Shown: in pieces, positions 1-64,000 of the stretch
Position numbering within the stretch: position 1 is the stretch's first letter
Layout of the letters: the number at the start of each line of letters is the position of its first letter
NCBI RefSeq assembly: GCF_030418295.1
Contig: NZ_JAUHQA010000001.1
Location: 1,984,001-2,048,000 of the forward strand
Length of the DNA stretch: 64,000 nt
Source of the DNA: Demequina muriae
Lineage (GTDB): Bacteria > Actinomycetota > Actinomycetes > Actinomycetales > Demequinaceae
Reading direction: 5' to 3'
Notes under the pieces: model-generated
Seen by the model: only the letters and a program-made list of their open reading frames with translations
Database searches by the model: none
What the model was told of the DNA's origin: nothing
Made by a program: the position numbers and the translations under genes

Positions 1-1628
<1,628 letters not shown>

Positions 1629-1630
1629 CC

Positions 1631-1900
1631 ATGGCCGGCCCCCTCACCGTCGACATCGTCGGCCCGGACCGCACGCTGTGGTCCGGGACGGCGGAGCGCG
1701 TCATCGCCCCCTCGGTCGAGGGGGAGATCGGTCTGCTCGCGAACCACGAGCCCATCCTGTCGCTGCTGCGCTCCGGCACGGTCCGGGTGCGCGGCGAGAG
1801 CGGGGACTGGAGCGAGTTCCCGATCAAGAGCGGCTTCGTCTCGTTCGACCACAACATCGTCAACATCGTCGCGGAGCCGGCCGAGCCTGACGAGGACTGA
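1631..1900 (+). CDS. atpC: ATP synthase F1 epsilon subunit, short form
   Basis: Central-stalk subunit that couples gamma rotation to the c-ring and can inhibit ATP hydrolysis. The 89 residues cover the N-terminal beta-sandwich (LTVDIVGPDRTLWSG, then GEIGLLANHEPILSLL). They stop before the C-terminal helical hairpin of longer (about 120-140 aa) homologues, so helix-mediated inhibition is probably absent. The start ATG lies 2 nt after the atpD stop. AAGGAG inside the atpD end may serve as a distant ribosome site. The acidic tail (EPAEPDED) ends the protein. Short epsilon forms are known in some actinobacteria, so this is not a truncation artefact. Confidence 0.95.
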   Translation: MAGPLTVDIVGPDRTLWSGTAERVIAPSVEGEIGLLANHEPILSLLRSGTVRVRGESGDWSEFPIKSGFVSFDHNIVNIVAEPAEPDED

Positions 1901-1903
1901 TCC

Positions 1904-2599
1904 ATGCGCGTCGTGATCGCGCGCTGTGCCGCCCGCTACTCCGGGCGGCTCAGCGCGCATCTGCCTCTCGCCACCCGGGCGATCATGCTCAAGGCCGACG
2001 GCTCCGTGCTGCTCCACTCCGATGGCGGCTCGTACAAGCCGCTCAACTGGATGAGCCCGCCGTGCACCACCCGTGAGATCGAGCCTGACGCGGCCCAAGC
2101 ATCGGCCGGCGTGACGGCGGTATGGACCGTCCAGCACGACAAGACCGACGACCGGCTCGAGATCGAGATCCACGAGGTGCTGGCGGACACGCAGCACGAG
2201 CTCGGCGTCGACCCCGGCCTCATCAAGGACGGCGTCGAGGCGCACCTGCAGGAGCTCCTCGCCGCCCAGATCTCGGTGCTGGGAGACGGCCACACCCTCG
2301 TGCGCCGCGAGTACCCCACGGCGATCGGTCCCGTCGACATTCTGGCCCGCAGCTCCGCCGGAGCGGCCGTGGCCGTCGAGATCAAGCGCCGGGGAGACAT
2401 CGATGGCGTCGAGCAGCTCACCCGCTACTTGGAGCTCCTCAACCGCGACCCCCTGCTGAGCCCCGTGGAAGGCGTCTTCGCCGCACAGGAGATCAAGCCC
2501 CAGGCACGCGTCCTGGCGCAGGACCGGGGCATCCGGTGCCTGGTGCTCGACTATGACGCGATGCGGGGCGTCGACGACTCCTCCACACGCCTGTTCTAG
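1904..2599 (+). CDS. nucS: Mismatch-specific endonuclease EndoMS/NucS
   Basis: NucS (EndoMS) cuts both strands at mismatches and replaces MutS/MutL in most actinobacteria. The 231 residues match the family along their length. The N-terminal DNA-binding/dimerisation part begins [20 protein letters not shown] and includes [15 protein letters not shown]. The nuclease half has the acidic/lysine core around [21 protein letters not shown]. The protein ends in STRLF, like the C-terminal clamp-binding LRLF tail known in mycobacterial NucS. GAGGAC sits about 7 nt before ATG 1904, and the atpC stop is 3 nt upstream, so it may be co-transcribed with the ATP synthase genes. Confidence 0.95.
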
Positions 2600-2712
2600 G
2601 GCGCGGCGCAGCGTCTGCACTGATCGAGTGCTGTGGTCTCCGTGCGGAAGGCGAGGGCGCAGCGTCCGCACTGGAGTCGGCCCACTTCGTCAGTGAGGAA
2701 GCCACGGCCCAC
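2596..2712 (-). CDS. Possible small zinc-ribbon protein
   Basis: A 38-codon frame opens with GTG at 2712 and ends with TAG overlapping the nucS stop on the other strand. Its product has two CxxC knuckles, CGRC and CRRC, separated by 14 residues, which is the spacing of a minimal zinc ribbon. It lies between nucS and the GH1 gene, where no other gene is predicted. No convincing ribosome site is seen, and a two-knuckle pattern could arise by chance in GC-rich DNA. I do not recognise a family. Confidence 0.3.
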
Positions 2713-2745
2713 CCGCGCGCCCTGCCTACCACTCGGTAGAAATTG

Positions 2746-2759
2746 TCGAAACGGTTCGT
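2746..2759 (+). promoter_or_regulatory. Possible LacI-type operator before the GH1 gene
   Basis: An imperfect palindrome, CGAA-ACGG-TTCG (2747-2758), abuts the -10 box of the GH1 gene. It resembles the CGAAACGTTTTGC site upstream of the cellobiose transporter, so the same LacI-family protein could bind both. Single site, inferred. Confidence 0.35.
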
Positions 2760-2765
2760 TAGACT
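2760..2765 (+). promoter_or_regulatory. Leaderless -10 box of the GH1 gene
   Basis: TAGACT is followed by 7 nt and then ATG 2773, with no Shine-Dalgarno sequence. Transcription would therefore begin at or next to the start codon. Confidence 0.6.
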
Positions 2766-2772
2766 GGTGCGC

Positions 2773-4239
2773 ATGACAACGACGCCTCAGACCTTCCCCG
2801 ACGACTTCCTGTTCGGAGCCGCGACTGCCTCGTACCAGATCGAGGGCGGCGCCAGAGAGGGTGGCCGCGGTCCGTCCATCTGGGACACCTTCTGCGCGAC
2901 TCCAGGCAAGGTCGTGGGCGGCGACAGCGGTGACGTCGCATGCGACCACTTCCATCGCTGGGAAGAGGACATCGACATGATGGCCGAGCTCGGCCTGCAG
3001 GCGTATCGCTTCTCGATCGCGTGGCCGCGGGTGCAGCCGCTCGGCACCGGCGAGTTCAACGCGGAGGGCATCGCGTTCTACCGCGGCATCATCGACCGTC
3101 TCAAGTCCAAGGGCATCACGCCCATGGTGACCCTGTACCACTGGGACCTGCCGCAGGCGCTGGATGATCAGGGCGGCTGGCTGTCGCGCGGCACCGTCGA
3201 CGCGTTCGCCGTCTACGCCCGTCGCATGGCGGAGGAGTTCGGGGCGGACGTGGACATGTGGGCCACCCTCAACGAGCCTTGGGTCGCCGCTTTCGTCGGC
3301 TACGGCGCCGGGGCCCACGCTCCTGGCCACGCGGACGATGCGGAAGCGCTGCAGGTCGCCCACCACCTCAACCTCGCTCACGCCCGCGCCTACCGCGCCA
3401 TGAAGGAGGTCCGTGGCGACCTTCGCATCGGCCTGGTGAACAACTGCCACACGCCGCGACCGTGGGACCCCTCCAGCGAGGCCGACCGCGCCGCCGCCGA
3501 CCACATCGACGCGCTCGCCAACACGATGTTCCACGACCCGTTCGTGACGGGCGAGTACCCGGCGGTGCTGCTGCCCAACACCGCGCACCTGACGGACTGG
3601 TCCTTCCTCCAGGATGGCGACCTCGAAGAGATGCATGGCCAGGTCGACTGGTTCGGCGTCAACTACTACGCGTCGCACGTGGTCCGTCACAACCCGAATA
3701 AGGGCCAGGAGACCACCAAGCTCGCCACCCTCGCGGACGGCCACAAGGCAGGCGCCAACTCGCCCTGGCCGGGCGACGAGGAGATCGAGTTCATGCCGCC
3801 CACCGGCAAGCTGACGGAGATGGGCTGGAATGTGGACCCCTCCGCCTTCCACGCTCACCTGATCAAGATTCACCGCGAGACCGGGAAGCCCATCTACGTG
3901 ACCGAGAACGGCTCCGCGTGGAACGACCAGATCGACGAGGACGGGCGCGTGCGCGACACCGACCGCGTCGAGTACTTCCACGGCCACATCGGCGCGGTGC
4001 TGAAAGCGATCGGCGAGGGCGCGGACGTGCGCGGCTACATGGCGTGGTCGCTCATGGACAACTTCGAGTGGGCCCAGGGCTACGCCAAGCGATTCGGCAT
4101 CGTGCACGTCGACTACGACTCCCTCGAGCGTCGCTGGAAGGACTCGGCGTACTGGTACCAGGAGGTCCTGCGCCAGCGCGCGGTCGTCCCCGTCGAGCAG
4201 GCGGATGCGCTCGCGGCCACGCCGCCGCGTACCTTCTGA
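2773..4239 (+). CDS. GH1 beta-glucosidase
   Basis: Cytoplasmic family-1 glycosidase that releases glucose from cellobiose or related beta-glucosides by a retaining mechanism. It opens with FPDDFLFGAATASYQIEG, the GH1 N-terminal signature. The acid/base Glu is in TLNEPW (about E168) and the nucleophile in YVTENGS (about E378). The end carries GYMAWSLMDNFEWAQGYAKRFG. There is no signal peptide. ATG 2773 is chosen over an upstream GTG because TAGACT lies 7 nt before it. It stands alone, but cello-oligomer import is encoded at 41.8-45.0 kb and the upstream region has a LacI-like palindrome. Exact sugar preference cannot be read from sequence. Confidence 0.95.
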   Translation: MTTTPQTFPDDFLFGAATASYQIEGGAREGGRGPSIWDTFCATPGKVVGGDSGDVACDHFHRWEEDIDMMAELGLQAYRFSIAWPRVQPLGTGEFNAEGIAFYRGIIDRLKSKGITPMVTLYHWDLPQALDDQGGWLSRGTVDAFAVYARRMAEEFGADVDMWATLNEPWVAAFVGYGAGAHAPGHADDAEALQVAHHLNLAHARAYRAMKEVRGDLRIGLVNNCHTPRPWDPSSEADRAAADHIDALANTMFHDPFVTGEYPAVLLPNTAHLTDWSFLQDGDLEEMHGQVDWFGVNYYASHVVRHNPNKGQETTKLATLADGHKAGANSPWPGDEEIEFMPPTGKLTEMGWNVDPSAFHAHLIKIHRETGKPIYVTENGSAWNDQIDEDGRVRDTDRVEYFHGHIGAVLKAIGEGADVRGYMAWSLMDNFEWAQGYAKRFGIVHVDYDSLERRWKDSAYWYQEVLRQRAVVPVEQADALAATPPRTF

Positions 4240-4261
4240 GCAGCACAGGCGACACGAGCGT

Positions 4262-4291
4262 CCGGCCGATGCGCGCATCGGCCGGGCGCTT
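4262..4291 (+). terminator. Terminator after the GH1 gene
   Basis: A perfect palindrome with 12-nt arms (CCGGCCGATGCG and its complement, 4262-4285) is followed by GCGCTTTT. It is built from two inverted copies of the recurrent word GGCCGATGCGCG. Confidence 0.75.
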
Positions 4292-4304
4292 TTCGCTCCC
4301 CGCC

Positions 4305-4310
4305 TAGACT
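4305..4310 (+). promoter_or_regulatory. Leaderless -10 box
   Basis: TAGACT, then 7 nt, then ATG 4318; the same arrangement as in front of the GH1 gene. It immediately follows the GH1 terminator. Confidence 0.6.
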
Positions 4311-4317
4311 GGTGGCC

Positions 4318-4629
4318 ATGCCCTCCAAGCGCCGCTCGTCCAAGCGCCCGTATGGAGAGCCGCACCCCGAGCTGGACGTCGACAGAGTCGCGAACGCGAC
4401 CGGCGGGCGGCGCGAGCCGGGCCCCGGCGGCGAGGAGTACATCGTCGTGACGCCCCGGCCCACCGACAAGACCTACGTGTGCCCCGCGTGCCGCCAGGAC
4501 ATCCCGCCTCGCACCGCCCACCTCGTGGCCTGGGCGGCGGACGGACTGTTCGGCGCCGAGGAGGCCGCTGCGCAGCGCCGGCACTGGCACACGCACTGTT
4601 GGAACACCTTTGGGAGGAACCGTGGCTGA
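4318..4629 (+). CDS. Small conserved Cys/His-rich protein of unknown function
   Basis: A 103-residue protein with a basic N-terminus (MPSKRRSSKRPYGEPHP), a central glycine-rich linker, and a C-terminal half with CPACRQDIPP, then HLVAW and RRHWHTHCW. The CxxC plus HxHC arrangement could hold a zinc ion in the way of HNH-like folds. I do not assign an enzyme activity. ATG 4318 follows a leaderless -10 box; a GTG two codons earlier is less likely. The 3' end overlaps the next gene by 8 nt, so the two are translated from one message. Confidence 0.7.
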   Translation: MPSKRRSSKRPYGEPHPELDVDRVANATGGRREPGPGGEEYIVVTPRPTDKTYVCPACRQDIPPRTAHLVAWAADGLFGAEEAAAQRRHWHTHCWNTFGRNRG

Positions 4630-5377
4630 CACCGACGAGGTCCAGGGCGACAGCGCCGAGATCCGGGCGATGACTGTGCTGCCTGCCATCCGCGAGGACA
4701 TCGTGCTGCGCACCGACGACGGCCTCGAGCTGGTGGGCGAGCTCGCGCTGCCGGCCTCGGGCGAGGTCCGCGCCACGCTGATCACGCTGCACCCGCTGCC
4801 CACGCACGGTGGCTTCATGGACTCGCACGTGCTGCGCAAGGCCGCGTGGCGCCTGCCGCACCTGGCGGACGTCGCGGTGATCCGCTTCAACACCCGGGGG
4901 ACCTCGTCGCCGCGGGGCACGAGTGAGGGCGAGTTCGATGAGGGGGACGGCGAGGCGGCGGACGTGCGCGCCGCGGTGGACTTCGCCGTCGCGCGGGGGC
5001 TGCCCCACCGGTGGCTCGTCGGCTGGAGCTTCGGGACGGAACTGGCGCTGATGCACGGAGCGGATCTGGACGTCGAGGGCGCGATCCTCCTCTCGCCCCC
5101 GCTGCGCCGCGCCGAGACCTCTCACCTCGAGCACTGGGCCGCCTCCGGCAAGCCCGTGACGGCCCTCGTGCCCGAGCACGACGACTTCCTCCAGCCCGCC
5201 GAGGCGCGCGAACGGTTCGCGCCCCTGACACAGCTCGACCTGGTCGCGGTCGATGAGGCCAAGCACCTGTGGGTGGGGGAGACCTACGTCCGCATCGTGC
5301 TGGACGCGATCGTGGAGAAAGTGGCGCCGGACCGCGCGCCCCTCCCGACCGAGGTCGCCGCGGACATCGTGCAGTGA
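4622..5377 (+). CDS. Alpha/beta hydrolase (dienelactone hydrolase/esterase type)
   Basis: Predicted cytoplasmic serine hydrolase of 251 aa. It shows an oxyanion/HPLPTHGG segment, FNTRGTSSPRG after strand 4, the nucleophile elbow GWSFGTE (Ser about 136), a late acidic PEHDDFLQP and the catalytic His in AKHLWVGE. GTG 4622 has a strong GGGAGGAA site 4 nt upstream and overlaps the previous stop by 8 nt. The match is to KANL3/Tex30-like and YcjY-like hydrolases rather than a defined enzyme, so the substrate is unknown. Confidence 0.85.
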   Translation: MADTDEVQGDSAEIRAMTVLPAIREDIVLRTDDGLELVGELALPASGEVRATLITLHPLPTHGGFMDSHVLRKAAWRLPHLADVAVIRFNTRGTSSPRGTSEGEFDEGDGEAADVRAAVDFAVARGLPHRWLVGWSFGTELALMHGADLDVEGAILLSPPLRRAETSHLEHWAASGKPVTALVPEHDDFLQPAEARERFAPLTQLDLVAVDEAKHLWVGETYVRIVLDAIVEKVAPDRAPLPTEVAADIVQ

Positions 5378-5454
5378 CCGGGTGGGTCCATGACCATGGT
5401 GCGGCAGCCGTGGTGCAATAGGGGAGACCGCCCGCCCGTCACGAGGGAGCTTCC

Positions 5455-6210
5455 ATGAGCCTGATCCCCGACGCCGCCCCGATCGTTCTCCTCAACGCGT
5501 TCCCGCTGGACCGCCAGCAATGGGAGCCTCTCATCACCGTGCTCGGCGACCGCGTGCGCGGCGACCTGATCACGTTCGACATGCCCGGAATCGGCGAGAT
5601 GCCGCTCACGGACGAGGATCCCGGGCTGGACCTCATCGCCGATGCCGCGGTGCTCGCCATGCGCGAGGCCACGGGAGCGGACGCCGCCGTGTGGATCGGC
5701 TGCTCGATGGGCGGCTACGTCGCCCTGGCGGTCGCGCAGCGGTGGCCCGATGCCGTGGCGGGGTTGGGCCTGATCTGCACCAAGGCGACCGCGGACGGCG
5801 ACGAGGCACGCGCCAAGCGCGAGCAGGTCGCGTTGGCAGCGGAGGGCGCGAACGGCCACCCCGACCCGCACGCCGCAGCAGAGAGCATGGTCGGGATGGA
5901 GGGCGCCGGTCGCGACGAGCTCGTGGAGTGGGTGGCGGCGAATGTCGCGCTTCAGCGGGGCGACGGCATCGCGTGGGGTCAGCGCGCGATGGCCGCGCGG
6001 CCCGATCGCACTGAGGTGCTGCGCGCGGTCGACGCGCCCGTCGTGGCCGTCATCGGTGGTGCTGACGGGATCGTGGACCGGGCCGATGCAGACGCGATGG
6101 CGGCGGCTGCCGGGGTTGAGCCCGTGGTGCTCGACGGGGTCGGTCATCTCGCGGCCCTCGAGGCGCCGGCGGCGACGGCCGATGCGCTCGAGCCCCTGCT
6201 GCGAGCCTGA
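5455..6210 (+). CDS. Alpha/beta hydrolase
   Basis: A 251-aa hydrolase with LLNAFPLDRQQWEPL at the oxyanion strand, nucleophile elbow GCSMGG (Ser about 84), an acidic residue in GGADGIVD and a C-terminal GVGHLAALE histidine. This is the 3-oxoadipate enol-lactonase/BioH-like type, with a lid between residues about 120 and 170. GAGGGAG lies 6 nt before ATG 5455. The 77-nt gap upstream contains CAATAG as a possible -10. The neighbouring hydrolase is unrelated in sequence detail, and the substrate cannot be inferred. Confidence 0.85.
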   Translation: MSLIPDAAPIVLLNAFPLDRQQWEPLITVLGDRVRGDLITFDMPGIGEMPLTDEDPGLDLIADAAVLAMREATGADAAVWIGCSMGGYVALAVAQRWPDAVAGLGLICTKATADGDEARAKREQVALAAEGANGHPDPHAAAESMVGMEGAGRDELVEWVAANVALQRGDGIAWGQRAMAARPDRTEVLRAVDAPVVAVIGGADGIVDRADADAMAAAAGVEPVVLDGVGHLAALEAPAATADALEPLLRA

Positions 6211-6263
6211 GCCCGGGAGGAAGCGCACGGACGAAGCGCAGAGCCGAGTAGACCACGTCCGCG

Positions 6264-6300
6264 GAGGAGACCGCCCGCCGCAGCGCGGCGGAGACTCCTC
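6264..6300. terminator. Bidirectional terminator between convergent genes
   Basis: Nested inverted arms GAGGAG/CTCCTC and CGCCGC/GCGGCG form a hairpin between the hydrolase and the minus-strand gene ending at 6316. There is no clear U-tract. Confidence 0.5.
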
Positions 6301-6315
6301 AGCTCGGGGCGAGGC

Positions 6316-6732
6316 TCATGCCGCCCAGTCGTCGCCGCCGGCGAGCCGCTTCGCGAGCGCCTCGGTGAGCGGCATGGATTCGCCGTCGCGTGCCCCGCGG
6401 CCGAGCTCGAGCGGCGGCTCGCCCGGATCGAGCGTCACGCCTCTGACGAGGCCACGGAGGCTGCGCGGGGCCGACATCACGTAGAACTCGCCATCGGTGC
6501 CGACGGCGACGCTCCTGTCCCGCTTGAGGTACCAGCCCTCGTGAGTCGTGCGCAGACGGGACCTGCCATCGTAGGTGCGTGCGGTGAGCCGCTCGGGCGT
6601 CAGCCCGGCCGCAGCCGCGTCGGCAGCGAACTGGCGCACCAGCTCGGCGGCGCGGCGCGTCTCGCCCTGCCGCTGGCGCTCGAGCGCCTGTGCACGCCTG
6701 AGGTGCGGCGAGACGGGCGAGTCGTCGGTCAT
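6316..6732 (-). CDS. Conserved hypothetical protein, partner of the coiled-coil gene
   Basis: A 138-residue protein that I do not recognise. The first 45 residues are charged and helical (HLRRAQALERQRQGETRRAAELVRQF is typical). The rest looks like a small alpha/beta domain with GWYLKRDRSVAVGTDGEFYVM and a final acidic/basic helix. Its start lies 28 nt after the stop of the large coiled-coil gene, so it is probably in the same transcript. That makes it a candidate partner of the coiled-coil protein, but this is inference from position only. Confidence 0.65.
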   Translation of the reverse strand: MTDDSPVSPHLRRAQALERQRQGETRRAAELVRQFAADAAAAGLTPERLTARTYDGRSRLRTTHEGWYLKRDRSVAVGTDGEFYVMSAPRSLRGLVRGVTLDPGEPPLELGRGARDGESMPLTEALAKRLAGGDDWAA

Positions 6733-6760
6733 GGGTGGCGCGAGCCCTCGGGGGCCGTGC

Positions 6761-9265
6761 TCACCCGCGGTCCGCAGCGGGGGTGGATTCCGGCTCGGAC
6801 GTCTCGTCTGCCGACGCGGCGGACGGTGCTGACGCGGCAGACGGCCCTGAGTCGTCCTTGGAGGCGGCGCCGGCGGCCTTCTTGAGGCTCGCCACGGGGT
6901 CCGCTCCGAGCAGCCCCCGCAGGTCGTCCAGGTACCCGGTGATCGATTCGCGCTGACGGTTGAGCTCGTCGACCTCGTGCGAGGCGGCGTTGCGCTCGCG
7001 CTCCGCGTCGGACACGGCCTCGGAGATGATCGACTCCGCGTGCTCGCGGGCGCCGGAGACGATCTCGTCCGCGTTGTTGCGGGCGTTGGTGAGCAGCGTC
7101 TGCGAGTGGACCTCGGCCTCCCGTCGCACCGTCTCCGCACGCTCCAGAGAGGCGCTGAGCCGCTCCTCGGCCTCATCTGCGCGTCGGCGTGCATCGGCGA
7201 CCATCTCGGCCCCCTCAGCCTGTGCCTCCGCAAGGCGCCGGCTGAGATCCTGTTCGGCCTTCTCGCGGCGCTGCGCGATCTCGACCTGCAGGTCTTCGCG
7301 GGTGCGACGGGCCTCCTCGCGGGCGGCCTCGGCGTCGGCATGGGCCGCGGCACGCTCTTCCTCGCCGTCCTTGCGGGCGACCGTGAGGATCTGCTTGGCC
7401 TCGGCTTCGCCATCGGCGACGCGCTGCTCCGCCTGCGCTTCGCCCGCCGCGATCGTCTTGGCGGCGTCGCGGTCGGCGGCGTCGCGCGTCTGCTGTGCGT
7501 AGGCGTCCGCCTCCCGGCGGGTGGTCTCGGCGTAGACATCCGTCTCGTTGCGCAGGTGGGCGTCGTAGTTCTCGGCCTCTCGGCGCACACGCGCGGCGTG
7601 GTCGTCGGCCTCTCCGCGAGTGGTCTGGGCGTAGTCGTCCGCCGCCTTGCGCGTGGTGACGTCGTACCCGTCGGCGTCCTTCCGGACTCCTCGTGCGTAC
7701 GTCTCGCCCGCCTCACGGGTGGACAGCGCGTACGCGTCGGCGCCCTGGCGGGTGTCGGTGTCGTACTGGTCCGCTGCCGCGCGGGTGGCGGCGGCATCGT
7801 CGTCGGCCGATGCGCGGGTGCCTTCCGCGTAGGTGTCGGCTGCGGCTCGGGTCTCGTCCCCGTACTGGTCGGCGTCCGCACGCGTCGCCTGGTCGTACTC
7901 GTCGGCAGCGGCGCGGGTGGCGGCGGCATCGCGATCCGCCGAGGCGAGGGTGTCGTCGCGGTACTGGTCGGCGTCCGTGCGCTTCGCCTGGTCGTACTGG
8001 TCGGCTGCCGCCCGGGTCGCGGCCGCATCGTCGTCGGCCGATGCGCGCGTGGCATCGGAGTAGCGGTCCGCGTCGGCGCGGGTCTCGGCGTCGTAGGCGT
8101 CCGCGTCGGACCGCAGCGCGGCGATGTCGGCGTCCGCCTGGGTGCGGATCTCCAGGGCCGCACGGTCGGCGTCGCCCACGGTCGTGTCGCGGTACGCGTC
8201 CGCCGCGGCGCGCGTGTCTGCGCGATAGCTGTCCGCCTCCCGGCGGCTTGCCGTCGCGTAGTCCTCGGCGTCGCCGCGAGTGAGGTCGTCGTACTCGTCG
8301 GTCTCGGCGCGCAGCGCATCGGCTTCGCGCTGTGCCTGCTGGCGGAGCTCGCGGGCTGCGATCTCGGCGTCCGCGCGGACGGCCTCGGCATCCCGGTTCG
8401 CCTGGGTCAGGAACGTCTGCGCCTCGTTGCGCATGCTGGCCGCCTGCGAATCGGCGGTGGTGCGAACGTCGGAGGCCTCCGCCTCAGCCGCGGCGAGGGC
8501 GTCGGCCGCTTCGGTCGCGATCGCCTTGGCCTCGTCACGCGCTGCCGCCAGAGCCGCGTCGGCCTCGCCGTGCAGTCGGTCGGCATCCTCCTGAGCGCCC
8601 TGGACGAGGGCATCGGCCTCGCCGCGCGCGTTGTCGAGCAGTTCCGTGGCCTCGCGCTGAGACGTGACACGCAGTTCCGTGGCCTCGCGCTCCGCGGTCG
8701 CACGCAGCGTGTGGGCCTCGCGATCGGCCGTCGCGCGCCGCTCGGCGGCCTCGGCCTCCATCGCGGACGACAGCCGCTCGGCCTCCCGCCGGGCCTTCTC
8801 CACGATCTCCGCGGCCTGGCGCGATGCGGCGTCGCGGACGTTGGTGGAGTCCGATTCGGCCGCGGTGCGGATCTCTTCCGCTTCGCGGCGGCTCTGCGCC
8901 AGGATCTCGGCGACCTCGTTGTCGGCGCGTGCGCGCAGCTGCTGAGCCGCGACGTTGGCACGCGCGACGGTGTCCTGCGCGTGGGTGTTCGCCCGCTGGA
9001 CCACGTCGGACGACTGCTCCTCGGCGGAGCGCAGCAGCTGCTCCACTCGCGCGCCCAGTCCCTTGTAGGTGGGCTGTTCCGACTCCCGGAGACTGCGCTG
9101 TGCGTCGTCGAACTGAGCGCGGATCTGTGCCGCGTCGTGCTGTGCCTGCTGCGCGGTGGACTGGGCTTCTCTGACCGAGTCCTCCAGCCGCGCGATGTGC
9201 GCAGCGACGGCTTCGCGGTCGTACCCGCGCATCGCTACTGGAAAGGGCAGGGTCTCATCAGGCAT
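6761..9265 (-). CDS. Scy/DivIVA-like long coiled-coil protein
   Basis: An 834-residue protein that is almost entirely coiled coil. Residues about 5-35 (FPVAMRGYDREAVAAHIARLE) match the DivIVA/Wag31 N-terminal domain, which binds curved membrane. From about residue 190 the sequence runs in 11-residue units, very regular at 318-603 with the pattern TRxxADxYxxx. Hendecads with DivIVA-like heads are known in Streptomyces Scy, which organises polar growth with DivIVA and FilP. I infer a cell-pole or envelope scaffold role. The start ATG 9265 has GAGAGGAG 7 nt upstream. A long open frame on the opposite strand is an artefact of the repeats. Heptad interruptions are visible in the earlier region. 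Confidence 0.85.
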   Translation of the reverse strand: MPDETLPFPVAMRGYDREAVAAHIARLEDSVREAQSTAQQAQHDAAQIRAQFDDAQRSLRESEQPTYKGLGARVEQLLRSAEEQSSDVVQRANTHAQDTVARANVAAQQLRARADNEVAEILAQSRREAEEIRTAAESDSTNVRDAASRQAAEIVEKARREAERLSSAMEAEAAERRATADREAHTLRATAEREATELRVTSQREATELLDNARGEADALVQGAQEDADRLHGEADAALAAARDEAKAIATEAADALAAAEAEASDVRTTADSQAASMRNEAQTFLTQANRDAEAVRADAEIAARELRQQAQREADALRAETDEYDDLTRGDAEDYATASRREADSYRADTRAAADAYRDTTVGDADRAALEIRTQADADIAALRSDADAYDAETRADADRYSDATRASADDDAAATRAAADQYDQAKRTDADQYRDDTLASADRDAAATRAAADEYDQATRADADQYGDETRAAADTYAEGTRASADDDAAATRAAADQYDTDTRQGADAYALSTREAGETYARGVRKDADGYDVTTRKAADDYAQTTRGEADDHAARVRREAENYDAHLRNETDVYAETTRREADAYAQQTRDAADRDAAKTIAAGEAQAEQRVADGEAEAKQILTVARKDGEEERAAAHADAEAAREEARRTREDLQVEIAQRREKAEQDLSRRLAEAQAEGAEMVADARRRADEAEERLSASLERAETVRREAEVHSQTLLTNARNNADEIVSGAREHAESIISEAVSDAERERNAASHEVDELNRQRESITGYLDDLRGLLGADPVASLKKAAGAASKDDSGPSAASAPSAASADETSEPESTPAADRG
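7457..8314 (-). repeat. About 26 tandem 33-bp (11-residue) hendecad units
   Basis: Units such as TRAAADQYDQA, TRADADQYGDE and TRASADDDAAA follow one another without gaps from residue 318 to 603 of the coiled-coil protein. Thr-Arg occupies positions 1-2 and Ala-Asp positions 5-6. The DNA repeats diverge at third positions, so selection is on protein, not on DNA. Confidence 0.9.
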
Positions 9266-9405
9266 GCTGGTCTCCTCTCGCGCGGTCGGAACTGGCCGCG
9301 CGGTCCGTTCCCCAGGGTAATGCGCGGCCTGAGGTGAGACAAAGCGGCATCGTGCGACGTTACCCCGTTGTCTCTTAGAGTGGACGCGTACATCTGGAGG
9401 TTTGT

Positions 9406-10305
9406 GTGAGTTTGAGGACAACCGCGCTCGTGGCGGGCGTGATCGGTGTGCTGCTCCTGGCGGCGGGCCTGATCGCCGAGTCGCAGCGACCCCCGCGGGA
9501 CGTCACCGCATCAGCGAGCGTCGACACCGCCGTGGTGGTCTACGAGGCGGAGATGATCGCCTTCGCAGGCGACTCTCGCCTGGGCGTCTCCGGCGACGGC
9601 ACGATCGTCGCCGTGACGGCACGCCCGGTCGACGCCGAAGCGTGGCTCGCCGACCACGGCGCGACGCGAGTGTCCGGACTGCCAGCCTGGGAGACGCTCG
9701 CCACCGAGGCCATGGAGCCGGTCGCTCCGTCCCCCTCGCCTTCGGCCTCCCCGTCCGCCTCGGCGGAGCCGGAGGAGGAGCCCAGCCCGAGCCCATCTCC
9801 GTCCGGGGACGCCGACGAGGCTGGCTCCGACGAGGCGGAGCCCGTCGACATCCTGGCGACCACCTCGCAGGACCATTGGCGCAGCGACTGGCGCGGTGAA
9901 GGTCGGCTGTCGATCCAGGCCTCCGATGTGCCCCCCGGCGAGACGCTGGTGATCGTGAGCGAGGATGGCTCGCCGCTGACCGATACCGACCTCGCGCTGA
10001 CCCGCGACGTCGACGACGGCTGGATCACTCCGCTCATCTGGTGGGGCGCCTTCCTGACCGCCGTCGGCGTGATCGCGCTCGTGCTGAGGTTCGTCGACCT
10101 GCGCCCGGCCCAGGCCAAGGGCGAGGAGTGGATGGCCAAGCGCCAGCGCGCTGGCGATGACGAGGCGGGCCGGAGTCCCGGCACCCGCCGTTCTCGCCGG
10201 GCCAAGGGAGAGCACCTCCCCGACGCCAGCCTTGACGACGAGGAGCAGTCGCCCCCACCACCGGCCCCACCATCGGACGACCACCCGGGAGAGGAGCGGC
10301 CATGA
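9406..10305 (+). CDS. Membrane-anchored protein with Ser/Pro-rich extracytoplasmic linker
   Basis: A 299-residue protein with an N-terminal membrane segment (ALVAGVIGVLLLAAGLIAE), an extracytoplasmic region of about 180 residues containing a Ser/Pro/Glu linker (PSPSPSASPSASAEPEEE), a second membrane segment at about 208-228 (WWGAFLTAVGVIALVLRFV), and a cytoplasmic tail rich in Arg, Asp and Pro. GTG 9406 has GGAGG 5 nt upstream. Its ATGA overlap with the lipoprotein gene implies a shared transcript and perhaps a complex. No family recognised. The gene diverges from the Scy-like gene, whose start is 140 nt away. Confidence 0.75.
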   Translation: MSLRTTALVAGVIGVLLLAAGLIAESQRPPRDVTASASVDTAVVVYEAEMIAFAGDSRLGVSGDGTIVAVTARPVDAEAWLADHGATRVSGLPAWETLATEAMEPVAPSPSPSASPSASAEPEEEPSPSPSPSGDADEAGSDEAEPVDILATTSQDHWRSDWRGEGRLSIQASDVPPGETLVIVSEDGSPLTDTDLALTRDVDDGWITPLIWWGAFLTAVGVIALVLRFVDLRPAQAKGEEWMAKRQRAGDDEAGRSPGTRRSRRAKGEHLPDASLDDEEQSPPPPAPPSDDHPGEERP

Positions 10306-11285
10306 ACCGCCTCATGATCACCGGAGCAATGGCCGCCGCGGGAGCCGTCGTGCTCACCGGATGCGTGGCCGAGGTGCCCGCACCGGTCACCTCCGCACCG
10401 CCGATGACGGAGGCTGCGGCTCTGCTCGAGCCGCAGAGCACCCAGATCATCGACGACACCCTCGCGGAGCTCGCGGCGGCCGACCGCGCGGGCGACGCCG
10501 ACCTCCTCGTCGACCGTGTCGGAGGCGACGCGAAGATCCTGCGCGAGATCGAGTACGCGCTGGCCGACGCCGAGGACGGACCGGACCCCACGGAGATCCC
10601 CTCCGAGATGCAGGCCGTCTACGTCTCGGGCGCGGACACATGGCCGCGCACGCTCGTCTCGGTCACGGAGCAGGCATCGGAGGACGTCACCCCGGTGGTG
10701 CTGCTCTGGGTCCAGGACTCCATCGACGCCGAGTACCAGCTGCGCGGCTGGGCGCACATGATCCCGGGCGCCACCCTGCCCGCGATGCCCGGCACCTCCT
10801 CTGGTGCGGCGCAGCTCGAGATGAGCACCGACACTCTCGACCCGAACCCCGAGCAGGTCCTCACCAACTACGTGAAGCTGCTCCGTGAGGGTGAGGGATC
10901 GGACTTCGAGGAGTCCTTCGCCGCCGATTCCTACCGCGAGCGGCTGTTCGCGGCACGCGAGACCCTCACCGAGGCCGCCGAGGATTCCGACGGCGAGTAC
11001 ACCGAGACCATCGAGACCGACGTCGAAGGCTCGTTCGTCATGGGCACGGCGGACGGCGGCGCGCTGGTCTTCTCTCCCATCAGCCTCACCTCCTCGTTCA
11101 CCGTGGAGGACGCGACCGTATCCATCCCGGACGAGGACGAGCCGCTCCTCGACGGCGAGCTCGACGACACCGTGACCCACGAGTACCTGGACATGGTGGC
11201 CCTGTACATTCCCGGCCCGGACGTCGACGCGCTGCCCGCAGTGGTCGCGGCCGAGCACACGCTGATCAACGTCTCCGACAGTTAG
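10302..11285 (+). CDS. Secreted lipoprotein of unknown function
   Basis: A signal peptide ends in the lipobox LTGC (Cys21), so the mature protein is acylated and held on the outer face of the membrane. The remaining 306 residues are acidic, with two domains that look alpha/beta (about 35-175 and 195-325), and no catalytic motif is visible. The start overlaps the previous stop (ATGA). The upstream membrane protein and this lipoprotein probably act together in the envelope. The next gene begins 6 nt later, suggesting one operon. Confidence 0.75.
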   Translation: MNRLMITGAMAAAGAVVLTGCVAEVPAPVTSAPPMTEAAALLEPQSTQIIDDTLAELAAADRAGDADLLVDRVGGDAKILREIEYALADAEDGPDPTEIPSEMQAVYVSGADTWPRTLVSVTEQASEDVTPVVLLWVQDSIDAEYQLRGWAHMIPGATLPAMPGTSSGAAQLEMSTDTLDPNPEQVLTNYVKLLREGEGSDFEESFAADSYRERLFAARETLTEAAEDSDGEYTETIETDVEGSFVMGTADGGALVFSPISLTSSFTVEDATVSIPDEDEPLLDGELDDTVTHEYLDMVALYIPGPDVDALPAVVAAEHTLINVSDS

Positions 11286-11291
11286 GCGAGC

Positions 11292-12227
11292 ATGACTGCT
11301 GACAACCCTGAGGTTCCGCTGCGCGGTTCCGTCGACCTCTCCCAGTTCGTGAAGAAGGACGAGCCTGCGGCGCCTGCCGAGCAGGCGACGGCCGGGGGTC
11401 AACAGAGCGCACCTCCCGTCATCCAGGTGACGGAGCAGAGCCTCCAGGAGCTGGCGCAGTCCTCGGCGCAGGTCCCCGTGGTGATCGTGTTCCTGTCGAG
11501 CGCCTCACCCGCGTCGAAGGAGCTCGTCGAGCGCATGCAGCGGTTGATGGCGCGCTACAACGGCGCCTTCGTGCTGGCCTCGTGCGACATCGACACGCAG
11601 ATGTCAGTCGCGGGGGCGTTCCAGGTGCAGGCCGTCCCCACGGTCATGGCACTCATCGCCGCGCGTCCCGCGCCGCTGTTCCAGGGCAACGCCGAGGACG
11701 AGCAGATCATCGGCGTGCTGGACCAGGTGCTCGAGATCGCTCGTCAGAACGGCGTGACCGGAACGGTGGGCGGCGCCCCTCAGCAGCCCCAGGGCGAGCC
11801 GGAGCCGCCGCCCCTGCCGCCGCTGCATCAGGAGGCGTACGACGCGATCGAGCGCGAGGACTACGTCGCAGCCATCGACGCCTACGACCGCGCGCTGCGC
11901 GAGAACCCCAAGGACGCCGATGCGCGGGCGGGCCGCGCTCAGGTGGCTCTCATGGAGCGCAGCCGGCTCGCGGACGTGGACGCCGTGCGCGGCGCGGCGG
12001 CGGATGCCCCGCACGACGTGGAGGCGCAGATGGCCGTGGCGGACCTGGATGTCATGGGCGGACAGGTCGAGGACGCGTTCGCGCGTCTGATCGACGTGGT
12101 GCGCGCAAGCGCCGGGCCCGAGCGCGAGCAGGTGCGCGTGCGGCTCGTCGAGCTGTTCGACGTGGTCGGCACGGACGACGCCCGCGTGGTCAAGGCTCGT
12201 CAGGCGCTCGCGGCGGCGCTCTTCTAG
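11292..12227 (+). CDS. Thioredoxin-fold/TPR protein (CnoX/YbbN type), cysteine-less
   Basis: A 311-residue cytoplasmic protein. A thioredoxin fold spans about 45-155 (VPVVIVFLSSASPASKELVERM through QVQAVPTVMAL), followed by a linker and TPR-like helices from about 180 (YDAIEREDYVAAIDAYDRAL). The usual WCxxC active site is replaced by SSASPASKE, so it cannot do thiol exchange at that site. This architecture is that of the CnoX/YbbN co-chaperones that hand unfolded proteins to DnaK/GroEL; the holdase role here is inferred. It is the last gene of the three-gene run beginning at 9406. Confidence 0.88.
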   Translation: MTADNPEVPLRGSVDLSQFVKKDEPAAPAEQATAGGQQSAPPVIQVTEQSLQELAQSSAQVPVVIVFLSSASPASKELVERMQRLMARYNGAFVLASCDIDTQMSVAGAFQVQAVPTVMALIAARPAPLFQGNAEDEQIIGVLDQVLEIARQNGVTGTVGGAPQQPQGEPEPPPLPPLHQEAYDAIEREDYVAAIDAYDRALRENPKDADARAGRAQVALMERSRLADVDAVRGAAADAPHDVEAQMAVADLDVMGGQVEDAFARLIDVVRASAGPEREQVRVRLVELFDVVGTDDARVVKARQALAAALF

Positions 12228-12231
12228 CCCC

Positions 12232-12354
12232 GCTCCTGTCCGGCTCTCATTGACCCCTGTGGCACGTCAGGAGCTCCTGTCCGGCCTTGATGGACGCTGA
12301 CTGCCGGACAGGGCTCAGCCACATCCCGTAGACGACCGTGAGTGCCGGACAGGG
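12232..12354. repeat. Four copies of a 10-mer in inverted pairs between convergent genes
   Basis: CCTGTCCGGC occurs at about 12235 and 12276 and its complement GCCGGACAGG at 12303 and 12344. The two direct copies and the two inverted copies are each spaced 41 bp. The inner pair, extended to 14 nt with one mismatch, can form a hairpin with a 17-nt loop, and the outer pair can enclose it. It lies between the thioredoxin-fold gene and glgB, so termination in both directions is plausible. It could also be a dispersed repeat element. Confidence 0.6.
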
Positions 12355-12370
12355 AAGGGCAGGGGTGCTG

Positions 12371-14539
12371 TCAGCGGCGCTGACGGAGCACCACGGCGCC
12401 CAGCGGCGGGATCCGCAGCTCGGCACAGTGCTCCCACGTGCCGTGCTGCTTGTCGGCCGCCTTCACGTCGCCGAGATTGACGACGCCGGAGCCGCCGTAG
12501 CCTTCCGCGTCCGTGTTGAGCACCTCTTCCCAGATGCCGCCTGAGGGCAGGCCCAACCGGTAGCGCTCGTGAGGCACGCCCGCGAAGTTGATGACGACCG
12601 CCACCGGCTCGCCCCGGCTGTCCCACCGCAGGAATGCGATGAGATTGCGATCCGTGTCATCGGCATCGATCCACGTGAAGCCCTGAGGGTCCGAGTCGCG
12701 CTCCCACAGCGCCGGCACCTCCTTGTAGAGCCGGTTGAGGTCGCGGACCAAGTCCTTCAGACCCGCGTGGAGATGGTCATCGAGGTGCCACCAGTCGAGA
12801 GAGCGGCCCTCGGACCACTCGGCCTCCTGGCCGAACTCGTCTCCCATGAAGATCAACTGCTTGCCGGGGTGCGTCCACTGGTAGGCGAACAGCGCCCTGA
12901 TGCCGGCCACCCGCTGCCAATGGTCGCCGGGCATGCGGGTCAGCAGCGATCCCTTGCCGTGCACGACCTCGTCGTGACTGAGCGGCAGCATGAACTGCTC
13001 GGAGAACGCGTACATCAACGAGAACGTGATGGTGTGGTGGTGGTACGAGCGGTTCACGGTCTCCTCGCGCAGGTAGCGCAAGGTGTCGTTCATCCAGCCC
13101 ATGTTCCACTTGAGACCGAATCCCAGCCCGCCGCCGGACGTGGGGGCGGTGACGCCCGGCCACGCAGTCGACTCCTCCGCGACCATGACGATGCCGGGGC
13201 TCGCCCGGTACGCCGTCGCGTTGGTCTCCTGCAGGAAGGCGATGGCGTCGAGGTTCTCGCGACCGCCGTGGATGTTGGGGCGCCACTGTCCTGCGCTGCG
13301 CGAGTAGTCCAGGTAGAGCATCGACGCGACCGCGTCGACGCGGAGACCGTCGGCGTGGAACTCCTGCAGCCAGTACAGCGCATTGGCGACCAGGAAGTTG
13401 CGCACCTCCCGGCGGCCGAAGTCGAAGATGAAGGTGCCCCAGTCGGGCTGCTCGCCGCGAAGCGGGTCGGGGTGCTCGTAGAGCGGGGTGCCGTCGAACC
13501 GGCCGAGCGCCCACTCGTCCTTGGGGAAGTGACCGGGCACCCAGTCCAGCAGCACGCCGATGCCCGCCTGGTGGAGTTCGTCGATGAGGTGTCGCAACTC
13601 GTCGGGGGACCCGAACCGTGAGGTGGGCGCGTAGTACGACGTGACCTGGTAGCCCCAGGACCCGCCGAAGGGGTGCTCCATGACCGGCATGAGCTCGATG
13701 TGCGTGAAGCCCATGTCCGACACGTACTCCACGAGCTCGCGGGCCAGCTCGCGATATCCCAGGCCCTGGCGCCACGAGCCCAGGTGGACCTCGTAGACGC
13801 TCATGGGGGCGCGATGCGGCTCCGAGTTCGCGCGCTTCGCCATCCAGTCAGCGTCGCGCCACTCATACGAGGACTCGGTGACGACCGATGCGGTCTTCGG
13901 CGGCACCTCCGTGCACCGCGCCATCGGATCGGCCTTCTGCTTCCAGTGGCCGTCTCTGCCGAGGATCTCGTACTTGTACTTGGTGCCGTCGCCGACGCCG
14001 GGGATGAAGAGCTCCCACAGTCCGGTCGAGCCGAGCGAGCGCATCGCGTGGGTGACGCCGTTCCAGCTGTTGAACTCGCCGACCACCCGCACGGCGCGGG
14101 CATTCGGCGCCCACACCACGAACGAGGTGCCGGTGACATCGCCGAGCACGGACGGGAAACGCTTGACGTTCGCACCCAGCACGTCCCACAGGCGTTCGTG
14201 GCGTCCCTCTCGGAACAGGTGCTGGTCGAGCTCGCCGGGAACCGGGAGGAACCGGTATGGGTCGTCCTGCACCAGCGGCTCGCCGGCATACGTGACGTGC
14301 ACGCGATAGTCGGGCGCCTCGTCTCCTGGCAGTTCGGCACGCCAGATGCCCTCGTACTCGTGCACCGCGGGGAAGGAGCCCTCGAGAGTCTCGATCGTCA
14401 CCTCACCGGCGAGCGGTCGCAGGACCCGGACCGTCACGCCGTTCGCGCCGACGTGCGGGCCGAGCACCGCGTGGGGCTCGTGGTGGGTGCCAGCCGCGAT
14501 CTCGGCGAGCGCGGCCTTATCGATGTCCTGAGCAGCCAT
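12371..14539 (-). CDS. glgB: 1,4-alpha-glucan branching enzyme
   Basis: GH13 enzyme that introduces alpha-1,6 branches into glycogen or alpha-glucan. The 722 residues contain an N-terminal CBM48-like region (HAVLGPHVGANGVTVRVLRP), the catalytic barrel with DWVPGHFPKDEWALGRFDGT, the nucleophile in GLRVDAVASM (near 400), the general acid in VMVAEES (near 455) and LPLSHDEVVHGKGSL, then a C-terminal beta domain. The start at 14539 lacks an obvious ribosome site, so it could be off by some codons. It lies downstream of glgE on the same strand, 132 nt apart, consistent with the GlgE pathway in which GlgB branches GlgE-made chains. Confidence 0.96.
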   Translation of the reverse strand: MAAQDIDKAALAEIAAGTHHEPHAVLGPHVGANGVTVRVLRPLAGEVTIETLEGSFPAVHEYEGIWRAELPGDEAPDYRVHVTYAGEPLVQDDPYRFLPVPGELDQHLFREGRHERLWDVLGANVKRFPSVLGDVTGTSFVVWAPNARAVRVVGEFNSWNGVTHAMRSLGSTGLWELFIPGVGDGTKYKYEILGRDGHWKQKADPMARCTEVPPKTASVVTESSYEWRDADWMAKRANSEPHRAPMSVYEVHLGSWRQGLGYRELARELVEYVSDMGFTHIELMPVMEHPFGGSWGYQVTSYYAPTSRFGSPDELRHLIDELHQAGIGVLLDWVPGHFPKDEWALGRFDGTPLYEHPDPLRGEQPDWGTFIFDFGRREVRNFLVANALYWLQEFHADGLRVDAVASMLYLDYSRSAGQWRPNIHGGRENLDAIAFLQETNATAYRASPGIVMVAEESTAWPGVTAPTSGGGLGFGLKWNMGWMNDTLRYLREETVNRSYHHHTITFSLMYAFSEQFMLPLSHDEVVHGKGSLLTRMPGDHWQRVAGIRALFAYQWTHPGKQLIFMGDEFGQEAEWSEGRSLDWWHLDDHLHAGLKDLVRDLNRLYKEVPALWERDSDPQGFTWIDADDTDRNLIAFLRWDSRGEPVAVVINFAGVPHERYRLGLPSGGIWEEVLNTDAEGYGGSGVVNLGDVKAADKQHGTWEHCAELRIPPLGAVVLRQRR

Positions 14540-14671
14540 CGCGCATCACCAGCCTGTCGTCGTTGGTCGCGCGGCGCCGGGTGGTCGCCGTCGCCCCGCG
14601 TAGCAGGGAAGAGTTCACACTCGTTCCACTCACCCTAGCGTCCTTGCGGGAGCCGTCGTGGTGCGTGTCCG

Positions 14672-16675
14672 TCACAGCCCGCGCACCCCGGCGACGTGCG
14701 CCATCGTGACGGCGGGGTCGAAGCGCACGTAGAACTCCTTGCCCCAGGTGTAGGTCGCGTCGGTCAGGGCGTCGTCGACCACCATGCGGGCGTCGTCCGT
14801 CAGGCCGAGCGCTGCCATGTCGAGCGTGATGATCGCGTCGCGCACCACATGCGGGTCGAGGCTGACGGCCACGATCACCGTGTCCGCCTTGCCCGTGGGG
14901 GACTCGGCGGCGGGGACGTGCCGGGAGAAGCACAGGATGTCGCTGTTCGAGCTGGAGTGCAGGGTGAGCCCGCGAAGCCGGCGCAGCGCCACGTGGCGCG
15001 CACGCGCGCTGTTGAGGCGGGTCAGGACGTCCTGCACGCCGTAGCGGTCCGCTGCGGCCCAGTCGCGGGGCTTGTACTCGTACTTCTCGTTGTCGATCTG
15101 CTCCTCGACACCGGGCCGCGGCACGTTCTCGACGAACTCGTACCCGGTGTAGATCCCGTAGCTGGGCGATCCGGTCGCGGCGAGCACGGCCCTGGCCTTG
15201 AACAGGGGAGCGCCGCCGGCCTGCATGTCCGAGGTCAGGATGTCATGCGTCGTGGGCCAGAAGTTGGGCCGCATGTAGAACGACGACTCGCGGTCGGACA
15301 CCTCCTCGAGGTACTCGCCCATCTCCGTCGCGCTCTGGCGCCAGGTGAAGTACGTGTACGACTGGTGGAAGCCGATGCGCGCGAGGGTGTGCATCATGGC
15401 CGGGCGGGTGAACGCCTCCGAGAGGAAGATCACCTCGGGATGTCGCCGCGCGATGTCCGTGAGCAGCCGCTCCCAGAAGGTCAAGGGCTTGGTGTGCGGA
15501 TTGTCGACGCGGAACAGCGTGACGCCAGCATCGATCCACACCTGGACGACATCGCGTACGGCCTGGTAGATGCCCTCGGGGTCGTTGTCGAAGTTGAGCG
15601 GGTAGATGTCCTGGTACTTCTTGGGAGGGTTCTCCGCGTAGGCGATGGTGCCGTCCGTGCGCGTGGTGAACCACTCGGGGTGCTCCGTCACCCAGGGGTG
15701 GTCGGGCGAGCACTGCAGGGCGAGGTCGAGTGCCACCTCGAGGCCGAGCTCCCTGGCGCGAGCGACGAAGGTCTTGAACGAGCGCATCGTCCCCAGGTCG
15801 GTGTGGATCGCGTCGTGGCCACCCTCCGCCGATCCGATCGCGTACGGGCTGCCGGGGTCGCCGGGCTCAGCCTTGAGCGAGTTGTTGCGTCCCTTGCGGT
15901 GGGTGTCGCCGATGGGGTGGATCGGGGTGAGGTAGACGACGTCGAACCCCATGTCGGCGATCCCCGGGAGGCGCTTCGCGGCCGTGGCGAACGTGCCGGA
16001 GCGCCACTCGCCCGTCTTCTTGACGTATCGCGCGCCCTCGGAGCGGGGGAAGATCTCGTACCAGGCGGAGATCAGCGCCTTCTCTCGCTGGATCAGCAGC
16101 GGGTAGACCGCTGAGGGCGTCACCCACTCGCGCAGCGGTCGTGCGGTGAGCTCGTCCGCGACATCGTCGCTGATCGCGGGGGCGAGCCGGACCTCTGGAT
16201 CCAGCGAGTGGTCGTTCAGCGTCTCGATGGCCGCGGTCAGGAGTGCCTTGCCGGCCGCAGTGCGACGCACCTCCTTGAGCGCGCGAGCGAGGACGGTGAC
16301 GCCGTCGTCGAGCATGAGCTGCACGTCCACACCGGCCCTGACCTTCACCTCCGCGGCGTGCGCCCACGTGGAGTAGGGGTCGGACCACGCCTCGACGTGG
16401 AAGGTGTGGTGGCCCTCGAGCTTGGGGATCCATGCGGCCTCGTACAGGGAGTTGCCCCAGTCCGTGCACGGCATCGGGAGGACGTCCCGCTTGCCGTCCG
16501 GTCGCGTCACGACGACGGTCGCACCCTCCGCGTCGTGGCCCTCGCGGAAGATGGTCGCCCAGATGGGAACCGCCTCCCCGACGACGGCGCGGGCCGGCCA
16601 GCGACCCTCTTCGAGCGACGGACCCACCCCGACAATCGGGATGCGTCCGACGGATTGCTCTCCATAGAACGGCAT
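14672..16675 (-). CDS. glgE: Alpha-1,4-glucan:maltose-1-phosphate maltosyltransferase
   Basis: GlgE (GH13_3) extends alpha-glucan with maltose from maltose-1-phosphate. The 667-aa protein begins GRIPIVGVGPSLEEGRWPARAV. It has the FRVDNPHTKP segment holding the nucleophile Asp (near 387) and LSEAFTRP holding the Glu (near 417), positions close to those of Streptomyces GlgE. YFTWRQSATEMGEYL and NFWPTTHDIL are also family motifs. The start ATG 16675 lies 6 nt after TAGGTT, so the message is probably leaderless. TreS and Pep2, which make the substrate, are not in the window. Confidence 0.96.
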   Translation of the reverse strand: MPFYGEQSVGRIPIVGVGPSLEEGRWPARAVVGEAVPIWATIFREGHDAEGATVVVTRPDGKRDVLPMPCTDWGNSLYEAAWIPKLEGHHTFHVEAWSDPYSTWAHAAEVKVRAGVDVQLMLDDGVTVLARALKEVRRTAAGKALLTAAIETLNDHSLDPEVRLAPAISDDVADELTARPLREWVTPSAVYPLLIQREKALISAWYEIFPRSEGARYVKKTGEWRSGTFATAAKRLPGIADMGFDVVYLTPIHPIGDTHRKGRNNSLKAEPGDPGSPYAIGSAEGGHDAIHTDLGTMRSFKTFVARARELGLEVALDLALQCSPDHPWVTEHPEWFTTRTDGTIAYAENPPKKYQDIYPLNFDNDPEGIYQAVRDVVQVWIDAGVTLFRVDNPHTKPLTFWERLLTDIARRHPEVIFLSEAFTRPAMMHTLARIGFHQSYTYFTWRQSATEMGEYLEEVSDRESSFYMRPNFWPTTHDILTSDMQAGGAPLFKARAVLAATGSPSYGIYTGYEFVENVPRPGVEEQIDNEKYEYKPRDWAAADRYGVQDVLTRLNSARARHVALRRLRGLTLHSSSNSDILCFSRHVPAAESPTGKADTVIVAVSLDPHVVRDAIITLDMAALGLTDDARMVVDDALTDATYTWGKEFYVRFDPAVTMAHVAGVRGL

Positions 16676-16681
16676 GTATCG

Positions 16682-16687
16682 AACCTA
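16682..16687 (-). promoter_or_regulatory. Leaderless -10 box of glgE
   Basis: Read on the minus strand, TAGGTT is followed by 6 nt and ATG 16675, with no Shine-Dalgarno sequence. Confidence 0.55.
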
Positions 16688-16764
16688 CCGGCTGATCGCG
16701 ACGGCCGGTAGCGCCTCGCCCGATCCGCAGGCTCGGACGGCGGCCGATGCGGGGGGAAGAGGAC

Positions 16765-17784
16765 TCAGGCGGTCCCGCGAACGATCAGTTCAGTGGGCAG
16801 GGTCGCCGATTCCGCCGAGCGGCCCTCGACCAGCTCGAGCAGCAGCTCGACCATGGTCGAGCTGATCTCGCCGAACGGCTGGCGCATGGTCGTGAGTGGG
16901 GGATCGAGCGTGGCCGCGAGGCCGGAATCGTCGAATCCGACCACCGCGACGTCCTGGGGGACCACACGGCCCGCGGCGCGCACCGTGGCGATGGCGCCGG
17001 CCGCCATGCGGTCGGAGGCCGCGAAGACGGCGTCGATGTCTGGTGCGCGCTCGAGCAGCCGGGCCATCGCATCGGCCCCCGACTGGCGTGAGTAGTCGCC
17101 CTCCTCGACGAGCGCGGGGTCGAACCGGTCGCCGAGCTCCTCGCGAAAGCCGACCACGCGGAACCGGCCGCCGGGAGTGTCGGGCGGGCCGGTGATCATG
17201 GCGATCCGCGAGCGGCCCAAGTCCATGAGGTGGCGCGTCGCGGTGCGGGCGGAGCCGATCTCGTCCACCGACACGGTGGTGATCTCGGCCTGATGCCCGA
17301 GCGGGATTCCGCAGGCGACGGTCGGCACGCCAGAGGCGAGCAGGGACTCGAGCAGCGGATCGCGTTCGTGAGAGGAGATCAGCAGCACGCCGTCGACGTG
17401 CCCGGCGCCCACGAACTGGGCGACGTTCTCGCGCTCCTCCGGCGTGCCCGCGACGAGCAGCACGAGGGTCTTGTGTCGCTGCGCCAGCGCCTCCGCGGCT
17501 CCGCGCAGGAGCAGGGGGAACGTGGGGTCGTCGAAGAGCAGCTGGTGCTCCTCGGTGAGGAGGAAGGCGACCGAGTTGGCGCGGCCGGTGGCCAGGGAGC
17601 GGGCGTGGTGGTTGGCGTAGTACCCCGTGGTCTGGATCGCCTGCTCGACGGCGGTGCGCGCCTCGGGGGACACCCAGTGCCCACCGTTGAGGACCCGCGA
17701 GACGGTGCCGCGCGAGACCCCAGCGGCCGCGGCGACGTCACGGATCGTCGGCTTGCGCCGCCCCGTGTTCGTCATCTGGCTCAT
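16765..17784 (-). CDS. LacI-family repressor of the galactan locus
   Basis: A 339-aa repressor. The N-terminal HTH (PTIRDVAAAAGVSRGTVSRVLN) is followed by the hinge helix and a periplasmic-binding-protein-like core with VDGVLLISSHERDP and VVGFDDSGLAATLDPPLTTMRQP. ATG 17784 has GGAGA 5 nt upstream and is preferred over a far upstream start that would add an unrelated leader. It is divergent from the GH42 gene, and two LacI-type operators lie between them. Its ligand is likely galactose or a galacto-oligosaccharide. This resembles GalR of the Bifidobacterium breve galactan cluster. Confidence 0.93.
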   Translation of the reverse strand: MSQMTNTGRRKPTIRDVAAAAGVSRGTVSRVLNGGHWVSPEARTAVEQAIQTTGYYANHHARSLATGRANSVAFLLTEEHQLLFDDPTFPLLLRGAAEALAQRHKTLVLLVAGTPEERENVAQFVGAGHVDGVLLISSHERDPLLESLLASGVPTVACGIPLGHQAEITTVSVDEIGSARTATRHLMDLGRSRIAMITGPPDTPGGRFRVVGFREELGDRFDPALVEEGDYSRQSGADAMARLLERAPDIDAVFAASDRMAAGAIATVRAAGRVVPQDVAVVGFDDSGLAATLDPPLTTMRQPFGEISSTMVELLLELVEGRSAESATLPTELIVRGTA

Positions 17785-17920
17785 CTGGGTCTCCACGACG
17801 CCTGAGCCTAGCCCTCTTGGGTGCGGCGGCACCGACGGACCTCCGAGCGCCCGTGCAAGCGGTGACGATATGGTCACAAACGGGTCAGAAATTTGCGTCG
17901 CGGCGAGTGTGATCGCACAA

Positions 17921-17934
17921 TGTAAGCGTTTCCA
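17921..17934 (+). promoter_or_regulatory. LacI/CcpA-type operator
   Basis: TGTAAGCGTTTCCA fits the TGWAANCGNTNWCA consensus at all but one position. It lies in the divergent region between the repressor and GH42 genes. Confidence 0.65.
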
Positions 17935-17984
17935 TTCGCGGGCGGGCAGTCCGTCACAGTTGGGTCACGATCCTTCGCGGGAGT

Positions 17985-18013
17985 TTGCTTTTCCGGCGGG
18001 CGGGGCGTAGAAC
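17985..18013 (+). promoter_or_regulatory. Promoter of the galactan operon
   Basis: TTGCTT and TAGAAC are separated by 17 bp and lie about 75 nt before the GH42 start. The -10 box touches the palindrome at 18013-18028. Confidence 0.55.
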
Positions 18014-18028
18014 TGTGACCGGTCACAG
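18013..18028 (+). promoter_or_regulatory. Palindromic operator at the galactan-operon start site
   Basis: CTGTGACCGGTCACAG is a perfect 16-bp palindrome of the lac-operator style (TGTGA/TCACA with 4-bp centre). It covers the predicted transcription start, so a bound LacI protein would block initiation. Confidence 0.7.
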
Positions 18029-18085
18029 GTTTGCCTCAGGTGGCTACACGAACGCGGCTCGCGCCGCCCGACTCAACGGAGCGTC

Positions 18086-20107
18086 ATGACGCAGTCTGCT
18101 TGGCCCGCACTCGAAGGCATTGCGTACGGGGGCGACTACAACCCCGAGCAGTGGCCGCGCGAGGTGTGGGACGAGGACGTCACGCTCATGCGTGAGGCCG
18201 GGGTGAACCTGGTGAGCGTCGGCATCTTCTCGTGGGCACTGCTCGAGCCCAAGGAGGGCCTCTACGACTTCGCGTGGATGGACGAGCTCCTCGACCTTCT
18301 GCACGCCCACGGCATCGCCGTTGACCTCGGTACGCCGAGCGTGTCGCCGCCCGCATGGTTCTTCCACGCGTACCCCGATGCGCGTGTGGTCGCCAAGGAC
18401 GGAACCGTCATGGGCTTCGGCTCTCGCGGGATGGCCTCGCACGCCTCGCCGGAGTACCGGGCCGCGATCGAGCGCCTGGCGACCGAGCTCGCGACCCGTT
18501 ACGCCGACCACCCGGCCGTCGTGATGTGGCACGTCCACAACGAGTACGGGGTGCCGGTGGGCGAGGACTTCTCGCCGCGCGCCGTCGCCTCGTGGCAGAG
18601 CTGGCTGCAGCGCCGCTACAGCACGCTCGACGCCCTCAATGGCGCGTGGGGCACCGCGTTCTGGGGCCAGCACTACGACGACTGGGAGCACGTGGTCGCA
18701 CCGGCCGCCATGCCGTCGGTCGCCAACCCGGCGATGAAGCTGGACTGGGCGCGCTTCACCGACGAGCAGCTGCGCGAGTGCTTCCGCATCGAGCGAGACG
18801 CGATTCGCGCTCACGCCACCCAGCCGATCACCACCAACCTCATGGCGCACCAGTCCTGGAACACCGACCTGTGGAAGTGGGCCGAGGAGATGGACATCGT
18901 CTCGGACGACCACTACCTCTGGGCGCCCGACGAGGACTCCCACATCGGTCTCTCACTGGCGGCCGACCTCACGCGATCCGTGGGCCGCGGTCGCCCGTGG
19001 ATCCTGATGGAGCACTCCACCTCGGCCGTCAACTGGCAGGGACGCAACGTCGCCAAGCGCCCGGGCGAGATGCGTCGCAACGCGCTCACCCACCTGGGCC
19101 GCGGCGCGGACGCCATCATGTTCTTCCAGTGGCGGGCATCGCGCTCTGGCGCGGAGAAGTTCCACTCCGCGATGGTGCCGCACGCCGGCCCCGGCTCGCG
19201 GGTGTTCCGCGAGGTCACGCAGCTCGGCGCCCACCTGAAGGACCTCGCGGAGCTCCGCGGCAGCACCGTCAAGGCAGACGTCGCCGTGCTGTACGACTGG
19301 GACTCGCTGTGGGCGCAGGACCTCGAGTGGCGACCGTCCGACGACCTCCAGTTCCGTGAGCGCATGAGGGCGTACTACGAGCGCCTGTGGCGCGACAACG
19401 TCACCATCGACTTCGCGCACCCCGAGCACGATCTGAGCGGCTACAAGCTCGTGGTGGCGCCCGCGTCCTACCTGCTCACCGCATCGGCCGGCGAGAACCT
19501 CACCCACTTCGTCGCGAACGGCGGCACCCTGCTCGTGTCGTGCTTCGCGGGCGTGGTCGACGAGCACGATGCCGTGCACGAGGGCGGGTTCGGAGCGCCC
19601 CTGCGCGATGCGCTGGGCCTCACGGTCGAGGAGTACCTGCCGCTCCGTGCGGGGCGATCGATGACCGTGACCTACGGAGAGCAGTCGCTGCCCGCGGACG
19701 TGTGGGCCGAGGACATGACGCTCGCGGGCGCCGAGGTGCGCGGCACCTTCGTCGACGGACCCGGCTCGGGCATGCCTGCGATCACGCGGCACTCCCATGG
19801 CGAGGGCCACGGCTGGTACATCGGCACTCGCCTCGGTGCGGATGCGCTCGCGGCGGTCATGGCCGATGTCTACGCCGACGCTGACATCGACCTGCCTGGC
19901 ACGCCCGCAGGCGTCGAGGTCGTCACGCGCCACGGCGAGGCCTCCGACTACGTCATCGCCGTGAACCACGGCGAGACTCACGCTGATCTTCCGATCCACG
20001 GCACCGACCTCATCACCGGTGCCAGGGTCGACGGAAGTCTCGAGCTGCAGGCCGGCGACGTCGCCGTCGTGCGGACCTCGCACGCTCGAGAGGGGGGTGG
20101 TCGCTGA
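18086..20107 (+). CDS. ganA: GH42 beta-galactosidase
   Basis: Intracellular retaining beta-galactosidase of 673 aa, likely acting on galacto-oligosaccharides from galactan. It opens GIAYGGDYNPEQWP, the GH42 signature. The acid/base Glu is in HVHNEYG (E153) and the nucleophile in LMEHSTSAVNWQ (E309). A trimerisation-type middle domain (from about 390, VAVLYDWDSLWAQ) and a C-terminal beta domain follow. There is no signal peptide. It is the first gene after a promoter with two LacI operators, followed by the transporter genes. Family assignment is firm; the galactan role comes from the GH53 neighbour. Confidence 0.95.
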   Translation: MTQSAWPALEGIAYGGDYNPEQWPREVWDEDVTLMREAGVNLVSVGIFSWALLEPKEGLYDFAWMDELLDLLHAHGIAVDLGTPSVSPPAWFFHAYPDARVVAKDGTVMGFGSRGMASHASPEYRAAIERLATELATRYADHPAVVMWHVHNEYGVPVGEDFSPRAVASWQSWLQRRYSTLDALNGAWGTAFWGQHYDDWEHVVAPAAMPSVANPAMKLDWARFTDEQLRECFRIERDAIRAHATQPITTNLMAHQSWNTDLWKWAEEMDIVSDDHYLWAPDEDSHIGLSLAADLTRSVGRGRPWILMEHSTSAVNWQGRNVAKRPGEMRRNALTHLGRGADAIMFFQWRASRSGAEKFHSAMVPHAGPGSRVFREVTQLGAHLKDLAELRGSTVKADVAVLYDWDSLWAQDLEWRPSDDLQFRERMRAYYERLWRDNVTIDFAHPEHDLSGYKLVVAPASYLLTASAGENLTHFVANGGTLLVSCFAGVVDEHDAVHEGGFGAPLRDALGLTVEEYLPLRAGRSMTVTYGEQSLPADVWAEDMTLAGAEVRGTFVDGPGSGMPAITRHSHGEGHGWYIGTRLGADALAAVMADVYADADIDLPGTPAGVEVVTRHGEASDYVIAVNHGETHADLPIHGTDLITGARVDGSLELQAGDVAVVRTSHAREGGGR

Positions 20108-20272
20108 CGTCCGCTCCCACCCGGCGGCACCTGCGCCGCCGATTCACCTCAGAAACCTCGATATCAACGACGCGGCAGCGCCACTGACGGCGATGTCGCA
20201 CCACACCAGCGGTCGCACCGACGCGATCTCGCCCGAGAGGCGCGATGCGGCCCACTTTCGGAAGGAAACATC

Positions 20273-21538
20273 ATGCGCAAGCAGATTGCATGGGGAGCCG
20301 CTTTCGCGGCGACCGCTGCGCTCGTCGCCGGTTGCAGCTCAGGAGACCCGGAGCCCGCTGAGACCTCGGCCGCACCTGAGACCTCGGAGTCCGAGGCGCC
20401 CGCCATCGACGGCACCGGCGCCGAGCTCGTCATCTGGACGGACGCGGAGCGCGAAGAGGCGCTGGCGACCGCGGCCGAGCAGTTCGAGGCCGACACGGGC
20501 GCCACGGTGACCCTGGTCCAGAAGAACTTCGAGGACCTCCGCAACGACTTCATCGCGCAGGTTCCCACCGGCGAGGGTCCCGACATCACCGTCGGCGCTC
20601 ACGACTGGCTGGGCGCGCTCGTGACCGCTGGTGTCGTCGACACCGTGGACATCGGCGACAAGGCGGCCGACTTCCAGCAGGTGGCTCTCGACGCGATGAC
20701 CTACGACGGCCAGCTCTACGGCCTGCCGTACTCGACCGAGGCGATCGCCCTCATCCAGAACGCCGACCTGGTGGGCGACACTGCGCCGACCACGTGGGAC
20801 GAGATGATCGAGATGTCGAACGAGGCGGGCTTCGAGGACCGTCCGTTCATCCTGTTCACGAACGGCACCGCCGGCGACGGCTACAGCGCGTACCCGCTGC
20901 AGACCTCGTTCGGGTCGCCTGTGTTCGTTCAGGACGAGGCAGGGTCCTACACCACTGAGGTCGGCATGGGCGGCGAGGCTGGAGAGGCCTTCGCGCAGTT
21001 CCTCTACGACAACGGCTCGGCCGGCACCGGGGTGTTCTCCGACACGATCGACTACGACACCTCGAACCAGCTGTTCGCGAGCGGCGAGTCGCCGTTCATC
21101 CTGCAGGGTCCGTGGATGCCGTTCTTCGATGAGGGCGACATGAACCTGGTCGTCTCGCCGATGGTCTCGGCCGGTGGCGAGACCGCCGCGCCGTTCGTGG
21201 GCGTGCAGGGCTTCTACCTCAGCGCACAGAGCGAGAACGCGCTGCTGGCGAACGAGTTCCTCACCAACTACATGGCCACCGAGGACGCCCAGCGCACCCT
21301 CTACGAGGCCGACCCCCGCCTGCCCGCGCTGAGCGCGCTGGCAGAGGAGGTCTCCGCCGACCCGATCACGGCAGGCTTCGTCGAGTCGGCCGCAGCCGGC
21401 GTCCCGATGCCGTCCATCCCCGAGATGGGCAACGTGTGGGAGCTGTGGAACGCCGCAGAGATCCAGATCATCACGGGCGCTGACCCCGTGTCGACCTGGA
21501 ACGACATGGTCGCCGAGCTCGAAGCGAGCATCGGCTAG
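20273..21538 (+). CDS. ganS: ABC sugar transporter substrate-binding lipoprotein (GanS/MalE type)
   Basis: A 421-aa extracellular binding protein with signal peptide and lipobox LVAGC (Cys21), followed by a Glu/Ser/Pro linker and a MalE fold (AELVIWTDAEREEALATAAEQF, GPDITVGAHDWLG, GQLYGLPYSTEAIALI). AAGGAAA precedes ATG 20273. The 165-nt gap after the GH42 gene shows no clear terminator, so it may be reached by read-through. The GH53/GH42 context suggests galacto-oligosaccharides as ligand; maltodextrin is the main alternative because the permeases are MalFG-like. A strong hairpin follows the gene. Confidence 0.92.
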   Translation: MRKQIAWGAAFAATAALVAGCSSGDPEPAETSAAPETSESEAPAIDGTGAELVIWTDAEREEALATAAEQFEADTGATVTLVQKNFEDLRNDFIAQVPTGEGPDITVGAHDWLGALVTAGVVDTVDIGDKAADFQQVALDAMTYDGQLYGLPYSTEAIALIQNADLVGDTAPTTWDEMIEMSNEAGFEDRPFILFTNGTAGDGYSAYPLQTSFGSPVFVQDEAGSYTTEVGMGGEAGEAFAQFLYDNGSAGTGVFSDTIDYDTSNQLFASGESPFILQGPWMPFFDEGDMNLVVSPMVSAGGETAAPFVGVQGFYLSAQSENALLANEFLTNYMATEDAQRTLYEADPRLPALSALAEEVSADPITAGFVESAAAGVPMPSIPEMGNVWELWNAAEIQIITGADPVSTWNDMVAELEASIG

Positions 21539-21552
21539 CACTACTGCACGGC

Positions 21553-21588
21553 CCGGTCGCGAGGGCGGAGATCCGCCCTCGCGACCGG
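21553..21588 (+). terminator. Intercistronic hairpin between binding protein and permease genes
   Basis: Arms of 16 nt (CCGGTCGCGAGGGCGG and its complement) pair perfectly around the loop AGAT. No U-tract follows. This likely protects the upstream message or partly terminates, giving more binding protein than permease, as at malE-malF. Confidence 0.75.
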
Positions 21589-21625
21589 TTCCCTGGTTGA
21601 CTGCACGAACACGACAGGAGCACTC

Positions 21626-23230
21626 ATGACCGTGGAGACGGGCGCACCGCGCCAGGAACGCGACCTGCGAGAATCGCACGCGCGCGGCTGGCGCGGCGTC
21701 GGGTGGGGCTTCGTGGCGAAGCTCCTCATGATGGCGCTCGTCAACGCGCTGGGGCTGAGCATCATCTTCGCCGCGCTCAACGTGGAGGCGTGGGGAATCC
21801 TCGTCGCCTCGACCGCGCTGCTGATCGCCGCAGACGTCATCTACTTCATGAGGCGGACGCTGCCGCTCAAGTACATCTTCCCCGGGCTCGTCTTCCTTCT
21901 CGTCTTCCAGGTGTTCGTGCTCGGCTACACCGGGTACGTCGCCTTCACGAACTACGGCACCGGGCACGCCGGCTCGATGCAGCAGGCGGTCGACGCCGCG
22001 CTCATTCAGGACGAGCAGCGCGTCGAGGACTCGCCCACCTATCCACTGGCCGTCGTCGACAACGGCGACGAGATCGGCTTCGCGATCAACGCCGACGGCG
22101 AGGTGAGCGTCGGCACCGAGACGCAGCCCCTCGAGCCCGTGGGCGGTGCGGTCGTGGATGACGCCGGCACGCCGGTCGAGGTCGAGGGGTGGGAGATCGT
22201 CCCCCGCTCGGCGCTGTTCACCGACCAGGACCTGCAGAACCAGGTCGTCGCGCTGCGCGTCCCGGTCTCCGACGACGCCGAGTCAGGGTCGATCCGCACC
22301 CGCGACGGGTCGTCGGGCGCGATCTACAACTCGACCCTCGAGTGGGATCCCGACGCGCGCACCCTGACCGACACCGAGACGGGGACGGTCTACGAGGCCA
22401 CCGACACCGGCAACTTCGTCGCGGCTGACGGCAGCTCCCTTCCCGCCGGCTGGGTCGTCACGGTGGGATTCGACAACTTCGTGGATGCGGTCACCGACAC
22501 GGCCCTGTCAGGGCCGCTGCTGAAGGTGACGCTGTGGACGTTCGCGTTCGCGATCCTCACGGTGCTCACCTCGTTCGGCCTCGGCCTGCTCTTCGCGATC
22601 ATCTACAACGACCCGCGCATTCGCGCCAGGCGCTCGCTACGCACCCTGTTCATCCTCCCGTACGCGTTCCCGGCCTTCATGTCCGCGCTGCTGTGGCGAG
22701 GCATGTTCAACCGGGAGTTCGGCATCATCAACGACTGGTTCTTCTTCGGGGCCGACATCAACTGGCTCGGTGACCCACTGCTCGCCAAGGTGGTGATCCT
22801 CTGGGTCAACCTGTGGCTCAGCTACCCGTACTGGTTCCTGGTCTGCACCGGTGCCCTGCAGGCGCTCCCGAGCGAGACCATGGAGGCGGCGCGCATCGAC
22901 GGGGCCGGACGCTGGCGTCAGTTCCGCTCGATCACGCTACCGCTGCTGATGGTCTCGACGGCGCCGCTCGCCATCGCCTCGTTCGCCTTCAACTTCAACA
23001 ACTTCACGATCATCTACATGCTCACCGAGGGTGGCCCCCCGTTCCCGGGGACGAGTGGGCTCGGATCCTCGGACATCCTCATCTCCGCGATCTACAGCAT
23101 CTCCGGCGTGGACGGCGGAGTGGCCAACTATGGACTCGCATCGGCGCTGTCGATCGTGGTGTTCATCGTGGTGGGCATCATCTCCGCGATCGCCTTCCGC
23201 CAGACCCGCAAGCTCGAGGAGATCCAGTGA
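21626..23230 (+). CDS. ganP: ABC sugar transporter permease, MalF/GanP type with long insert
   Basis: A 534-aa permease. N-terminal membrane segments (MMALVNALGLSIIFAAL, GILVASTALLIAADVIYFM, YIFPGLVFLLVFQVFVLGY) precede an extracytoplasmic insert at about 115-290, as in MalF's P2 loop that contacts the binding protein. The permease core follows with the EAA loop EAARIDGAGRWRQFRSITLP near 420, which docks the ATPase. It pairs with the next gene (1-nt overlap). No ATPase gene is nearby, so a shared MsiK-type ATPase encoded elsewhere is expected. Confidence 0.92.
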   Translation: MTVETGAPRQERDLRESHARGWRGVGWGFVAKLLMMALVNALGLSIIFAALNVEAWGILVASTALLIAADVIYFMRRTLPLKYIFPGLVFLLVFQVFVLGYTGYVAFTNYGTGHAGSMQQAVDAALIQDEQRVEDSPTYPLAVVDNGDEIGFAINADGEVSVGTETQPLEPVGGAVVDDAGTPVEVEGWEIVPRSALFTDQDLQNQVVALRVPVSDDAESGSIRTRDGSSGAIYNSTLEWDPDARTLTDTETGTVYEATDTGNFVAADGSSLPAGWVVTVGFDNFVDAVTDTALSGPLLKVTLWTFAFAILTVLTSFGLGLLFAIIYNDPRIRARRSLRTLFILPYAFPAFMSALLWRGMFNREFGIINDWFFFGADINWLGDPLLAKVVILWVNLWLSYPYWFLVCTGALQALPSETMEAARIDGAGRWRQFRSITLPLLMVSTAPLAIASFAFNFNNFTIIYMLTEGGPPFPGTSGLGSSDILISAIYSISGVDGGVANYGLASALSIVVFIVVGIISAIAFRQTRKLEEIQ

Positions 23231-24117
23231 TGTCTGCTCAGAACGCCCTCGCACAGCGCAAGGCACCTACTCGCCGGTCCCGGTGGTGGGGCGAACTCGG
23301 GTGGAAGTACCCGGTCGCTGCCGTCATCATCTTCTACTCGGTCTTCCCGCTCGTGTATGTGCTCTCGGCGGCCCTGTCCGATTCGGGCACGCTGTCGAGC
23401 GGCGCGGCGCTGTTCAGCGACATCTCGTTCGCGAACTTCGCCGCCCTCGGCGACACGTCGTACTGGTCCTGGGTCGCCAACACCCTGATCGTCGGAGGCG
23501 CGTCGTCGTTCGGAGCCGTGATCATGGGTGCGGCCGCCGCGTACGCCTTCTCGCGGTTCCGCTTCACCGGCAGGCGTCCCGGGCTGACCTCTCTGCTGAT
23601 CATTCAGATGTTCCCGCAGACGGTCGCGTTCATCGCGGTGTTCCTGCTGCTGACGGCGCTCGGCAACGTCGCTCCGGCCCTCGGGATCAACTCGAAGATC
23701 GCACTGATCTGCGTGTACCTGGGCGGGGCTCTCGGCGCCAACACCTTCCTGATGTACGGCTTCTTCAACTCGATTCCGGTCGAGATCGATGAGGCTGCCA
23801 AGATCGATGGCGCCACCCACTCGCAGATCTACTGGCAGCTCATCATGCCGCTGGTCACGCCGATCCTCGCGGTGGTCGGACTGCTCGCCTTCATCTCCGC
23901 ATTCGGCGACTTCATCCTGGCGAGGATCGTGCTCGTCTCCGAGGATCAATGGACGCTGGCCGTCGGCATGTATCAATGGGTGTCGAACCAGCTCACGAGC
24001 AACTGGGGCCTGTTCGCCGCCGGCGCTGTGATCGCGGCGATCCCCGTGCTGGTCCTGTTCCTGTCGCTTCAGCGGTTCATCGTGGGCGGACTGTCGTCCG
24101 GCTCGGTCAAGGGCTGA
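23230..24117 (+). CDS. ganQ: ABC sugar transporter permease, MalG/GanQ type
   Basis: A 295-aa inner-membrane permease with six predicted segments (first VAAVIIFYSVFPLVYVLSAA) and the EAA loop DEAAKIDGATHSQIYWQLIMP near 186. The ATG overlaps the ganP stop (TGATG), showing translational coupling. A longer frame reading upstream through ganP is a shadow. It ends GLSSGSVKG, typical of MalG. Together with GanS and GanP it imports the oligosaccharides released by the GH53 enzyme encoded next. Confidence 0.93.
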   Translation: MSAQNALAQRKAPTRRSRWWGELGWKYPVAAVIIFYSVFPLVYVLSAALSDSGTLSSGAALFSDISFANFAALGDTSYWSWVANTLIVGGASSFGAVIMGAAAAYAFSRFRFTGRRPGLTSLLIIQMFPQTVAFIAVFLLLTALGNVAPALGINSKIALICVYLGGALGANTFLMYGFFNSIPVEIDEAAKIDGATHSQIYWQLIMPLVTPILAVVGLLAFISAFGDFILARIVLVSEDQWTLAVGMYQWVSNQLTSNWGLFAAGAVIAAIPVLVLFLSLQRFIVGGLSSGSVKG

Positions 24118-24219
24118 GGCAGCCGCCACTCATGACACTCACACGCCTGGTATTCGGCTGGACTGCACTGGGAGCGGTCACAGCCTTCGCGCGCACGGGC
24201 TGACCGCGCAGCGCCCTCC

Positions 24220-24237
24220 CGCCCGCGACCGCGGGCG
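24220..24237 (+). terminator. Short GC hairpin before the GH53 gene
   Basis: CGCCCGCG and CGCGGGCG pair around AC, 33 nt before the galactanase ribosome site. With no U-tract it may be an attenuator or a message stabiliser. The 152-nt gap holds no gene. Confidence 0.4.
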
Positions 24238-24275
24238 ACACCGCACAGATCAATGAGGATCGAAAGGACATGCAG

Positions 24276-27200
24276 ATGGCATTGCGACACAGACTGAGAG
24301 CGGTCACGGCTACGGCGGCCGCCTCCGCGCTCGCCGTCACCGGACTGGTGACCACAGCATCGGCTGCAGAGGACGAGCCCATCGACGCGGGGATCACCGT
24401 CCCCAAGGTCGAGGGCATGGGCGAGGGGTGGATCAACGGCGTCGACGTCTCGTCGGTGCTCTCTCTCGAAGAATCCGGCGTGGTGTTCCGCGACGATTCA
24501 GGCGCAGAGGCGGATCTGTTCGAGGTGCTCGCCGACAACGGCGTGAACTGGGTGCGCGTGCGTGTGTGGAACGACCCGTGGACGGCTGATGGTGACGGCT
24601 ACGGTGGCGGAAACACGGACGCGGCACGTGCCACGGAGATCGCCGAGCGCGCGACAGCCGCGGGCATGCGCGTGCTGGTGAACTTCCACTACTCCGACTT
24701 CTGGGCGCACCCCGGCCAGCAGCAGCTGCCCAAGGCCTGGAAGGACCTCGACACGGTCGAGGAACGGGCCGCCGCCGTGCGCGCCTACACGGCCACCACT
24801 CTTCAGCAGATGGAGGACGCGGGCGTCGACATCGGCATGGTGCAGATCGGCAACGAGACCACGCCGAATGCCAGCGAGCAGATCGTCGAGGTGGGCGGCT
24901 GGGATGACTTCGCCACCGTGGTGAGCGCCGGATCCGCCGCGGTGCGTGAGGTCGTGCCGGACGCTCAGGTCGCGGTGCACTTCACCAACCCCGAGCGGGG
25001 CAACCACCCGTCTTTCGCTGCAGCGCTCGACGAGCGTGGCGTGGACTACGACGTGTTCCTCAGCTCGTACTACCCGTTCTGGCATGGATCGCTCGAGGAC
25101 CTCACGAGCAGCCTGAACACGATCGCGCAGACGTACGACAAGGACGTCGCCGTGGCCGAGGTGTCGTGGGCGTACACGCTCGAGGACGGGGACGGCCACG
25201 AGAACACGATCCGTACCCAGTACGACCAGTACTCGATCTCGGTCCAGGGTCAGGCCCTCGCCATCCGCGACGTGATGCAGGCCGTCGCGAATGTGGAGAA
25301 CGGCCGCGGCATCGGCACCTTCTACTGGGAGCCGGCCTGGCTTCCCGTCGGTCCGCCCGATGCGCTGGCATCGAACCAGCAGCTGTGGGAGCAGCACGGC
25401 TCCGGCTGGGCATCCAGCTATGCCGGCGAGTACGACCCGGCCGATGCGGGCGTCTACTACGGAGGCAGCTCGTGGGACAACCAGGCTCTCTTCGACTTCG
25501 ACGGATACCCGCTCGAGTCCCTGAAGGTCTACGACTACGCGGTGACGGGCTCCGTGGCGCCACGCGAGGTCGACTCGGTGTCATCGCCCTCGATCACCGT
25601 CTTCGATGACGAGGCTGTCATTCTTCCGAGCACGGTGACCGTGCGCTACACGGATGGAACGTCGGAGTCAGTGCCGGTGACATGGTCGGCGAATGCAGAG
25701 TGGATCACGGGAACCGGCCTGTACACCGTCAACGGCACCGCGGGCGACGACATCGCTGCGACCGCGACCGTGGAGGTGCTCTCGTCGGCGACGGCGGGGG
25801 AGAACCTCGTCATCAACGGCGGCTTCGAGGACGCCGATGTGTCGATGTGGGAGGGCACGGGTTCCGGCTTCACGATTCGCCGTGCCGAGGACCCCTACAC
25901 CGGCTCGCAGTCGACGCATTGGTACAGCGCCTCCGCGAACTCGTTCGAGATCGCGCAGACGCTCACCGACGTGCCCGCTGGCACCTACCGACTCTCGGCG
26001 TATCTGCAGGGCGGCGGCACCGGTCCCGAGGACTCGGTGACGCTGTACGCCCAGCACGGCATCAGCACGGTCTCGGCTCCCGCGACCGTCGAGGGCTACG
26101 AGGTCTGGCAGAACCCGACGACGCCGCTGCTCTCGGTCTCCGAGGGCGGCACCGTGGACATCTGGATCGAGTGGGACCTCAGCGCAGGCGCGTGGGGAAC
26201 GCTCGACGACGTGTCCTTCGTGCTCGGGGCCGACCTGCCCGATGCTGACACGGGTGCTCTCGAGGCACTGGTCTCCGAGGCGGAGGCAGTGGACCGCGAC
26301 GCGTACTCGGCCGCATCAGTGGTCGACCTCGACCGTGCTCTGCGGCGTGCGTCGTTCGTGCTCGGATCCTCGGCGCCCTCACAGGACGCCGTGGATGGGG
26401 CGACCGCACAGCTTCAGTCGGCCATCGACGGGCTCGAGGAGGGTGACGGCGGCGTGCCCGACCCCACCGTGCAGCCCGTGTCAGTGACCGTGGTGGAGGG
26501 CGAGGAGATCGTCCTGCCGTCCACGGTGACCGTGACGGCGTACGACGACTCGACGTCGACCGAGAGCGTGGTGTGGAACGACGTGCTCGACCTCATCACC
26601 TCCCCCGGCGACTACACCGTGACCGGCACCACCAAGAACGGCTGGAAGGCCACGGCGACGATCACCGTGACCGAGCGCAACTGGATCGAGAACGGCGGAT
26701 TCGAGAAGGGCACCGACGACGTCTCGCCGTGGACCATCACGGCGGGCGACGAGTGGCCCGATGCGGCCGTCGGCACGGCCTGGGTAGCGGCGTACGCAGA
26801 CATCGAGGGCGACTTCGCGCTCAATGGCTGGTCCGACGCCACCGCTGGTCCCGACTTCTGGATCAGCGCTGCCCAGACCACGGCGGAGCTTCCCGCGGGC
26901 ACGTACGAGCTCAGCGCCATCTCGGCGGGCGGCAACGACGTGACCGGGGGAGCCGCCGCGACCACCTACGACCTCGGGGTCTGGGACGGCTCCGCCTACC
27001 TCACCGACGAGCTCGCCCTGCTGGGCTGGCCCACGCAGGACGAGGGCACGGTCGAGTTCACGCTCGACGAGCCTACGACGGTCGATGTGTCGGTCTCGGC
27101 GGACATCGTCCGCGGCGACTGGTCGTACGTGGACGACGTGACGCTCACCCGCATCGCGGATGCGGACACGAGCGTCGACACCTCGGCTCTGGAGGCTGCG

Positions 27201-27899
27201 GTCGCCGATGCGGCAGCGGTGGACCGTGAGCAGTTCACGGCAGAGTCGCTGGCCGATCTCGATCTTGCGGTCGAGCGTGGCGAGATCGTCCTGGCGTCGT
27301 CGTTCACGTCGCAGGCGGATGTCGACGCGGCGGTCGATGCGATCGTGGCTGCCATCGACGGCCTCGTCGCGGTCGAACCGACGGATCCCACGGACCCGAC
27401 GGACCCGACGGACCCGACCGATCCGACCGATCCGACCGATCCGACCGATCCGACCGATCCGACGGACCCGACCGATCCGACGGACCCGACCGATCCGACC
27501 GACCCAGGCACAGATGAGGTCCAGATCCAGGTCTCGGACTCGACGCTGCGCCCAGGTGACGAGGTGACCATCACGGTCGCAGGTGTCACCGGTGACACCG
27601 TCGAGTTCGGCGTCGCGAGCGAGTATCAGCGGCTCGCGACGGTGGCTGTCGTCGACGGCGTGGCCACCGCCACGGTGACGATCCCTCTCGATCTCGCGCC
27701 CGGCGTGCACCACCTGATGGCGCTCGACGCCGAGGGCAACGTGCTCGCAGAGTACGAGATCACGGTGCTGGCCGCCGCCGAGGGCGACGGCGCACTGTCG
27801 GAGACGGGAGCGGAGATCCTCGCTCCGCTCGCGGTCGCGCTGCTCCTGCTGGCGGTCGGCGGAGTGCTGGCACTGCGCTCGCGCCGTCAGGAGGTCTGA
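24276..27899 (+). CDS. ganB: Cell-wall-anchored GH53 endo-beta-1,4-galactanase
   Basis: A 1207-aa secreted enzyme cutting beta-1,4-galactan of pectin side chains. Order: signal peptide (to about 33, ASAAE); GH53 barrel with acid/base in QIGNE (E194) and nucleophile in VAEVSW (E295); Big_4-like bacterial Ig domain (about 430-505); CBM61-like jelly roll (NLVINGGFEDADVSMW); FIVAR helical repeat; second Big_4; second carbohydrate-binding-like domain (WIENGGFEKG); second FIVAR; (DPT)n linker; a further Ig-like domain; LSETG (1174-1178), membrane helix and SRRQEV tail. LSETG is a sortase signal of the actinobacterial LAxTG type. ATG 24276 is preferred because AAAGGA is 7 nt upstream; an ATG at 24270 is only 1 nt away from it. 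Confidence 0.93.
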   Translation: MALRHRLRAVTATAAASALAVTGLVTTASAAEDEPIDAGITVPKVEGMGEGWINGVDVSSVLSLEESGVVFRDDSGAEADLFEVLADNGVNWVRVRVWNDPWTADGDGYGGGNTDAARATEIAERATAAGMRVLVNFHYSDFWAHPGQQQLPKAWKDLDTVEERAAAVRAYTATTLQQMEDAGVDIGMVQIGNETTPNASEQIVEVGGWDDFATVVSAGSAAVREVVPDAQVAVHFTNPERGNHPSFAAALDERGVDYDVFLSSYYPFWHGSLEDLTSSLNTIAQTYDKDVAVAEVSWAYTLEDGDGHENTIRTQYDQYSISVQGQALAIRDVMQAVANVENGRGIGTFYWEPAWLPVGPPDALASNQQLWEQHGSGWASSYAGEYDPADAGVYYGGSSWDNQALFDFDGYPLESLKVYDYAVTGSVAPREVDSVSSPSITVFDDEAVILPSTVTVRYTDGTSESVPVTWSANAEWITGTGLYTVNGTAGDDIAATATVEVLSSATAGENLVINGGFEDADVSMWEGTGSGFTIRRAEDPYTGSQSTHWYSASANSFEIAQTLTDVPAGTYRLSAYLQGGGTGPEDSVTLYAQHGISTVSAPATVEGYEVWQNPTTPLLSVSEGGTVDIWIEWDLSAGAWGTLDDVSFVLGADLPDADTGALEALVSEAEAVDRDAYSAASVVDLDRALRRASFVLGSSAPSQDAVDGATAQLQSAIDGLEEGDGGVPDPTVQPVSVTVVEGEEIVLPSTVTVTAYDDSTSTESVVWNDVLDLITSPGDYTVTGTTKNGWKATATITVTERNWIENGGFEKGTDDVSPWTITAGDEWPDAAVGTAWVAAYADIEGDFALNGWSDATAGPDFWISAAQTTAELPAGTYELSAISAGGNDVTGGAAATTYDLGVWDGSAYLTDELALLGWPTQDEGTVEFTLDEPTTVDVSVSADIVRGDWSYVDDVTLTRIADADTSVDTSALEAAVADAAAVDREQFTAESLADLDLAVERGEIVLASSFTSQADVDAAVDAIVAAIDGLVAVEPTDPTDPTDPTDPTDPTDPTDPTDPTDPTDPTDPTDPTDPTDPGTDEVQIQVSDSTLRPGDEVTITVAGVTGDTVEFGVASEYQRLATVAVVDGVATATVTIPLDLAPGVHHLMALDAEGNVLAEYEITVLAAAEGDGALSETGAEILAPLAVALLLLAVGGVLALRSRRQEV
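27376..27507 (+). repeat. Asp-Pro-Thr tandem repeat (9-bp units)
   Basis: About fourteen DPT units are encoded by GAC/GAT-CC(C/G)-AC(G/C) codons, forming a stiff wall-spanning linker of the galactanase. The short near-identical units can change number by slippage. Confidence 0.9.
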
Positions 27900-27914
27900 C
27901 CCGCGACGTGTGAC

Positions 27915-27959
27915 CCGGTGCGGTGCGGCAGCCCTCTCGTGGCAGCCGCACCGCACCGG
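27915..27959. terminator. Bidirectional terminator between ganB and glgX
   Basis: CCGGTGCGGTGCGGC (27915-27929) pairs perfectly with its complement at 27945-27959 across a 15-nt loop with a further GCC/GGC step. It separates convergent genes. Confidence 0.75.
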
Positions 27960-27980
27960 CGCGTCTCGCGCCGCGTGGAG

Positions 27981-30119
<2,139 letters not shown>

Positions 30120-30125
30120 GGTCCT

Positions 30126-30131
30126 ATTGTG
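30126..30131 (-). promoter_or_regulatory. Possible leaderless -10 box of glgX
   Basis: Minus-strand CACAAT, 6 nt before ATG 30119. Weaker than the TANNNT boxes elsewhere. Confidence 0.4.
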
Positions 30132-30197
30132 CCTGCCGAGCGTGTCCGCGCGGTGACCGGAACGCCTCGCGTCTCGCGCCGCCGTCGCGGCGCAGGC

Positions 30198-30203
30198 TAG
30201 CCT
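30198..30203 (+). promoter_or_regulatory. Leaderless -10 box of the channel gene
   Basis: TAGCCT, 6 nt, then ATG 30210. Confidence 0.55.
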
Positions 30204-30209
30204 TCCGCC

Positions 30210-31040
30210 ATGCTCGTCCCCGAATCCGCGTCCCCCACGCGCGCCCGCGTCCTCGCGCTCACGGAGTCTGCTCCTTTCCAGCGCGTCATCATCGCGCTGA
30301 TCGTCCTCAACGCCGCCATCCTCGGCGCCGAGACCTACCCCGGTGTCATGGAGAGCTGGGGCGGGGTGCTCGAGACCGCGAACGCGATCATCGTGGCCGT
30401 CTTCGTGATCGAGATCGTCCTGCGCATCTACGGCAACGGAGCCGCGTTCTTCCGCGATCCGTGGAGCCTGTTCGACCTGTTCGTGGTGGTGGTGGCGCTC
30501 ATCCCCACGGGGACGGGCTCCGAGGTGCTGCGCGTGCTCCGTCTGCTGCGGGTGCTGCGGCTGCTGTCGGCGGTCAAGTCCATGCGCCTGGTCGTCAATG
30601 CCTTGGGCGCCGCGATACCCGGCATCCTCAGCATCGGTGCGCTCCTCGTGATGATCATGTACATGTTCGCCGTCAGCTCGACCATGCTCTTCGCTGACAT
30701 GCGGCCCGACGCTTTCGGCGACCTGTGGACCTCGAACACCTCGCTGTTCCGCATCATGATCTCGGACGGCTGGCCGGATCTGGTGGTGCCGATGACGCAG
30801 GAGGCCGGCTGGATCGCGGGCTACTTCATCGTGTTCAACGTGGTCACCACCTTCATTGCCCTCAACCTGTTCGTCGCCGTCACCGTCGAGGCCATGAACC
30901 GCCGCCACGAGCCGAAGGCGGACCTCGCCGGTGGCCACGGAGATGAGCGCGCCGACGATGTCTCTGGCGAGGTGCTCGGCGAGCTGCGGGCGCTGCGCGA
31001 GCAGGTGGCGCGGCTCGAGGACCGGATCGCCCGGGACTAG
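30210..31040 (+). CDS. Voltage-gated cation channel (bacterial Nav/Cav type)
   Basis: A 276-aa single-domain channel subunit that would form tetramers in the membrane. S1-S3 lie at about 25-105. S4 carries regularly spaced arginines (EVLRVLRLLRVLRLLSAVKSMRLV). S5, the pore helix and S6 (FIVFNVVTTFIALNLFVAVTVEAM) follow, with a C-terminal helical coiled coil (LRALREQVARLEDRIAR) as in NaChBac-type channels. The filter reads ISDGWPD (D186, W188, D190) where NaChBac has TLESWAS. Asp at the ring position and an added terminal Asp suggest divalent ions may pass, but this is inference. TAGCCT lies 6 nt before ATG 30210. Confidence 0.93.
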   Translation: MLVPESASPTRARVLALTESAPFQRVIIALIVLNAAILGAETYPGVMESWGGVLETANAIIVAVFVIEIVLRIYGNGAAFFRDPWSLFDLFVVVVALIPTGTGSEVLRVLRLLRVLRLLSAVKSMRLVVNALGAAIPGILSIGALLVMIMYMFAVSSTMLFADMRPDAFGDLWTSNTSLFRIMISDGWPDLVVPMTQEAGWIAGYFIVFNVVTTFIALNLFVAVTVEAMNRRHEPKADLAGGHGDERADDVSGEVLGELRALREQVARLEDRIARD

Positions 31041-31052
31041 GTCGCCCAGGAC

Positions 31053-31694
31053 CTAGACAATCGTGGGGCCGATGCGCCCACCGGCGGAGGCGACGCCGAG
31101 CCAGGAGTGCGGCACTCCCTCGAAGCACCACCCGAGCTTGGGTGCGCGCTTCGAGATCCACAGCGCCGGCACTCGCTTGTCTCCCCTCGTCGAGCCGGCA
31201 AGCATGAAGCAGTGGTTCGTGCGCAGGACGCCCGGATGGGCGGTCAGGAGCGACAGGCCCTCCGCGATCGTGAGCGCAGTGCGGCCGCGGCCCTCGATGG
31301 CCGGCCTGGCGTCGCGTGGGGGGACGTCGCGCCACTCATCGCCGCGATCGACCTCGATCAGCAGGTAGACGCCAGCATCGGGGACCGACATCTCGTCGCG
31401 GGACCGGTAGGGCGCGAGGCCCTCGTCGCCGTGGTTGCGGTCGAGGATGCCGGTCCTCGAGGACCCTGGCAGGCGCAGGCCAGGGACGCGGGCAGCGGGG
31501 TCGATCAGGCCGTCGCTCACCACGGCGAGGTACGGGACTGAGCCCTCCCTCGCGTCGGCCGTCTGGGACATTCTGGATGCAGGGGTGCGCAGTGGCTCGA
31601 AGAGTGCGCGGAACGCGCTCTCGCTCTGGCCCGCCAGCGCGGGCAGCCCCGCAGCGGCGTAGGAGTCGATCTGGTGGTCGAGGAGCAGGGCCAT
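31053..31694 (-). CDS. Conserved actinobacterial protein of unknown function (DUF5701-like)
   Basis: A 213-aa soluble protein beginning ALLLDHQIDSYAAAGLPALAGQSESAFRAL and including DAGVYLLIEVDRGDEWRD, LLTAHPGVL and a C-terminal PKLGWCFEGVPHSWLG. I associate it with DUF5701 from memory, without proof. No catalytic pattern is evident. ATG 31694 has GGGAGGAA 6-7 nt upstream and is preferred over an upstream start that would add an Arg-rich leader. It is convergent with the channel gene (stop codons 12 nt apart) and divergent from etfB. Confidence 0.7.
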   Translation of the reverse strand: MALLLDHQIDSYAAAGLPALAGQSESAFRALFEPLRTPASRMSQTADAREGSVPYLAVVSDGLIDPAARVPGLRLPGSSRTGILDRNHGDEGLAPYRSRDEMSVPDAGVYLLIEVDRGDEWRDVPPRDARPAIEGRGRTALTIAEGLSLLTAHPGVLRTNHCFMLAGSTRGDKRVPALWISKRAPKLGWCFEGVPHSWLGVASAGGRIGPTIV

Positions 31695-31756
31695 GGCGGT
31701 TCCTCCCAGTCGGGTGAGAGAAACAACGCGCCGACGGCGCACGGCGTTCCCCCCGC

Positions 31757-31762
31757 TAGGCT
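31757..31762 (+). promoter_or_regulatory. Leaderless -10 box of etfB
   Basis: TAGGCT, 6 nt, then ATG 31769; no Shine-Dalgarno. Confidence 0.6.
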
Positions 31763-31768
31763 TGGCCC

Positions 31769-32557
31769 ATGCGAATCCTGGTCACGGTCAAGCACGTCCC
31801 CGACCTGCAGTCGAACCGATCCTTCACCGACGGCACGGTCACGCGGACGGCGGAGGACGGCTCGATGAACGAGCTCGACGAGCACGCCGTCGAGGCCGCG
31901 CTGCAGCTGGTCGAGGAAGCCGGCGAAGGCGAGGTCTACGCGCTCACTCTGGGCGGGCCCGATGCGGTCTCAGCTGTGCGCAAGGCCCTCCAGCTGGGCG
32001 CTCACCATGCGATCCACGTGAGCGATGAGGCCGTGGCAGGCTCCGACGTGTTCGGCACCGCGATGGTCATCGGCGCGGCCGTGCGCAAGGTGCACGCCGA
32101 GGCTCCGCTCGACATGGTGATCACCGGCATGGCGGCTCTCGACGGACTCACCTCGATGTTCCCGACCGCGCTCGCGGCCGAGCTCGACTGGTCGCAGCTC
32201 ACCCTCGCATCGGCGGTCAGCGTCGCCGATGGGGAGGCCACGATCGAGCGTCACCTGCCCGATGCGCACGAGACGGTCACCGCGCCGCTGCCGGCGGTCG
32301 TCTCCGTCACGGACGAGGCGAACAAGCCTCGCTACCCCAACTTCAAGCTGATCATGGCGGCCCGCAAGGCGGAGGTCCCCGTGTGGACGCTCGCCGACCT
32401 GGGCATCGATCCGGCTCTCGTCGGTGGCGGGGCGGCACGAGCCACCGTGGTCGACGCCTCCGAGCGGCCCCCGCGCGAGAACCGCCGTCAAGTCACCGAC
32501 AAGGGTGAGGGTGGCCGCGAGTTGGCTGAGTTCCTCATCGAGAAGGGCCTCGCATGA
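31769..32557 (+). CDS. etfB: Electron transfer flavoprotein beta subunit
   Basis: The 262-aa small ETF subunit, which with EtfA carries electrons from acyl-CoA dehydrogenases to the quinone pool. It begins MRILVTVKHVPDLQSNRSF, then has MNELDEHAVEAAL, VITGMAALDGLTSMFPTAL and the end-region VVSVTDEANKPRYPNFKLIM (recognition-loop region), as in housekeeping ETFs. ATG 31769 follows a leaderless box. The stop overlaps the etfA start (ATGA), so the two are made in step. Confidence 0.95.
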   Translation: MRILVTVKHVPDLQSNRSFTDGTVTRTAEDGSMNELDEHAVEAALQLVEEAGEGEVYALTLGGPDAVSAVRKALQLGAHHAIHVSDEAVAGSDVFGTAMVIGAAVRKVHAEAPLDMVITGMAALDGLTSMFPTALAAELDWSQLTLASAVSVADGEATIERHLPDAHETVTAPLPAVVSVTDEANKPRYPNFKLIMAARKAEVPVWTLADLGIDPALVGGGAARATVVDASERPPRENRRQVTDKGEGGRELAEFLIEKGLA

Positions 32558-33513
32558 GCACCGACACCGTCGCCGTCCTGATCGAGCACCGCGATGGCGC
32601 GGTCACGCCGCCGTCGCTCGAGGCGCTCACGCTCGCCCGCTCGCTGGGCACTCCGATCGCCTTGTGGCTCGGGGATGCGCCTGCGGCCGATGCGGTCGCG
32701 CGGCTGGGCGAGTACGGCGCCTCCGAGGTGCGCGTGGTGGGCATCGGGGACGATGCGCGCCTTCCCGCCAAGGCCGCGGCCGCGATCGCCGCCGCGACGG
32801 AGGACGCGCCCGTGCTGGTGGTGATCTCGACGTTCGTCACCAAGGAGATCGCGACCCGACTGGCCGTCCTGAACGGAGCCGGCGTCGTGGTCGACGCCGC
32901 TGGAGCCTCGCGGGTCGACGGTCGCATCGAGACCTTCCAGACCGTCTTCGCCGCCACCTGGAACGTGCGCACGCGCATCGATGCGGAGCGCGCCATCGTG
33001 GGCGTGCGGCCGAACACGACCCAGGCCTCGCCGGCGGAGAACCCCGGCGATGCGACCGTCACCCAGGTCGAGGTGGCGCTGCCGCAGACCCGCGAGCGCC
33101 TCGTCTCGGTGGAGCCCGTCGAACAGGGTGAGGGCGTGCCGCTCGCCGAGGCGCCGGTGGTGGTCTCGGGTGGACGCGGCACGAACGGCGACTACACGCT
33201 CATCGAGGAGTTCGCCGCAGTCCTGGGCGGTGCCGTCGGCGCGAGTCGCGACGCGACGGACGAGGGTTGGATCAGCCACGAGCACATGGTGGGCCAGACC
33301 GGCACCACGGTGACCCCGGCGCTCTATGTCGCGTGCGGCATCTCGGGCGCCGTCCATCACCGCGGCGGCATGCAGGCCTCCGGCACCATCGTGGCGATCA
33401 ACATGGATCCCGATGCGCCCATCTTCGAGATCAGCGACTTTGGCGTCGTGGGCAGCCTGTTCGACGTGATCCCTCAGGCGATCGAGACCATCAAGGCGCA
33501 CCGCGGCGAGTAG
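32554..33513 (+). CDS. etfA: Electron transfer flavoprotein alpha subunit
   Basis: The 319-aa FAD-binding ETF subunit. The N-terminal domain is divergent as usual. The C-terminal FAD domain is clear: VVSGGRGTNGDYTLIEEFA, GASRDATDEGWISHEHMVGQTG, YVACGISGAVHHRGGM and the terminal NMDPDAPIFEISDFGVVGSLFDVIP. The ATGA overlap with etfB shows translational coupling. Its stop directly abuts the stop of the convergent SDR gene, leaving no room for a separate terminator. Confidence 0.95.
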   Translation: MSTDTVAVLIEHRDGAVTPPSLEALTLARSLGTPIALWLGDAPAADAVARLGEYGASEVRVVGIGDDARLPAKAAAAIAAATEDAPVLVVISTFVTKEIATRLAVLNGAGVVVDAAGASRVDGRIETFQTVFAATWNVRTRIDAERAIVGVRPNTTQASPAENPGDATVTQVEVALPQTRERLVSVEPVEQGEGVPLAEAPVVVSGGRGTNGDYTLIEEFAAVLGGAVGASRDATDEGWISHEHMVGQTGTTVTPALYVACGISGAVHHRGGMQASGTIVAINMDPDAPIFEISDFGVVGSLFDVIPQAIETIKAHRGE

Positions 33514-34341
33514 TCAGCCGCGGGTGTCGATCGACAGTCCCAGGTCCTCCCATGTGTCGATCTCGGCCGCGAGACCCTCGGCCTTGCCTCGCCCGTGAGT
33601 GATCGCGTGGCGGCCGGCGAGCAGGTGCAGCGGGGGCTCGTCCATCTGGGAGATCTGCAGCATCACCCGCGCCAACGCGTGCGGGTCGCCGGGCTGGTTG
33701 CCGGGGAGGGCGTCGATGCGCCTCCAGTACGGCTCCATGACCTCCGCGTAGTCGTGCAGGCCGTCGTGGACCTTGGCGCCTGACGGGATCCACTGCGACA
33801 GGACGGGGCCAGGCTCGATGATGGTGACCTTGATCCCGAGGTGCGCCACCTCCTTGCACAGCGACTCCATGAAGCCGGACACCGCCCACTTGGACGCGCT
33901 GTAGTAGCCCAGACCCGCGGATCCCCGCACGCCTGCGATCGACGAGATGGTGATGATGTGGCCGGCGCGCCGTGCGCGCAGGTGCGGCAGGAACGCCGTC
34001 GTGACTGCCGCGGCTCCCCAGAAGTTCGCCTCCATCACGGCCCGCGCATCGGCCGGCGGCGTCTCCTCGATGGTGGCGAAGCACCCGATGCCGGCGTTGT
34101 TCACGACGACGTCGACGCCGCCCGTGCGGCTCTCGGCCTCGGCGACGGCGGCCTCCACGGCGGCCTGGTCCGTGACGTCAAGCGCGAGGACGATGGCCCG
34201 CTCGGGGTGCGCGGCCGCGAGGTCGTCCAGCGTCTCCGGTCGGCGCGCGGTCGCGACCACCGTGTGACCGGCGTCGGCGGCGGCCCATGCCGTGGCATGG
34301 CCGATCCCTGTCGAGCATCCGGTGATGAACCAGGTGGCCAT
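33514..34341 (-). CDS. Short-chain dehydrogenase/reductase
   Basis: A 275-aa classical SDR. The nucleotide-binding motif TGCSTGIG sits at 7-14, ARRP after strand 2 favours NADP(H), NNAG is near 87, and the Ser/Tyr/Lys active site includes SSIAG and YSASK near 150. The C-terminal region is longer than in the shortest SDRs. GAGGA precedes ATG 34341. The sequence resembles oxidoreductases of the retinol dehydrogenase-like group, but the substrate is unknown and the neighbours give no hint. Confidence 0.88.
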   Translation of the reverse strand: MATWFITGCSTGIGHATAWAAADAGHTVVATARRPETLDDLAAAHPERAIVLALDVTDQAAVEAAVAEAESRTGGVDVVVNNAGIGCFATIEETPPADARAVMEANFWGAAAVTTAFLPHLRARRAGHIITISSIAGVRGSAGLGYYSASKWAVSGFMESLCKEVAHLGIKVTIIEPGPVLSQWIPSGAKVHDGLHDYAEVMEPYWRRIDALPGNQPGDPHALARVMLQISQMDEPPLHLLAGRHAITHGRGKAEGLAAEIDTWEDLGLSIDTRG

Positions 34342-34525
34342 GAGTCCTCCTCGAGTGATCCTGCTCTCACGCTATCGCGAGCGGCTCTCAGTCGAGCGGG
34401 ACCGGTGGCCCGCGCCCTGCGCAACATGACGGACATCCAGGTTTCACCCAGAGTTTCCTCATTCGTCGCGCGCGTCGCGACGCTGGTCCCTACGGTGGAG
34501 ACAACCGGAAAAACAGGGAGAAAAC

Positions 34526-37500
34526 ATGCGTCGTCGCACCACCGCCTCTGCTGTCGTGATCGCGTTGGGGGTGACCGCCGCATCGGCGCTACCCTCCGTC
34601 GCCGACACCCCCACCGAGCTCCTCCTCTCCGAGTACATCGAGGGCTCGAGCTTCAACAAGGCCGTCGAGATCTACAACGGCACGGGGGAGGCCGTGGACC
34701 TCGAGCCGTACGTGCTCACCCAGTACTCGAACGGCAACACCTCGGCGTCGGTGAACCTCGACCTGACCGGGACCCTGGCCGCGGGCGACGTCTTCGTGGT
34801 GGCGCACTCGAGCGCAGACCCTGCGATCCTCGCCGAGGCGGACCTCACGAGCGGTGCCGGGTTGTTCAACGGAGACGACGCCCTGGTGCTGTTCCGTGAC
34901 GAGGCCGTGGTCGACTCGTTCGGCCAGGTGGGCGTGGACCCTGGCTCGCAGTGGCCCGGAGGTGGCGCGGACGACACGCTGCGGCGGCTTCCGGCCGTGT
35001 GTGCGGGCGACACCGACCCGTTCGACGCCTTCGACGCCGCTGAGGAGTGGGAGGTGCTGCCGGTCAACACCTTCGACGGGCTGGGCGCGCACACCACGAC
35101 CTGTGACGGTGGGCCGGTCGAGGACGCGGCCCCGGCCGTCGCCTCGACGACGCCCGCCGACGGCGCGCTGGGCGTGAGCCCCTCGGCGTCGCTCGAGGTG
35201 GAGTTCACCGAGCCCGTGGTCGCCGACGGCGCGTTCGCACTCGAGTGCACGGAGTCCGGAGCGCTCGCGCTCGCGGCCGATGGCGGCCCCACCACGTTCA
35301 CGCTGACCCCGGAGGCCGAGCTCGCGGAGGGCGAGGAGTGCACGCTCACCGTGACCGCATCGGCCGTCACCGACGTGGACGAGATCGACCCGCCTGACGC
35401 GATGGAAGAGGACGTCGCGGTGACGTTCACCGTCTCGGACGGCCCTGTGACCATCAGCACGATCCAGGGCGAAGGCGACACGTCCCCGCTCGACGGGCAG
35501 ACGGTGACGTTCGAAGGCGTCGTCGTGGGCGACTACGAGGGCGCGAGCCCGAACCTGCGCGGCTTCTACGTGCAGTCGCGCGATGAAGACGCTGACGACA
35601 ACCCCGCGACCTCGGAGGGCATCTTCGTCTTCAACGCAGGCGCCGACGAGGTCGGCCTCGGGGACGTCGTCTCGATCACGGGCGAGGTCTCCGAGTACCA
35701 GGGCCAGACCCAGGTGAGCTTCGCCGACGTCGAGGTGCTCGACACCGGAGCATCCGTCACGCCCGCCTCCGTCTCGCTGCCCTTCGCCGATGCGGCAGAA
35801 GCGGAGCGCTACGAGGGCATGGCCGTCGAGTTCGACCAGGAGCTGTACGTCACCGAGTTCTACCTGCTCGGCAGGTTCGGTGAGATCACCGTCTCGAGCG
35901 GCGACCGCCTCGACCAGCCCACCACTGTCGCCGAGCCCGGCGCAGACGCGAACGCCGTGCAGGCGGCGAACGACCTCAACCGCATCAAGATCGACGACAC
36001 CCTCAACAACCAGAACCCCGACCCGATCATCTTCGGTGGCGGAGGGGACCCGTTGACCGCAGACAACCCGCTGCGCGGCGGCGACTCGGTGACTGGTCTC
36101 ACCGGCGTGATGACCTACACCTGGGCCGGCAACTCGGCGTCAGGAAACGCCTGGCGCGTGCGCCCGGCCTCGCCGACGGCCGACACCCCGGTGTTCGAGT
36201 CGAACACCCCGCGTCCGGCCAGTGCGCCGGAGGTGGGCGGCAGCATCAAGGTCGCGAGCTTCAACGTGCTCAACTACTTCACGACCATCGACGGCTCGGG
36301 GCCCATCTGCGGCCCGGTCGGCTCCGAGCAGTTCTGCCGCGGGGCGGACTCGGAGCTGGAGCTCGAGCGCCAGACCGAGAAGCTGGTGGACGCGATGCTC
36401 GAGCTCGACGCGGACGTGATCGGCATCATGGAGATGGAGAACACCCCCGGAGTCGAGCCGCTGGCGTACCTCTCCGACGCGCTGAACGCCGAGGTCGGCG
36501 CTGGCACCTACTCCTACGTGGACTCCGGCGCCATCGGCACCGACGTGATCCGCGTGGGCTTCCTGTACAACACCACGACGGTCTCCGAGGCGGGCGACAT
36601 TGCGGTGCTGGACTCCAGCGTCGACCCCCGATTCGACGACGACAACAACCGCCCCGCGCTCGCGCAGACCTTCGAGGAGACCGCCACCGGCGAGACCTTC
36701 ACTGCGGTGTCGAACCACTGGAAGTCCAAGGGCTGCGGTTCCGCCACCGGCGCGAACGCTGATCTCGGGGATGGCGCCTCGTGCTGGAACGAGACTCGGA
36801 CGCTCGCGGCCGAGGCCATCGTGGACTGGGTGGCCACGTCGCCCACCGGCGTCGAGGACCCTGACGTCTTCATCCTCGGAGACCTCAACTCCTACGCGCA
36901 GGAGGACCCGATCGACGTGCTGCGTGACGCGGGCTACGTGGACATGGCCGCCGAGGGCTACGGGTACGTCTTCGACGGCCAGTGGGGCTCGCTCGACTAC
37001 GTGTTCGCGTCCTCCAGCCTCGCCGAGCAGGTGACGGGGTCGGCGCACGTGAACATCAACGCGGACGAGCCGTCGGTACTGGACTACAACACCGACTTCA
37101 AGTCCGAGGCGCAGATCGAGTCCCTCTACGCCCCCGACTGGTACCGCACGTCGGACCACGACCCGGTGCTGGTGGGTCTCGACCTCGACTCGGGCCCCGC
37201 GCCTACCCCGATCTGCGAGATCAGCTACACGATCCACGGTCAGTGGCCGCACGGCTTCAACACCCAGGTCTGGGTGAAGAACATCGGCGACGAGCCCATC
37301 AAGGGCTGGGACGTCGAGTGGACGTTCGCCGGCGACGAGCAGGTATCCCACCTGTGGAGCGGCCAGGTGACGCAGTCCGGCGCTGACGTGAGCGTCGAGT
37401 CGATGCCATGGAACGGGACGATCAAGCCCGGCAAGCGCACCACCTTCGGCTTCATCGGATCGACCGGCACCGGCGCGCTCGACGTCGACGAGTTCACGCT

Positions 37501-37531
37501 GAACGGCCTGCCCTGCGCGGTGGCCCCCTAG
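34526..37531 (+). CDS. Secreted nuclease with LTD, EEP nuclease and C-terminal CBM2 domains
   Basis: A 1001-aa exported protein. Order: signal peptide (about 1-27); lamin-tail domain (LLLSEYIEGSSFNKAVEIYNGTG, to about 165); Ig-like Big_5 domain (about 205-310); an OB-like region (about 312-555); an endonuclease/exonuclease/phosphatase domain (about 570-890) with SFNVLNYF, IGIMEMEN, NHWKSKG, ILGDLNSYAQEDP and SDHDPV. This is the ExeM/NucH plan of extracellular DNases. The last 100 residues (CEISYTIHGQWPHGFNTQVW, then ISPW-like GW/W residues and FGFIGSTG) form a family-2 cellulose-binding module. GGGAG precedes ATG 34526. It likely degrades extracellular DNA while bound to plant fibre. Confidence 0.92.
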   Translation: MRRRTTASAVVIALGVTAASALPSVADTPTELLLSEYIEGSSFNKAVEIYNGTGEAVDLEPYVLTQYSNGNTSASVNLDLTGTLAAGDVFVVAHSSADPAILAEADLTSGAGLFNGDDALVLFRDEAVVDSFGQVGVDPGSQWPGGGADDTLRRLPAVCAGDTDPFDAFDAAEEWEVLPVNTFDGLGAHTTTCDGGPVEDAAPAVASTTPADGALGVSPSASLEVEFTEPVVADGAFALECTESGALALAADGGPTTFTLTPEAELAEGEECTLTVTASAVTDVDEIDPPDAMEEDVAVTFTVSDGPVTISTIQGEGDTSPLDGQTVTFEGVVVGDYEGASPNLRGFYVQSRDEDADDNPATSEGIFVFNAGADEVGLGDVVSITGEVSEYQGQTQVSFADVEVLDTGASVTPASVSLPFADAAEAERYEGMAVEFDQELYVTEFYLLGRFGEITVSSGDRLDQPTTVAEPGADANAVQAANDLNRIKIDDTLNNQNPDPIIFGGGGDPLTADNPLRGGDSVTGLTGVMTYTWAGNSASGNAWRVRPASPTADTPVFESNTPRPASAPEVGGSIKVASFNVLNYFTTIDGSGPICGPVGSEQFCRGADSELELERQTEKLVDAMLELDADVIGIMEMENTPGVEPLAYLSDALNAEVGAGTYSYVDSGAIGTDVIRVGFLYNTTTVSEAGDIAVLDSSVDPRFDDDNNRPALAQTFEETATGETFTAVSNHWKSKGCGSATGANADLGDGASCWNETRTLAAEAIVDWVATSPTGVEDPDVFILGDLNSYAQEDPIDVLRDAGYVDMAAEGYGYVFDGQWGSLDYVFASSSLAEQVTGSAHVNINADEPSVLDYNTDFKSEAQIESLYAPDWYRTSDHDPVLVGLDLDSGPAPTPICEISYTIHGQWPHGFNTQVWVKNIGDEPIKGWDVEWTFAGDEQVSHLWSGQVTQSGADVSVESMPWNGTIKPGKRTTFGFIGSTGTGALDVDEFTLNGLPCAVAP

Positions 37532-37562
37532 CAGGACGGTCACCCGATAGCCGACTCGTCAC

Positions 37563-37604
37563 CGCGACGGCCGATGCGCGCTCACCCGCGCATCGGCCGT
37601 CGCG
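37563..37604 (+). terminator. Terminator after the nuclease gene
   Basis: Two 18-nt arms pair perfectly around CTCACC. The arms contain GGCCGATGCGCG and its inverse, the same word as in the terminator at 4262. Confidence 0.75.
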
Positions 37605-37645
37605 CTGCGTGGCCGCCCGGCCGGGCAGCCGTGCGGCCCGCTGGC

Positions 37646-37651
37646 TAGACT
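37646..37651 (+). promoter_or_regulatory. Leaderless -10 box of the cysteine desulfurase gene
   Basis: TAGACT, 7 nt, then ATG 37659, identical in hexamer and spacing to the boxes at 2760 and 4305. Confidence 0.6.
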
Positions 37652-37658
37652 GCGCCGC

Positions 37659-38855
37659 ATGGCCCCGCACTACCTCGACCATGCCGCGACGACGCCGATG
37701 CTGGCGACGGCGCGAGCCGCCTACGTCGAGGAGCTGGCGCGAGTGGGCAATCCGTCGGCGCTGCACAAGTCGGGCCGCCTGGCCCGGTCCGTCGTCGAGG
37801 ACGCGCGCGAGCGCATGGCGTCGGCACTGGGCGCGCATCCCACCGAGGTGATCTGGACGTCGGGCGGCACGGAGGCGGACAACCTCGCGCTCAAGGGCCT
37901 GTTCTGGGCCCGGCACCAGGCTGATCCGCGTCGCACCCGCATCGTCACCACCGCGATCGAGCACCACGCGGGCCTTGACCCGGTTCACTGGCTCGAGGCC
38001 GAGCATGGCGCCGTCACGGTGGTGCTGCCCGTGGACAGCGAGGGCCGTGTCGATCTCGATGCGCTGCGTGCTGAGGTCGCCGCGCACTTCGATGAGATCG
38101 CGCTGATCTCCGTCATGTGGGCGAACAACGAGGTGGGCACGGTGCAGCCGGTGCGCGAGGTCGTCAACATCGCGACCGAGCACGACATCCCGGTGCACGC
38201 CGACGCGGTGCAGGCCGTGGGCCACATCCCGGTCGACTTCCGTGCCTCTGGCCTGGCCACGATGGCGGTCAGCGCCCACAAGTTCGGCGGGCCGGTCGGC
38301 GTCGGCGCCCTGGTGGCGAGGCGCGACCTCACCATCACTCCGCTCACCCACGGCGGGGGGCAGGAGCGCAAGGTCCGCTCGGGCACCCTCAACGCGGCGG
38401 GCTTTCACGCCGCTTCGGTGGCGGCCACCGAGGCGGTGGCGACCCTCGAGTCCGAGGCGGACCGCCTGGGAGGGCTCCAGCGTCAGCTCATCGCGCGCGT
38501 GCGCGAGGCGGTGCCGGAGGCGCGCCTGTCCGGTCCCGAGCCCGGTCCCGAGCGGCTTCCCGGCAACGTGCACTTCGTGTTCCCCGGCTGCGCGGCCGAG
38601 GCCCTGATGTTCGTCCTCGACTCCCACGGCGTGGAGGCCTCCAATGGCTCGGCGTGCTCGGCGGGAGTTGCACAGGCGAGCCACGTGCTGATCGCCATGG
38701 GCCGGTCCGAGCGGGACGCGGCCTCCACCATGCGGTTCTCGCTGGGACACACCACCACGCAGGACGACCTCGACGCGTTGCTCGCGGTGCTGCCGGAGGC
38801 CGTGAACCGCGCCCGCACGGTCGCGGGCGTCTTCGACGCACGGGTGTTCGGCTAG
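37659..38855 (+). CDS. iscS: Cysteine desulfurase (IscS/NifS family)
   Basis: A 398-aa PLP enzyme that takes sulfur from cysteine as an enzyme-bound persulfide. It starts YLDHAATTPM, has the PLP-phosphate contacts TSGGTEADN, HADAVQAVGH, the PLP lysine in SAHKFGG (K208) and the persulfide cysteine in NGSACSAG (C333). mnmA lies 1.5 kb downstream on the same strand; the same pairing in mycobacteria (Rv3025c-Rv3024c) suggests it feeds tRNA 2-thiouridylation, and probably other sulfur acceptors. The next gene starts 3 nt after its stop. Confidence 0.95.
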   Translation: MAPHYLDHAATTPMLATARAAYVEELARVGNPSALHKSGRLARSVVEDARERMASALGAHPTEVIWTSGGTEADNLALKGLFWARHQADPRRTRIVTTAIEHHAGLDPVHWLEAEHGAVTVVLPVDSEGRVDLDALRAEVAAHFDEIALISVMWANNEVGTVQPVREVVNIATEHDIPVHADAVQAVGHIPVDFRASGLATMAVSAHKFGGPVGVGALVARRDLTITPLTHGGGQERKVRSGTLNAAGFHAASVAATEAVATLESEADRLGGLQRQLIARVREAVPEARLSGPEPGPERLPGNVHFVFPGCAAEALMFVLDSHGVEASNGSACSAGVAQASHVLIAMGRSERDAASTMRFSLGHTTTQDDLDALLAVLPEAVNRARTVAGVFDARVFG

Positions 38856-38858
38856 CGC

Positions 38859-39470
38859 GTGCGGGTCTTCATCGCGGGAGGCACCGGCGTCATCGGCTCG
38901 CGTGTGGCAGCTCTGCTCGCCGTGCAGGGGCACGACGTGGCGGCGACCTCGCGGTCCATCGACCGCGTCAAGTCCCTCGCGGGCGGGCAGACCCTCGACC
39001 ACGGCGGCGTCGTGGGCATGGTTGTCGACATCCTCGACAGCGACGGCCTCGCCGCCGCGGTGCGGGACTTCGCCCCCGACGTCGTGATGCACCAGGTCAC
39101 CGACCTGCCGCGCTCGCGGGCGCTGCTTCCCTTCCGCCTGCGTCGACTGGCGCGCGTGCGGACTCGCGGCACGGACAACCTGGTGGCGGCCGCGTCGGCC
39201 GTCGACGCGCGCGTCATCGCCCAATCGGTGGCGTTCCCGCTGCCCCGAGTGGCGCGACGGCCCATCGACCACCTCGAGACCACCGTGCTCGGTGCGTCCG
39301 GCCTGGTGCTGCGGTACGGCGCCTTCTACGGCGACGGCACCTGGAGCCCCACACCCGCGGGCGACCACGCCGTGCACATCGACGCCGCCGCACGCGCGAC
39401 GGTGGACGCGCTCGGGGAGCGCACGGGAATCATCGAGGTGCGGGATGCCGGCGTCACGCGGGTCCGGTGA
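38859..39470 (+). CDS. Short NAD(P)-binding epimerase-like protein
   Basis: A 203-aa Rossmann protein with FIAGGTGVIGSRVAALLAVQG at the nucleotide site, matching the NAD-dependent epimerase family but about 100 residues shorter than usual. The active-site YxxxK pattern is not evident: after the Rossmann fold it reads SVAFPLPRVARRPIDHLE. The end (YGAFYGDGTWSPTPAGDHAVHIDAAARATVDAL) resembles the substrate-side strands of that family. It may be an internally shortened family member rather than a broken gene. GTG 38859 follows the desulfurase stop by 3 nt, so it is co-translated. Confidence 0.72.
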   Translation: MRVFIAGGTGVIGSRVAALLAVQGHDVAATSRSIDRVKSLAGGQTLDHGGVVGMVVDILDSDGLAAAVRDFAPDVVMHQVTDLPRSRALLPFRLRRLARVRTRGTDNLVAAASAVDARVIAQSVAFPLPRVARRPIDHLETTVLGASGLVLRYGAFYGDGTWSPTPAGDHAVHIDAAARATVDALGERTGIIEVRDAGVTRVR

Positions 39471-39531
39471 CGCCGTGCGGCGGCTGCGGAGCGTGCTCGG
39501 GTGGGGCGGGATCTATCTGCGTCACCGGGTG

Positions 39532-40239
39532 ATGAGCCGCGCGACCCCACGTCTCGCCAACGTCCGCGATCTCGCCGATGCGGGCCCGGGGATCGTGCGA
39601 GACATGGCGTACCGCTCCGATGCGCCGATGGCAGGTGACGCCGCTCCCGGCGGCGACCTGCGCTGGCCGCCTGCCACGGTGGTGGACCTGCGCGGCGCGG
39701 GGGAGAAGGAGCCCTCCCACCCCCTCGCCGGAGCGTCCCGGATCGTGGGGATCGACGTCCTCGACGCCGCCGCGCTCACGGGCGGCACGCGGGGTTCCCT
39801 CGACTCGTTGGCCGATCTGTATGCCGTGATGACGGCACCCGCCGCCGCGCCCCGTCTCACGCGGGCCGTGGGCGAGCTCGCGCGGGCGGAGGCCCCGGTG
39901 CTCGTGCACTGCTCGGCAGGCAAGGACCGCACCGGGGTCGTCACCGCGCTCACCTTGCGGCTGCTCGGGGTCGAGCACGACCGCGTCGTGGCCGACTATG
40001 TCCTGACCCAGCACCACATGCCACGGGTGCTGGCGCGGATGCTCGCAGGAACCCGGAGCTCCATCGGCGGCACCCCGCTGACGTCGGTGCCGCGGGAGAT
40101 CCTTGCGGCCCCCGCCGCAGCGATCGAGACGGTGCTGCACGCATGGGACGCGCATGAGGGCGGCGTCGAGGGCTGGTACCTCGCGCATGGCGGCGACCGT
40201 GCCACCCTCGCCACGTTGCGCGGCCGCCTTCTCGCCTGA
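39532..40239 (+). CDS. Tyrosine/lipid phosphatase (DSP/PTP superfamily)
   Basis: A protein of about 235 aa with the P-loop HCSAGKDRTG (catalytic C127), the HCxxGKDRTG form shared by MptpB-like and phosphoinositide-type actinobacterial phosphatases. It begins ANVRDLADAGPGIVRDMAYRSDAP, has VVDLRGAGEKE (the general-acid region) and ends with helices containing GTPLTSVP. The start is uncertain: ATG 39532 gives the family-like beginning, but GTG 39475 is in frame. It follows the epimerase-like gene closely and is likely in the same operon. Substrate unknown. Confidence 0.85.
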   Translation: MSRATPRLANVRDLADAGPGIVRDMAYRSDAPMAGDAAPGGDLRWPPATVVDLRGAGEKEPSHPLAGASRIVGIDVLDAAALTGGTRGSLDSLADLYAVMTAPAAAPRLTRAVGELARAEAPVLVHCSAGKDRTGVVTALTLRLLGVEHDRVVADYVLTQHHMPRVLARMLAGTRSSIGGTPLTSVPREILAAPAAAIETVLHAWDAHEGGVEGWYLAHGGDRATLATLRGRLLA

Positions 40240-40259
40240 GCCGCCCGCGCATCGGCCCT

Positions 40260-40289
40260 GCGCTCGCGGCAGCCGAGCACCGCGAGCGC
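40260..40289 (+). terminator. Terminator after the phosphatase gene
   Basis: GCGCTCGCGG and CCGCGAGCGC pair perfectly around a 10-nt loop, 20 nt after the stop. A single copy of the word CGCGCATCGGCC lies just before it at 40246. Confidence 0.55.
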
Positions 40290-40384
40290 GGCGAGGACTG
40301 CGAGCGAGTGGCCACTGAGCGTGTGGTCATGGAGCGACGCCGCGTACCATGGACGGGTCCCACGCCGCCGTCCCCGAGGTCCTC

Positions 40385-41470
40385 ATGCGCGTTCTTGCCG
40401 CCCTGTCCGGTGGAGTCGACTCCGCCGTCGCCGCCGCGCGTGCCGTCGAGGCCGGGCACGACGTGGTGGGCGTGCACATGGCGCTCAGCCGCAACCGTGA
40501 CGAGTTCCGCTCGGGCTCGCGCGGCTGCTGCTCCATCGAGGACTCGCATGATGCTCGCCGGGCCGCCGACAAGCTGGGCATCCCGTACTACGTATGGGAC
40601 CTGTCGGACGAGTTCCACGACACCGTGGTGAAGGACTTCCTGTCCGAGTACTCCGCCGGGCGCACGCCCAACCCGTGCGTGCGCTGCAACGAGCACATCA
40701 AGTTCGACACTCTCCTGGAGCGCGCCCATGCGCTCGGCTTCGACGCGGTGTGCACCGGGCACTACGCGCGCATCGAGATTCGCGACGACGGCGTGCGCGA
40801 GCTCCACCGCGCGGCCGATGCGGCCAAGGACCAGTCGTATGTGCTCGCGGTGATGGGACCGGACAAGCTCGCACGGTCGATGTTCCCGCTCGGGACCGCG
40901 GAGACGAAGTCGGACGTGCGCGCCGAGGCCGCCGCTCGGGGACTCGGAGTGTCGAACAAGCCCGACTCGTACGACATCTGCTTCGTCGCCGACGGTGACA
41001 CCAAGGGGTTCCTGCAGCGCGCGCTGGGGGAGAGCCCCGGTGAGATCCAGGATGAGACAGGCGCCGTCGTCGGTGAGCATGAGGGCGCGTACTCCTACAC
41101 GGTGGGCCAGCGCAAGGGGCTCGGGATCGGACGGCCCGCCCCCGACGGAGCGCCGCGCTACGTCACCGGCGTCGATACGTCGCGCAACGTCGTGACGGTG
41201 GGTCCGGAGACGCTGCTGTCCGTCACGACCCTGGAGGCCGATGCGGCGGTGTGGCTCGCGCCGGACGTCCCGGCGGGTGAAGCCACGCGCTGCGAGGCCC
41301 AGGTGCGCGCGCACGGTGCGCCGGTGCCCGGAACGGTCACGCGCCACGGCGATCGCCTCGTGGTCGAGCTCGACGAGCCGATGCGCGGGGTGGCCGCAGG
41401 CCAGTCGCTGGTGGTCTACGACGGCACCAGAGTGCTCGGCCAGGCGACGCTCGCCAAGCGCGACATCTGA
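40385..41470 (+). CDS. mnmA: tRNA-specific 2-thiouridylase
   Basis: MnmA adenylates and thiolates uridine 34 of Lys, Glu and Gln tRNAs. The 361-aa protein has the PP-loop SGGVDS (8-13), NPCVRCN with the nucleophilic Cys98, VCTGHYARI, and DICFV with the persulfide Cys199, spacing close to E. coli MnmA. The end shows a beta-barrel domain (GRRHxx-like [12 protein letters not shown]). ATG 40385 with GAGGT upstream is preferred over an in-frame ATG at 40349, which would add an unconserved leader. The upstream cysteine desulfurase is the probable sulfur donor. Confidence 0.96.
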
Positions 41471-41633
41471 CTCCGCAGTTCGCCGAGTCCCACCTCCGAT
41501 CCCGACGCCGGCGACGGCGACGAGGAATCTCCGCGCGGGCTGGCGTCGGGCGCCCCACGCGGCGGCCGAGGGCACTGAGCTGATGGCCTGATGGGGGCTC
41601 ATGAGAGCCGTCTCGTCGCGGTGAGTGGCGCGA
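41471..41633. other. Intergenic stretch with no recognised feature
   Basis: Between the mnmA stop and the ceb control region. The remainder of the 341-nt gap (41634-41811) holds the operators, promoter and ribosome site listed separately. I see no gene or strong hairpin here. Confidence 0.5.
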
Positions 41634-41648
41634 TCGTAACGTTTTGAC
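41634..41648 (+). promoter_or_regulatory. Upstream LacI-type site 1 of the ceb operon
   Basis: TCGTAACGTTTTGAC, with an AACGTT core, lies 52 bp before the -35 box. It is similar to site 2 and to the palindrome before the GH1 gene. Confidence 0.45.
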
Positions 41649-41670
41649 CAGTGTTGATAACGAATCGGCA

Positions 41671-41685
41671 TCGAAACGTTTTGCA
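41671..41685 (+). promoter_or_regulatory. Upstream LacI-type site 2 of the ceb operon
   Basis: TCGAAACGTTTTGCA, 37 bp after site 1, again with the AACGTT core and just upstream of the -35 box. Confidence 0.5.
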
Positions 41686-41699
41686 AGCGCGTACGGAGT

Positions 41700-41728
41700 T
41701 TGACACCTGGGTGCAGGGGGCATAGCGT
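41700..41728 (+). promoter_or_regulatory. Promoter of the ceb operon
   Basis: TTGACA and TAGCGT with a 17-bp spacer. The predicted start site is near 41735, so the two CebR-like operators lie just downstream of it. Confidence 0.7.
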
Positions 41729-41740
41729 GAACGCGATTCG

Positions 41741-41754
41741 TGGGAGCGCTCTCA
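41741..41754 (+). promoter_or_regulatory. CebR-type operator 1
   Basis: TGGGAGCGCTCTCA differs by one base from the TGGGAGCGCTCCCA operator known for Streptomyces CebR. Confidence 0.8.
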
Positions 41755-41760
41755 CGCAGG

Positions 41761-41774
41761 GGAGAGCGCTCTCA
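41761..41774 (+). promoter_or_regulatory. CebR-type operator 2
   Basis: GGAGAGCGCTCTCA, centred 20 bp (two helical turns) after operator 1, so two repressor dimers could bind the same DNA face. Confidence 0.75.
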
Positions 41775-41811
41775 TGGGTCCGATAAGAACCCTCATCACA
41801 AAGGAGTGGAC

Positions 41812-43155
41812 GTGAGTTTCACGCGACGTAAGAAGACGCTGGCCCTGACCGCAGGTGCCGCCATCTTCGCTTTGACCCTCGCTGGCTGTGCCAGCGGCGA
41901 CGAGCCCGAAGAGGGCTCGACCACCGAGAACACCGCCGAGGCTGGTGAAGAGACCAGCAGCGATCCCGTATCGCTGACGATCGCGACCTTCAACACGCCG
42001 GGCCTCTCGGACTCCGAGACCGACGCTGACTACCAGTACGACCTCATCGAGGAGTACATGGAGCTCAACCCCCACGTGGACATCACGTACAACCGCGCCG
42101 CCGAGTCGGGTGACGCTCGTGAGAACTTCTTCACCAAGCTCGGCCCCGGCGGTCTCGCCGACGTCGAGATGGTCGAGGTCGACTGGATGCCCGAGGTCAT
42201 GCAGTACTCGGACCTCCTGACTGACCTGTCCTCCGACGCCGTCGAAGGCCGTTGGGTCGACTATGTCGAGGCTGGCGCCACCGACGCCGATGGCCGCCTG
42301 ATCGGCTACGGCACGGACACGGGCCCCCAGGGCGTCTGCTACCGCGCCGACCTGTTCGAAGAGGCCGGTCTTCCGACCGACCCCGCTGAGGTCGCTGAGC
42401 TTCTGGACGGCGATTGGGACAACTTCTTCGCCGTGGGCGATGACTACGTCGACGCCACCGGCTCCGCGTTCTACGATTCGGCCGCCGGCGTGTGGCAGGG
42501 CATGATCAACCAGCTCGGAACCGCGTACGAAGACGCAGACTCCGGCGAGATCGTCGTCCTGGACAACCCCGAGGTCAAGGCGCTCTACGACCAGGTGACC
42601 GCAGCGTCCGAGACGCAGTCGTCGCACTTCGGCCAGTGGGGTGAGGACTGGTTCGCCGGTCTCTCCAACGGTGCATACGCGACCATGCTGTGCCCGCCGT
42701 GGATGCTCGGCGTCATCGAGGGCAACGCCCCCGACACCACCGACTGGAACCTCGCCAACGTCTACCCGAACGGTGGCGGCAACTGGGGTGGATCCTGGCT
42801 GACCGTTCCCGCCTCCGGCGCGAACATCGAAGAGGCAACCAAGCTGGCCGAGTGGCTCACCGCCCCCGAGCAGCAGGCCAAGGCATTCGCCAACGCCGGT
42901 ACCTACCCGAGCCAGGTCGCCGCGTACGACGACCCGGCCGTCACCGGCGCCGTGAACGCGTACTTCAACGAGGCACCGATCGGTGAGATCTTCGCCGAGC
43001 GTGCGGAGGCCGTCGTGCCGTCGCCGTTCAAGGGAGAGTTCTACTTCCAGGTGAACGACGCGATCAACAACGCGCTGACTCGCGTCGAGGAGGGCACGGA
43101 TGACCCGGCCGCCTCGTGGGAGAAGGCTGTCGCCGACATCGAGGCGATCGGTTAA
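41812..43155 (+). CDS. cebE: Cello-oligosaccharide ABC transporter binding lipoprotein
   Basis: A 447-aa lipoprotein with lipobox LTLAGC (Cys26), a Glu/Thr/Ser linker and a family-1 binding-protein fold (VSLTIATFNTPGL, LNPHVDITYNRAAESGDARENF, GPQGVCYRADLFEEAGLP). GTG 41812 has AAGGAG 5 nt upstream; a start farther upstream would lie inside the operators. The CebR-type operators and the repressor gene at the operon's end indicate cellobiose or longer cello-oligomers, although binding specificity cannot be read directly. A strong hairpin follows the gene. Confidence 0.9.
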   Translation: MSFTRRKKTLALTAGAAIFALTLAGCASGDEPEEGSTTENTAEAGEETSSDPVSLTIATFNTPGLSDSETDADYQYDLIEEYMELNPHVDITYNRAAESGDARENFFTKLGPGGLADVEMVEVDWMPEVMQYSDLLTDLSSDAVEGRWVDYVEAGATDADGRLIGYGTDTGPQGVCYRADLFEEAGLPTDPAEVAELLDGDWDNFFAVGDDYVDATGSAFYDSAAGVWQGMINQLGTAYEDADSGEIVVLDNPEVKALYDQVTAASETQSSHFGQWGEDWFAGLSNGAYATMLCPPWMLGVIEGNAPDTTDWNLANVYPNGGGNWGGSWLTVPASGANIEEATKLAEWLTAPEQQAKAFANAGTYPSQVAAYDDPAVTGAVNAYFNEAPIGEIFAERAEAVVPSPFKGEFYFQVNDAINNALTRVEEGTDDPAASWEKAVADIEAIG

Positions 43156-43169
43156 CACCGATGCATGAG

Positions 43170-43203
43170 GTCCGGGCCGCCTCCTCCGGGAGGCGGCCCG
43201 GAC
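43170..43203 (+). terminator. Intercistronic hairpin between cebE and cebF
   Basis: Arms of 15 nt (GTCCGGGCCGCCTCC and its complement) with a 4-nt loop and no U-run. Same position and form as the hairpin after ganS. Confidence 0.75.
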
Positions 43204-43240
43204 TCATCCCCCCCTGCTCCTGACCCTGCAAAGGAACCTC

Positions 43241-44194
43241 ATGGCATCGACACACGTGGACGCGCCAGCGCAGAAGTACACCTTGCGCCAGCGTCTCGGC
43301 CGCTTGGACGTCAAGGCGTCGCCCTATCTCTACATCGCGCCGTTCTTCCTCGTCTTCGGAATCTTCGGCCTGTTCCCGATCGCGTACACCGCGGTCATCT
43401 CCCTGATGGACTGGGACACCATCCGCAACTCCGGCGAGTTCATCGGGTTCGGCAACTTCGAGTACGTGCTGAATGACCGCAAGTTCTGGATCGCGATCCG
43501 GAACACCTTCTCGATCTTCGCCCTCTCGACCATCCCGCAGCTCATCATCGCGACGTTCATCGCCGCGATGCTTGACCACCACCTGAAGGCCAGGACGTTC
43601 TGGCGCATGTCAGTGCTGCTGCCCTACGTCGTGATGCCCGTTGCGGTGGCCCTGATCTTCTCGCAGCTGTTCGCTGACGAGTACGGAATCTTCAACCAGT
43701 GGCTCGGAATGATCGGCATCGACGCGGTCCAGTGGCACAAGGACCCCCTGGCCTCGCACTGGGCGATCGCGACCATGGTCAACTTCCGGTGGACCGGCTA
43801 CAACGCGCTGATCCTCCTGGCGGCCATGCAGGCCGTGCCCCGCGAACTCTACGAGGCCTCCGCGATCGACGGCGCGGGCAAGCTCCGCCGCTTCTTCTCG
43901 ATCACCCTGCCGCAGATCCGGCCCACCGCGATCTTCGTGATCATCACGTCGACCATCGGTGGACTGCAGATCTTCGACGAGCCCCGCATGTACGACACGA
44001 CGGGCAACGGCGGCGCGGATCAGCAGTGGCTCACGGTCGCGCTGCACATGTACAACACGGGTTGGGGCGAGCTGAACTTCGGTCGCGCGTCCGCGATCGC
44101 GTGGTTGCTGTTCCTGCTCATCGTCGTCTTCGGCCTGCTGAACTTCTGGCTGACCCGACGACTGGTTTCTTCTGACAACACGAAGGGCAAGTGA
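43241..44194 (+). CDS. cebF: Cello-oligosaccharide ABC transporter permease
   Basis: A 317-aa permease with six predicted membrane segments (first YLYIAPFFLVFGIFGLFPIAY) and the EAA loop EASAIDGAGKLRRFFSITLP near 206, the ATPase contact. It lacks the long MalF insert seen in ganP. AAAGGAA lies about 8 nt before ATG 43241. It overlaps cebG by one base pair step (TGATG). The partner ATPase is not in the window and is probably a shared MsiK-type protein. Confidence 0.92.
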   Translation: MASTHVDAPAQKYTLRQRLGRLDVKASPYLYIAPFFLVFGIFGLFPIAYTAVISLMDWDTIRNSGEFIGFGNFEYVLNDRKFWIAIRNTFSIFALSTIPQLIIATFIAAMLDHHLKARTFWRMSVLLPYVVMPVAVALIFSQLFADEYGIFNQWLGMIGIDAVQWHKDPLASHWAIATMVNFRWTGYNALILLAAMQAVPRELYEASAIDGAGKLRRFFSITLPQIRPTAIFVIITSTIGGLQIFDEPRMYDTTGNGGADQQWLTVALHMYNTGWGELNFGRASAIAWLLFLLIVVFGLLNFWLTRRLVSSDNTKGK

Positions 44195-45048
44195 TGGCTC
44201 GCTCACGCAAGCATGGCGCTGCCAACATCCAGCGTCCCACCTGGTTCGTCTACGGGGCACTGGCCGCGGTCCTCGTGGCCTCGCTCTTCCCGTTCTACTG
44301 GACCCTGCTGATCGGATCCGGTGACTCCTCGACGCTTCGGGACCCGAACATGTCCTGGATCCCCGGTGGGAACTTCATCGACAACGCGATGAGGGTCATT
44401 GAGAACCCGGCGGTGAACTTCTGGAAGGCGCTGGGCAACTCGATCATCGTCTCGACCACGGTGGCGCTCAGCACCGTCGTGCTCTCGACTCTCGCCGGCT
44501 TCGCCTTTGCGAAGCTGCGATTCAAGGGCAACGGCGTCCTGTACGTCGCGGTCATCGCGACCATGGCCGTACCGGTGCAGCTCGGCATCGTCCCGCTGTA
44601 CATCCTGATGGCCGAGTACGGCTGGACAGGCACCCTTGGTGCTGTCATCGTCCCGGCGCTGGTGACGGCGTTCGGCGTCTTCTGGATGACGCAGTATCTG
44701 CAGCAGGCGCTGCCGACTGAGCTCATCGAGGCCGCGCGCGTGGACGGGTGCAACATGATCCGCACGTTCTGGCACGTGGCCGTCCCGGCGGCGCGTCCGG
44801 CGGCGTCCATGCTGTTCCTGTTCACCTTCGTGACAGCATGGAACAACTTCCTCTGGCCGCTCATTATCCTGGACCAGTCGAACCCGACCCTGCCCGTGGC
44901 GCTGTCGATGCTGCAGGCGAACTACTTCGTGGACTACTCGCTGGTCCTCGCGGGCGTGCTGTTGGCCACCGTGCCGCTGCTCATCCTGTTCGTCTTCACC
45001 GGTCGCCAGCTCGTGACGGGCATTATGCAAGGTGCCTTGAAGGGCTAG
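44194..45048 (+). CDS. cebG: Cello-oligosaccharide ABC transporter permease
   Basis: A 284-aa MalG-type permease with its EAA loop EAARVDGCNMIRTFWHVAVP near 179 and final GRQLVTGIMQGALKG. ATG 44194 overlaps the cebF stop; an in-frame GTG one codon earlier is less likely. The repressor gene begins 3 nt after its stop, so importer and regulator form one transcription unit. Confidence 0.92.
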   Translation: MARSRKHGAANIQRPTWFVYGALAAVLVASLFPFYWTLLIGSGDSSTLRDPNMSWIPGGNFIDNAMRVIENPAVNFWKALGNSIIVSTTVALSTVVLSTLAGFAFAKLRFKGNGVLYVAVIATMAVPVQLGIVPLYILMAEYGWTGTLGAVIVPALVTAFGVFWMTQYLQQALPTELIEAARVDGCNMIRTFWHVAVPAARPAASMLFLFTFVTAWNNFLWPLIILDQSNPTLPVALSMLQANYFVDYSLVLAGVLLATVPLLILFVFTGRQLVTGIMQGALKG

Positions 45049-45051
45049 GTC

Positions 45052-46152
45052 ATGACACAGGTCCCAAGCGTCGGCCCAAAGGCGGGCAGGCGCGAGCCAT
45101 ACGTGAGTGCTCGTCCCGCGCGCGCCACGGGCAAGGACCGAGCCTACGTCCGGGCCGCTGCCCCCACTCTGGAGGCGGTGGCGGCCCGGGCGGGTGTCTC
45201 CCGCGCGACGGTGTCGCGCGTGGTGAACGGCTCACCCAAGGTGCATCCCGACAGCCGCGAGGCGGTGCGTCAGGCGATCGCGGAGCTGGGCTATGTGCCC
45301 AACCGCGCGGCGCGGTCGCTCGTGAGCCAGCAGTCTCACGCGATCGCGCTGGTGGTGCCTGAGGACATCACGCGATTCCTGGGCGACGTGTACTTCGCAT
45401 CCATCGTGGCGGGCATCACCAGCCGACTGGAACAGTCCGACTACGTGCTGAGCCTCATGGTCGCCAGCCAGGCGCCCGAGGGCAAGATGCTGCGCTACCT
45501 CGCCGGCGGTGCCGTCGATGGCGTGGTGGTGGTCTCGCACCACACCAGCAACCACTCGCTCCGCCAGATCAGCGAACTGATGCCCATGGTGTTCGGCGGG
45601 CGATCGGCGATTCCGGGCGTGGACGCCTATGTGGTGGACGTCAACAACGTCGATGGGGCCGCCAAGGCGACGCAGAGGCTGATCGACCGCGGCTGCACCA
45701 ACATTGCGACCATCTCCGGACCGCTGTCGATGCACAGCTCACTCGACCGCGTCGAGGGCTGGCGTCGTTCGCTGCACGATGCTGGCCTCATGCCGGGCCC
45801 CGTGGTCGACGGCGACTACTCGATGCTCGGCGGCGCGCGCGCGATGCGCGAGGTGCTCGCGAACTACCCCGAGGTGGACGGCGTGTTCGTCGCGTCCGAC
45901 CTCATGACCAGTGGCGCGATGCCAGTGGTGCTTGAGCGGGGCCTGCGCATCCCCGAAGACATCGCGCTCGTGGGCTACGACGACAGTCCCGCGGTGGAAG
46001 CGTGCGAGATCCCGCTGACGACCGTGCGGCAGCCTTCGGAGGAGATGGGGCGCGAGATGGCGGACATCCTGCTGGGCGTGCTCTCCGGCGACACGGATCG
46101 ACCCCGCACCACGATCATGCCGACCACGCTGATCGTCCGAGAATCCGCCTAG
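45052..46152 (+). CDS. cebR: LacI-family repressor, CebR-like
   Basis: A 366-aa repressor. A variable basic leader of about 38 residues precedes the HTH (PTLEAVAARAGVSRATVSRVVNG), followed by the hinge and the sugar-sensing core (AIALVVPEDITRFLGDVYFA, VDGVVVVSHHTSN, LVGYDDSPAVEACEIPLTTVRQP). It is the last gene of the importer operon, so it is likely to repress itself through the tandem operators at 41741-41774, with cellobiose as inducer by analogy with Streptomyces CebR. The GH1 gene at 2.8 kb is another possible target. Confidence 0.9.
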   Translation: MTQVPSVGPKAGRREPYVSARPARATGKDRAYVRAAAPTLEAVAARAGVSRATVSRVVNGSPKVHPDSREAVRQAIAELGYVPNRAARSLVSQQSHAIALVVPEDITRFLGDVYFASIVAGITSRLEQSDYVLSLMVASQAPEGKMLRYLAGGAVDGVVVVSHHTSNHSLRQISELMPMVFGGRSAIPGVDAYVVDVNNVDGAAKATQRLIDRGCTNIATISGPLSMHSSLDRVEGWRRSLHDAGLMPGPVVDGDYSMLGGARAMREVLANYPEVDGVFVASDLMTSGAMPVVLERGLRIPEDIALVGYDDSPAVEACEIPLTTVRQPSEEMGREMADILLGVLSGDTDRPRTTIMPTTLIVRESA

Positions 46153-47072
46153 ACCGTCACCACGATCTTGCCGCGGACGTGGCCCCCTTCGAGCTCGCGG
46201 TAGGCATCGGCAGTGTTCTCGATCGGGTAGGTGCCGGCGAGTTCGACGCGCACGTGGCCCTCGTCGATCAGGGTCGCGAGCTCCGCGAGGTCGTGGGCAT
46301 CGGGCCTCACCCAGATGTAGTGCCCGCCGAACTCCGACGCGGCGCGCGGATCAGCGATCGATGCCACCACGCCCTCGGGGGCAAGCAGCGCAACGGTGCC
46401 GTCGAGGGACGCGCCGCCCGCGAAGTCGATGATGGCGTCGTAGCCGTGCGGTCGCGCCTCCAGTGCGCGCTCCACGAGGCCGTCGCCGTACTCGAGGTGG
46501 GTCGCGCCGAGGTCGCACACGTAGTCGTGGTTGCGGGCCGAGGCCGTGCCCACCACGTCCGCGCCGAGGTGTCGCGCGATCTGCACCCCGAAGCTGCCCA
46601 CGCCGCCGCTCGCGCCGTGGATCAGCACGGTCGACCCGTGGCCCACTCCGGCGCGACGCAGGGTCTGCAGTGCGGTGAGGCCGGCGAGCGGCACGGCCGC
46701 GGCCTGCGCGTGCGAGAGCGACGACGGCTTGCGGGCGGCGGTCCTCACCGGCACGGCGACGCGCTCGGCCAGCGTCCCGCCTGACACCACATCGGTCCGA
46801 GCGTAGGCATACACCTCGTCGCCCACGGAGAACTCAGGCGTGTCGAGCCCCGCCTTCACGACCACCCCGGACACGTCCCACGCGGGAACCACCGGGAAGC
46901 GCGCGTCGAGCAGGCCCTCGAGATAGCCCTCCCGGATCTTGTAGTCCACGGGATTGAGGCCGGCGGCACGCACCTCCACGACCATGACGTCGGGGCCGAT
47001 GTGCGGCTCGGGGTGGTCGGTCAGGGCCATGACGTCGGCGCCGCCGAACTTGTCGTAGGTGATTGCTCGCAT
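46149..47072 (-). CDS. NADP-dependent quinone oxidoreductase-like MDR
   Basis: A 307-aa medium-chain reductase without the structural zinc cysteines, beginning MRAITYDKFGGADVMALTDHP. It has AAGLNPVDYKIREG, the nucleotide site GASGGVGSFGVQIARHLGA near 150 and a final GGHVRGKIVVTV. The quinone reductase/zeta-crystallin type reduces quinones or enals with NADPH. ATG 47072 is preferred; the frame continues upstream without conserved sequence. Its stop overlaps cebR's stop region by 4 nt on the opposite strand. It is divergent from the aldo/keto reductase gene, a possible redox-stress pair. Confidence 0.88.
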   Translation of the reverse strand: MRAITYDKFGGADVMALTDHPEPHIGPDVMVVEVRAAGLNPVDYKIREGYLEGLLDARFPVVPAWDVSGVVVKAGLDTPEFSVGDEVYAYARTDVVSGGTLAERVAVPVRTAARKPSSLSHAQAAAVPLAGLTALQTLRRAGVGHGSTVLIHGASGGVGSFGVQIARHLGADVVGTASARNHDYVCDLGATHLEYGDGLVERALEARPHGYDAIIDFAGGASLDGTVALLAPEGVVASIADPRAASEFGGHYIWVRPDAHDLAELATLIDEGHVRVELAGTYPIENTADAYRELEGGHVRGKIVVTV

Positions 47073-47192
47073 GGTGAGGGCAACGTGCGGTGACGGCGTC
47101 CTCATTCCTGGGAGCGCCGATGCACGGAATGCGCGTCCGTGCGGCACAGTGGATGACGGGGGAACCACCGCACTCGACTGAGGAGACCCACG

Positions 47193-48233
47193 ATGACGTA
47201 CGTCGCCGATCCCGCCCGCTACGACGGTCAGATGAAGTATCGCCGCACGGGCCGTTCCGGACTGGACCTTCCCGTGCTGTCGCTCGGGCTGTGGCACAAC
47301 TTCGGCGACGACCGGACGCGTGAGACGCAGCGCGCGATCCTCACCCGGGCCTTCGACATGGGCGTCACCCACATGGACCTGGCGAACAACTACGGGCCTC
47401 CCTACGGCTCCGCTGAGCGGAACTTCGGCGAGATCATGAAGAGCGACCTCAAGCCGTACCGCGACGAGCTGGTGATCTCGACCAAGGCCGGGTGGGACAT
47501 GTGGCCTGGTCCCTACGGTCAGGGCGGGGGAGGCCGCAAGTACGTGCTCGCCAGCCTCGACCAGTCGCTCGAGCGCATGGGCCTCGATTACGTCGACATC
47601 TTCTACTCTCACCGCTACGACGCGACCACGCCGCTCGAGGAGACTGCGGCCGCCCTCGACACCGCAGTGCGCTCGGGCCGTGCGCTGTACGTCGGCATCT
47701 CCTCCTACGACGCCGAGCACACGCGCGAGATGGCGGGACTGCTGCGCGATCTCGGCACTCCGCTGCTGATCCATCAACCCAGCTACAACATGCTCAACAG
47801 GTGGGTCGAGCACGAGGGTCTGCTCGATGCGGCGGACGAGGTGGGCGCGGGCGTCATCGCGTTCACCGCGCTGGCCCAGGGCATGCTCACGGACAAGTAC
47901 CTCGACGGCATCCCCGAGGGCTCGCGCGCGTCGGAGGGCTCGTCCCTCGACAGCGCGTGGCTCACGGACGAAGTGGTGCGCCGGCTGCGGGCTCTCAACG
48001 ACATCGCCGCGTCCCGTGACCAGTCGCTCGCTCAGATGGCACTGGCGTGGACCCTGCGCGACCCCCGCGTGACGTCGATCGTCATGGGGGCGAGCTCGGT
48101 GCGTCAGCTCGAGGACAACGTCGGCGCCCTCGACCGCCTCGACTTCACCGAGGCCGAGCTGGCTGCCATCGACGAGCACGCGACCGATGCGGGCGTCGAC
48201 CTGTGGGCCGATGCGCGCAAGGGCGCGCTCTAG
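47193..48233 (+). CDS. Aldo/keto reductase (YghZ/Gpr type)
   Basis: A 346-aa NADPH-dependent reductase of the AKR14-like group, close to E. coli YghZ (L-glyceraldehyde 3-phosphate reductase, methylglyoxal detoxification). The active site Asp/Tyr occur in MDLANNYGPPYGSAE, Lys in STKAGWDMWPGPYG and His in YSHRYD. The C-terminal nucleotide-binding IVMGASSVRQLEDN is present. GAGGAG lies 7 nt before ATG 47193. Convergent with the TetR gene and divergent from the MDR oxidoreductase. Confidence 0.92.
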   Translation: MTYVADPARYDGQMKYRRTGRSGLDLPVLSLGLWHNFGDDRTRETQRAILTRAFDMGVTHMDLANNYGPPYGSAERNFGEIMKSDLKPYRDELVISTKAGWDMWPGPYGQGGGGRKYVLASLDQSLERMGLDYVDIFYSHRYDATTPLEETAAALDTAVRSGRALYVGISSYDAEHTREMAGLLRDLGTPLLIHQPSYNMLNRWVEHEGLLDAADEVGAGVIAFTALAQGMLTDKYLDGIPEGSRASEGSSLDSAWLTDEVVRRLRALNDIAASRDQSLAQMALAWTLRDPRVTSIVMGASSVRQLEDNVGALDRLDFTEAELAAIDEHATDAGVDLWADARKGAL

Positions 48234-48243
48234 GAGTCCAGTT

Positions 48244-48822
48244 CTACGAGTCCAGCAGCGGGGCGACGCCCTGGAGTCCGGGCGCCAGCAGGCGCCACGC
48301 GTTCTCGGACACCGCGTGGCGCTCGTCGCGCGGCGCATGGCTCACCACCATGGCGACCATCCCGACAGCGAGCATGAGGTCGTCAACGGAGGCGCCGGGA
48401 GTGCCGCCGTCGGGGGAGGCGGCCTCCTCGGCCCACTTGCGTGCCAGCACCGCGCGCAGGCGCGCGTCGAACTCGGCGACCCGCGCGTCGGCCCTCGCCA
48501 CGGCGATGGTCTCGATGAAGGCCGAGGCGGCCTCAGCCTGGTGCGTGACGAGGTCGAGGACATCGCGCATCGTCGAGCCGGGCTTCTCTCCCAGCCGCTC
48601 GATCTCCACGAGGTTCTCCTCGAAGACCGCCACCGTGAGGGAGATGCGGTCGGGGAAATGGCGGTAGAGGCTGCCCTGTCCCACCCCGGCGAGCTTCGCC
48701 ACGGCTGACAAGGGTGCGTCGATGCCGCGCTCATCGAACACGGTCCGGGCGGCCGCGACCAGGGCCGCGCGGTTCTGCGGGCCCGCGCTCGGTCCGCGGT
48801 TCGTCCGTCGTGGTGTGGCCAT
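48244..48822 (-). CDS. TetR-family repressor
   Basis: A 192-aa regulator with an N-terminal HTH (LVAAARTVFDERGIDAPLSAVAKLAGVGQGSLYRHFPDR, about 20-58) and a helical ligand domain. ATG 48822 lies 6 nt after TATCCT, so the message is probably leaderless. Divergent from the KstD-like gene, with an 18-bp palindrome between them; it very likely represses that operon and itself. The inducer may be a steroid-like or other ring compound, but this is inferred only from the neighbouring enzyme. Confidence 0.9.
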   Translation of the reverse strand: MATPRRTNRGPSAGPQNRAALVAAARTVFDERGIDAPLSAVAKLAGVGQGSLYRHFPDRISLTVAVFEENLVEIERLGEKPGSTMRDVLDLVTHQAEAASAFIETIAVARADARVAEFDARLRAVLARKWAEEAASPDGGTPGASVDDLMLAVGMVAMVVSHAPRDERHAVSENAWRLLAPGLQGVAPLLDS

Positions 48823-48828
48823 AGCCTT

Positions 48829-48834
48829 AGGATA
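48829..48834 (-). promoter_or_regulatory. Leaderless -10 box of the TetR gene
   Basis: Minus-strand TATCCT, 6 nt, then ATG 48822. It lies 5 bp from the palindromic operator. Confidence 0.55.
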
Positions 48835-48838
48835 GATA

Positions 48839-48856
48839 CCGGACAGCGTTGTCCGG
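48839..48856 (+). promoter_or_regulatory. TetR-type operator
   Basis: CCGGACAGCGTTGTCCGG has 7-bp perfect arms around GCGT, a usual TetR-family operator size, in the 59-bp gap between the divergent start codons. Confidence 0.75.
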
Positions 48857-48881
48857 AGTCGAGTGCATGGGAGGCACACCG

Positions 48882-50531
48882 ATGGCAGAGCACACGTGGG
48901 ATGAAGAGGTCGATCTTCTGGTCGCAGGCTCGGGGGCCGCGGCGATGAGCGCCGCGATCGCGGGAGCCGATGCGGGGTTGACGGTCCTGATCATCGAGAG
49001 CACCGACAAGTGGGGCGGCACCACCGCGATCAGCGGCGGCGGCCTCTGGATGCCGAACCATCCCGACATGGGCACGTTGGGCAAGTCAGACTCGCGCGAG
49101 AAGGTCCTCGAGTACATGGACGCCGTGATCGGCGACGTGGGGCCTGCGTCGAGCCCCGAGCGCAGGAGCGCGTATGTCGACGCCGTCCCCGAGGTATTCA
49201 ACGCCTGGCGACGGCTGGGGATTCGGTGGGCGCTCAGTGCCGACTATCCGGACTACTACCCGGACAAGCCCGGCGGCATGGACGGCGGCCGGGCCATCGA
49301 GACCGAGCCCTTCGACTCCAAGCGCCTGGGCGGTTGGTTCTCCGCGTCCCGCGCTCAGATCCCCGCACCGCTCAAGACCGATGACGTCTGGCTCCTGTCG
49401 CGGGCATGGTCCTCGCGAACCGGGTTCGTGCGCGGCGCGCAGGTCGTGGGGCGGACCCTCAAGGGCGTGCTCACCGGCAAGGGTCTCTACGGTCTCGGCG
49501 GCGCGTATGCCGGACACCTCATGATGGCCGTGCGCACGCTCGGCGTCGAGGTGAGGCTCCGGACCCCGATCACCGCGGTGATCAAGGAGGACGGCGCCGT
49601 CGTCGGCGCGGAAGTCGCCGCGCCCGGCGGCCCGATGCGCATTCGGGCTCGCGCAGGCGTGGTGCTTGGCACGGGAGGCTTCGCCCGCAACAAGGAGTGG
49701 CGCCAGAAGTACCACGGCACCGAGGGGTTCACGTCGGCCCCCGAGGGCGATCTCGGCAGCGGGATCCAGGTGGGCATCGACGCCGGCGCCGACCTTGCGC
49801 TCATGGATGATGCCTGGTGGGGCGCTTCGGTGCCGATGCCGAACGGTGAGGCGCAGTTCGTGGTGAACGAGCGGTCGGACCCGTACTCGATCATCGTCGA
49901 CCAGTCAGGGCGCAGGTTCTGCAACGAGTCCGCGAGCTACATCGACGTCGGCCACGCGATCCTCGAGCGCGACAAGGAGGTGCCCGCGATTCCCAGCTGG
50001 ATGATTCTCGACCGCCGTCACCAGAAGAAGTTCCTCAACAATGTCGCGCTCACGGGTCTGAAGAAGTTGAAGAAGGCCGGCACCGTGGTTGAGGCGGACA
50101 CGCTCGACAACCTCGCCGCGCGCCTGGGCATGGAGCCCGAGGTCCTCCGTGGCACGGTCGACCGCTTCAACGGGTTCTGCGCGACCGGAGTGGACGAGGA
50201 CTTCGATCGCGGCCGCACCGCCTACGACAACTACTACGGCGACCCGTCGCTCACGAACCCCAACCTCGGTCCCATCGAGAAGGGGCCGTTCCGCGCCTTC
50301 ATGATCGTCCCCGGCGACCTGGGCACCAAGGGCGGGCTCCTCACCGACGAGCATGCGCGGGTGATCGACACGGACGGGGTGCCCATCGAGGGCCTGTACG
50401 CGGCGGGCAACACCACGGCATCGGTCATGGGTCGCACGTATCCTGGCGCCGGGTCGACGATTGGCCCCGCCACCGTCTTCGGCTACCTGGGCGCGCGTCA
50501 CGCCGCCACTCGAGTCCGTGCGAAAGTCTGA
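48882..50531 (+). CDS. FAD-dependent dehydrogenase, 3-ketosteroid Delta1-dehydrogenase-like
   Basis: A 549-aa flavoprotein of the fumarate reductase/KstD superfamily. The FAD motif VAGSGAAAMSAAIAGADAG begins near 14, then WGGTTAISGGGLWMP, GVVLGTGGFARN and the C-terminal FAD contact GLYAAGNTTASVMGRTYPGAGSTIGPA, all as in KstD proteins. ATG 48882 has GGGAGG 7 nt upstream; a frame extension upstream would overlap the operator. Enzymes of this group remove hydrogens from the A ring of 3-ketosteroids, but related dehydrogenases use other enones. No other steroid genes are nearby. It precedes an SDR with 17 nt between. Confidence 0.85.
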   Translation: MAEHTWDEEVDLLVAGSGAAAMSAAIAGADAGLTVLIIESTDKWGGTTAISGGGLWMPNHPDMGTLGKSDSREKVLEYMDAVIGDVGPASSPERRSAYVDAVPEVFNAWRRLGIRWALSADYPDYYPDKPGGMDGGRAIETEPFDSKRLGGWFSASRAQIPAPLKTDDVWLLSRAWSSRTGFVRGAQVVGRTLKGVLTGKGLYGLGGAYAGHLMMAVRTLGVEVRLRTPITAVIKEDGAVVGAEVAAPGGPMRIRARAGVVLGTGGFARNKEWRQKYHGTEGFTSAPEGDLGSGIQVGIDAGADLALMDDAWWGASVPMPNGEAQFVVNERSDPYSIIVDQSGRRFCNESASYIDVGHAILERDKEVPAIPSWMILDRRHQKKFLNNVALTGLKKLKKAGTVVEADTLDNLAARLGMEPEVLRGTVDRFNGFCATGVDEDFDRGRTAYDNYYGDPSLTNPNLGPIEKGPFRAFMIVPGDLGTKGGLLTDEHARVIDTDGVPIEGLYAAGNTTASVMGRTYPGAGSTIGPATVFGYLGARHAATRVRAKV

Positions 50532-50548
50532 TCAGATCGGAGGGAACC

Positions 50549-51694
50549 ATGTTCGGCAGACGAGACAGCAAGAAGACCGACGAGAACCAGGCGCCCGTCA
50601 CCGAGGCGTCGACGGGTCCGGCCGCCGACGGCCCGGGCGCCACCGGCCTCGGCGGGGACACCAAGATCAAGGACTGGCTGTCGCATCCCCAGGGCGGGCC
50701 GGTGCTCCGGGAGATGCTGGCCCAGGCGGGCTCCGACGAGTCACAGTTGAAGCCGGTGCGGAACTTCGCCATGAAGCGGCTCATCCCCATGAGCAAGGGC
50801 CAGTTCACCGAAGAGAAGATCGCCCAGCTGGTGGTGAAGGCGGAAGCCTACGATCCGTCCACCGCCCCGGCTGAGCCAGCCCCCGCATCGGCCGCACCGG
50901 ACTCTGGGGAGGACGACGAGCTCGAGCTTCCCGACTTCGCGGAGGTCATCACGGAGGGCCGGTTCGCTGGCAGGACCGTGATCGTGACGGGGGCGGGATC
51001 GGGCATCGGCCGTGCCACCGCGTCGCGCATCGCTCGTGAGGGCGGGCGGGTGATCGCCGCGGACATCGACGGCTCACGCCTCGACGCGCTGGCGGCGGAG
51101 CTCGAGGGAGTCGATCTCGTGACGGTGGTCGCGGACATCACACGTCAAGAGGATGTCGACGCGCTGGTGGCGGCGGCGGGCGAGCGCATCGACGGCCTCG
51201 CGAACGTGGCCGGGATCATGGACAACATGACCCCGCTCCACGAGGTGAGCGACGAGGTGTGGGATCGCGTGATGGCCGTCAATGCGACGGGCATGTTCAA
51301 GCTGTCGCGGGCGGTGCTGCCGGTGATGCTCGAGGCGCACGCGGGCTCGATCGTGAACATCACATCGGAGGCTGGCCTGCGCGGATCCGCTGCGGGCCTG
51401 GCCTATACGGCGTCCAAGCACGCGGTCGTGGGCCTCACCAAGTCGAGTGCGTTCATGTACGGACCGCAGGGGATCCGCGTCAACGCCGTCGCGCCCGGGC
51501 CGGTCATCACGGGGATCGAGGCGAGCTTCGACTCGGACCTGGGGGGCAGGCGCATCCGCACCGCAATGGCGGCGATGCCCGGTCCCGTGGGTCCCGAATC
51601 GCTGGCGGCCTCGATCACGTTCCTGCTGTCTGACGACGCCCACAACGTCAACGGCGCGATCCTGCCCTCGGACGGCGGGTGGTCGGCGGTGTAG
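50549..51694 (+). CDS. SDR oxidoreductase with unusual N-terminal domain
   Basis: A 381-aa protein. Residues about 130-381 are a classical SDR (VIVTGAGSGIGRATASRIA, NVAGIMDN, YTASKHAVVGLTKSS, final ILPSDGGWSAV). The first 125 residues include a folded segment of about 60 (IKDWLSHPQGGPVLREMLAQ, then RLIPMSKGQFTEEKIAQLV) between Pro/Ala/Glu-rich linkers. This segment is not part of usual SDRs and I do not recognise it securely. AGGAGGGAA-like GGAGGG precedes ATG 50549. Co-transcribed with the KstD-like gene, so the two probably work on one pathway. Confidence 0.88.
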   Translation: MFGRRDSKKTDENQAPVTEASTGPAADGPGATGLGGDTKIKDWLSHPQGGPVLREMLAQAGSDESQLKPVRNFAMKRLIPMSKGQFTEEKIAQLVVKAEAYDPSTAPAEPAPASAAPDSGEDDELELPDFAEVITEGRFAGRTVIVTGAGSGIGRATASRIAREGGRVIAADIDGSRLDALAAELEGVDLVTVVADITRQEDVDALVAAAGERIDGLANVAGIMDNMTPLHEVSDEVWDRVMAVNATGMFKLSRAVLPVMLEAHAGSIVNITSEAGLRGSAAGLAYTASKHAVVGLTKSSAFMYGPQGIRVNAVAPGPVITGIEASFDSDLGGRRIRTAMAAMPGPVGPESLAASITFLLSDDAHNVNGAILPSDGGWSAV

Positions 51695-51813
51695 GGGTCG
51701 AGCGGGGGTGCACTAGCTGAGCGACGTCGACTGGAGTGCGCCTCGGCCATGACGCACGAAGGCCCCGACGGTCGGCCGGAGCCGGCCGTCGAGGCCGTGA
51801 GTGGAGTCGCGTC

Positions 51814-52260
51814 CTACGAGGTCGCGACCTGGATGCGGCGCGGCTTCGCGGATTCGGCCTTGGGCACCGTGATGGTGAGCAGGCCGTCGCGGTATGCCGC
51901 CTCGATGCGGTCGGGGTCCACGCGGTCGGGCAGACGCACCGCGCGGTGGAACCGCCCGAACCGGCGCTCGACGCGCTTGAAGCCGTCCGGGTTGGACTCG
52001 GAGTAGAAGTCGCGCTGGCCAGCGACGGTCAGCACGTTCTCTTCGATGGACACGTCCACCTGGTCGGGTGAGACGCCGGGAATCTCGACGTGAAGGGTGA
52101 AGCCGTCCTCGTTCTCCTCCACGTCGAGGGCGGGGCTGAAGGCGCCCGCGAGCGATGCGTCGGAGTCCCCGAAGAACTGGCGGACCATCCGGTTGAAGTC
52201 GTCCTGCCACAGCGACTGAGCCGTCGCCGGGACCGTCTGACGAGTGACCTCTCGTGCCAT
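51814..52260 (-). CDS. Small heat-shock protein Hsp20
   Basis: A 148-aa alpha-crystallin chaperone that holds unfolding proteins in an ATP-independent way. The ACD begins SPALDVEENEDGFTLHVEIPG and includes RRFGRFHRAVRLPDRVD and the conserved GLLTITVPK near 128, with a short basic tail. AGGAGG lies about 6 nt before ATG 52260. The region upstream has CTTGAGT and ACTCTTGAG elements that resemble the HspR-binding HAIR sequence in degenerate form. Confidence 0.94.
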   Translation of the reverse strand: MAREVTRQTVPATAQSLWQDDFNRMVRQFFGDSDASLAGAFSPALDVEENEDGFTLHVEIPGVSPDQVDVSIEENVLTVAGQRDFYSESNPDGFKRVERRFGRFHRAVRLPDRVDPDRIEAAYRDGLLTITVPKAESAKPRRIQVATS

Positions 52261-52343
52261 GGTGAACCTCCTGAAAAGTGTCGTGTCACCGCCTCCTCGG
52301 CGGCGTCGGCGTCAAAGTTGAGCCGATGTCACTCATGTTAAGA

Positions 52344-52372
52344 CTTGAGTCGAGGGCGCGCAACTCTTGAGC
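52344..52372 (-). promoter_or_regulatory. Possible degenerate HAIR (HspR) element of hsp20
   Basis: CTTGAGT and ACTCTTGAG occur 13 bp apart. The HAIR consensus is CTTGAGT-N7-ACTCAAG, so spacing and one half depart from it. Inferred. Confidence 0.3.
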
Positions 52373-52407
52373 GGCCGTGTTCGCTGAGGGAGATCGGGCA
52401 CCCGTGA

Positions 52408-52496
52408 ACTGCGAACCACTTCTTGCCGCGACGCGCCGGTTCAACGGGCTGTCGCGGTTCCTGGCGCGGCGCGTCGAATGAAAAGTGGTTCGCAGT
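52408..52496. repeat. Long interrupted inverted repeat
   Basis: Outer arms ACTGCGAACCACTT / AAGTGGTTCGCAGT (14 bp, perfect) and inner arms CGACGCGCC / GGCGCGTCG can fold into one long hairpin. It sits between the DUF1275 gene end and the hsp20 control region, in a 284-bp gap with no gene. It may terminate the DUF1275 message or be a non-coding repeat element. An A/T-flanked outer stem (TTCTT, ATGAAAA) borders the inner arms. Confidence 0.6.
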
Positions 52497-52544
52497 CAAG
52501 GGGGTGGAGCGGCCGATGCGAGAGCTCGGCTGGGAGCCGCGGAG

Positions 52545-53249
52545 CTACAGGCCGGTGGCCTCGGCGAGGTCGCCGGGCTTGGGGCGCGAGACGTGGCCGA
52601 CGATGGTGACCACCACCGTGATGAGCGCGCTGGCGAGCATGCCGACAGCGATGTCGACCTGCAGCAGCAGTGCCCCCGCGCAGGCGCCCGCACCGATGAG
52701 CAGGATCGCGCCCATGCGTCGCTTCCAGAAGTTGAGTCCCTCGCCGCCGGCGAAGGAGTCCGCGGCAAGCCCTGTGATGGTGGAGGTGACGACCACGGTG
52801 GTGACGTCCTTGACCGCGATGTGACGGGCGACCGCGGCCTGGAGGCCCATGGCGGCTCCGAGCGCAGTGGTGATCGCGAAGGTGAGCACGTGCGGGGGCT
52901 CGGACTCGACGGCAGCGGTGATGGCGGAGGCGACCAGCACGGCCGAGACGATCGAGAACAGCACGGTGGTCTTGTGCGACCAGCCCGCGTCGAAGGTGCG
53001 CAGCGTGCGCCCGCCGACGGCCGCGCCGAGGAGGAATCCGACGAGTGCGAGCACGGGGCCCAGGACGGGGAGGCCGTCGACTCCCGTGAGGGCCATGCCG
53101 AGGATCACGACGTTGCCCGTCATGTTGCCGGTGAAGACGCGGTCGAGGCCGAGGTAGCCCACCGCGTCGATCACGCCGGTGGAGAACGTGAGGGCGAGCA
53201 TCAGCCCCAGGTGCGTGCGGGCGATGTCTCGTCGCAGGGCGTCGCGCAT
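52545..53249 (-). CDS. DUF1275 (YoaK-like) membrane protein
   Basis: A 234-aa protein with six predicted membrane segments and the family hallmark ALTFSTGVIDAVGYLGLDRVFTGNMTGNVVILG at the N-terminus, then GRTLRTF and SRPKPGDL near the end. The function of DUF1275 is not established. GAGGAGG lies 6 nt before ATG 53249; an in-frame start farther upstream would reach into the divergent promoter. It is divergent from the formamidase gene. Confidence 0.88.
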   Translation of the reverse strand: MRDALRRDIARTHLGLMLALTFSTGVIDAVGYLGLDRVFTGNMTGNVVILGMALTGVDGLPVLGPVLALVGFLLGAAVGGRTLRTFDAGWSHKTTVLFSIVSAVLVASAITAAVESEPPHVLTFAITTALGAAMGLQAAVARHIAVKDVTTVVVTSTITGLAADSFAGGEGLNFWKRRMGAILLIGAGACAGALLLQVDIAVGMLASALITVVVTIVGHVSRPKPGDLAEATGL

Positions 53250-53364
53250 GGCGGCCTCCTCGTGGATGATGGCCCCGCACCGGAACTGCGGTGGAGCCAT
53301 CCTTGGCCGGGGCGCCGGTAGTCTCGAACAAGAGTAGGGCACCGACCAGGCGGGAGACGTGAGG

Positions 53365-54462
53365 ATGGGCGATTTCGCGGGCGTGCTGCGCAGGGGCGAA
53401 CGAGTACCCGAGGGCGCGGTCTACCTGCCCGCGGGACGCGACACCGCACTGTGGGGCCGCCTCCCTGCGAAACACGATGCGCCGGTGCTGACGGTCGATC
53501 CCGGTGCCACGGTGGTGGTGGACACGCTGTCGCACGAGGGCCTGCTGCCCGATCAGGGGTCGGACCCGGGAGCCTTCTTCGGCAGCCACGGCGTGACGGC
53601 CGATGCGGTGCTGGCCGAGGCGTCCGAGTTCGCCGAGTCGGGGTCCCGCACAGCAGACGACGGCCCGCACGTGGTGACCGGCCCGATCGCGGTGCGCGGC
53701 GCGAAGCCTGGGGACCTGCTGGTCATCGACTTCCTCGACTTCACCCCGCGAGTGCCGTACGGCGTGATCTCGAGCCGCCACGGTCGCGGTGCACTGCCTG
53801 GCGAGATGCCACCGGGGCCGGACAATGTCAGCGTGTTCACGCGGATTGGGAAGGACACCGCCGGCACGTGGCGCGGCTGGCTTCCCGGCAGGGACGGTGG
53901 GCGACCGACCACGGGGTTCCCGCTCGCGCCGTTCATGGGGATCATGGGCGTCGCCACCGACACCGACGAGCGCGCTCACTCGGTGCCGCCAGGCCCGCAC
54001 GGGGGCAACCTCGACATCAAGGAGCTGGTGGCCGGCACGCGGCTCTACCTGCCGGTGCAGGTGCCCGATGCGCTCGCGTACCTGGGCGATCCGCACTTCG
54101 CCCAAGGTGACGGCGAGGTCGCGCTGACGGCCCTGGAGGCCTCGCTGCGAGCCACCGTGCGGTTCGACGTGGTGCCGGAACGCGAGGCGCTGCGGTCCTT
54201 CGGCGAACTGGCGAGCCCTCTCGGTGAGTCGACTGACTATCTGATCCCCACCGGACTCGATGCGGACCTGGACGAGGCCATGCGCGGGTGCGTGCGCCAG
54301 GCCGTGGCGATCCTCGCCGCGCGCTACGGCATGGAGCCTCACCTGGCGTACGCGTACCTGAGCGCCGCCACCGACTTCCGTATCTCCCAGGTCGTGGACC
54401 TGGTGCAAGGAGTGCACGCGATGATCCGAATGAGCGACTTCGAGGCGGTGCCCGGTGAGTGA
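53365..54462 (+). CDS. Acetamidase/formamidase
   Basis: A 365-aa member of the FmdA/AmdA family, which releases ammonia from formamide or acetamide in the cytoplasm. It shows VDPGATVVVDTLSHEG, VTGPIAVRGAKPGDLLVIDFLD, FMGIMGVATDTDE and PHGGNLDIKELVAGTRLYLPV, all typical. ATG 53365 has GGGAGA 7 nt upstream, better than a GTG at 53359. Its stop overlaps the amidase start by 8 nt, so the two amide-hydrolysing enzymes are translated together as a nitrogen-release unit. Confidence 0.93.
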   Translation: MGDFAGVLRRGERVPEGAVYLPAGRDTALWGRLPAKHDAPVLTVDPGATVVVDTLSHEGLLPDQGSDPGAFFGSHGVTADAVLAEASEFAESGSRTADDGPHVVTGPIAVRGAKPGDLLVIDFLDFTPRVPYGVISSRHGRGALPGEMPPGPDNVSVFTRIGKDTAGTWRGWLPGRDGGRPTTGFPLAPFMGIMGVATDTDERAHSVPPGPHGGNLDIKELVAGTRLYLPVQVPDALAYLGDPHFAQGDGEVALTALEASLRATVRFDVVPEREALRSFGELASPLGESTDYLIPTGLDADLDEAMRGCVRQAVAILAARYGMEPHLAYAYLSAATDFRISQVVDLVQGVHAMIRMSDFEAVPGE

Positions 54463-56080
54463 CCCCAGCGAGCACCCGGCAGAAGACATCGCTCACGACC
54501 TCCAGGGGTTCGTGGGCCTGCCTGACGGCGTCGAGCCGCCGCCGCAACTGTTCGACGCGTTCTGGGCCTACGAGGCCGCGCTGATGGACGACGACCTCGA
54601 GCGACTGGGCGCCTTCTTCGCGACCGGACCCGACGTGATGCGCGGCGACGGCAGCGGACTGCTGGTGGGCCGGGAGAACATCGACCGGTTCCGGACCGGC
54701 CGCGGGGGAGCGCCGGCGCGCACGGTCACGGAGATTCAGGTGCGCCCGATCACGGAGACCCACGCGTACGTGACGTCCGTCAACGCACCGGACAAGGGCG
54801 GCCGGGGGCTCGTGACGCAGCTGTGGGAGCGGTGCGGAGACCAGGACGCCACCCCGGGCGGCTGGGTGATCACCGCCGCGCACGTGAGCGCGCCACCGCC
54901 CGCGATGGATACGCGCATCTGGCGCGTACTCGGCTCGCCGCTGGTGCCCGCGACCACCGCCGACGGTCCTCTCGCGGGCGCGACCGTCGCCGTGAAGGAC
55001 ATCGTCGCCGTACCCGGCCAGCGCATCGGCGCCGGGGTCCCGGCCTACCTCGCCGAGGCGACGGTCGAGGAGAGCCCGGCCGATGCGCTCGCCGCCCTGC
55101 TCAGCGCCGGCGCATCCGTGCAGGGCATCGCCCAGACGGATCAGTTCGCGTATTCGATCGCGGGCAAGAACGCCGCCTACGGCACGCCGCCCAACCCGGC
55201 CGCGCCGGGAGCCATCCCTGGCGGATCGTCGTCTGGCCCGGCATCGGCCGTCGCGAGCGGGCAGGCGACCCTCGGCCTCGGCACGGACACGGCGGGCTCG
55301 ATCCGCGTGCCGGCCTCCTATCAGGGCCTCTGGGGTCTGCGGCCCACGCACGGTGCCGTCTCTCTGAAGGGCGTGCTCCCGCTCGCGCCCTCGTACGACA
55401 CCCCTGGATGGCTCGCCCGCGACGGAGCGACGCTGCGCGCGGCCGCCGCGGCGACGCTGGATGCCTCAGCGCAGCGCGCGATTCCGTCGGACCAGGCCGT
55501 GGTGGCGGCCGCACTGTTCGAGGTCGCCGATGCGGACGTGCGCCACGGACTGGGGGACGTGATCGACGCTCTCGCGGCTCATGGGCTGTTCGCGTCGCTG
55601 GAGCCAGTCAGCGTGCCCGCCCCCGCCGAGTTGTTCCGCATCTTCCGCTCCACGCAGTCCGCGGAGGCTGCGCGATCCTGGCAGGAATGGATCGGCCTCC
55701 ACCCGGGTGCGCTCGCGGAGGACGTCGCCGAACGCTTCGCGTGGGCCGCATCGGTCACGCCTGCGCAAGAGGAGGAGGCGCTCGAGGCCAAGCGTCAGGT
55801 TCGCGAGGCCATCGACGCCGCGCTGGGCGACGCGATCCTGCTGCTCCCCTCGGCGAGCTCCGTCGCACCGCCCCTCGACGCCTCTGCCGAGCGCCTGCAG
55901 CAGGTGCGCGAGGCGACCCTCGGCATCACCGCAGTCGCCGGGATCACCGGGCGTCCCGCGCTGTCCCTACCGTTGCTCGAACTCGACGGCGGGCCTGTGG
56001 GACTCAGCCTGGTGGGCCCGCGCGGCAGCGACCTGGCGCTGATCGACATCGCGCTGGGGTGGGTCGACGCGCTGCAGTAG
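54455..56080 (+). CDS. Amidase with N-terminal AtzH-like domain
   Basis: A 541-aa fusion. Residues about 25-150 form an AtzH-like (DUF3225, SnoaL-fold) domain (FDAFWAYEAALMDDDLERLGAFF, GLLVGRENIDRFR). The rest is an amidase-signature hydrolase with its Lys in VAVKDIVAVPG (K181), the cis-Ser in PGGSSSGPA (S259) and the nucleophile in GTDTAGSIRVPAS (S282). AtzH-like proteins accompany ureide/cyanurate-type amidases, and the link to formamidase and purine genes suggests action on a ureido or carbamoyl compound; the substrate is not known. GTG 54455 lies within the end of the formamidase gene. Confidence 0.9.
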   Translation: MSDPSEHPAEDIAHDLQGFVGLPDGVEPPPQLFDAFWAYEAALMDDDLERLGAFFATGPDVMRGDGSGLLVGRENIDRFRTGRGGAPARTVTEIQVRPITETHAYVTSVNAPDKGGRGLVTQLWERCGDQDATPGGWVITAAHVSAPPPAMDTRIWRVLGSPLVPATTADGPLAGATVAVKDIVAVPGQRIGAGVPAYLAEATVEESPADALAALLSAGASVQGIAQTDQFAYSIAGKNAAYGTPPNPAAPGAIPGGSSSGPASAVASGQATLGLGTDTAGSIRVPASYQGLWGLRPTHGAVSLKGVLPLAPSYDTPGWLARDGATLRAAAAATLDASAQRAIPSDQAVVAAALFEVADADVRHGLGDVIDALAAHGLFASLEPVSVPAPAELFRIFRSTQSAEAARSWQEWIGLHPGALAEDVAERFAWAASVTPAQEEEALEAKRQVREAIDAALGDAILLLPSASSVAPPLDASAERLQQVREATLGITAVAGITGRPALSLPLLELDGGPVGLSLVGPRGSDLALIDIALGWVDALQ

Positions 56081-56164
56081 ATCGCGCGCATGGTGACACC
56101 GGGGGCAGAGGCCAGCCCGCGCATCGGCCGCCGTCTCGAAACCCACAGGTAACGTAGGTCTTGG

Positions 56165-56170
56165 CATGAT
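56165..56170 (+). promoter_or_regulatory. Possible leaderless -10 box of pucG
   Basis: CATGAT, 6 nt, then GTG 56177; no Shine-Dalgarno. A copy of CGCGCATCGGCC lies at 56118 in the gap before it. Confidence 0.45.
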
Positions 56171-56176
56171 GGGCAG

Positions 56177-57403
56177 GTGACCATACCTGGATCGATCAAC
56201 CCGCCGCCGCGACTGCTCATGGGCCCGGGCCCCATCAACGCGGATCCACGCGTGCTGCGGGCGATGTCCGCGCAGCTGGTGGGTCAATACGACCCGTGGA
56301 TGACGGACACGATGAACGAGGTCATGGACCTCTACCGGCAGGTGTTCGTCACCGACAACGTGCACACCATGGTGGTCGACGGCACGTCGCGCGCGGGCAT
56401 CGAGGCGGCGCTGGTGTCGCTGCTCGAGCCGGGCGACCGGGTGCTGGTGCCCATCTTCGGACGGTTCGGCCACCTGCTCGCGGAGATCTGCCGCCGCGCG
56501 GGCGCCGAGGTCCACACCATCGAGACCGAGTGGGGGCGTGTGTTCACGGAGGAGGCGCTCGAGGCGGCGATCTCCGATGTGAGCCCCAAGGTGGTCGCCA
56601 TCGTGCACGGCGACACGTCCACCACAGTGGCGCAGCCTCTCGAGGGGCTGGGCGATCTGTGCGAGAAGCACGGCGCGCTGCTCTACACCGACGCCACCGC
56701 GACGCTGGGCGGCAACGAGTTCCGCGTCGACGAGTGGGGAATCGACGTCGCCACTTCCGGCCTGCAAAAGTGCCTGGGCGGTCCGTCGGGTTCCGCGCCG
56801 GTGACGTTCTCCGAGCGCGCCGCCGCGGTCATCGAGGGACGCAAGTCCATCGAGGAGGGCATCCGCGACGTGGGCGACCCCGTCTCCGCGCACCCCATCC
56901 GCTCCAACTACCTCGACATGGCGCAGATCTTCGACTACTGGTCCGAGCGGCGCCTCAATCACCACACCGAGGCGACCACCATGCTGTTCGGCGCTCGCGA
57001 GTGCGCCCGCATCCTGCTCCAAGAGGGGCTTGCCGAGTCCTGGACACGGCACCAGCTGCACGGCCGCGCGATGCTGGACGGGACCACGGCGCTGGGGCTC
57101 GAGCCGTTCGGCGAGCTCGCCTACAAGATGACCAACATCGTGGGCGTCAAGATCCCGGATGGTGTCAACGCGGACGCCGTGCGGGGCGCGATGCTCGAGG
57201 ACTTCGGCATCGAGATCGGGACCAGCTTCGGGCCCCTGCACGGCAAGATCTGGCGCATCGGCACCATGGGCTACAACGCGAGGACCGATGCAGTGCTGCA
57301 GACGCTCGCGTCTCTGGAGACCGTGCTGCGTCGAGCAGGGCACCGGGCTCCTGCGGGCGCCGGCGTGGACGCGGCGTACGAGGTGTACGGGGCATCGGCA
57401 TGA
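56177..57403 (+). CDS. pucG: (S)-ureidoglycine/alanine-glyoxylate aminotransferase
   Basis: A 408-aa class V PLP aminotransferase beginning PPRLLMGPGPINADPRVLRAM. The region VDGTSRAGIEAALVSLLEPGDRVLVP and HGDTSTTVAQPLEGLG bind PLP, and the lysine is in SGLQKCLGGPSG (K198). The NNYxx-type HPIRSNYLDMAQIFDYW segment and the neighbouring allantoate amidohydrolase point to PucG, which converts ureidoglycine and glyoxylate. Plain alanine-glyoxylate aminotransferase is the alternative. GTG start follows CATGAT; its stop overlaps the next gene (ATGA). Confidence 0.88.
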   Translation: MTIPGSINPPPRLLMGPGPINADPRVLRAMSAQLVGQYDPWMTDTMNEVMDLYRQVFVTDNVHTMVVDGTSRAGIEAALVSLLEPGDRVLVPIFGRFGHLLAEICRRAGAEVHTIETEWGRVFTEEALEAAISDVSPKVVAIVHGDTSTTVAQPLEGLGDLCEKHGALLYTDATATLGGNEFRVDEWGIDVATSGLQKCLGGPSGSAPVTFSERAAAVIEGRKSIEEGIRDVGDPVSAHPIRSNYLDMAQIFDYWSERRLNHHTEATTMLFGARECARILLQEGLAESWTRHQLHGRAMLDGTTALGLEPFGELAYKMTNIVGVKIPDGVNADAVRGAMLEDFGIEIGTSFGPLHGKIWRIGTMGYNARTDAVLQTLASLETVLRRAGHRAPAGAGVDAAYEVYGASA

Positions 57404-58635
57404 GCGATTTCGACGCGGCCGAGGTGCTGGAGCGGTGCGACGCTCTTGCGAAGATCTCGGCTGCGGTGGACGGCATCGAGCGCAGCTACCTGACACCCGA
57501 GCACGCGCGCACCAACTGGACCGTGGGCGAGTGGATGGCCGATGCGGGCCTCACCGCCTGGCAGGACGCGGCGGGCAATCAGCGGGGCACCCTGGCGGGG
57601 CCCACGGCCGATGCGCCCGTCCTGCTGCTGGGCTCTCACCTGGATACGGTGCCGGGCGCGGGGCGCTACGACGGCGTGCTGGGGACGCTCATGGCCGTGG
57701 CAGTCGTCGGGCGGCTGCGGGCGCGGGGGGTCGAGCTGCCGTTCGGCATCGAGGTGCTGGGCTTCGCGGACGAGGAGGGCACACGCTTTGGGCGCACCCT
57801 GCTGGGCTCGTGCGCCGTGGCCGGCACGTGGGAGGACGGGTGGTGGACACTGCAGGACGCGCATGGCGTGACGCTGCATGACGCGTTTCTGGCCTTCGGG
57901 CTGGACCCGTCGCGTGTGGGCGAAGCGTCGTTGGTGGGGCGGCCCATCGTGGGCTACCTCGAGGCGCACATCGAGCAGGGGCCGCTGCTGCAGGACGCCA
58001 AGCGGTCGCTGGGCGTGGTGCGCGGCATCATGGGCGCGCGTCGGTTCGAGCTGGAGATGATCGGCGAGGCGGGCCACGCGGGCGGCATGCCGTATGGGCG
58101 CCGCCGCGACGCGTTGCTGGGCGCCTCCGAGGTGGTGTCTGCCGTCGAGGTGCTGGCGCGCGACGCCCGCGCCGTCGGCACCGTCGGTCGGCTGCAGGCG
58201 TTCCCCGGGGCCGTGAACGTGATCCCGGGCCGCGTGGAGTTCTCCCTCGACCTGCGAGCCGAGACCGATGCGGTGCGCGACCGGGTCTGGGACGAGATCG
58301 CGGAGAAGGGTCTCAAGTCAGCGGCCGCGCGGCAGTTGTCGTTTGGGGTGCGGCAGGTACATGAGGCTCGCGCCACGCAGGTCGGGGAGCAGCTGGCGCT
58401 TGCGGTCGAGGCCGGCATTCGGTCCACGGGGGACGCCGAGCCGATGTGGCTCCTGTCGAAGGCCGGCCACGACGCCATGGCGATCGCGGACCTGTGCGAC
58501 TACGCCATGCTCTTCATCCGCTGCAAGGACGGCATCTCGCACCACCGCGACGAGGCGGTGTGTGCCGACGACGTCGAGGTCGCGCTGGACGCCTTAGAGG
58601 CGACGGTGCTGGAACTCGCGGGGCAATCCTCGTAA
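57400..58635 (+). CDS. allC: Allantoate amidohydrolase / N-carbamoyl amino acid hydrolase
   Basis: A 411-aa M20-family hydrolase. Metal-binding motifs are GSHLDTVPGAGRYDGVLG, ADEEGTRFG and EAHIEQGP; the dimer-domain GEAGHAGGMPYGRRRDAL and the end-motif SKAGHDAMAIADLC also fit AllC/HyuC enzymes. It would release ammonia and CO2 from allantoate, producing the ureidoglycine used by PucG, with which it overlaps (ATGA). N-carbamoyl-L-amino acid hydrolase is an alternative by family. Stop TAA 58633-58635; an AT-rich control region follows. Confidence 0.9.
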   Translation: MSDFDAAEVLERCDALAKISAAVDGIERSYLTPEHARTNWTVGEWMADAGLTAWQDAAGNQRGTLAGPTADAPVLLLGSHLDTVPGAGRYDGVLGTLMAVAVVGRLRARGVELPFGIEVLGFADEEGTRFGRTLLGSCAVAGTWEDGWWTLQDAHGVTLHDAFLAFGLDPSRVGEASLVGRPIVGYLEAHIEQGPLLQDAKRSLGVVRGIMGARRFELEMIGEAGHAGGMPYGRRRDALLGASEVVSAVEVLARDARAVGTVGRLQAFPGAVNVIPGRVEFSLDLRAETDAVRDRVWDEIAEKGLKSAAARQLSFGVRQVHEARATQVGEQLALAVEAGIRSTGDAEPMWLLSKAGHDAMAIADLCDYAMLFIRCKDGISHHRDEAVCADDVEVALDALEATVLELAGQSS

Positions 58636-58656
58636 GTCATAACTTCTCTCGCGAAA

Positions 58657-58683
58657 ATTATGAGTTACCCTGAAACTCATAAT
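58657..58683 (+). promoter_or_regulatory. AT-rich inverted repeat before the Fic gene
   Basis: ATTATGAGTT and AACTCATAAT are perfect 10-bp arms 7 bp apart, in a stretch far more AT-rich than its surroundings. A related GTCATAACTT lies at 58636. Likely operator and promoter, possibly for autoregulation by the Fic protein's own winged helix. Confidence 0.65.
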
Positions 58684-58699
58684 AGTGGACGGAGGTTGT

Positions 58700-59887
58700 A
58701 TGACGTCATTCGCGTGGCCTGCCCTTGAGTGGGAACAGCACACGTGGCGCTCGGCCGCGTCCTGGGGCGCACGGGCGGAGGAGAGCGCTGCGGCCCTGCG
58801 CTACGCCGCCGCGGTGCCGCCCTTCATTGCTCATCGCACACCGACGCTTGAGCCCGGTGTCGCAGGCAACGCGCGTGTGGCCGAGCAAGAGTTGAGCCGC
58901 CTCGACGCCGAACTCGGCTCGCGCATCGGCTCCTTCGCGCCTGTGTTGCTGAGATCGGAGGCTGCGTCGTCCTCACAGATCGAGAACCTGACCGCGTCGG
59001 CGCGAGCGATCTTCAGCGCGGAGCTGGGGATGAAGTCAGGGCGCAACGCAGAGCAGGTCACCGCCAATACGAGGAGCCTCCAGGCTGCGATCTCTCTGTC
59101 GGACGAACTCTCGTCAGAGGCAATCCTCGAGATGCACCGCGTGCTCATGGAGCACCAGCCTCGCCATCCCCCAGGCGTCTGGCGTGAAGAGGCCGTGTGG
59201 ATCGGAACGAGCGCGGAGAGCCCCGCCGGCGCTGAGTTCGTCGCCCCACACCATTCGCGCGTGCCGGCCCTCGTTGACGACCTCGTCGAGTTCTGCATGC
59301 GCGATGACGTCCCCCCGCTGGTGGGCATCGCGATTGCTCACGCCCAGTTCGAGACGATCCACCCCTTCACGGACGGCAATGGGCGCACAGGCCGCGCACT
59401 CGCGCAGGCGATGCTCCGCCGCACCGGTGTGACCCGCAACCTGGCATTGCCCGTCTCGGCGGGACTCCTTGCCAACATCGAGGGATACCACCAGGCGTTG
59501 ACCGCCTACCGCGAGGGCGACATCGCGCCGATCGTCCTGGCGTTCGCGGACGCCGTTGCTCGCGCGAACCGCAACACCCGCACGCTGGCAGCGGAACTCG
59601 ATGATGTCCGCCGGTCGTGGGAGGCCCGGCTGCCGGCCCGCAGGCAGTCCAACGCGTGGCGACTCTTGGACGTCTTTCTCCGACGCCCAGTGTTGTCGGC
59701 AGCGCTCGCGGCCGAAGAGCTTGACGTCAGCCCACCGAACATCTACCCACCGCTGCGTGCGTTGACTGATGCCGGAATCGTGAAATCGAAGAACGAGCAC
59801 CGGCTTGGGCCATTCTGGCGAGCCGACGAGGTGCTGGCGGCGGTCGATCGGTTCGCCGAGCGCGCCGGCCGGCGAGAGGCGCCCTGA
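58700..59887 (+). CDS. Fic-domain protein with winged helix
   Basis: A 395-aa Fic enzyme that likely AMPylates target proteins. The N-terminal inhibitory helix carries SSQIEN, fitting SxxxEN of class II Fic proteins (E95). The active loop HPFTDGNGRTGR at 221-232 has the catalytic His and the Asp/Asn/Arg expected. A flap (LVDDLVEFCMRDD) and a C-terminal winged helix (ALAAEELDVSPPNIYPPLRALTDAGIV) follow. GGAGG precedes ATG 58700. It sits among purine genes behind an AT-rich inverted repeat, suggesting insertion by transfer. Its target is unknown. Confidence 0.94.
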   Translation: MTSFAWPALEWEQHTWRSAASWGARAEESAAALRYAAAVPPFIAHRTPTLEPGVAGNARVAEQELSRLDAELGSRIGSFAPVLLRSEAASSSQIENLTASARAIFSAELGMKSGRNAEQVTANTRSLQAAISLSDELSSEAILEMHRVLMEHQPRHPPGVWREEAVWIGTSAESPAGAEFVAPHHSRVPALVDDLVEFCMRDDVPPLVGIAIAHAQFETIHPFTDGNGRTGRALAQAMLRRTGVTRNLALPVSAGLLANIEGYHQALTAYREGDIAPIVLAFADAVARANRNTRTLAAELDDVRRSWEARLPARRQSNAWRLLDVFLRRPVLSAALAAEELDVSPPNIYPPLRALTDAGIVKSKNEHRLGPFWRADEVLAAVDRFAERAGRREAP

Positions 59888-59958
59888 TCCAGAGTGACGT
59901 GTGGCCACGATGCGCCACAGGTGCCAGTCGCACCCCGGCAGGACTCACGAGTCAGCAC

Positions 59959-59964
59959 TAGCGT
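59959..59964 (+). promoter_or_regulatory. Leaderless -10 box of the PhzF gene
   Basis: TAGCGT, 6 nt, then ATG 59971. Confidence 0.55.
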
Positions 59965-59970
59965 CGTCGC

Positions 59971-60822
59971 ATGAGCACACACGAGTTTCGCCAGGTCGAC
60001 GTGTTCGGCACCGATCCCTACACCGGCAACCCCGTCGCGGTGGTGCTGGACGCCGAGGGCCTCAGTTCAGAGCAGATGGCCCGGATCTCGGCCTGGACCA
60101 ACCTGTCAGAGTGCACGTTCGTGCTGCCTCCCACCACGCGGGACGCCGACTACCGCGTGCGCATCTTCTCCCTCACCAACGAGCTGCCGTTCGCCGGCCA
60201 CCCCACGTTGGGCACGGCGCGCGCGTGGCTCGATGCGGGCGGGGTGCCGCGCGACGAGGGCGTGGTGATCCAGGAGTGCGGCGCGGGACTCGTGCCGGTG
60301 CGGGTCGACGGTGATCAGCTCGCCTTCGCCGCCCCATCCCGGATCCGGTCAGGCGCCGTCTCCCCAGACGACCTCGACGCCGCGTGCCGCGTGCTGCGGA
60401 TCACCCCGGCGGAGGTGCTCGACGCTGCATGGGCGGACAACGGTCCCGGATGGATCGCGCTGCTGCTCAAGGACGTCGATGCGGTGATGGCAGTGGAGCC
60501 CGACGGCGCGCACCAGCCCGGTCTCTGCATGGTCGGCATCGCCGCTATCGACGAAGGGGACGGCCCTGACGGGTCCGCGGTCGAGGTGCGCACCTTCTTC
60601 AACGACACCGACGGCCCGCTGCGCGAAGACCCGATCACCGGCAGCTTCAACGCCTCGCTCGCCCAGTGGCTCACGGAGTCCGGCCGCATCGCCGCACCCT
60701 ACGTCGCGAGGCAGGGGACCATGCTGGACCGCGCGGGCCGTGTGAGCGTCGACGAGGCGGGTGGCGACCTGTGGATCGGCGGCCGCACCCACGTCGCCAT
60801 CACGGGGACCATCGACGCCTGA
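59971..60822 (+). CDS. PhzF-family isomerase-like protein
   Basis: A 283-aa member of the PhzF/diaminopimelate-epimerase fold. It has FRQVDVFGTDPYTGNPVAVV, the catalytic Glu in LSECTFVLPP (about E47), FSLTNELPFAGHPTLG and DPITGSFNASLAQWL, all typical. Most PhzF relatives have no known reaction, and the phenazine role applies only to true PhzF; there are no phenazine genes here. It is the last gene before the kinase-like gene, both with leaderless boxes, so they are likely separate units. Confidence 0.9.
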   Translation: MSTHEFRQVDVFGTDPYTGNPVAVVLDAEGLSSEQMARISAWTNLSECTFVLPPTTRDADYRVRIFSLTNELPFAGHPTLGTARAWLDAGGVPRDEGVVIQECGAGLVPVRVDGDQLAFAAPSRIRSGAVSPDDLDAACRVLRITPAEVLDAAWADNGPGWIALLLKDVDAVMAVEPDGAHQPGLCMVGIAAIDEGDGPDGSAVEVRTFFNDTDGPLREDPITGSFNASLAQWLTESGRIAAPYVARQGTMLDRAGRVSVDEAGGDLWIGGRTHVAITGTIDA

Positions 60823-60856
60823 CCACACCCGCGCATCGGCCGAGTGCGGCGACGCC

Positions 60857-60862
60857 TATCCT
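60857..60862 (+). promoter_or_regulatory. Leaderless -10 box of the diacylglycerol-kinase-like gene
   Basis: TATCCT, 6 nt, then GTG 60869. Confidence 0.55.
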
Positions 60863-60868
60863 GAGCGT

Positions 60869-61828
60869 GTGAATACTCCTCAGCACGTCGCGATCGTGGT
60901 CAATCCCTCCAAGACCAGCAGGGACGACATCGAGAAGGAGCTCGACTCCGTCGAGTTCGACGGCCCCGGCCCGCGGATCTCGTGGCTCGAGACCACCGTG
61001 GAGGATCCCGGGCATGGGATGGCGCAGGAGGCGCTCGACATGGGTGCCGACCTCGTGATCGCGGCCGGTGGCGACGGCACGGTGCGTGCCGTAGCTGAGT
61101 GCCTTGCGGACGCCGATACCTCGGCGCACCTGGGCGTGGTCCCCCTGGGAACGGGCAATCTGCTGGCCCGCAACCTCGACATTCCCCTGGGCAACATCGG
61201 CAAGGCGCTGGAGGCCGCGCTCACCGGCGACGTGCTCACCATCGACCTGGCGTGGGCGGAGGCCGATCTGGACGGCACGCCTCAGCGCAACGCATTCACG
61301 GTGATGGCAGGCGTGGGCGTCGATGCTCACATGATCACCGAGACCGACGAGGACCTGAAGGACAAGGTCGGGTGGCTCGCCTACGTGGAGTCCCTGGGCC
61401 GCGCTGTGTCCGCGAGCGACGTGATTTCGATGGCGCTCACCGTCGACGGGGAGAAGACGGGCAACGAAGAGGCGCACACGCTCATCGTCGGAAACTGCGG
61501 CATCCTGACGGGCGGCGTGACGCTGCTCCCCGACGCGGACCCGGTCGACGGCGAGCTCGACCTGCTGGTGCTGAGCGCCGATGGCGTCGCCGGGTGGCTC
61601 GACACCATGCGCAGCATGATGTGGGACAACGGTCTCAAGCGCCTGGTCGGCGCCACCGACAAGGCGGAAAGCAGTGACTCTGTGATGCACCGCCGCGTCA
61701 CTGCCGTGACGGTCGAGCTGGGCGAGTCGCGGGTGCTCGAGCTGGATGGCGACGACGTGGGCGAATGCTCGCGCGTGGAGTTCAGCATCCAGCCAGCGGC
61801 GATCCGGGTGCGCACGCCGCGGTCCTGA
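60869..61828 (+). CDS. Diacylglycerol/lipid kinase-like protein
   Basis: A 319-aa DAGK-catalytic protein. It begins HVAIVVNPSKTSRDDIEKEL, carries the kinase nucleotide loop IAAGGDGTVRAVAECL and VPLGTGNLLARNLDIP, then FTVMAGVGVDAHMI and the C-terminal strand domain. Members phosphorylate diacylglycerol or other lipids, or sphingosine-type substrates; the lipid here is unknown. GTG 60869 follows TATCCT and agrees with the family N-terminus; the longer reading frame upstream is a shadow of the PhzF gene. Confidence 0.92.
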   Translation: MNTPQHVAIVVNPSKTSRDDIEKELDSVEFDGPGPRISWLETTVEDPGHGMAQEALDMGADLVIAAGGDGTVRAVAECLADADTSAHLGVVPLGTGNLLARNLDIPLGNIGKALEAALTGDVLTIDLAWAEADLDGTPQRNAFTVMAGVGVDAHMITETDEDLKDKVGWLAYVESLGRAVSASDVISMALTVDGEKTGNEEAHTLIVGNCGILTGGVTLLPDADPVDGELDLLVLSADGVAGWLDTMRSMMWDNGLKRLVGATDKAESSDSVMHRRVTAVTVELGESRVLELDGDDVGECSRVEFSIQPAAIRVRTPRS

Positions 61829-61851
61829 GCACGGCGAGCCCGAACGCAGCG

Positions 61852-62409
61852 TCAGTCGTCGCGGTCGGCCCCACCGCCCAGGTCTGAGCAGTCCACCTCG
61901 ACCGTGAGGTGGCGCACCAGGTAGTCCCTCGCGCCCATGTCGCCCACGATGGTGGCGGCGATGTCGCCCCAATGGTCGCGGCCCATCAGGACCGGATGTC
62001 CGGGTTCGCCGTCGTAGTGTGCCCGGGCAAGCGTGCCGCGGGGGTCGTCCACCGCTGCATCGAGCACCCGGCGTCCGGCGGCGGCTGTCTGCTCGGGCAG
62101 GTCGACCAACGTGAGCAGCACCGCATCGGTGCTGGACGTGGCTGCCGCCGCGAGCCCCACGCGCAGTGACGCCGCCTGGCCGTCCTGCCAATCGGTGGCG
62201 ACCACAGGGAGGGCTCCGCGCGGGACCAAGGCGAGTGCCGCATCGGCCTCCGCTCCCAGCACGATGATCACCTCGCGGCACCCGGCGTCGTGAAGCGCGG
62301 CGCACGCGATCTCGAGCCACGGCGTGCCGTCCTCGGTCCGGCGCAGCGCCTTGGGCCCGCCCGCGCGGCTTCCCGCTCCCGCGGCGAGTACGACTCCCGT
62401 GACATCCAT
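61852..62409 (-). CDS. MobA-like nucleotidyltransferase (MocA type)
   Basis: A 185-aa NTP transferase with the signature VLAAGAGSRAGGPKAL, then LGAEADAALALVP and LLTLVDLPEQTAAAG and GHPVLMGRDHWG. The MobA-like type often makes the cytosine dinucleotide of molybdopterin used by xanthine dehydrogenase, which fits the purine setting, but such an enzyme is not in the window. ATG 62409 lies 6 nt after TAGGGT on the minus strand, and it is divergent from the OHCU decarboxylase gene with only 22 bp between start codons. Confidence 0.85.
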   Translation of the reverse strand: MDVTGVVLAAGAGSRAGGPKALRRTEDGTPWLEIACAALHDAGCREVIIVLGAEADAALALVPRGALPVVATDWQDGQAASLRVGLAAAATSSTDAVLLTLVDLPEQTAAAGRRVLDAAVDDPRGTLARAHYDGEPGHPVLMGRDHWGDIAATIVGDMGARDYLVRHLTVEVDCSDLGGGADRDD

Positions 62410-62415
62410 GCCCCC

Positions 62416-62425
62416 ACCCTACGAT
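62416..62425. promoter_or_regulatory. Overlapping divergent leaderless -10 boxes
   Basis: The minus-strand TAGGGT (62416-62421) and plus-strand TACGAT (62420-62425) each lie 6 nt before their start codon (62409 and 62432) and share two base pairs. Polymerase could occupy only one at a time. Confidence 0.6.
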
Positions 62426-62431
62426 GGGGGC

Positions 62432-62899
62432 ATGCGGCTGGAACGGGATCGACTGTTGGAGTGCCTGCGCGTGGAGCGCTGGGCCGATGCGCTCGCCGGC
62501 AAGAATTTTCAGACGGCCGATGCGCTGGTGGCGGCAGGCATCGACGCGGCCACTCCGCTCTCCGAGGCCGAGGTGGACGAGGCGCTCGCGGCGCACCCGC
62601 GCATCGGCGACAGGGCCGAGGGCGAGGGAGCAGAGGCCGCGTTCTCGCGTGCCGAGCAGTCCGCGAGCCAGGACCCCGACGAGCAGCTCGAGGCGCGCCT
62701 GCGCGAGGGCAACGCCGCGTATGAGGCGCGGTTCGGCCGGGTGTTCCTCATCCGGGCCGCCGGTCGGGATCGCCGGGAGATCCTCGAAGAGCTGGATCGC
62801 CGGCTGATGAACGACCCCGGCGTCGAGACCGACGAGGTCGCCGAGCAGCTGCGGCAGATCGCCGCGCTGCGCTTGAAGCAGGTAGGGGAGGACGCATGA
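62432..62899 (+). CDS. uraD: OHCU decarboxylase
   Basis: 2-oxo-4-hydroxy-4-carboxy-5-ureidoimidazoline decarboxylase, 155 aa, the last step to (S)-allantoin from urate. It has the catalytic His in AHPRIGDRA (H55), Glu in EQSASQDPDEQLEARL, FGRVFLIRAAGRDRREILEELDRRL and a helical end, as in stand-alone UraD. ATG 62432 has the leaderless TACGAT box. Its stop overlaps the HIU hydrolase start (ATGA), so consecutive pathway steps are coupled. Urate oxidase is not in the window. Confidence 0.93.
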   Translation: MRLERDRLLECLRVERWADALAGKNFQTADALVAAGIDAATPLSEAEVDEALAAHPRIGDRAEGEGAEAAFSRAEQSASQDPDEQLEARLREGNAAYEARFGRVFLIRAAGRDRREILEELDRRLMNDPGVETDEVAEQLRQIAALRLKQVGEDA

Positions 62900-63228
62900 G
62901 TCACGTCACCACACACGTGCTGGACGCGGTCCGCGGCACACCCGCAGCGGGAGTCTCCGTGACCCTGTCCGAGCGTAGAGGAGAGGGCTGGGAGCCGCTT
63001 GCCTCCGCGGTCACCGACGACGACGGGCGGGTGAGCGCGTTCGGGCCCGAACGCCTCGACGACGGCGTCTATCAGGTGCGCTTCGACACCGGGATGTACT
63101 TCTCGCACCTCAACGTCGAGACCTTCTACCCCGAGGTGGTCATCACGTTCGAGGTGGACGGCGGCGACCGCTATCACGTGCCTCTGCTGCTCAGCCCTTT
63201 CGCCTACTCGACGTACCGCGGCTCCTGA
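62896..63228 (+). CDS. uraH: 5-hydroxyisourate hydrolase (transthyretin-like)
   Basis: A 110-aa transthyretin-fold enzyme that opens 5-hydroxyisourate to OHCU. It begins VTTHVLDAVRGTPAAGVSVTL with the active His near 7, has DGRVSAF and VRFDTGMYF, and ends in YRGS, the family signature. The start overlaps uraD by ATGA. Together the pair makes (S)-allantoin; the upstream cluster (allantoate amidohydrolase, PucG) takes the ureides further. Confidence 0.96.
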   Translation: MSHVTTHVLDAVRGTPAAGVSVTLSERRGEGWEPLASAVTDDDGRVSAFGPERLDDGVYQVRFDTGMYFSHLNVETFYPEVVITFEVDGGDRYHVPLLLSPFAYSTYRGS

Positions 63229-63268
63229 CACTCCCCGGCAGTCATCGCGGGGCGTGCCGCTGCACTAC

Positions 63269-63297
63269 TTGACAATCGATAGAAATCTATCGATTAT
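63269..63297 (+). promoter_or_regulatory. Promoter of the DUF2975-regulator pair
   Basis: TTGACA (63269-63274) and GATTAT (63292-63297) with a 17-bp spacer; the operator fills the spacer. Short leader to ATG 63304. Confidence 0.65.
63274..63295 (+). promoter_or_regulatory. Palindromic operator inside the promoter
   Basis: Arms AATCGATAGA and TCTATCGATT flank AA. It occupies the spacer between -35 and -10, where a bound repressor would block polymerase. The HTH protein of this operon is the likely ligand. Confidence 0.75.
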
Positions 63298-63303
63298 CAA
63301 TAC

Positions 63304-63780
63304 ATGAACGCTCTTGTGCGCGGCACCCTCCGCCTGCTCCTCGTCCTGCTGTTCCTCGGAGCTGTCGGGGGCCAGGCGCTCGTGCCGCTCGCGGCTTCCG
63401 ACATGGGCGCGGAATACCCCGAGGTCGACCACCTCGTCCTGCCCTACACGATCGCCGGCATCGCGGCCATCGCCTGCTTCCAGGTCGTGATCGTGGTGGT
63501 GTGGAGGCTGCTCACGATGGTCGCGACGGGCGAGGTGTTCACCGCCAACGCGCTCCGTTGGGTCGAGGTCATCGCGTGGAGCGGAGCGATCGCCGCGCTG
63601 ATCTGCGTGGGCGTCGCCTCGCACATGATGGTCGCGGAGAACATCGGGGGGCCGCCGGCTCTCTTCCTGTGGATCGGCTCGTGGGTGGGAGGCACGGCCT
63701 TCGTGCTGCTGATGGTTGTCATGCGCGGGCTCCTCGCGGTGGCGATCGCGGACCGCAGCGAGCTGGCCGAGGTGATCTGA
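63304..63780 (+). CDS. DUF2975 membrane protein
   Basis: A 158-aa protein with four predicted membrane segments: LLLVLLFLGAVGGQALVPL, TIAGIAAIACFQVVIVVVW, VIAWSGAIAALICVGVASHMM and a last one at about 117-140. The loop LLTMVATGEVFTANALRWV is typical of DUF2975. Its function is unknown. It is always or often followed by a small YozG-like regulator, as here with TGATG overlap, so the pair may sense an envelope or redox condition. The promoter holds a palindromic operator. Confidence 0.88.
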   Translation: MNALVRGTLRLLLVLLFLGAVGGQALVPLAASDMGAEYPEVDHLVLPYTIAGIAAIACFQVVIVVVWRLLTMVATGEVFTANALRWVEVIAWSGAIAALICVGVASHMMVAENIGGPPALFLWIGSWVGGTAFVLLMVVMRGLLAVAIADRSELAEVI

Positions 63781-63998
63781 TGCCGATCGTCGTCGACATC
63801 GACGTCATGCTGGCGAGGCGCAAGATGTCCGTGGGGGATTTCGCCACCGCAGTCGGGATCACGCCAGCGAACGTCGCGGTGCTCAAGAATGGCCGGGCGA
63901 AGGCGATCCGATTCACGACCCTCGAGCGCATCTGCGAGGTGCTGGAGTGTCAGCCGGGCGACCTGCTGCGCTGGGAGGAGGCCGATGCGCGCGACTGA
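63780..63998 (+). CDS. YozG-like XRE-family regulator
   Basis: A 72-aa protein that is almost only an HTH (RRKMSVGDFATAVGITPANVAVLKNGRAKAIRFTTLERICEVLECQPGDLLRW), matching the YozG group of Cro/CI regulators. The start overlaps the DUF2975 stop (TGATG); longer frames upstream are shadows. It very likely binds the operator at 63274-63295 and represses the operon. A final GGCCGATGCGCG word spans its last codons. Confidence 0.9.
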   Translation: MPIVVDIDVMLARRKMSVGDFATAVGITPANVAVLKNGRAKAIRFTTLERICEVLECQPGDLLRWEEADARD

Positions 63999-64000
63999 GC

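Follow-up and report, generated by a model that had tools for sequence, protein, structure and literature searches.

Proteins of the FilP family are among the few bacterial intermediate-filament-like proteins. The family is defined by a pair of conserved motifs that start its first two coils, and its relatives from Streptomyces, Janibacter and Mycobacterium assemble into filaments in vitro (PMC2680258). Rods of FilP, about 37-40 nm long, are thought to be dimers joined head-to-head and tail-to-tail, forming filaments with a 60-nm repeat as well as meshworks (PMC6599971). Normal growth and morphology depend on FilP, which also adds to the mechanical strength of hyphae (PMC2680258), and DivIVA interacts with both FilP and Scy (PMC11571769). 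Differing coil lengths were noted for the family by Bagchi et al. (PMC2680258), and growth of FilP by hendecads has already been proposed, the FilP/Scy group ranging from under 200 to over 1000 residues (Martinez-Goikoetxea and Lupas, PMC9858780).

Here we describe a long FilP-type coiled-coil protein of 834 aa from Demequina muriae, assigned by sequence and homology. In the window, the whole stretch of 64,000 nucleotides that was analysed, its coding sequence occupies 6764..9265 on the minus strand (as do all features of the locus given below), with a stop codon at 6761-6763, an ATG start at 9265 and, on inspection of the sequence, an AGGAG ribosome site (9272-9276). Compared with D. aestuarii, a close relative among the named relatives at this locus, the protein is 100% identical over its N-terminal 110 and C-terminal 175 residues, yet about 30% of four-fold degenerate sites differ, which marks the 834-aa frame as coding; further long open frames overlap it and are most simply taken for side effects of G+C-rich repeats. 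Profile searches of Pfam and NCBIfam found no domain family above its cut-off, and a search of solved structures with the whole 834-aa protein gave no match. Pfam matches to apolipoprotein and HrpE lie under their cut-offs and are attributed to the composition of 11-residue helical repeats. The profile searches and predicted helices describe a segmented coiled-coil rod without any other known domain, as expected of FilP.

Both motifs of the family, their letters taken from an alignment with Streptomyces FilP, are present as RGYDxxxV and P(S/T)YxGLGxRxExxLR, with the spacing seen in Streptomyces FilP. The first, aligned as RGYDREAV at residues 13-20 (9206..9229), belongs to the DivIVA-like head, and its R13, G14, D16 and V20 are invariant across FilP-type proteins, Streptomyces FilP included. 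The second starts the second coil after a linker where the helix is predicted to break (residues 62-66); linker and motif together span residues 62-84 by alignment (SEQPTYKGLGARVEQLLRSAEEQ; 9014..9082), and P65, Y67, G69, L70, G71, R73, E75, L78 and R79 are invariant across FilP-type proteins. Within the scy-filP regions of Streptomyces, the best match is FilP (E 5e-16 to 2e-12), a distant one at about 30% identity; matches to Scy leave out the head and fall in the rod alone. The gene order atpD - nucS - filP - thioredoxin/TPR gene is collinear with that of a Streptomyces genome, in which the distances are larger, and parts of the order recur in other members of the order to which D. muriae belongs. 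A genome search found filP in single copy in D. muriae. Judged from the sequence, the gene is the filP orthologue of Demequina.

An earlier note on this DNA had called the protein Scy-like and DivIVA-headed. That description holds insofar as we find a DivIVA-like-headed hendecad rod related to Scy, but the protein is of the FilP type, scoring 28.7 bits against the Scy model NF041483 (cut-off 1040) with FilP as its best Streptomyces match. In a tree of the head region, where internal support is mixed and long branches are present, Scy occupies its own branch and the D. muriae protein groups with FilP-type proteins of its order. The rod also departs from the mixed hendecad/heptad pattern of Scy, with its 51-residue repeat: 366 residues pass without a register shift, as against longest hendecad runs of 113-125 residues and about 33 shifts each in five Streptomyces Scy proteins, which were parsed with a model trained on themselves. 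The claim of an uninterrupted run longer than that of Scy is therefore upheld, while model score, head sequence and register pattern rule out membership of Scy itself.

One might still picture a Scy-type polar organiser, its rod lengthened in parallel, that recruits ParA or other partners along that rod and fills the role of Scy in Streptomyces; the non-canonical coiled-coil part of Scy is indeed bound by ParA (PMC3718342), and the longest Demequina orthologue, that of D. pelophila at 1182 aa, nears the roughly 1300 residues of Scy. Set beside the weak match to the Scy model, however, are a head and second motif that are those of FilP, an array without the mixed pattern of Scy, and the finding of Scy in a single genus out of 115 sampled in 297 genomes, and we regard such an organiser as improbable. 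This bacterium lies outside the Scy-bearing genus. Membership of DivIVA is not indicated either, the protein scoring 17.2 bits against PF05103 (cut-off 28); a separate DivIVA, at 59 bits over that cut-off, is encoded elsewhere in the D. muriae genome. With one RGYD motif across 834 residues, the protein also falls outside PolyDIV, which has at least two DivIVA-like domains. A frame of 354 residues at G000:C1:1351123-1351278 (L008) gives a weak match to the DivIVA profile and has Ala/Lys-rich helical repeats and a probable membrane segment.

The array that first drew attention to the protein lies at 7457..8314 (residues 318-603) and consists of exactly 26 units of 11 residues, TRxxADxYxxx, where about 26 had been reported; over these units T1 occurs 18 times, R2 24, A5 23, D6 23 and Y8 19. 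Identity at lag 11 is 0.407, compared with 0.149 +/- 0.020 in shuffles (maximum 0.229, n=5000). Cyclic profiles of period K were learned from less closely related Demequina species and then applied to the D. muriae protein, which had been withheld; the array scored a log-likelihood of 180 at K = 11, without a register shift, and at most 2 at K = 7-10, 12-15 and 18. Fourier peaks of hydrophobicity over the array fall at 5.48, 2.74 and 3.68, corresponding to 11/2, 11/4 and 11/3, and period 11 thus prevails, as had been proposed. The unbroken register exceeds the reported array, for the register parse and period test place the longest one-register hendecad run at residues 289-654 (366 aa; 7304..8401). 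With the core taken as positions a, d, e and h, the unit has T at a, A at e and Y at h.

Looser hendecads flank the array, again as the earlier note had it, at residues 63-251 and 655-768. The register parse identifies the former (8513..9079) as a first run of the canonical (L/I/V)RxxAxxxAxx type. The latter falls within a conserved C-terminal rod segment (residues 655-787; 6905..7303), defined by register parse and alignment, whose heptad-type register shifts are similarly spaced in the FilP orthologues of most of the families examined; in the majority of FilP-type proteins from other families, one 4-shift and two 8-shifts recur there with almost constant distances between them. An AlphaFold2 model from 17 orthologues, folded as a monomer (pLDDT 69, pTM 0.28), predicts helices at residues 17-61, 67-278, 286-424 and 443-787 with a linker at 62-66, followed by an unstructured tail at residues 801-834 (6764..6865; pLDDT under 50). 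Within the array, confidence is low over the stretches 423-443 and 580-584. Folding a single chain of a presumed dimer may itself have produced the predicted breaks at 279-285 and 425-442; a passage in PMC11676326 names spuriously bent coiled-coil models as a limitation of AlphaFold2-type prediction. Repeats of 11 residues can in principle build other folds, and a beta-solenoid or a disordered Asp/Ala-rich spacer might be suspected from the low confidence at 423-443; nearly all of the array, however, is predicted helical, its register runs on into the canonical hendecads at either end and the shifts are heptad-sized, which leaves a fold other than a coiled coil very improbable indeed.

The coiled-coil rod varies greatly in length within the genus. 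Together with the D. muriae protein, 34 complete single frames from named Demequina-type loci provide 35 orthologues of 443-1182 aa. The head and C-terminal segment align readily across Demequina, and almost all of the length difference resides in the middle, which, measured between fixed anchors at residues 110 and 616, takes 24 distinct lengths. These form four classes by their remainder modulo 11, which is 10 in 16 proteins, 2 in 13, 6 in five and 0 in one. A tree from which the array was left out shows about five changes of class, and absolute length differs among many close relatives. A Viterbi parse of the 35 proteins, from residue 60 to the C-terminal RESIT motif, models 229 register shifts, which recur at homologous sites in related proteins and so do not count as independent events; all except one (228 of the 229) are of +4 or +8 positions, the effect of one or two heptads replacing hendecads. 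Proteins of class 6 generally have one more net 4-shift than those of class 10, and proteins of class 2 have two more, so that the heptad-sized shifts explain the modulo-11 classes. With 0.1485 nm allowed per residue, the rod (head motif to RESIT) is about 113 nm long in D. muriae and 52-167 nm across the genus. In the loci of D. sediminis and D. litorisediminis (L117 and L127) the filP head and C-terminal segment lie in different open frames, reflecting either a frameshifted gene or sequence errors in the repeat.

Comparison with D. aestuarii points to recent change in the middle. Residues 1-344 and 521-790 are 98-100% identical between the two species, whereas identity falls to 80% in the fast-changing core (residues 345-520; 7706..8233), where the D. 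aestuarii protein is also longer by two stretches, one of 11 and one of 22 residues. The array DNA contains tandem repeats of 33, 99 and 132 bp, the latter two forming part of the evidence for this core, and we infer slippage or unequal recombination between 33-bp units as the simplest mechanism of array growth and loss. Such turnover could be neutral: FilP would then carry an inert array drifting in length by DNA slippage, with only the ends of consequence and no role for tyrosine or length. Slippage alone yields whole-hendecad steps, and for that reason the quantised lengths demonstrate a preserved register but not selection for it. The 80% identity of the array to the sister species, beside 99-100% for the ends, fits this reading, as do several long orthologues with few or no Tyr units and the 443-aa protein of L104 (contig PHEW01000009.1), in which the array is nearly absent and the filP head, C-terminal segment and neighbouring 138-aa gene are kept. 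On the other hand, nearly all Demequina retain at least 329 middle residues, and FilP orthologues of other families also have long hendecad rods, of up to 479 residues; both observations suggest a degree of pressure to stay long. We rate neutral turnover as a serious contender that stays somewhat short of an even chance; at about that level, length drift would stand as an addition to the FilP identification, not as a replacement for it. Elsewhere in the window, outside the filP locus, a tandem array at 27374-27505 has an 18-bp unit in about seven copies with 91% match (CCGACCGATCCGACGGAC).

Long runs in one register reach 479 (G521), 426 (G455), 404 (G419) and 361 residues (G523) in FilP-type proteins from other families of the same order, and about 150-250 residues in other FilP-type proteins of the order. 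Tyr units likewise occur outside Demequina in some FilP orthologues of other families, such as ADQYAAFVRATADREV, and these runs and units together rule out uniqueness to Demequina. Within the genus an orthologue has from 0 to 26 Tyr units. Orthologues with middles of 589 to 706 residues have none or one (D. aurantiaca and D. oxidasica, each with a middle of 589, have one), so tyrosine is not required for a long middle. The tyrosine-marked stalk of the earlier note is a fair description of this protein, with Tyr at position 8 in 19 of 26 units, but not a defining property: the long orthologues with no or one Tyr unit, together with the Tyr units of other families, dispose of Tyr as a hallmark. 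A bolder reading, which we consider unlikely, makes Demequina FilP an evolvable molecular ruler, in which selection in one-hendecad steps of 1.6 nm sets the spacing of the subpolar mesh by species and, through it, cell-end stiffness or width, and Tyr at core position h provides an alternative packing that allows very long uninterrupted hendecad dimers.

Directly beside filP, at 6316..6732, is the gene for a conserved 138-aa protein of unknown family, which adjoins filP on the same strand in all complete-frame Demequina loci (34/34; gaps estimated from alignment starts). The two genes had been described as transcribed together. Their adjacency and common direction agree with this, but co-transcription is suggested by arrangement, and no promoter or terminator consensus was found for the pair. 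As a candidate partner the small protein is weak: in other families its homologue is adjacent to filP in G035, G036 and G353, lies on a different contig from filP in G032, G037, G352 and G031, and is present in G034, where no FilP N-terminus was found. The separate contigs and the occurrence in G034 also weaken the case for a distinct system built with the 138-aa protein. The protein belongs to a conserved family of the order with invariant A28, G66, W67, D72, Y84, G98, G111, G113, D116 and G117, and its model (pLDDT 93) comprises a long helix, a small beta sheet and a C-terminal helix; a search of solved structures gave nothing at E <= 0.001, nor did any Pfam family reach its cut-off.

Taken together, we think it highly probable that the protein is a dimer of the FilP type, its conserved ends separated by a hendecad spacer that tolerates changes of length but keeps its register, and that it presumably assembles into a subpolar filament or mesh. 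By analogy with FilP biology, Demequina FilP would form a parallel dimeric coiled coil, the DivIVA-like head and the conserved C-terminal segment would join rods head-to-head and tail-to-tail, and the resulting subpolar filament or mesh would work alongside the cell's separate DivIVA; both the location in the cell and the assembly into filaments are presumed from the better-known relatives. The sequences show that the spacer expands and contracts by whole 11-residue units, probably through unequal recombination or slippage between 33-bp DNA units, with out-of-register products presumably lost. Whole 11-residue steps let head and tail hold one helical phase while rod length changes. Since added hendecads lengthen the rod without turning head against tail, the assembly interfaces should survive and the mesh spacing should grow. 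The distinct cytoskeletal system proposed earlier is not borne out: FilP is already a described intermediate-filament-like family, and a separate new system is not needed.

As far as our search goes, the new elements are the very long uninterrupted runs, the Tyr/Asp-rich unit and the within-genus series of whole-hendecad lengths with heptad-sized shifts. No paper in the literature library searched names both Demequina and DivIVA. The Martinez-Goikoetxea/Lupas group has reportedly made a broader hendecad survey, which may already include some of these proteins. Demequina offers a natural series of 443-1182 residues with near-constant ends, differing mainly in hendecad number, which allows a direct test of how rod length relates to filament repeat and to cell mechanics, with the 443-aa filP of L104 as a natural control without the array. 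Very long uninterrupted hendecads with a Thr/Ala/Tyr core pattern are also material for coiled-coil structure work.

Among known systems, PolyDIV (Martinez-Goikoetxea and Lupas 2023) shares the actinobacterial DivIVA-like superfamily with this protein but has 2 to 8 head motifs to its one. DivIVA / Wag31 (PF05103, NF050102) has the head motif and first short coil in common with it, and the score lies under the Pfam cut-off. Scy (NF041483) shares the DivIVA-like head (RGYD/RGYE), the long hendecad rod and the size range; the D. muriae protein, however, is far under the cut-off of that model, its head and second motif are those of FilP, and no second FilP/Scy-type gene stands alongside. The closest counterpart is FilP itself (SCO5396 of Streptomyces coelicolor, in an actinobacterial family that includes Janibacter JNB03975), with which it has in common both N-terminal motifs, a helical hendecad rod, the gene neighbourhood and the lack of any other domain. 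It differs from FilP in a rod of about 113 nm, compared with about 40 nm in Streptomyces, in an uninterrupted 366-residue hendecad run with Tyr/Asp-rich units, and in whole-hendecad length variation inside one genus, Demequina.
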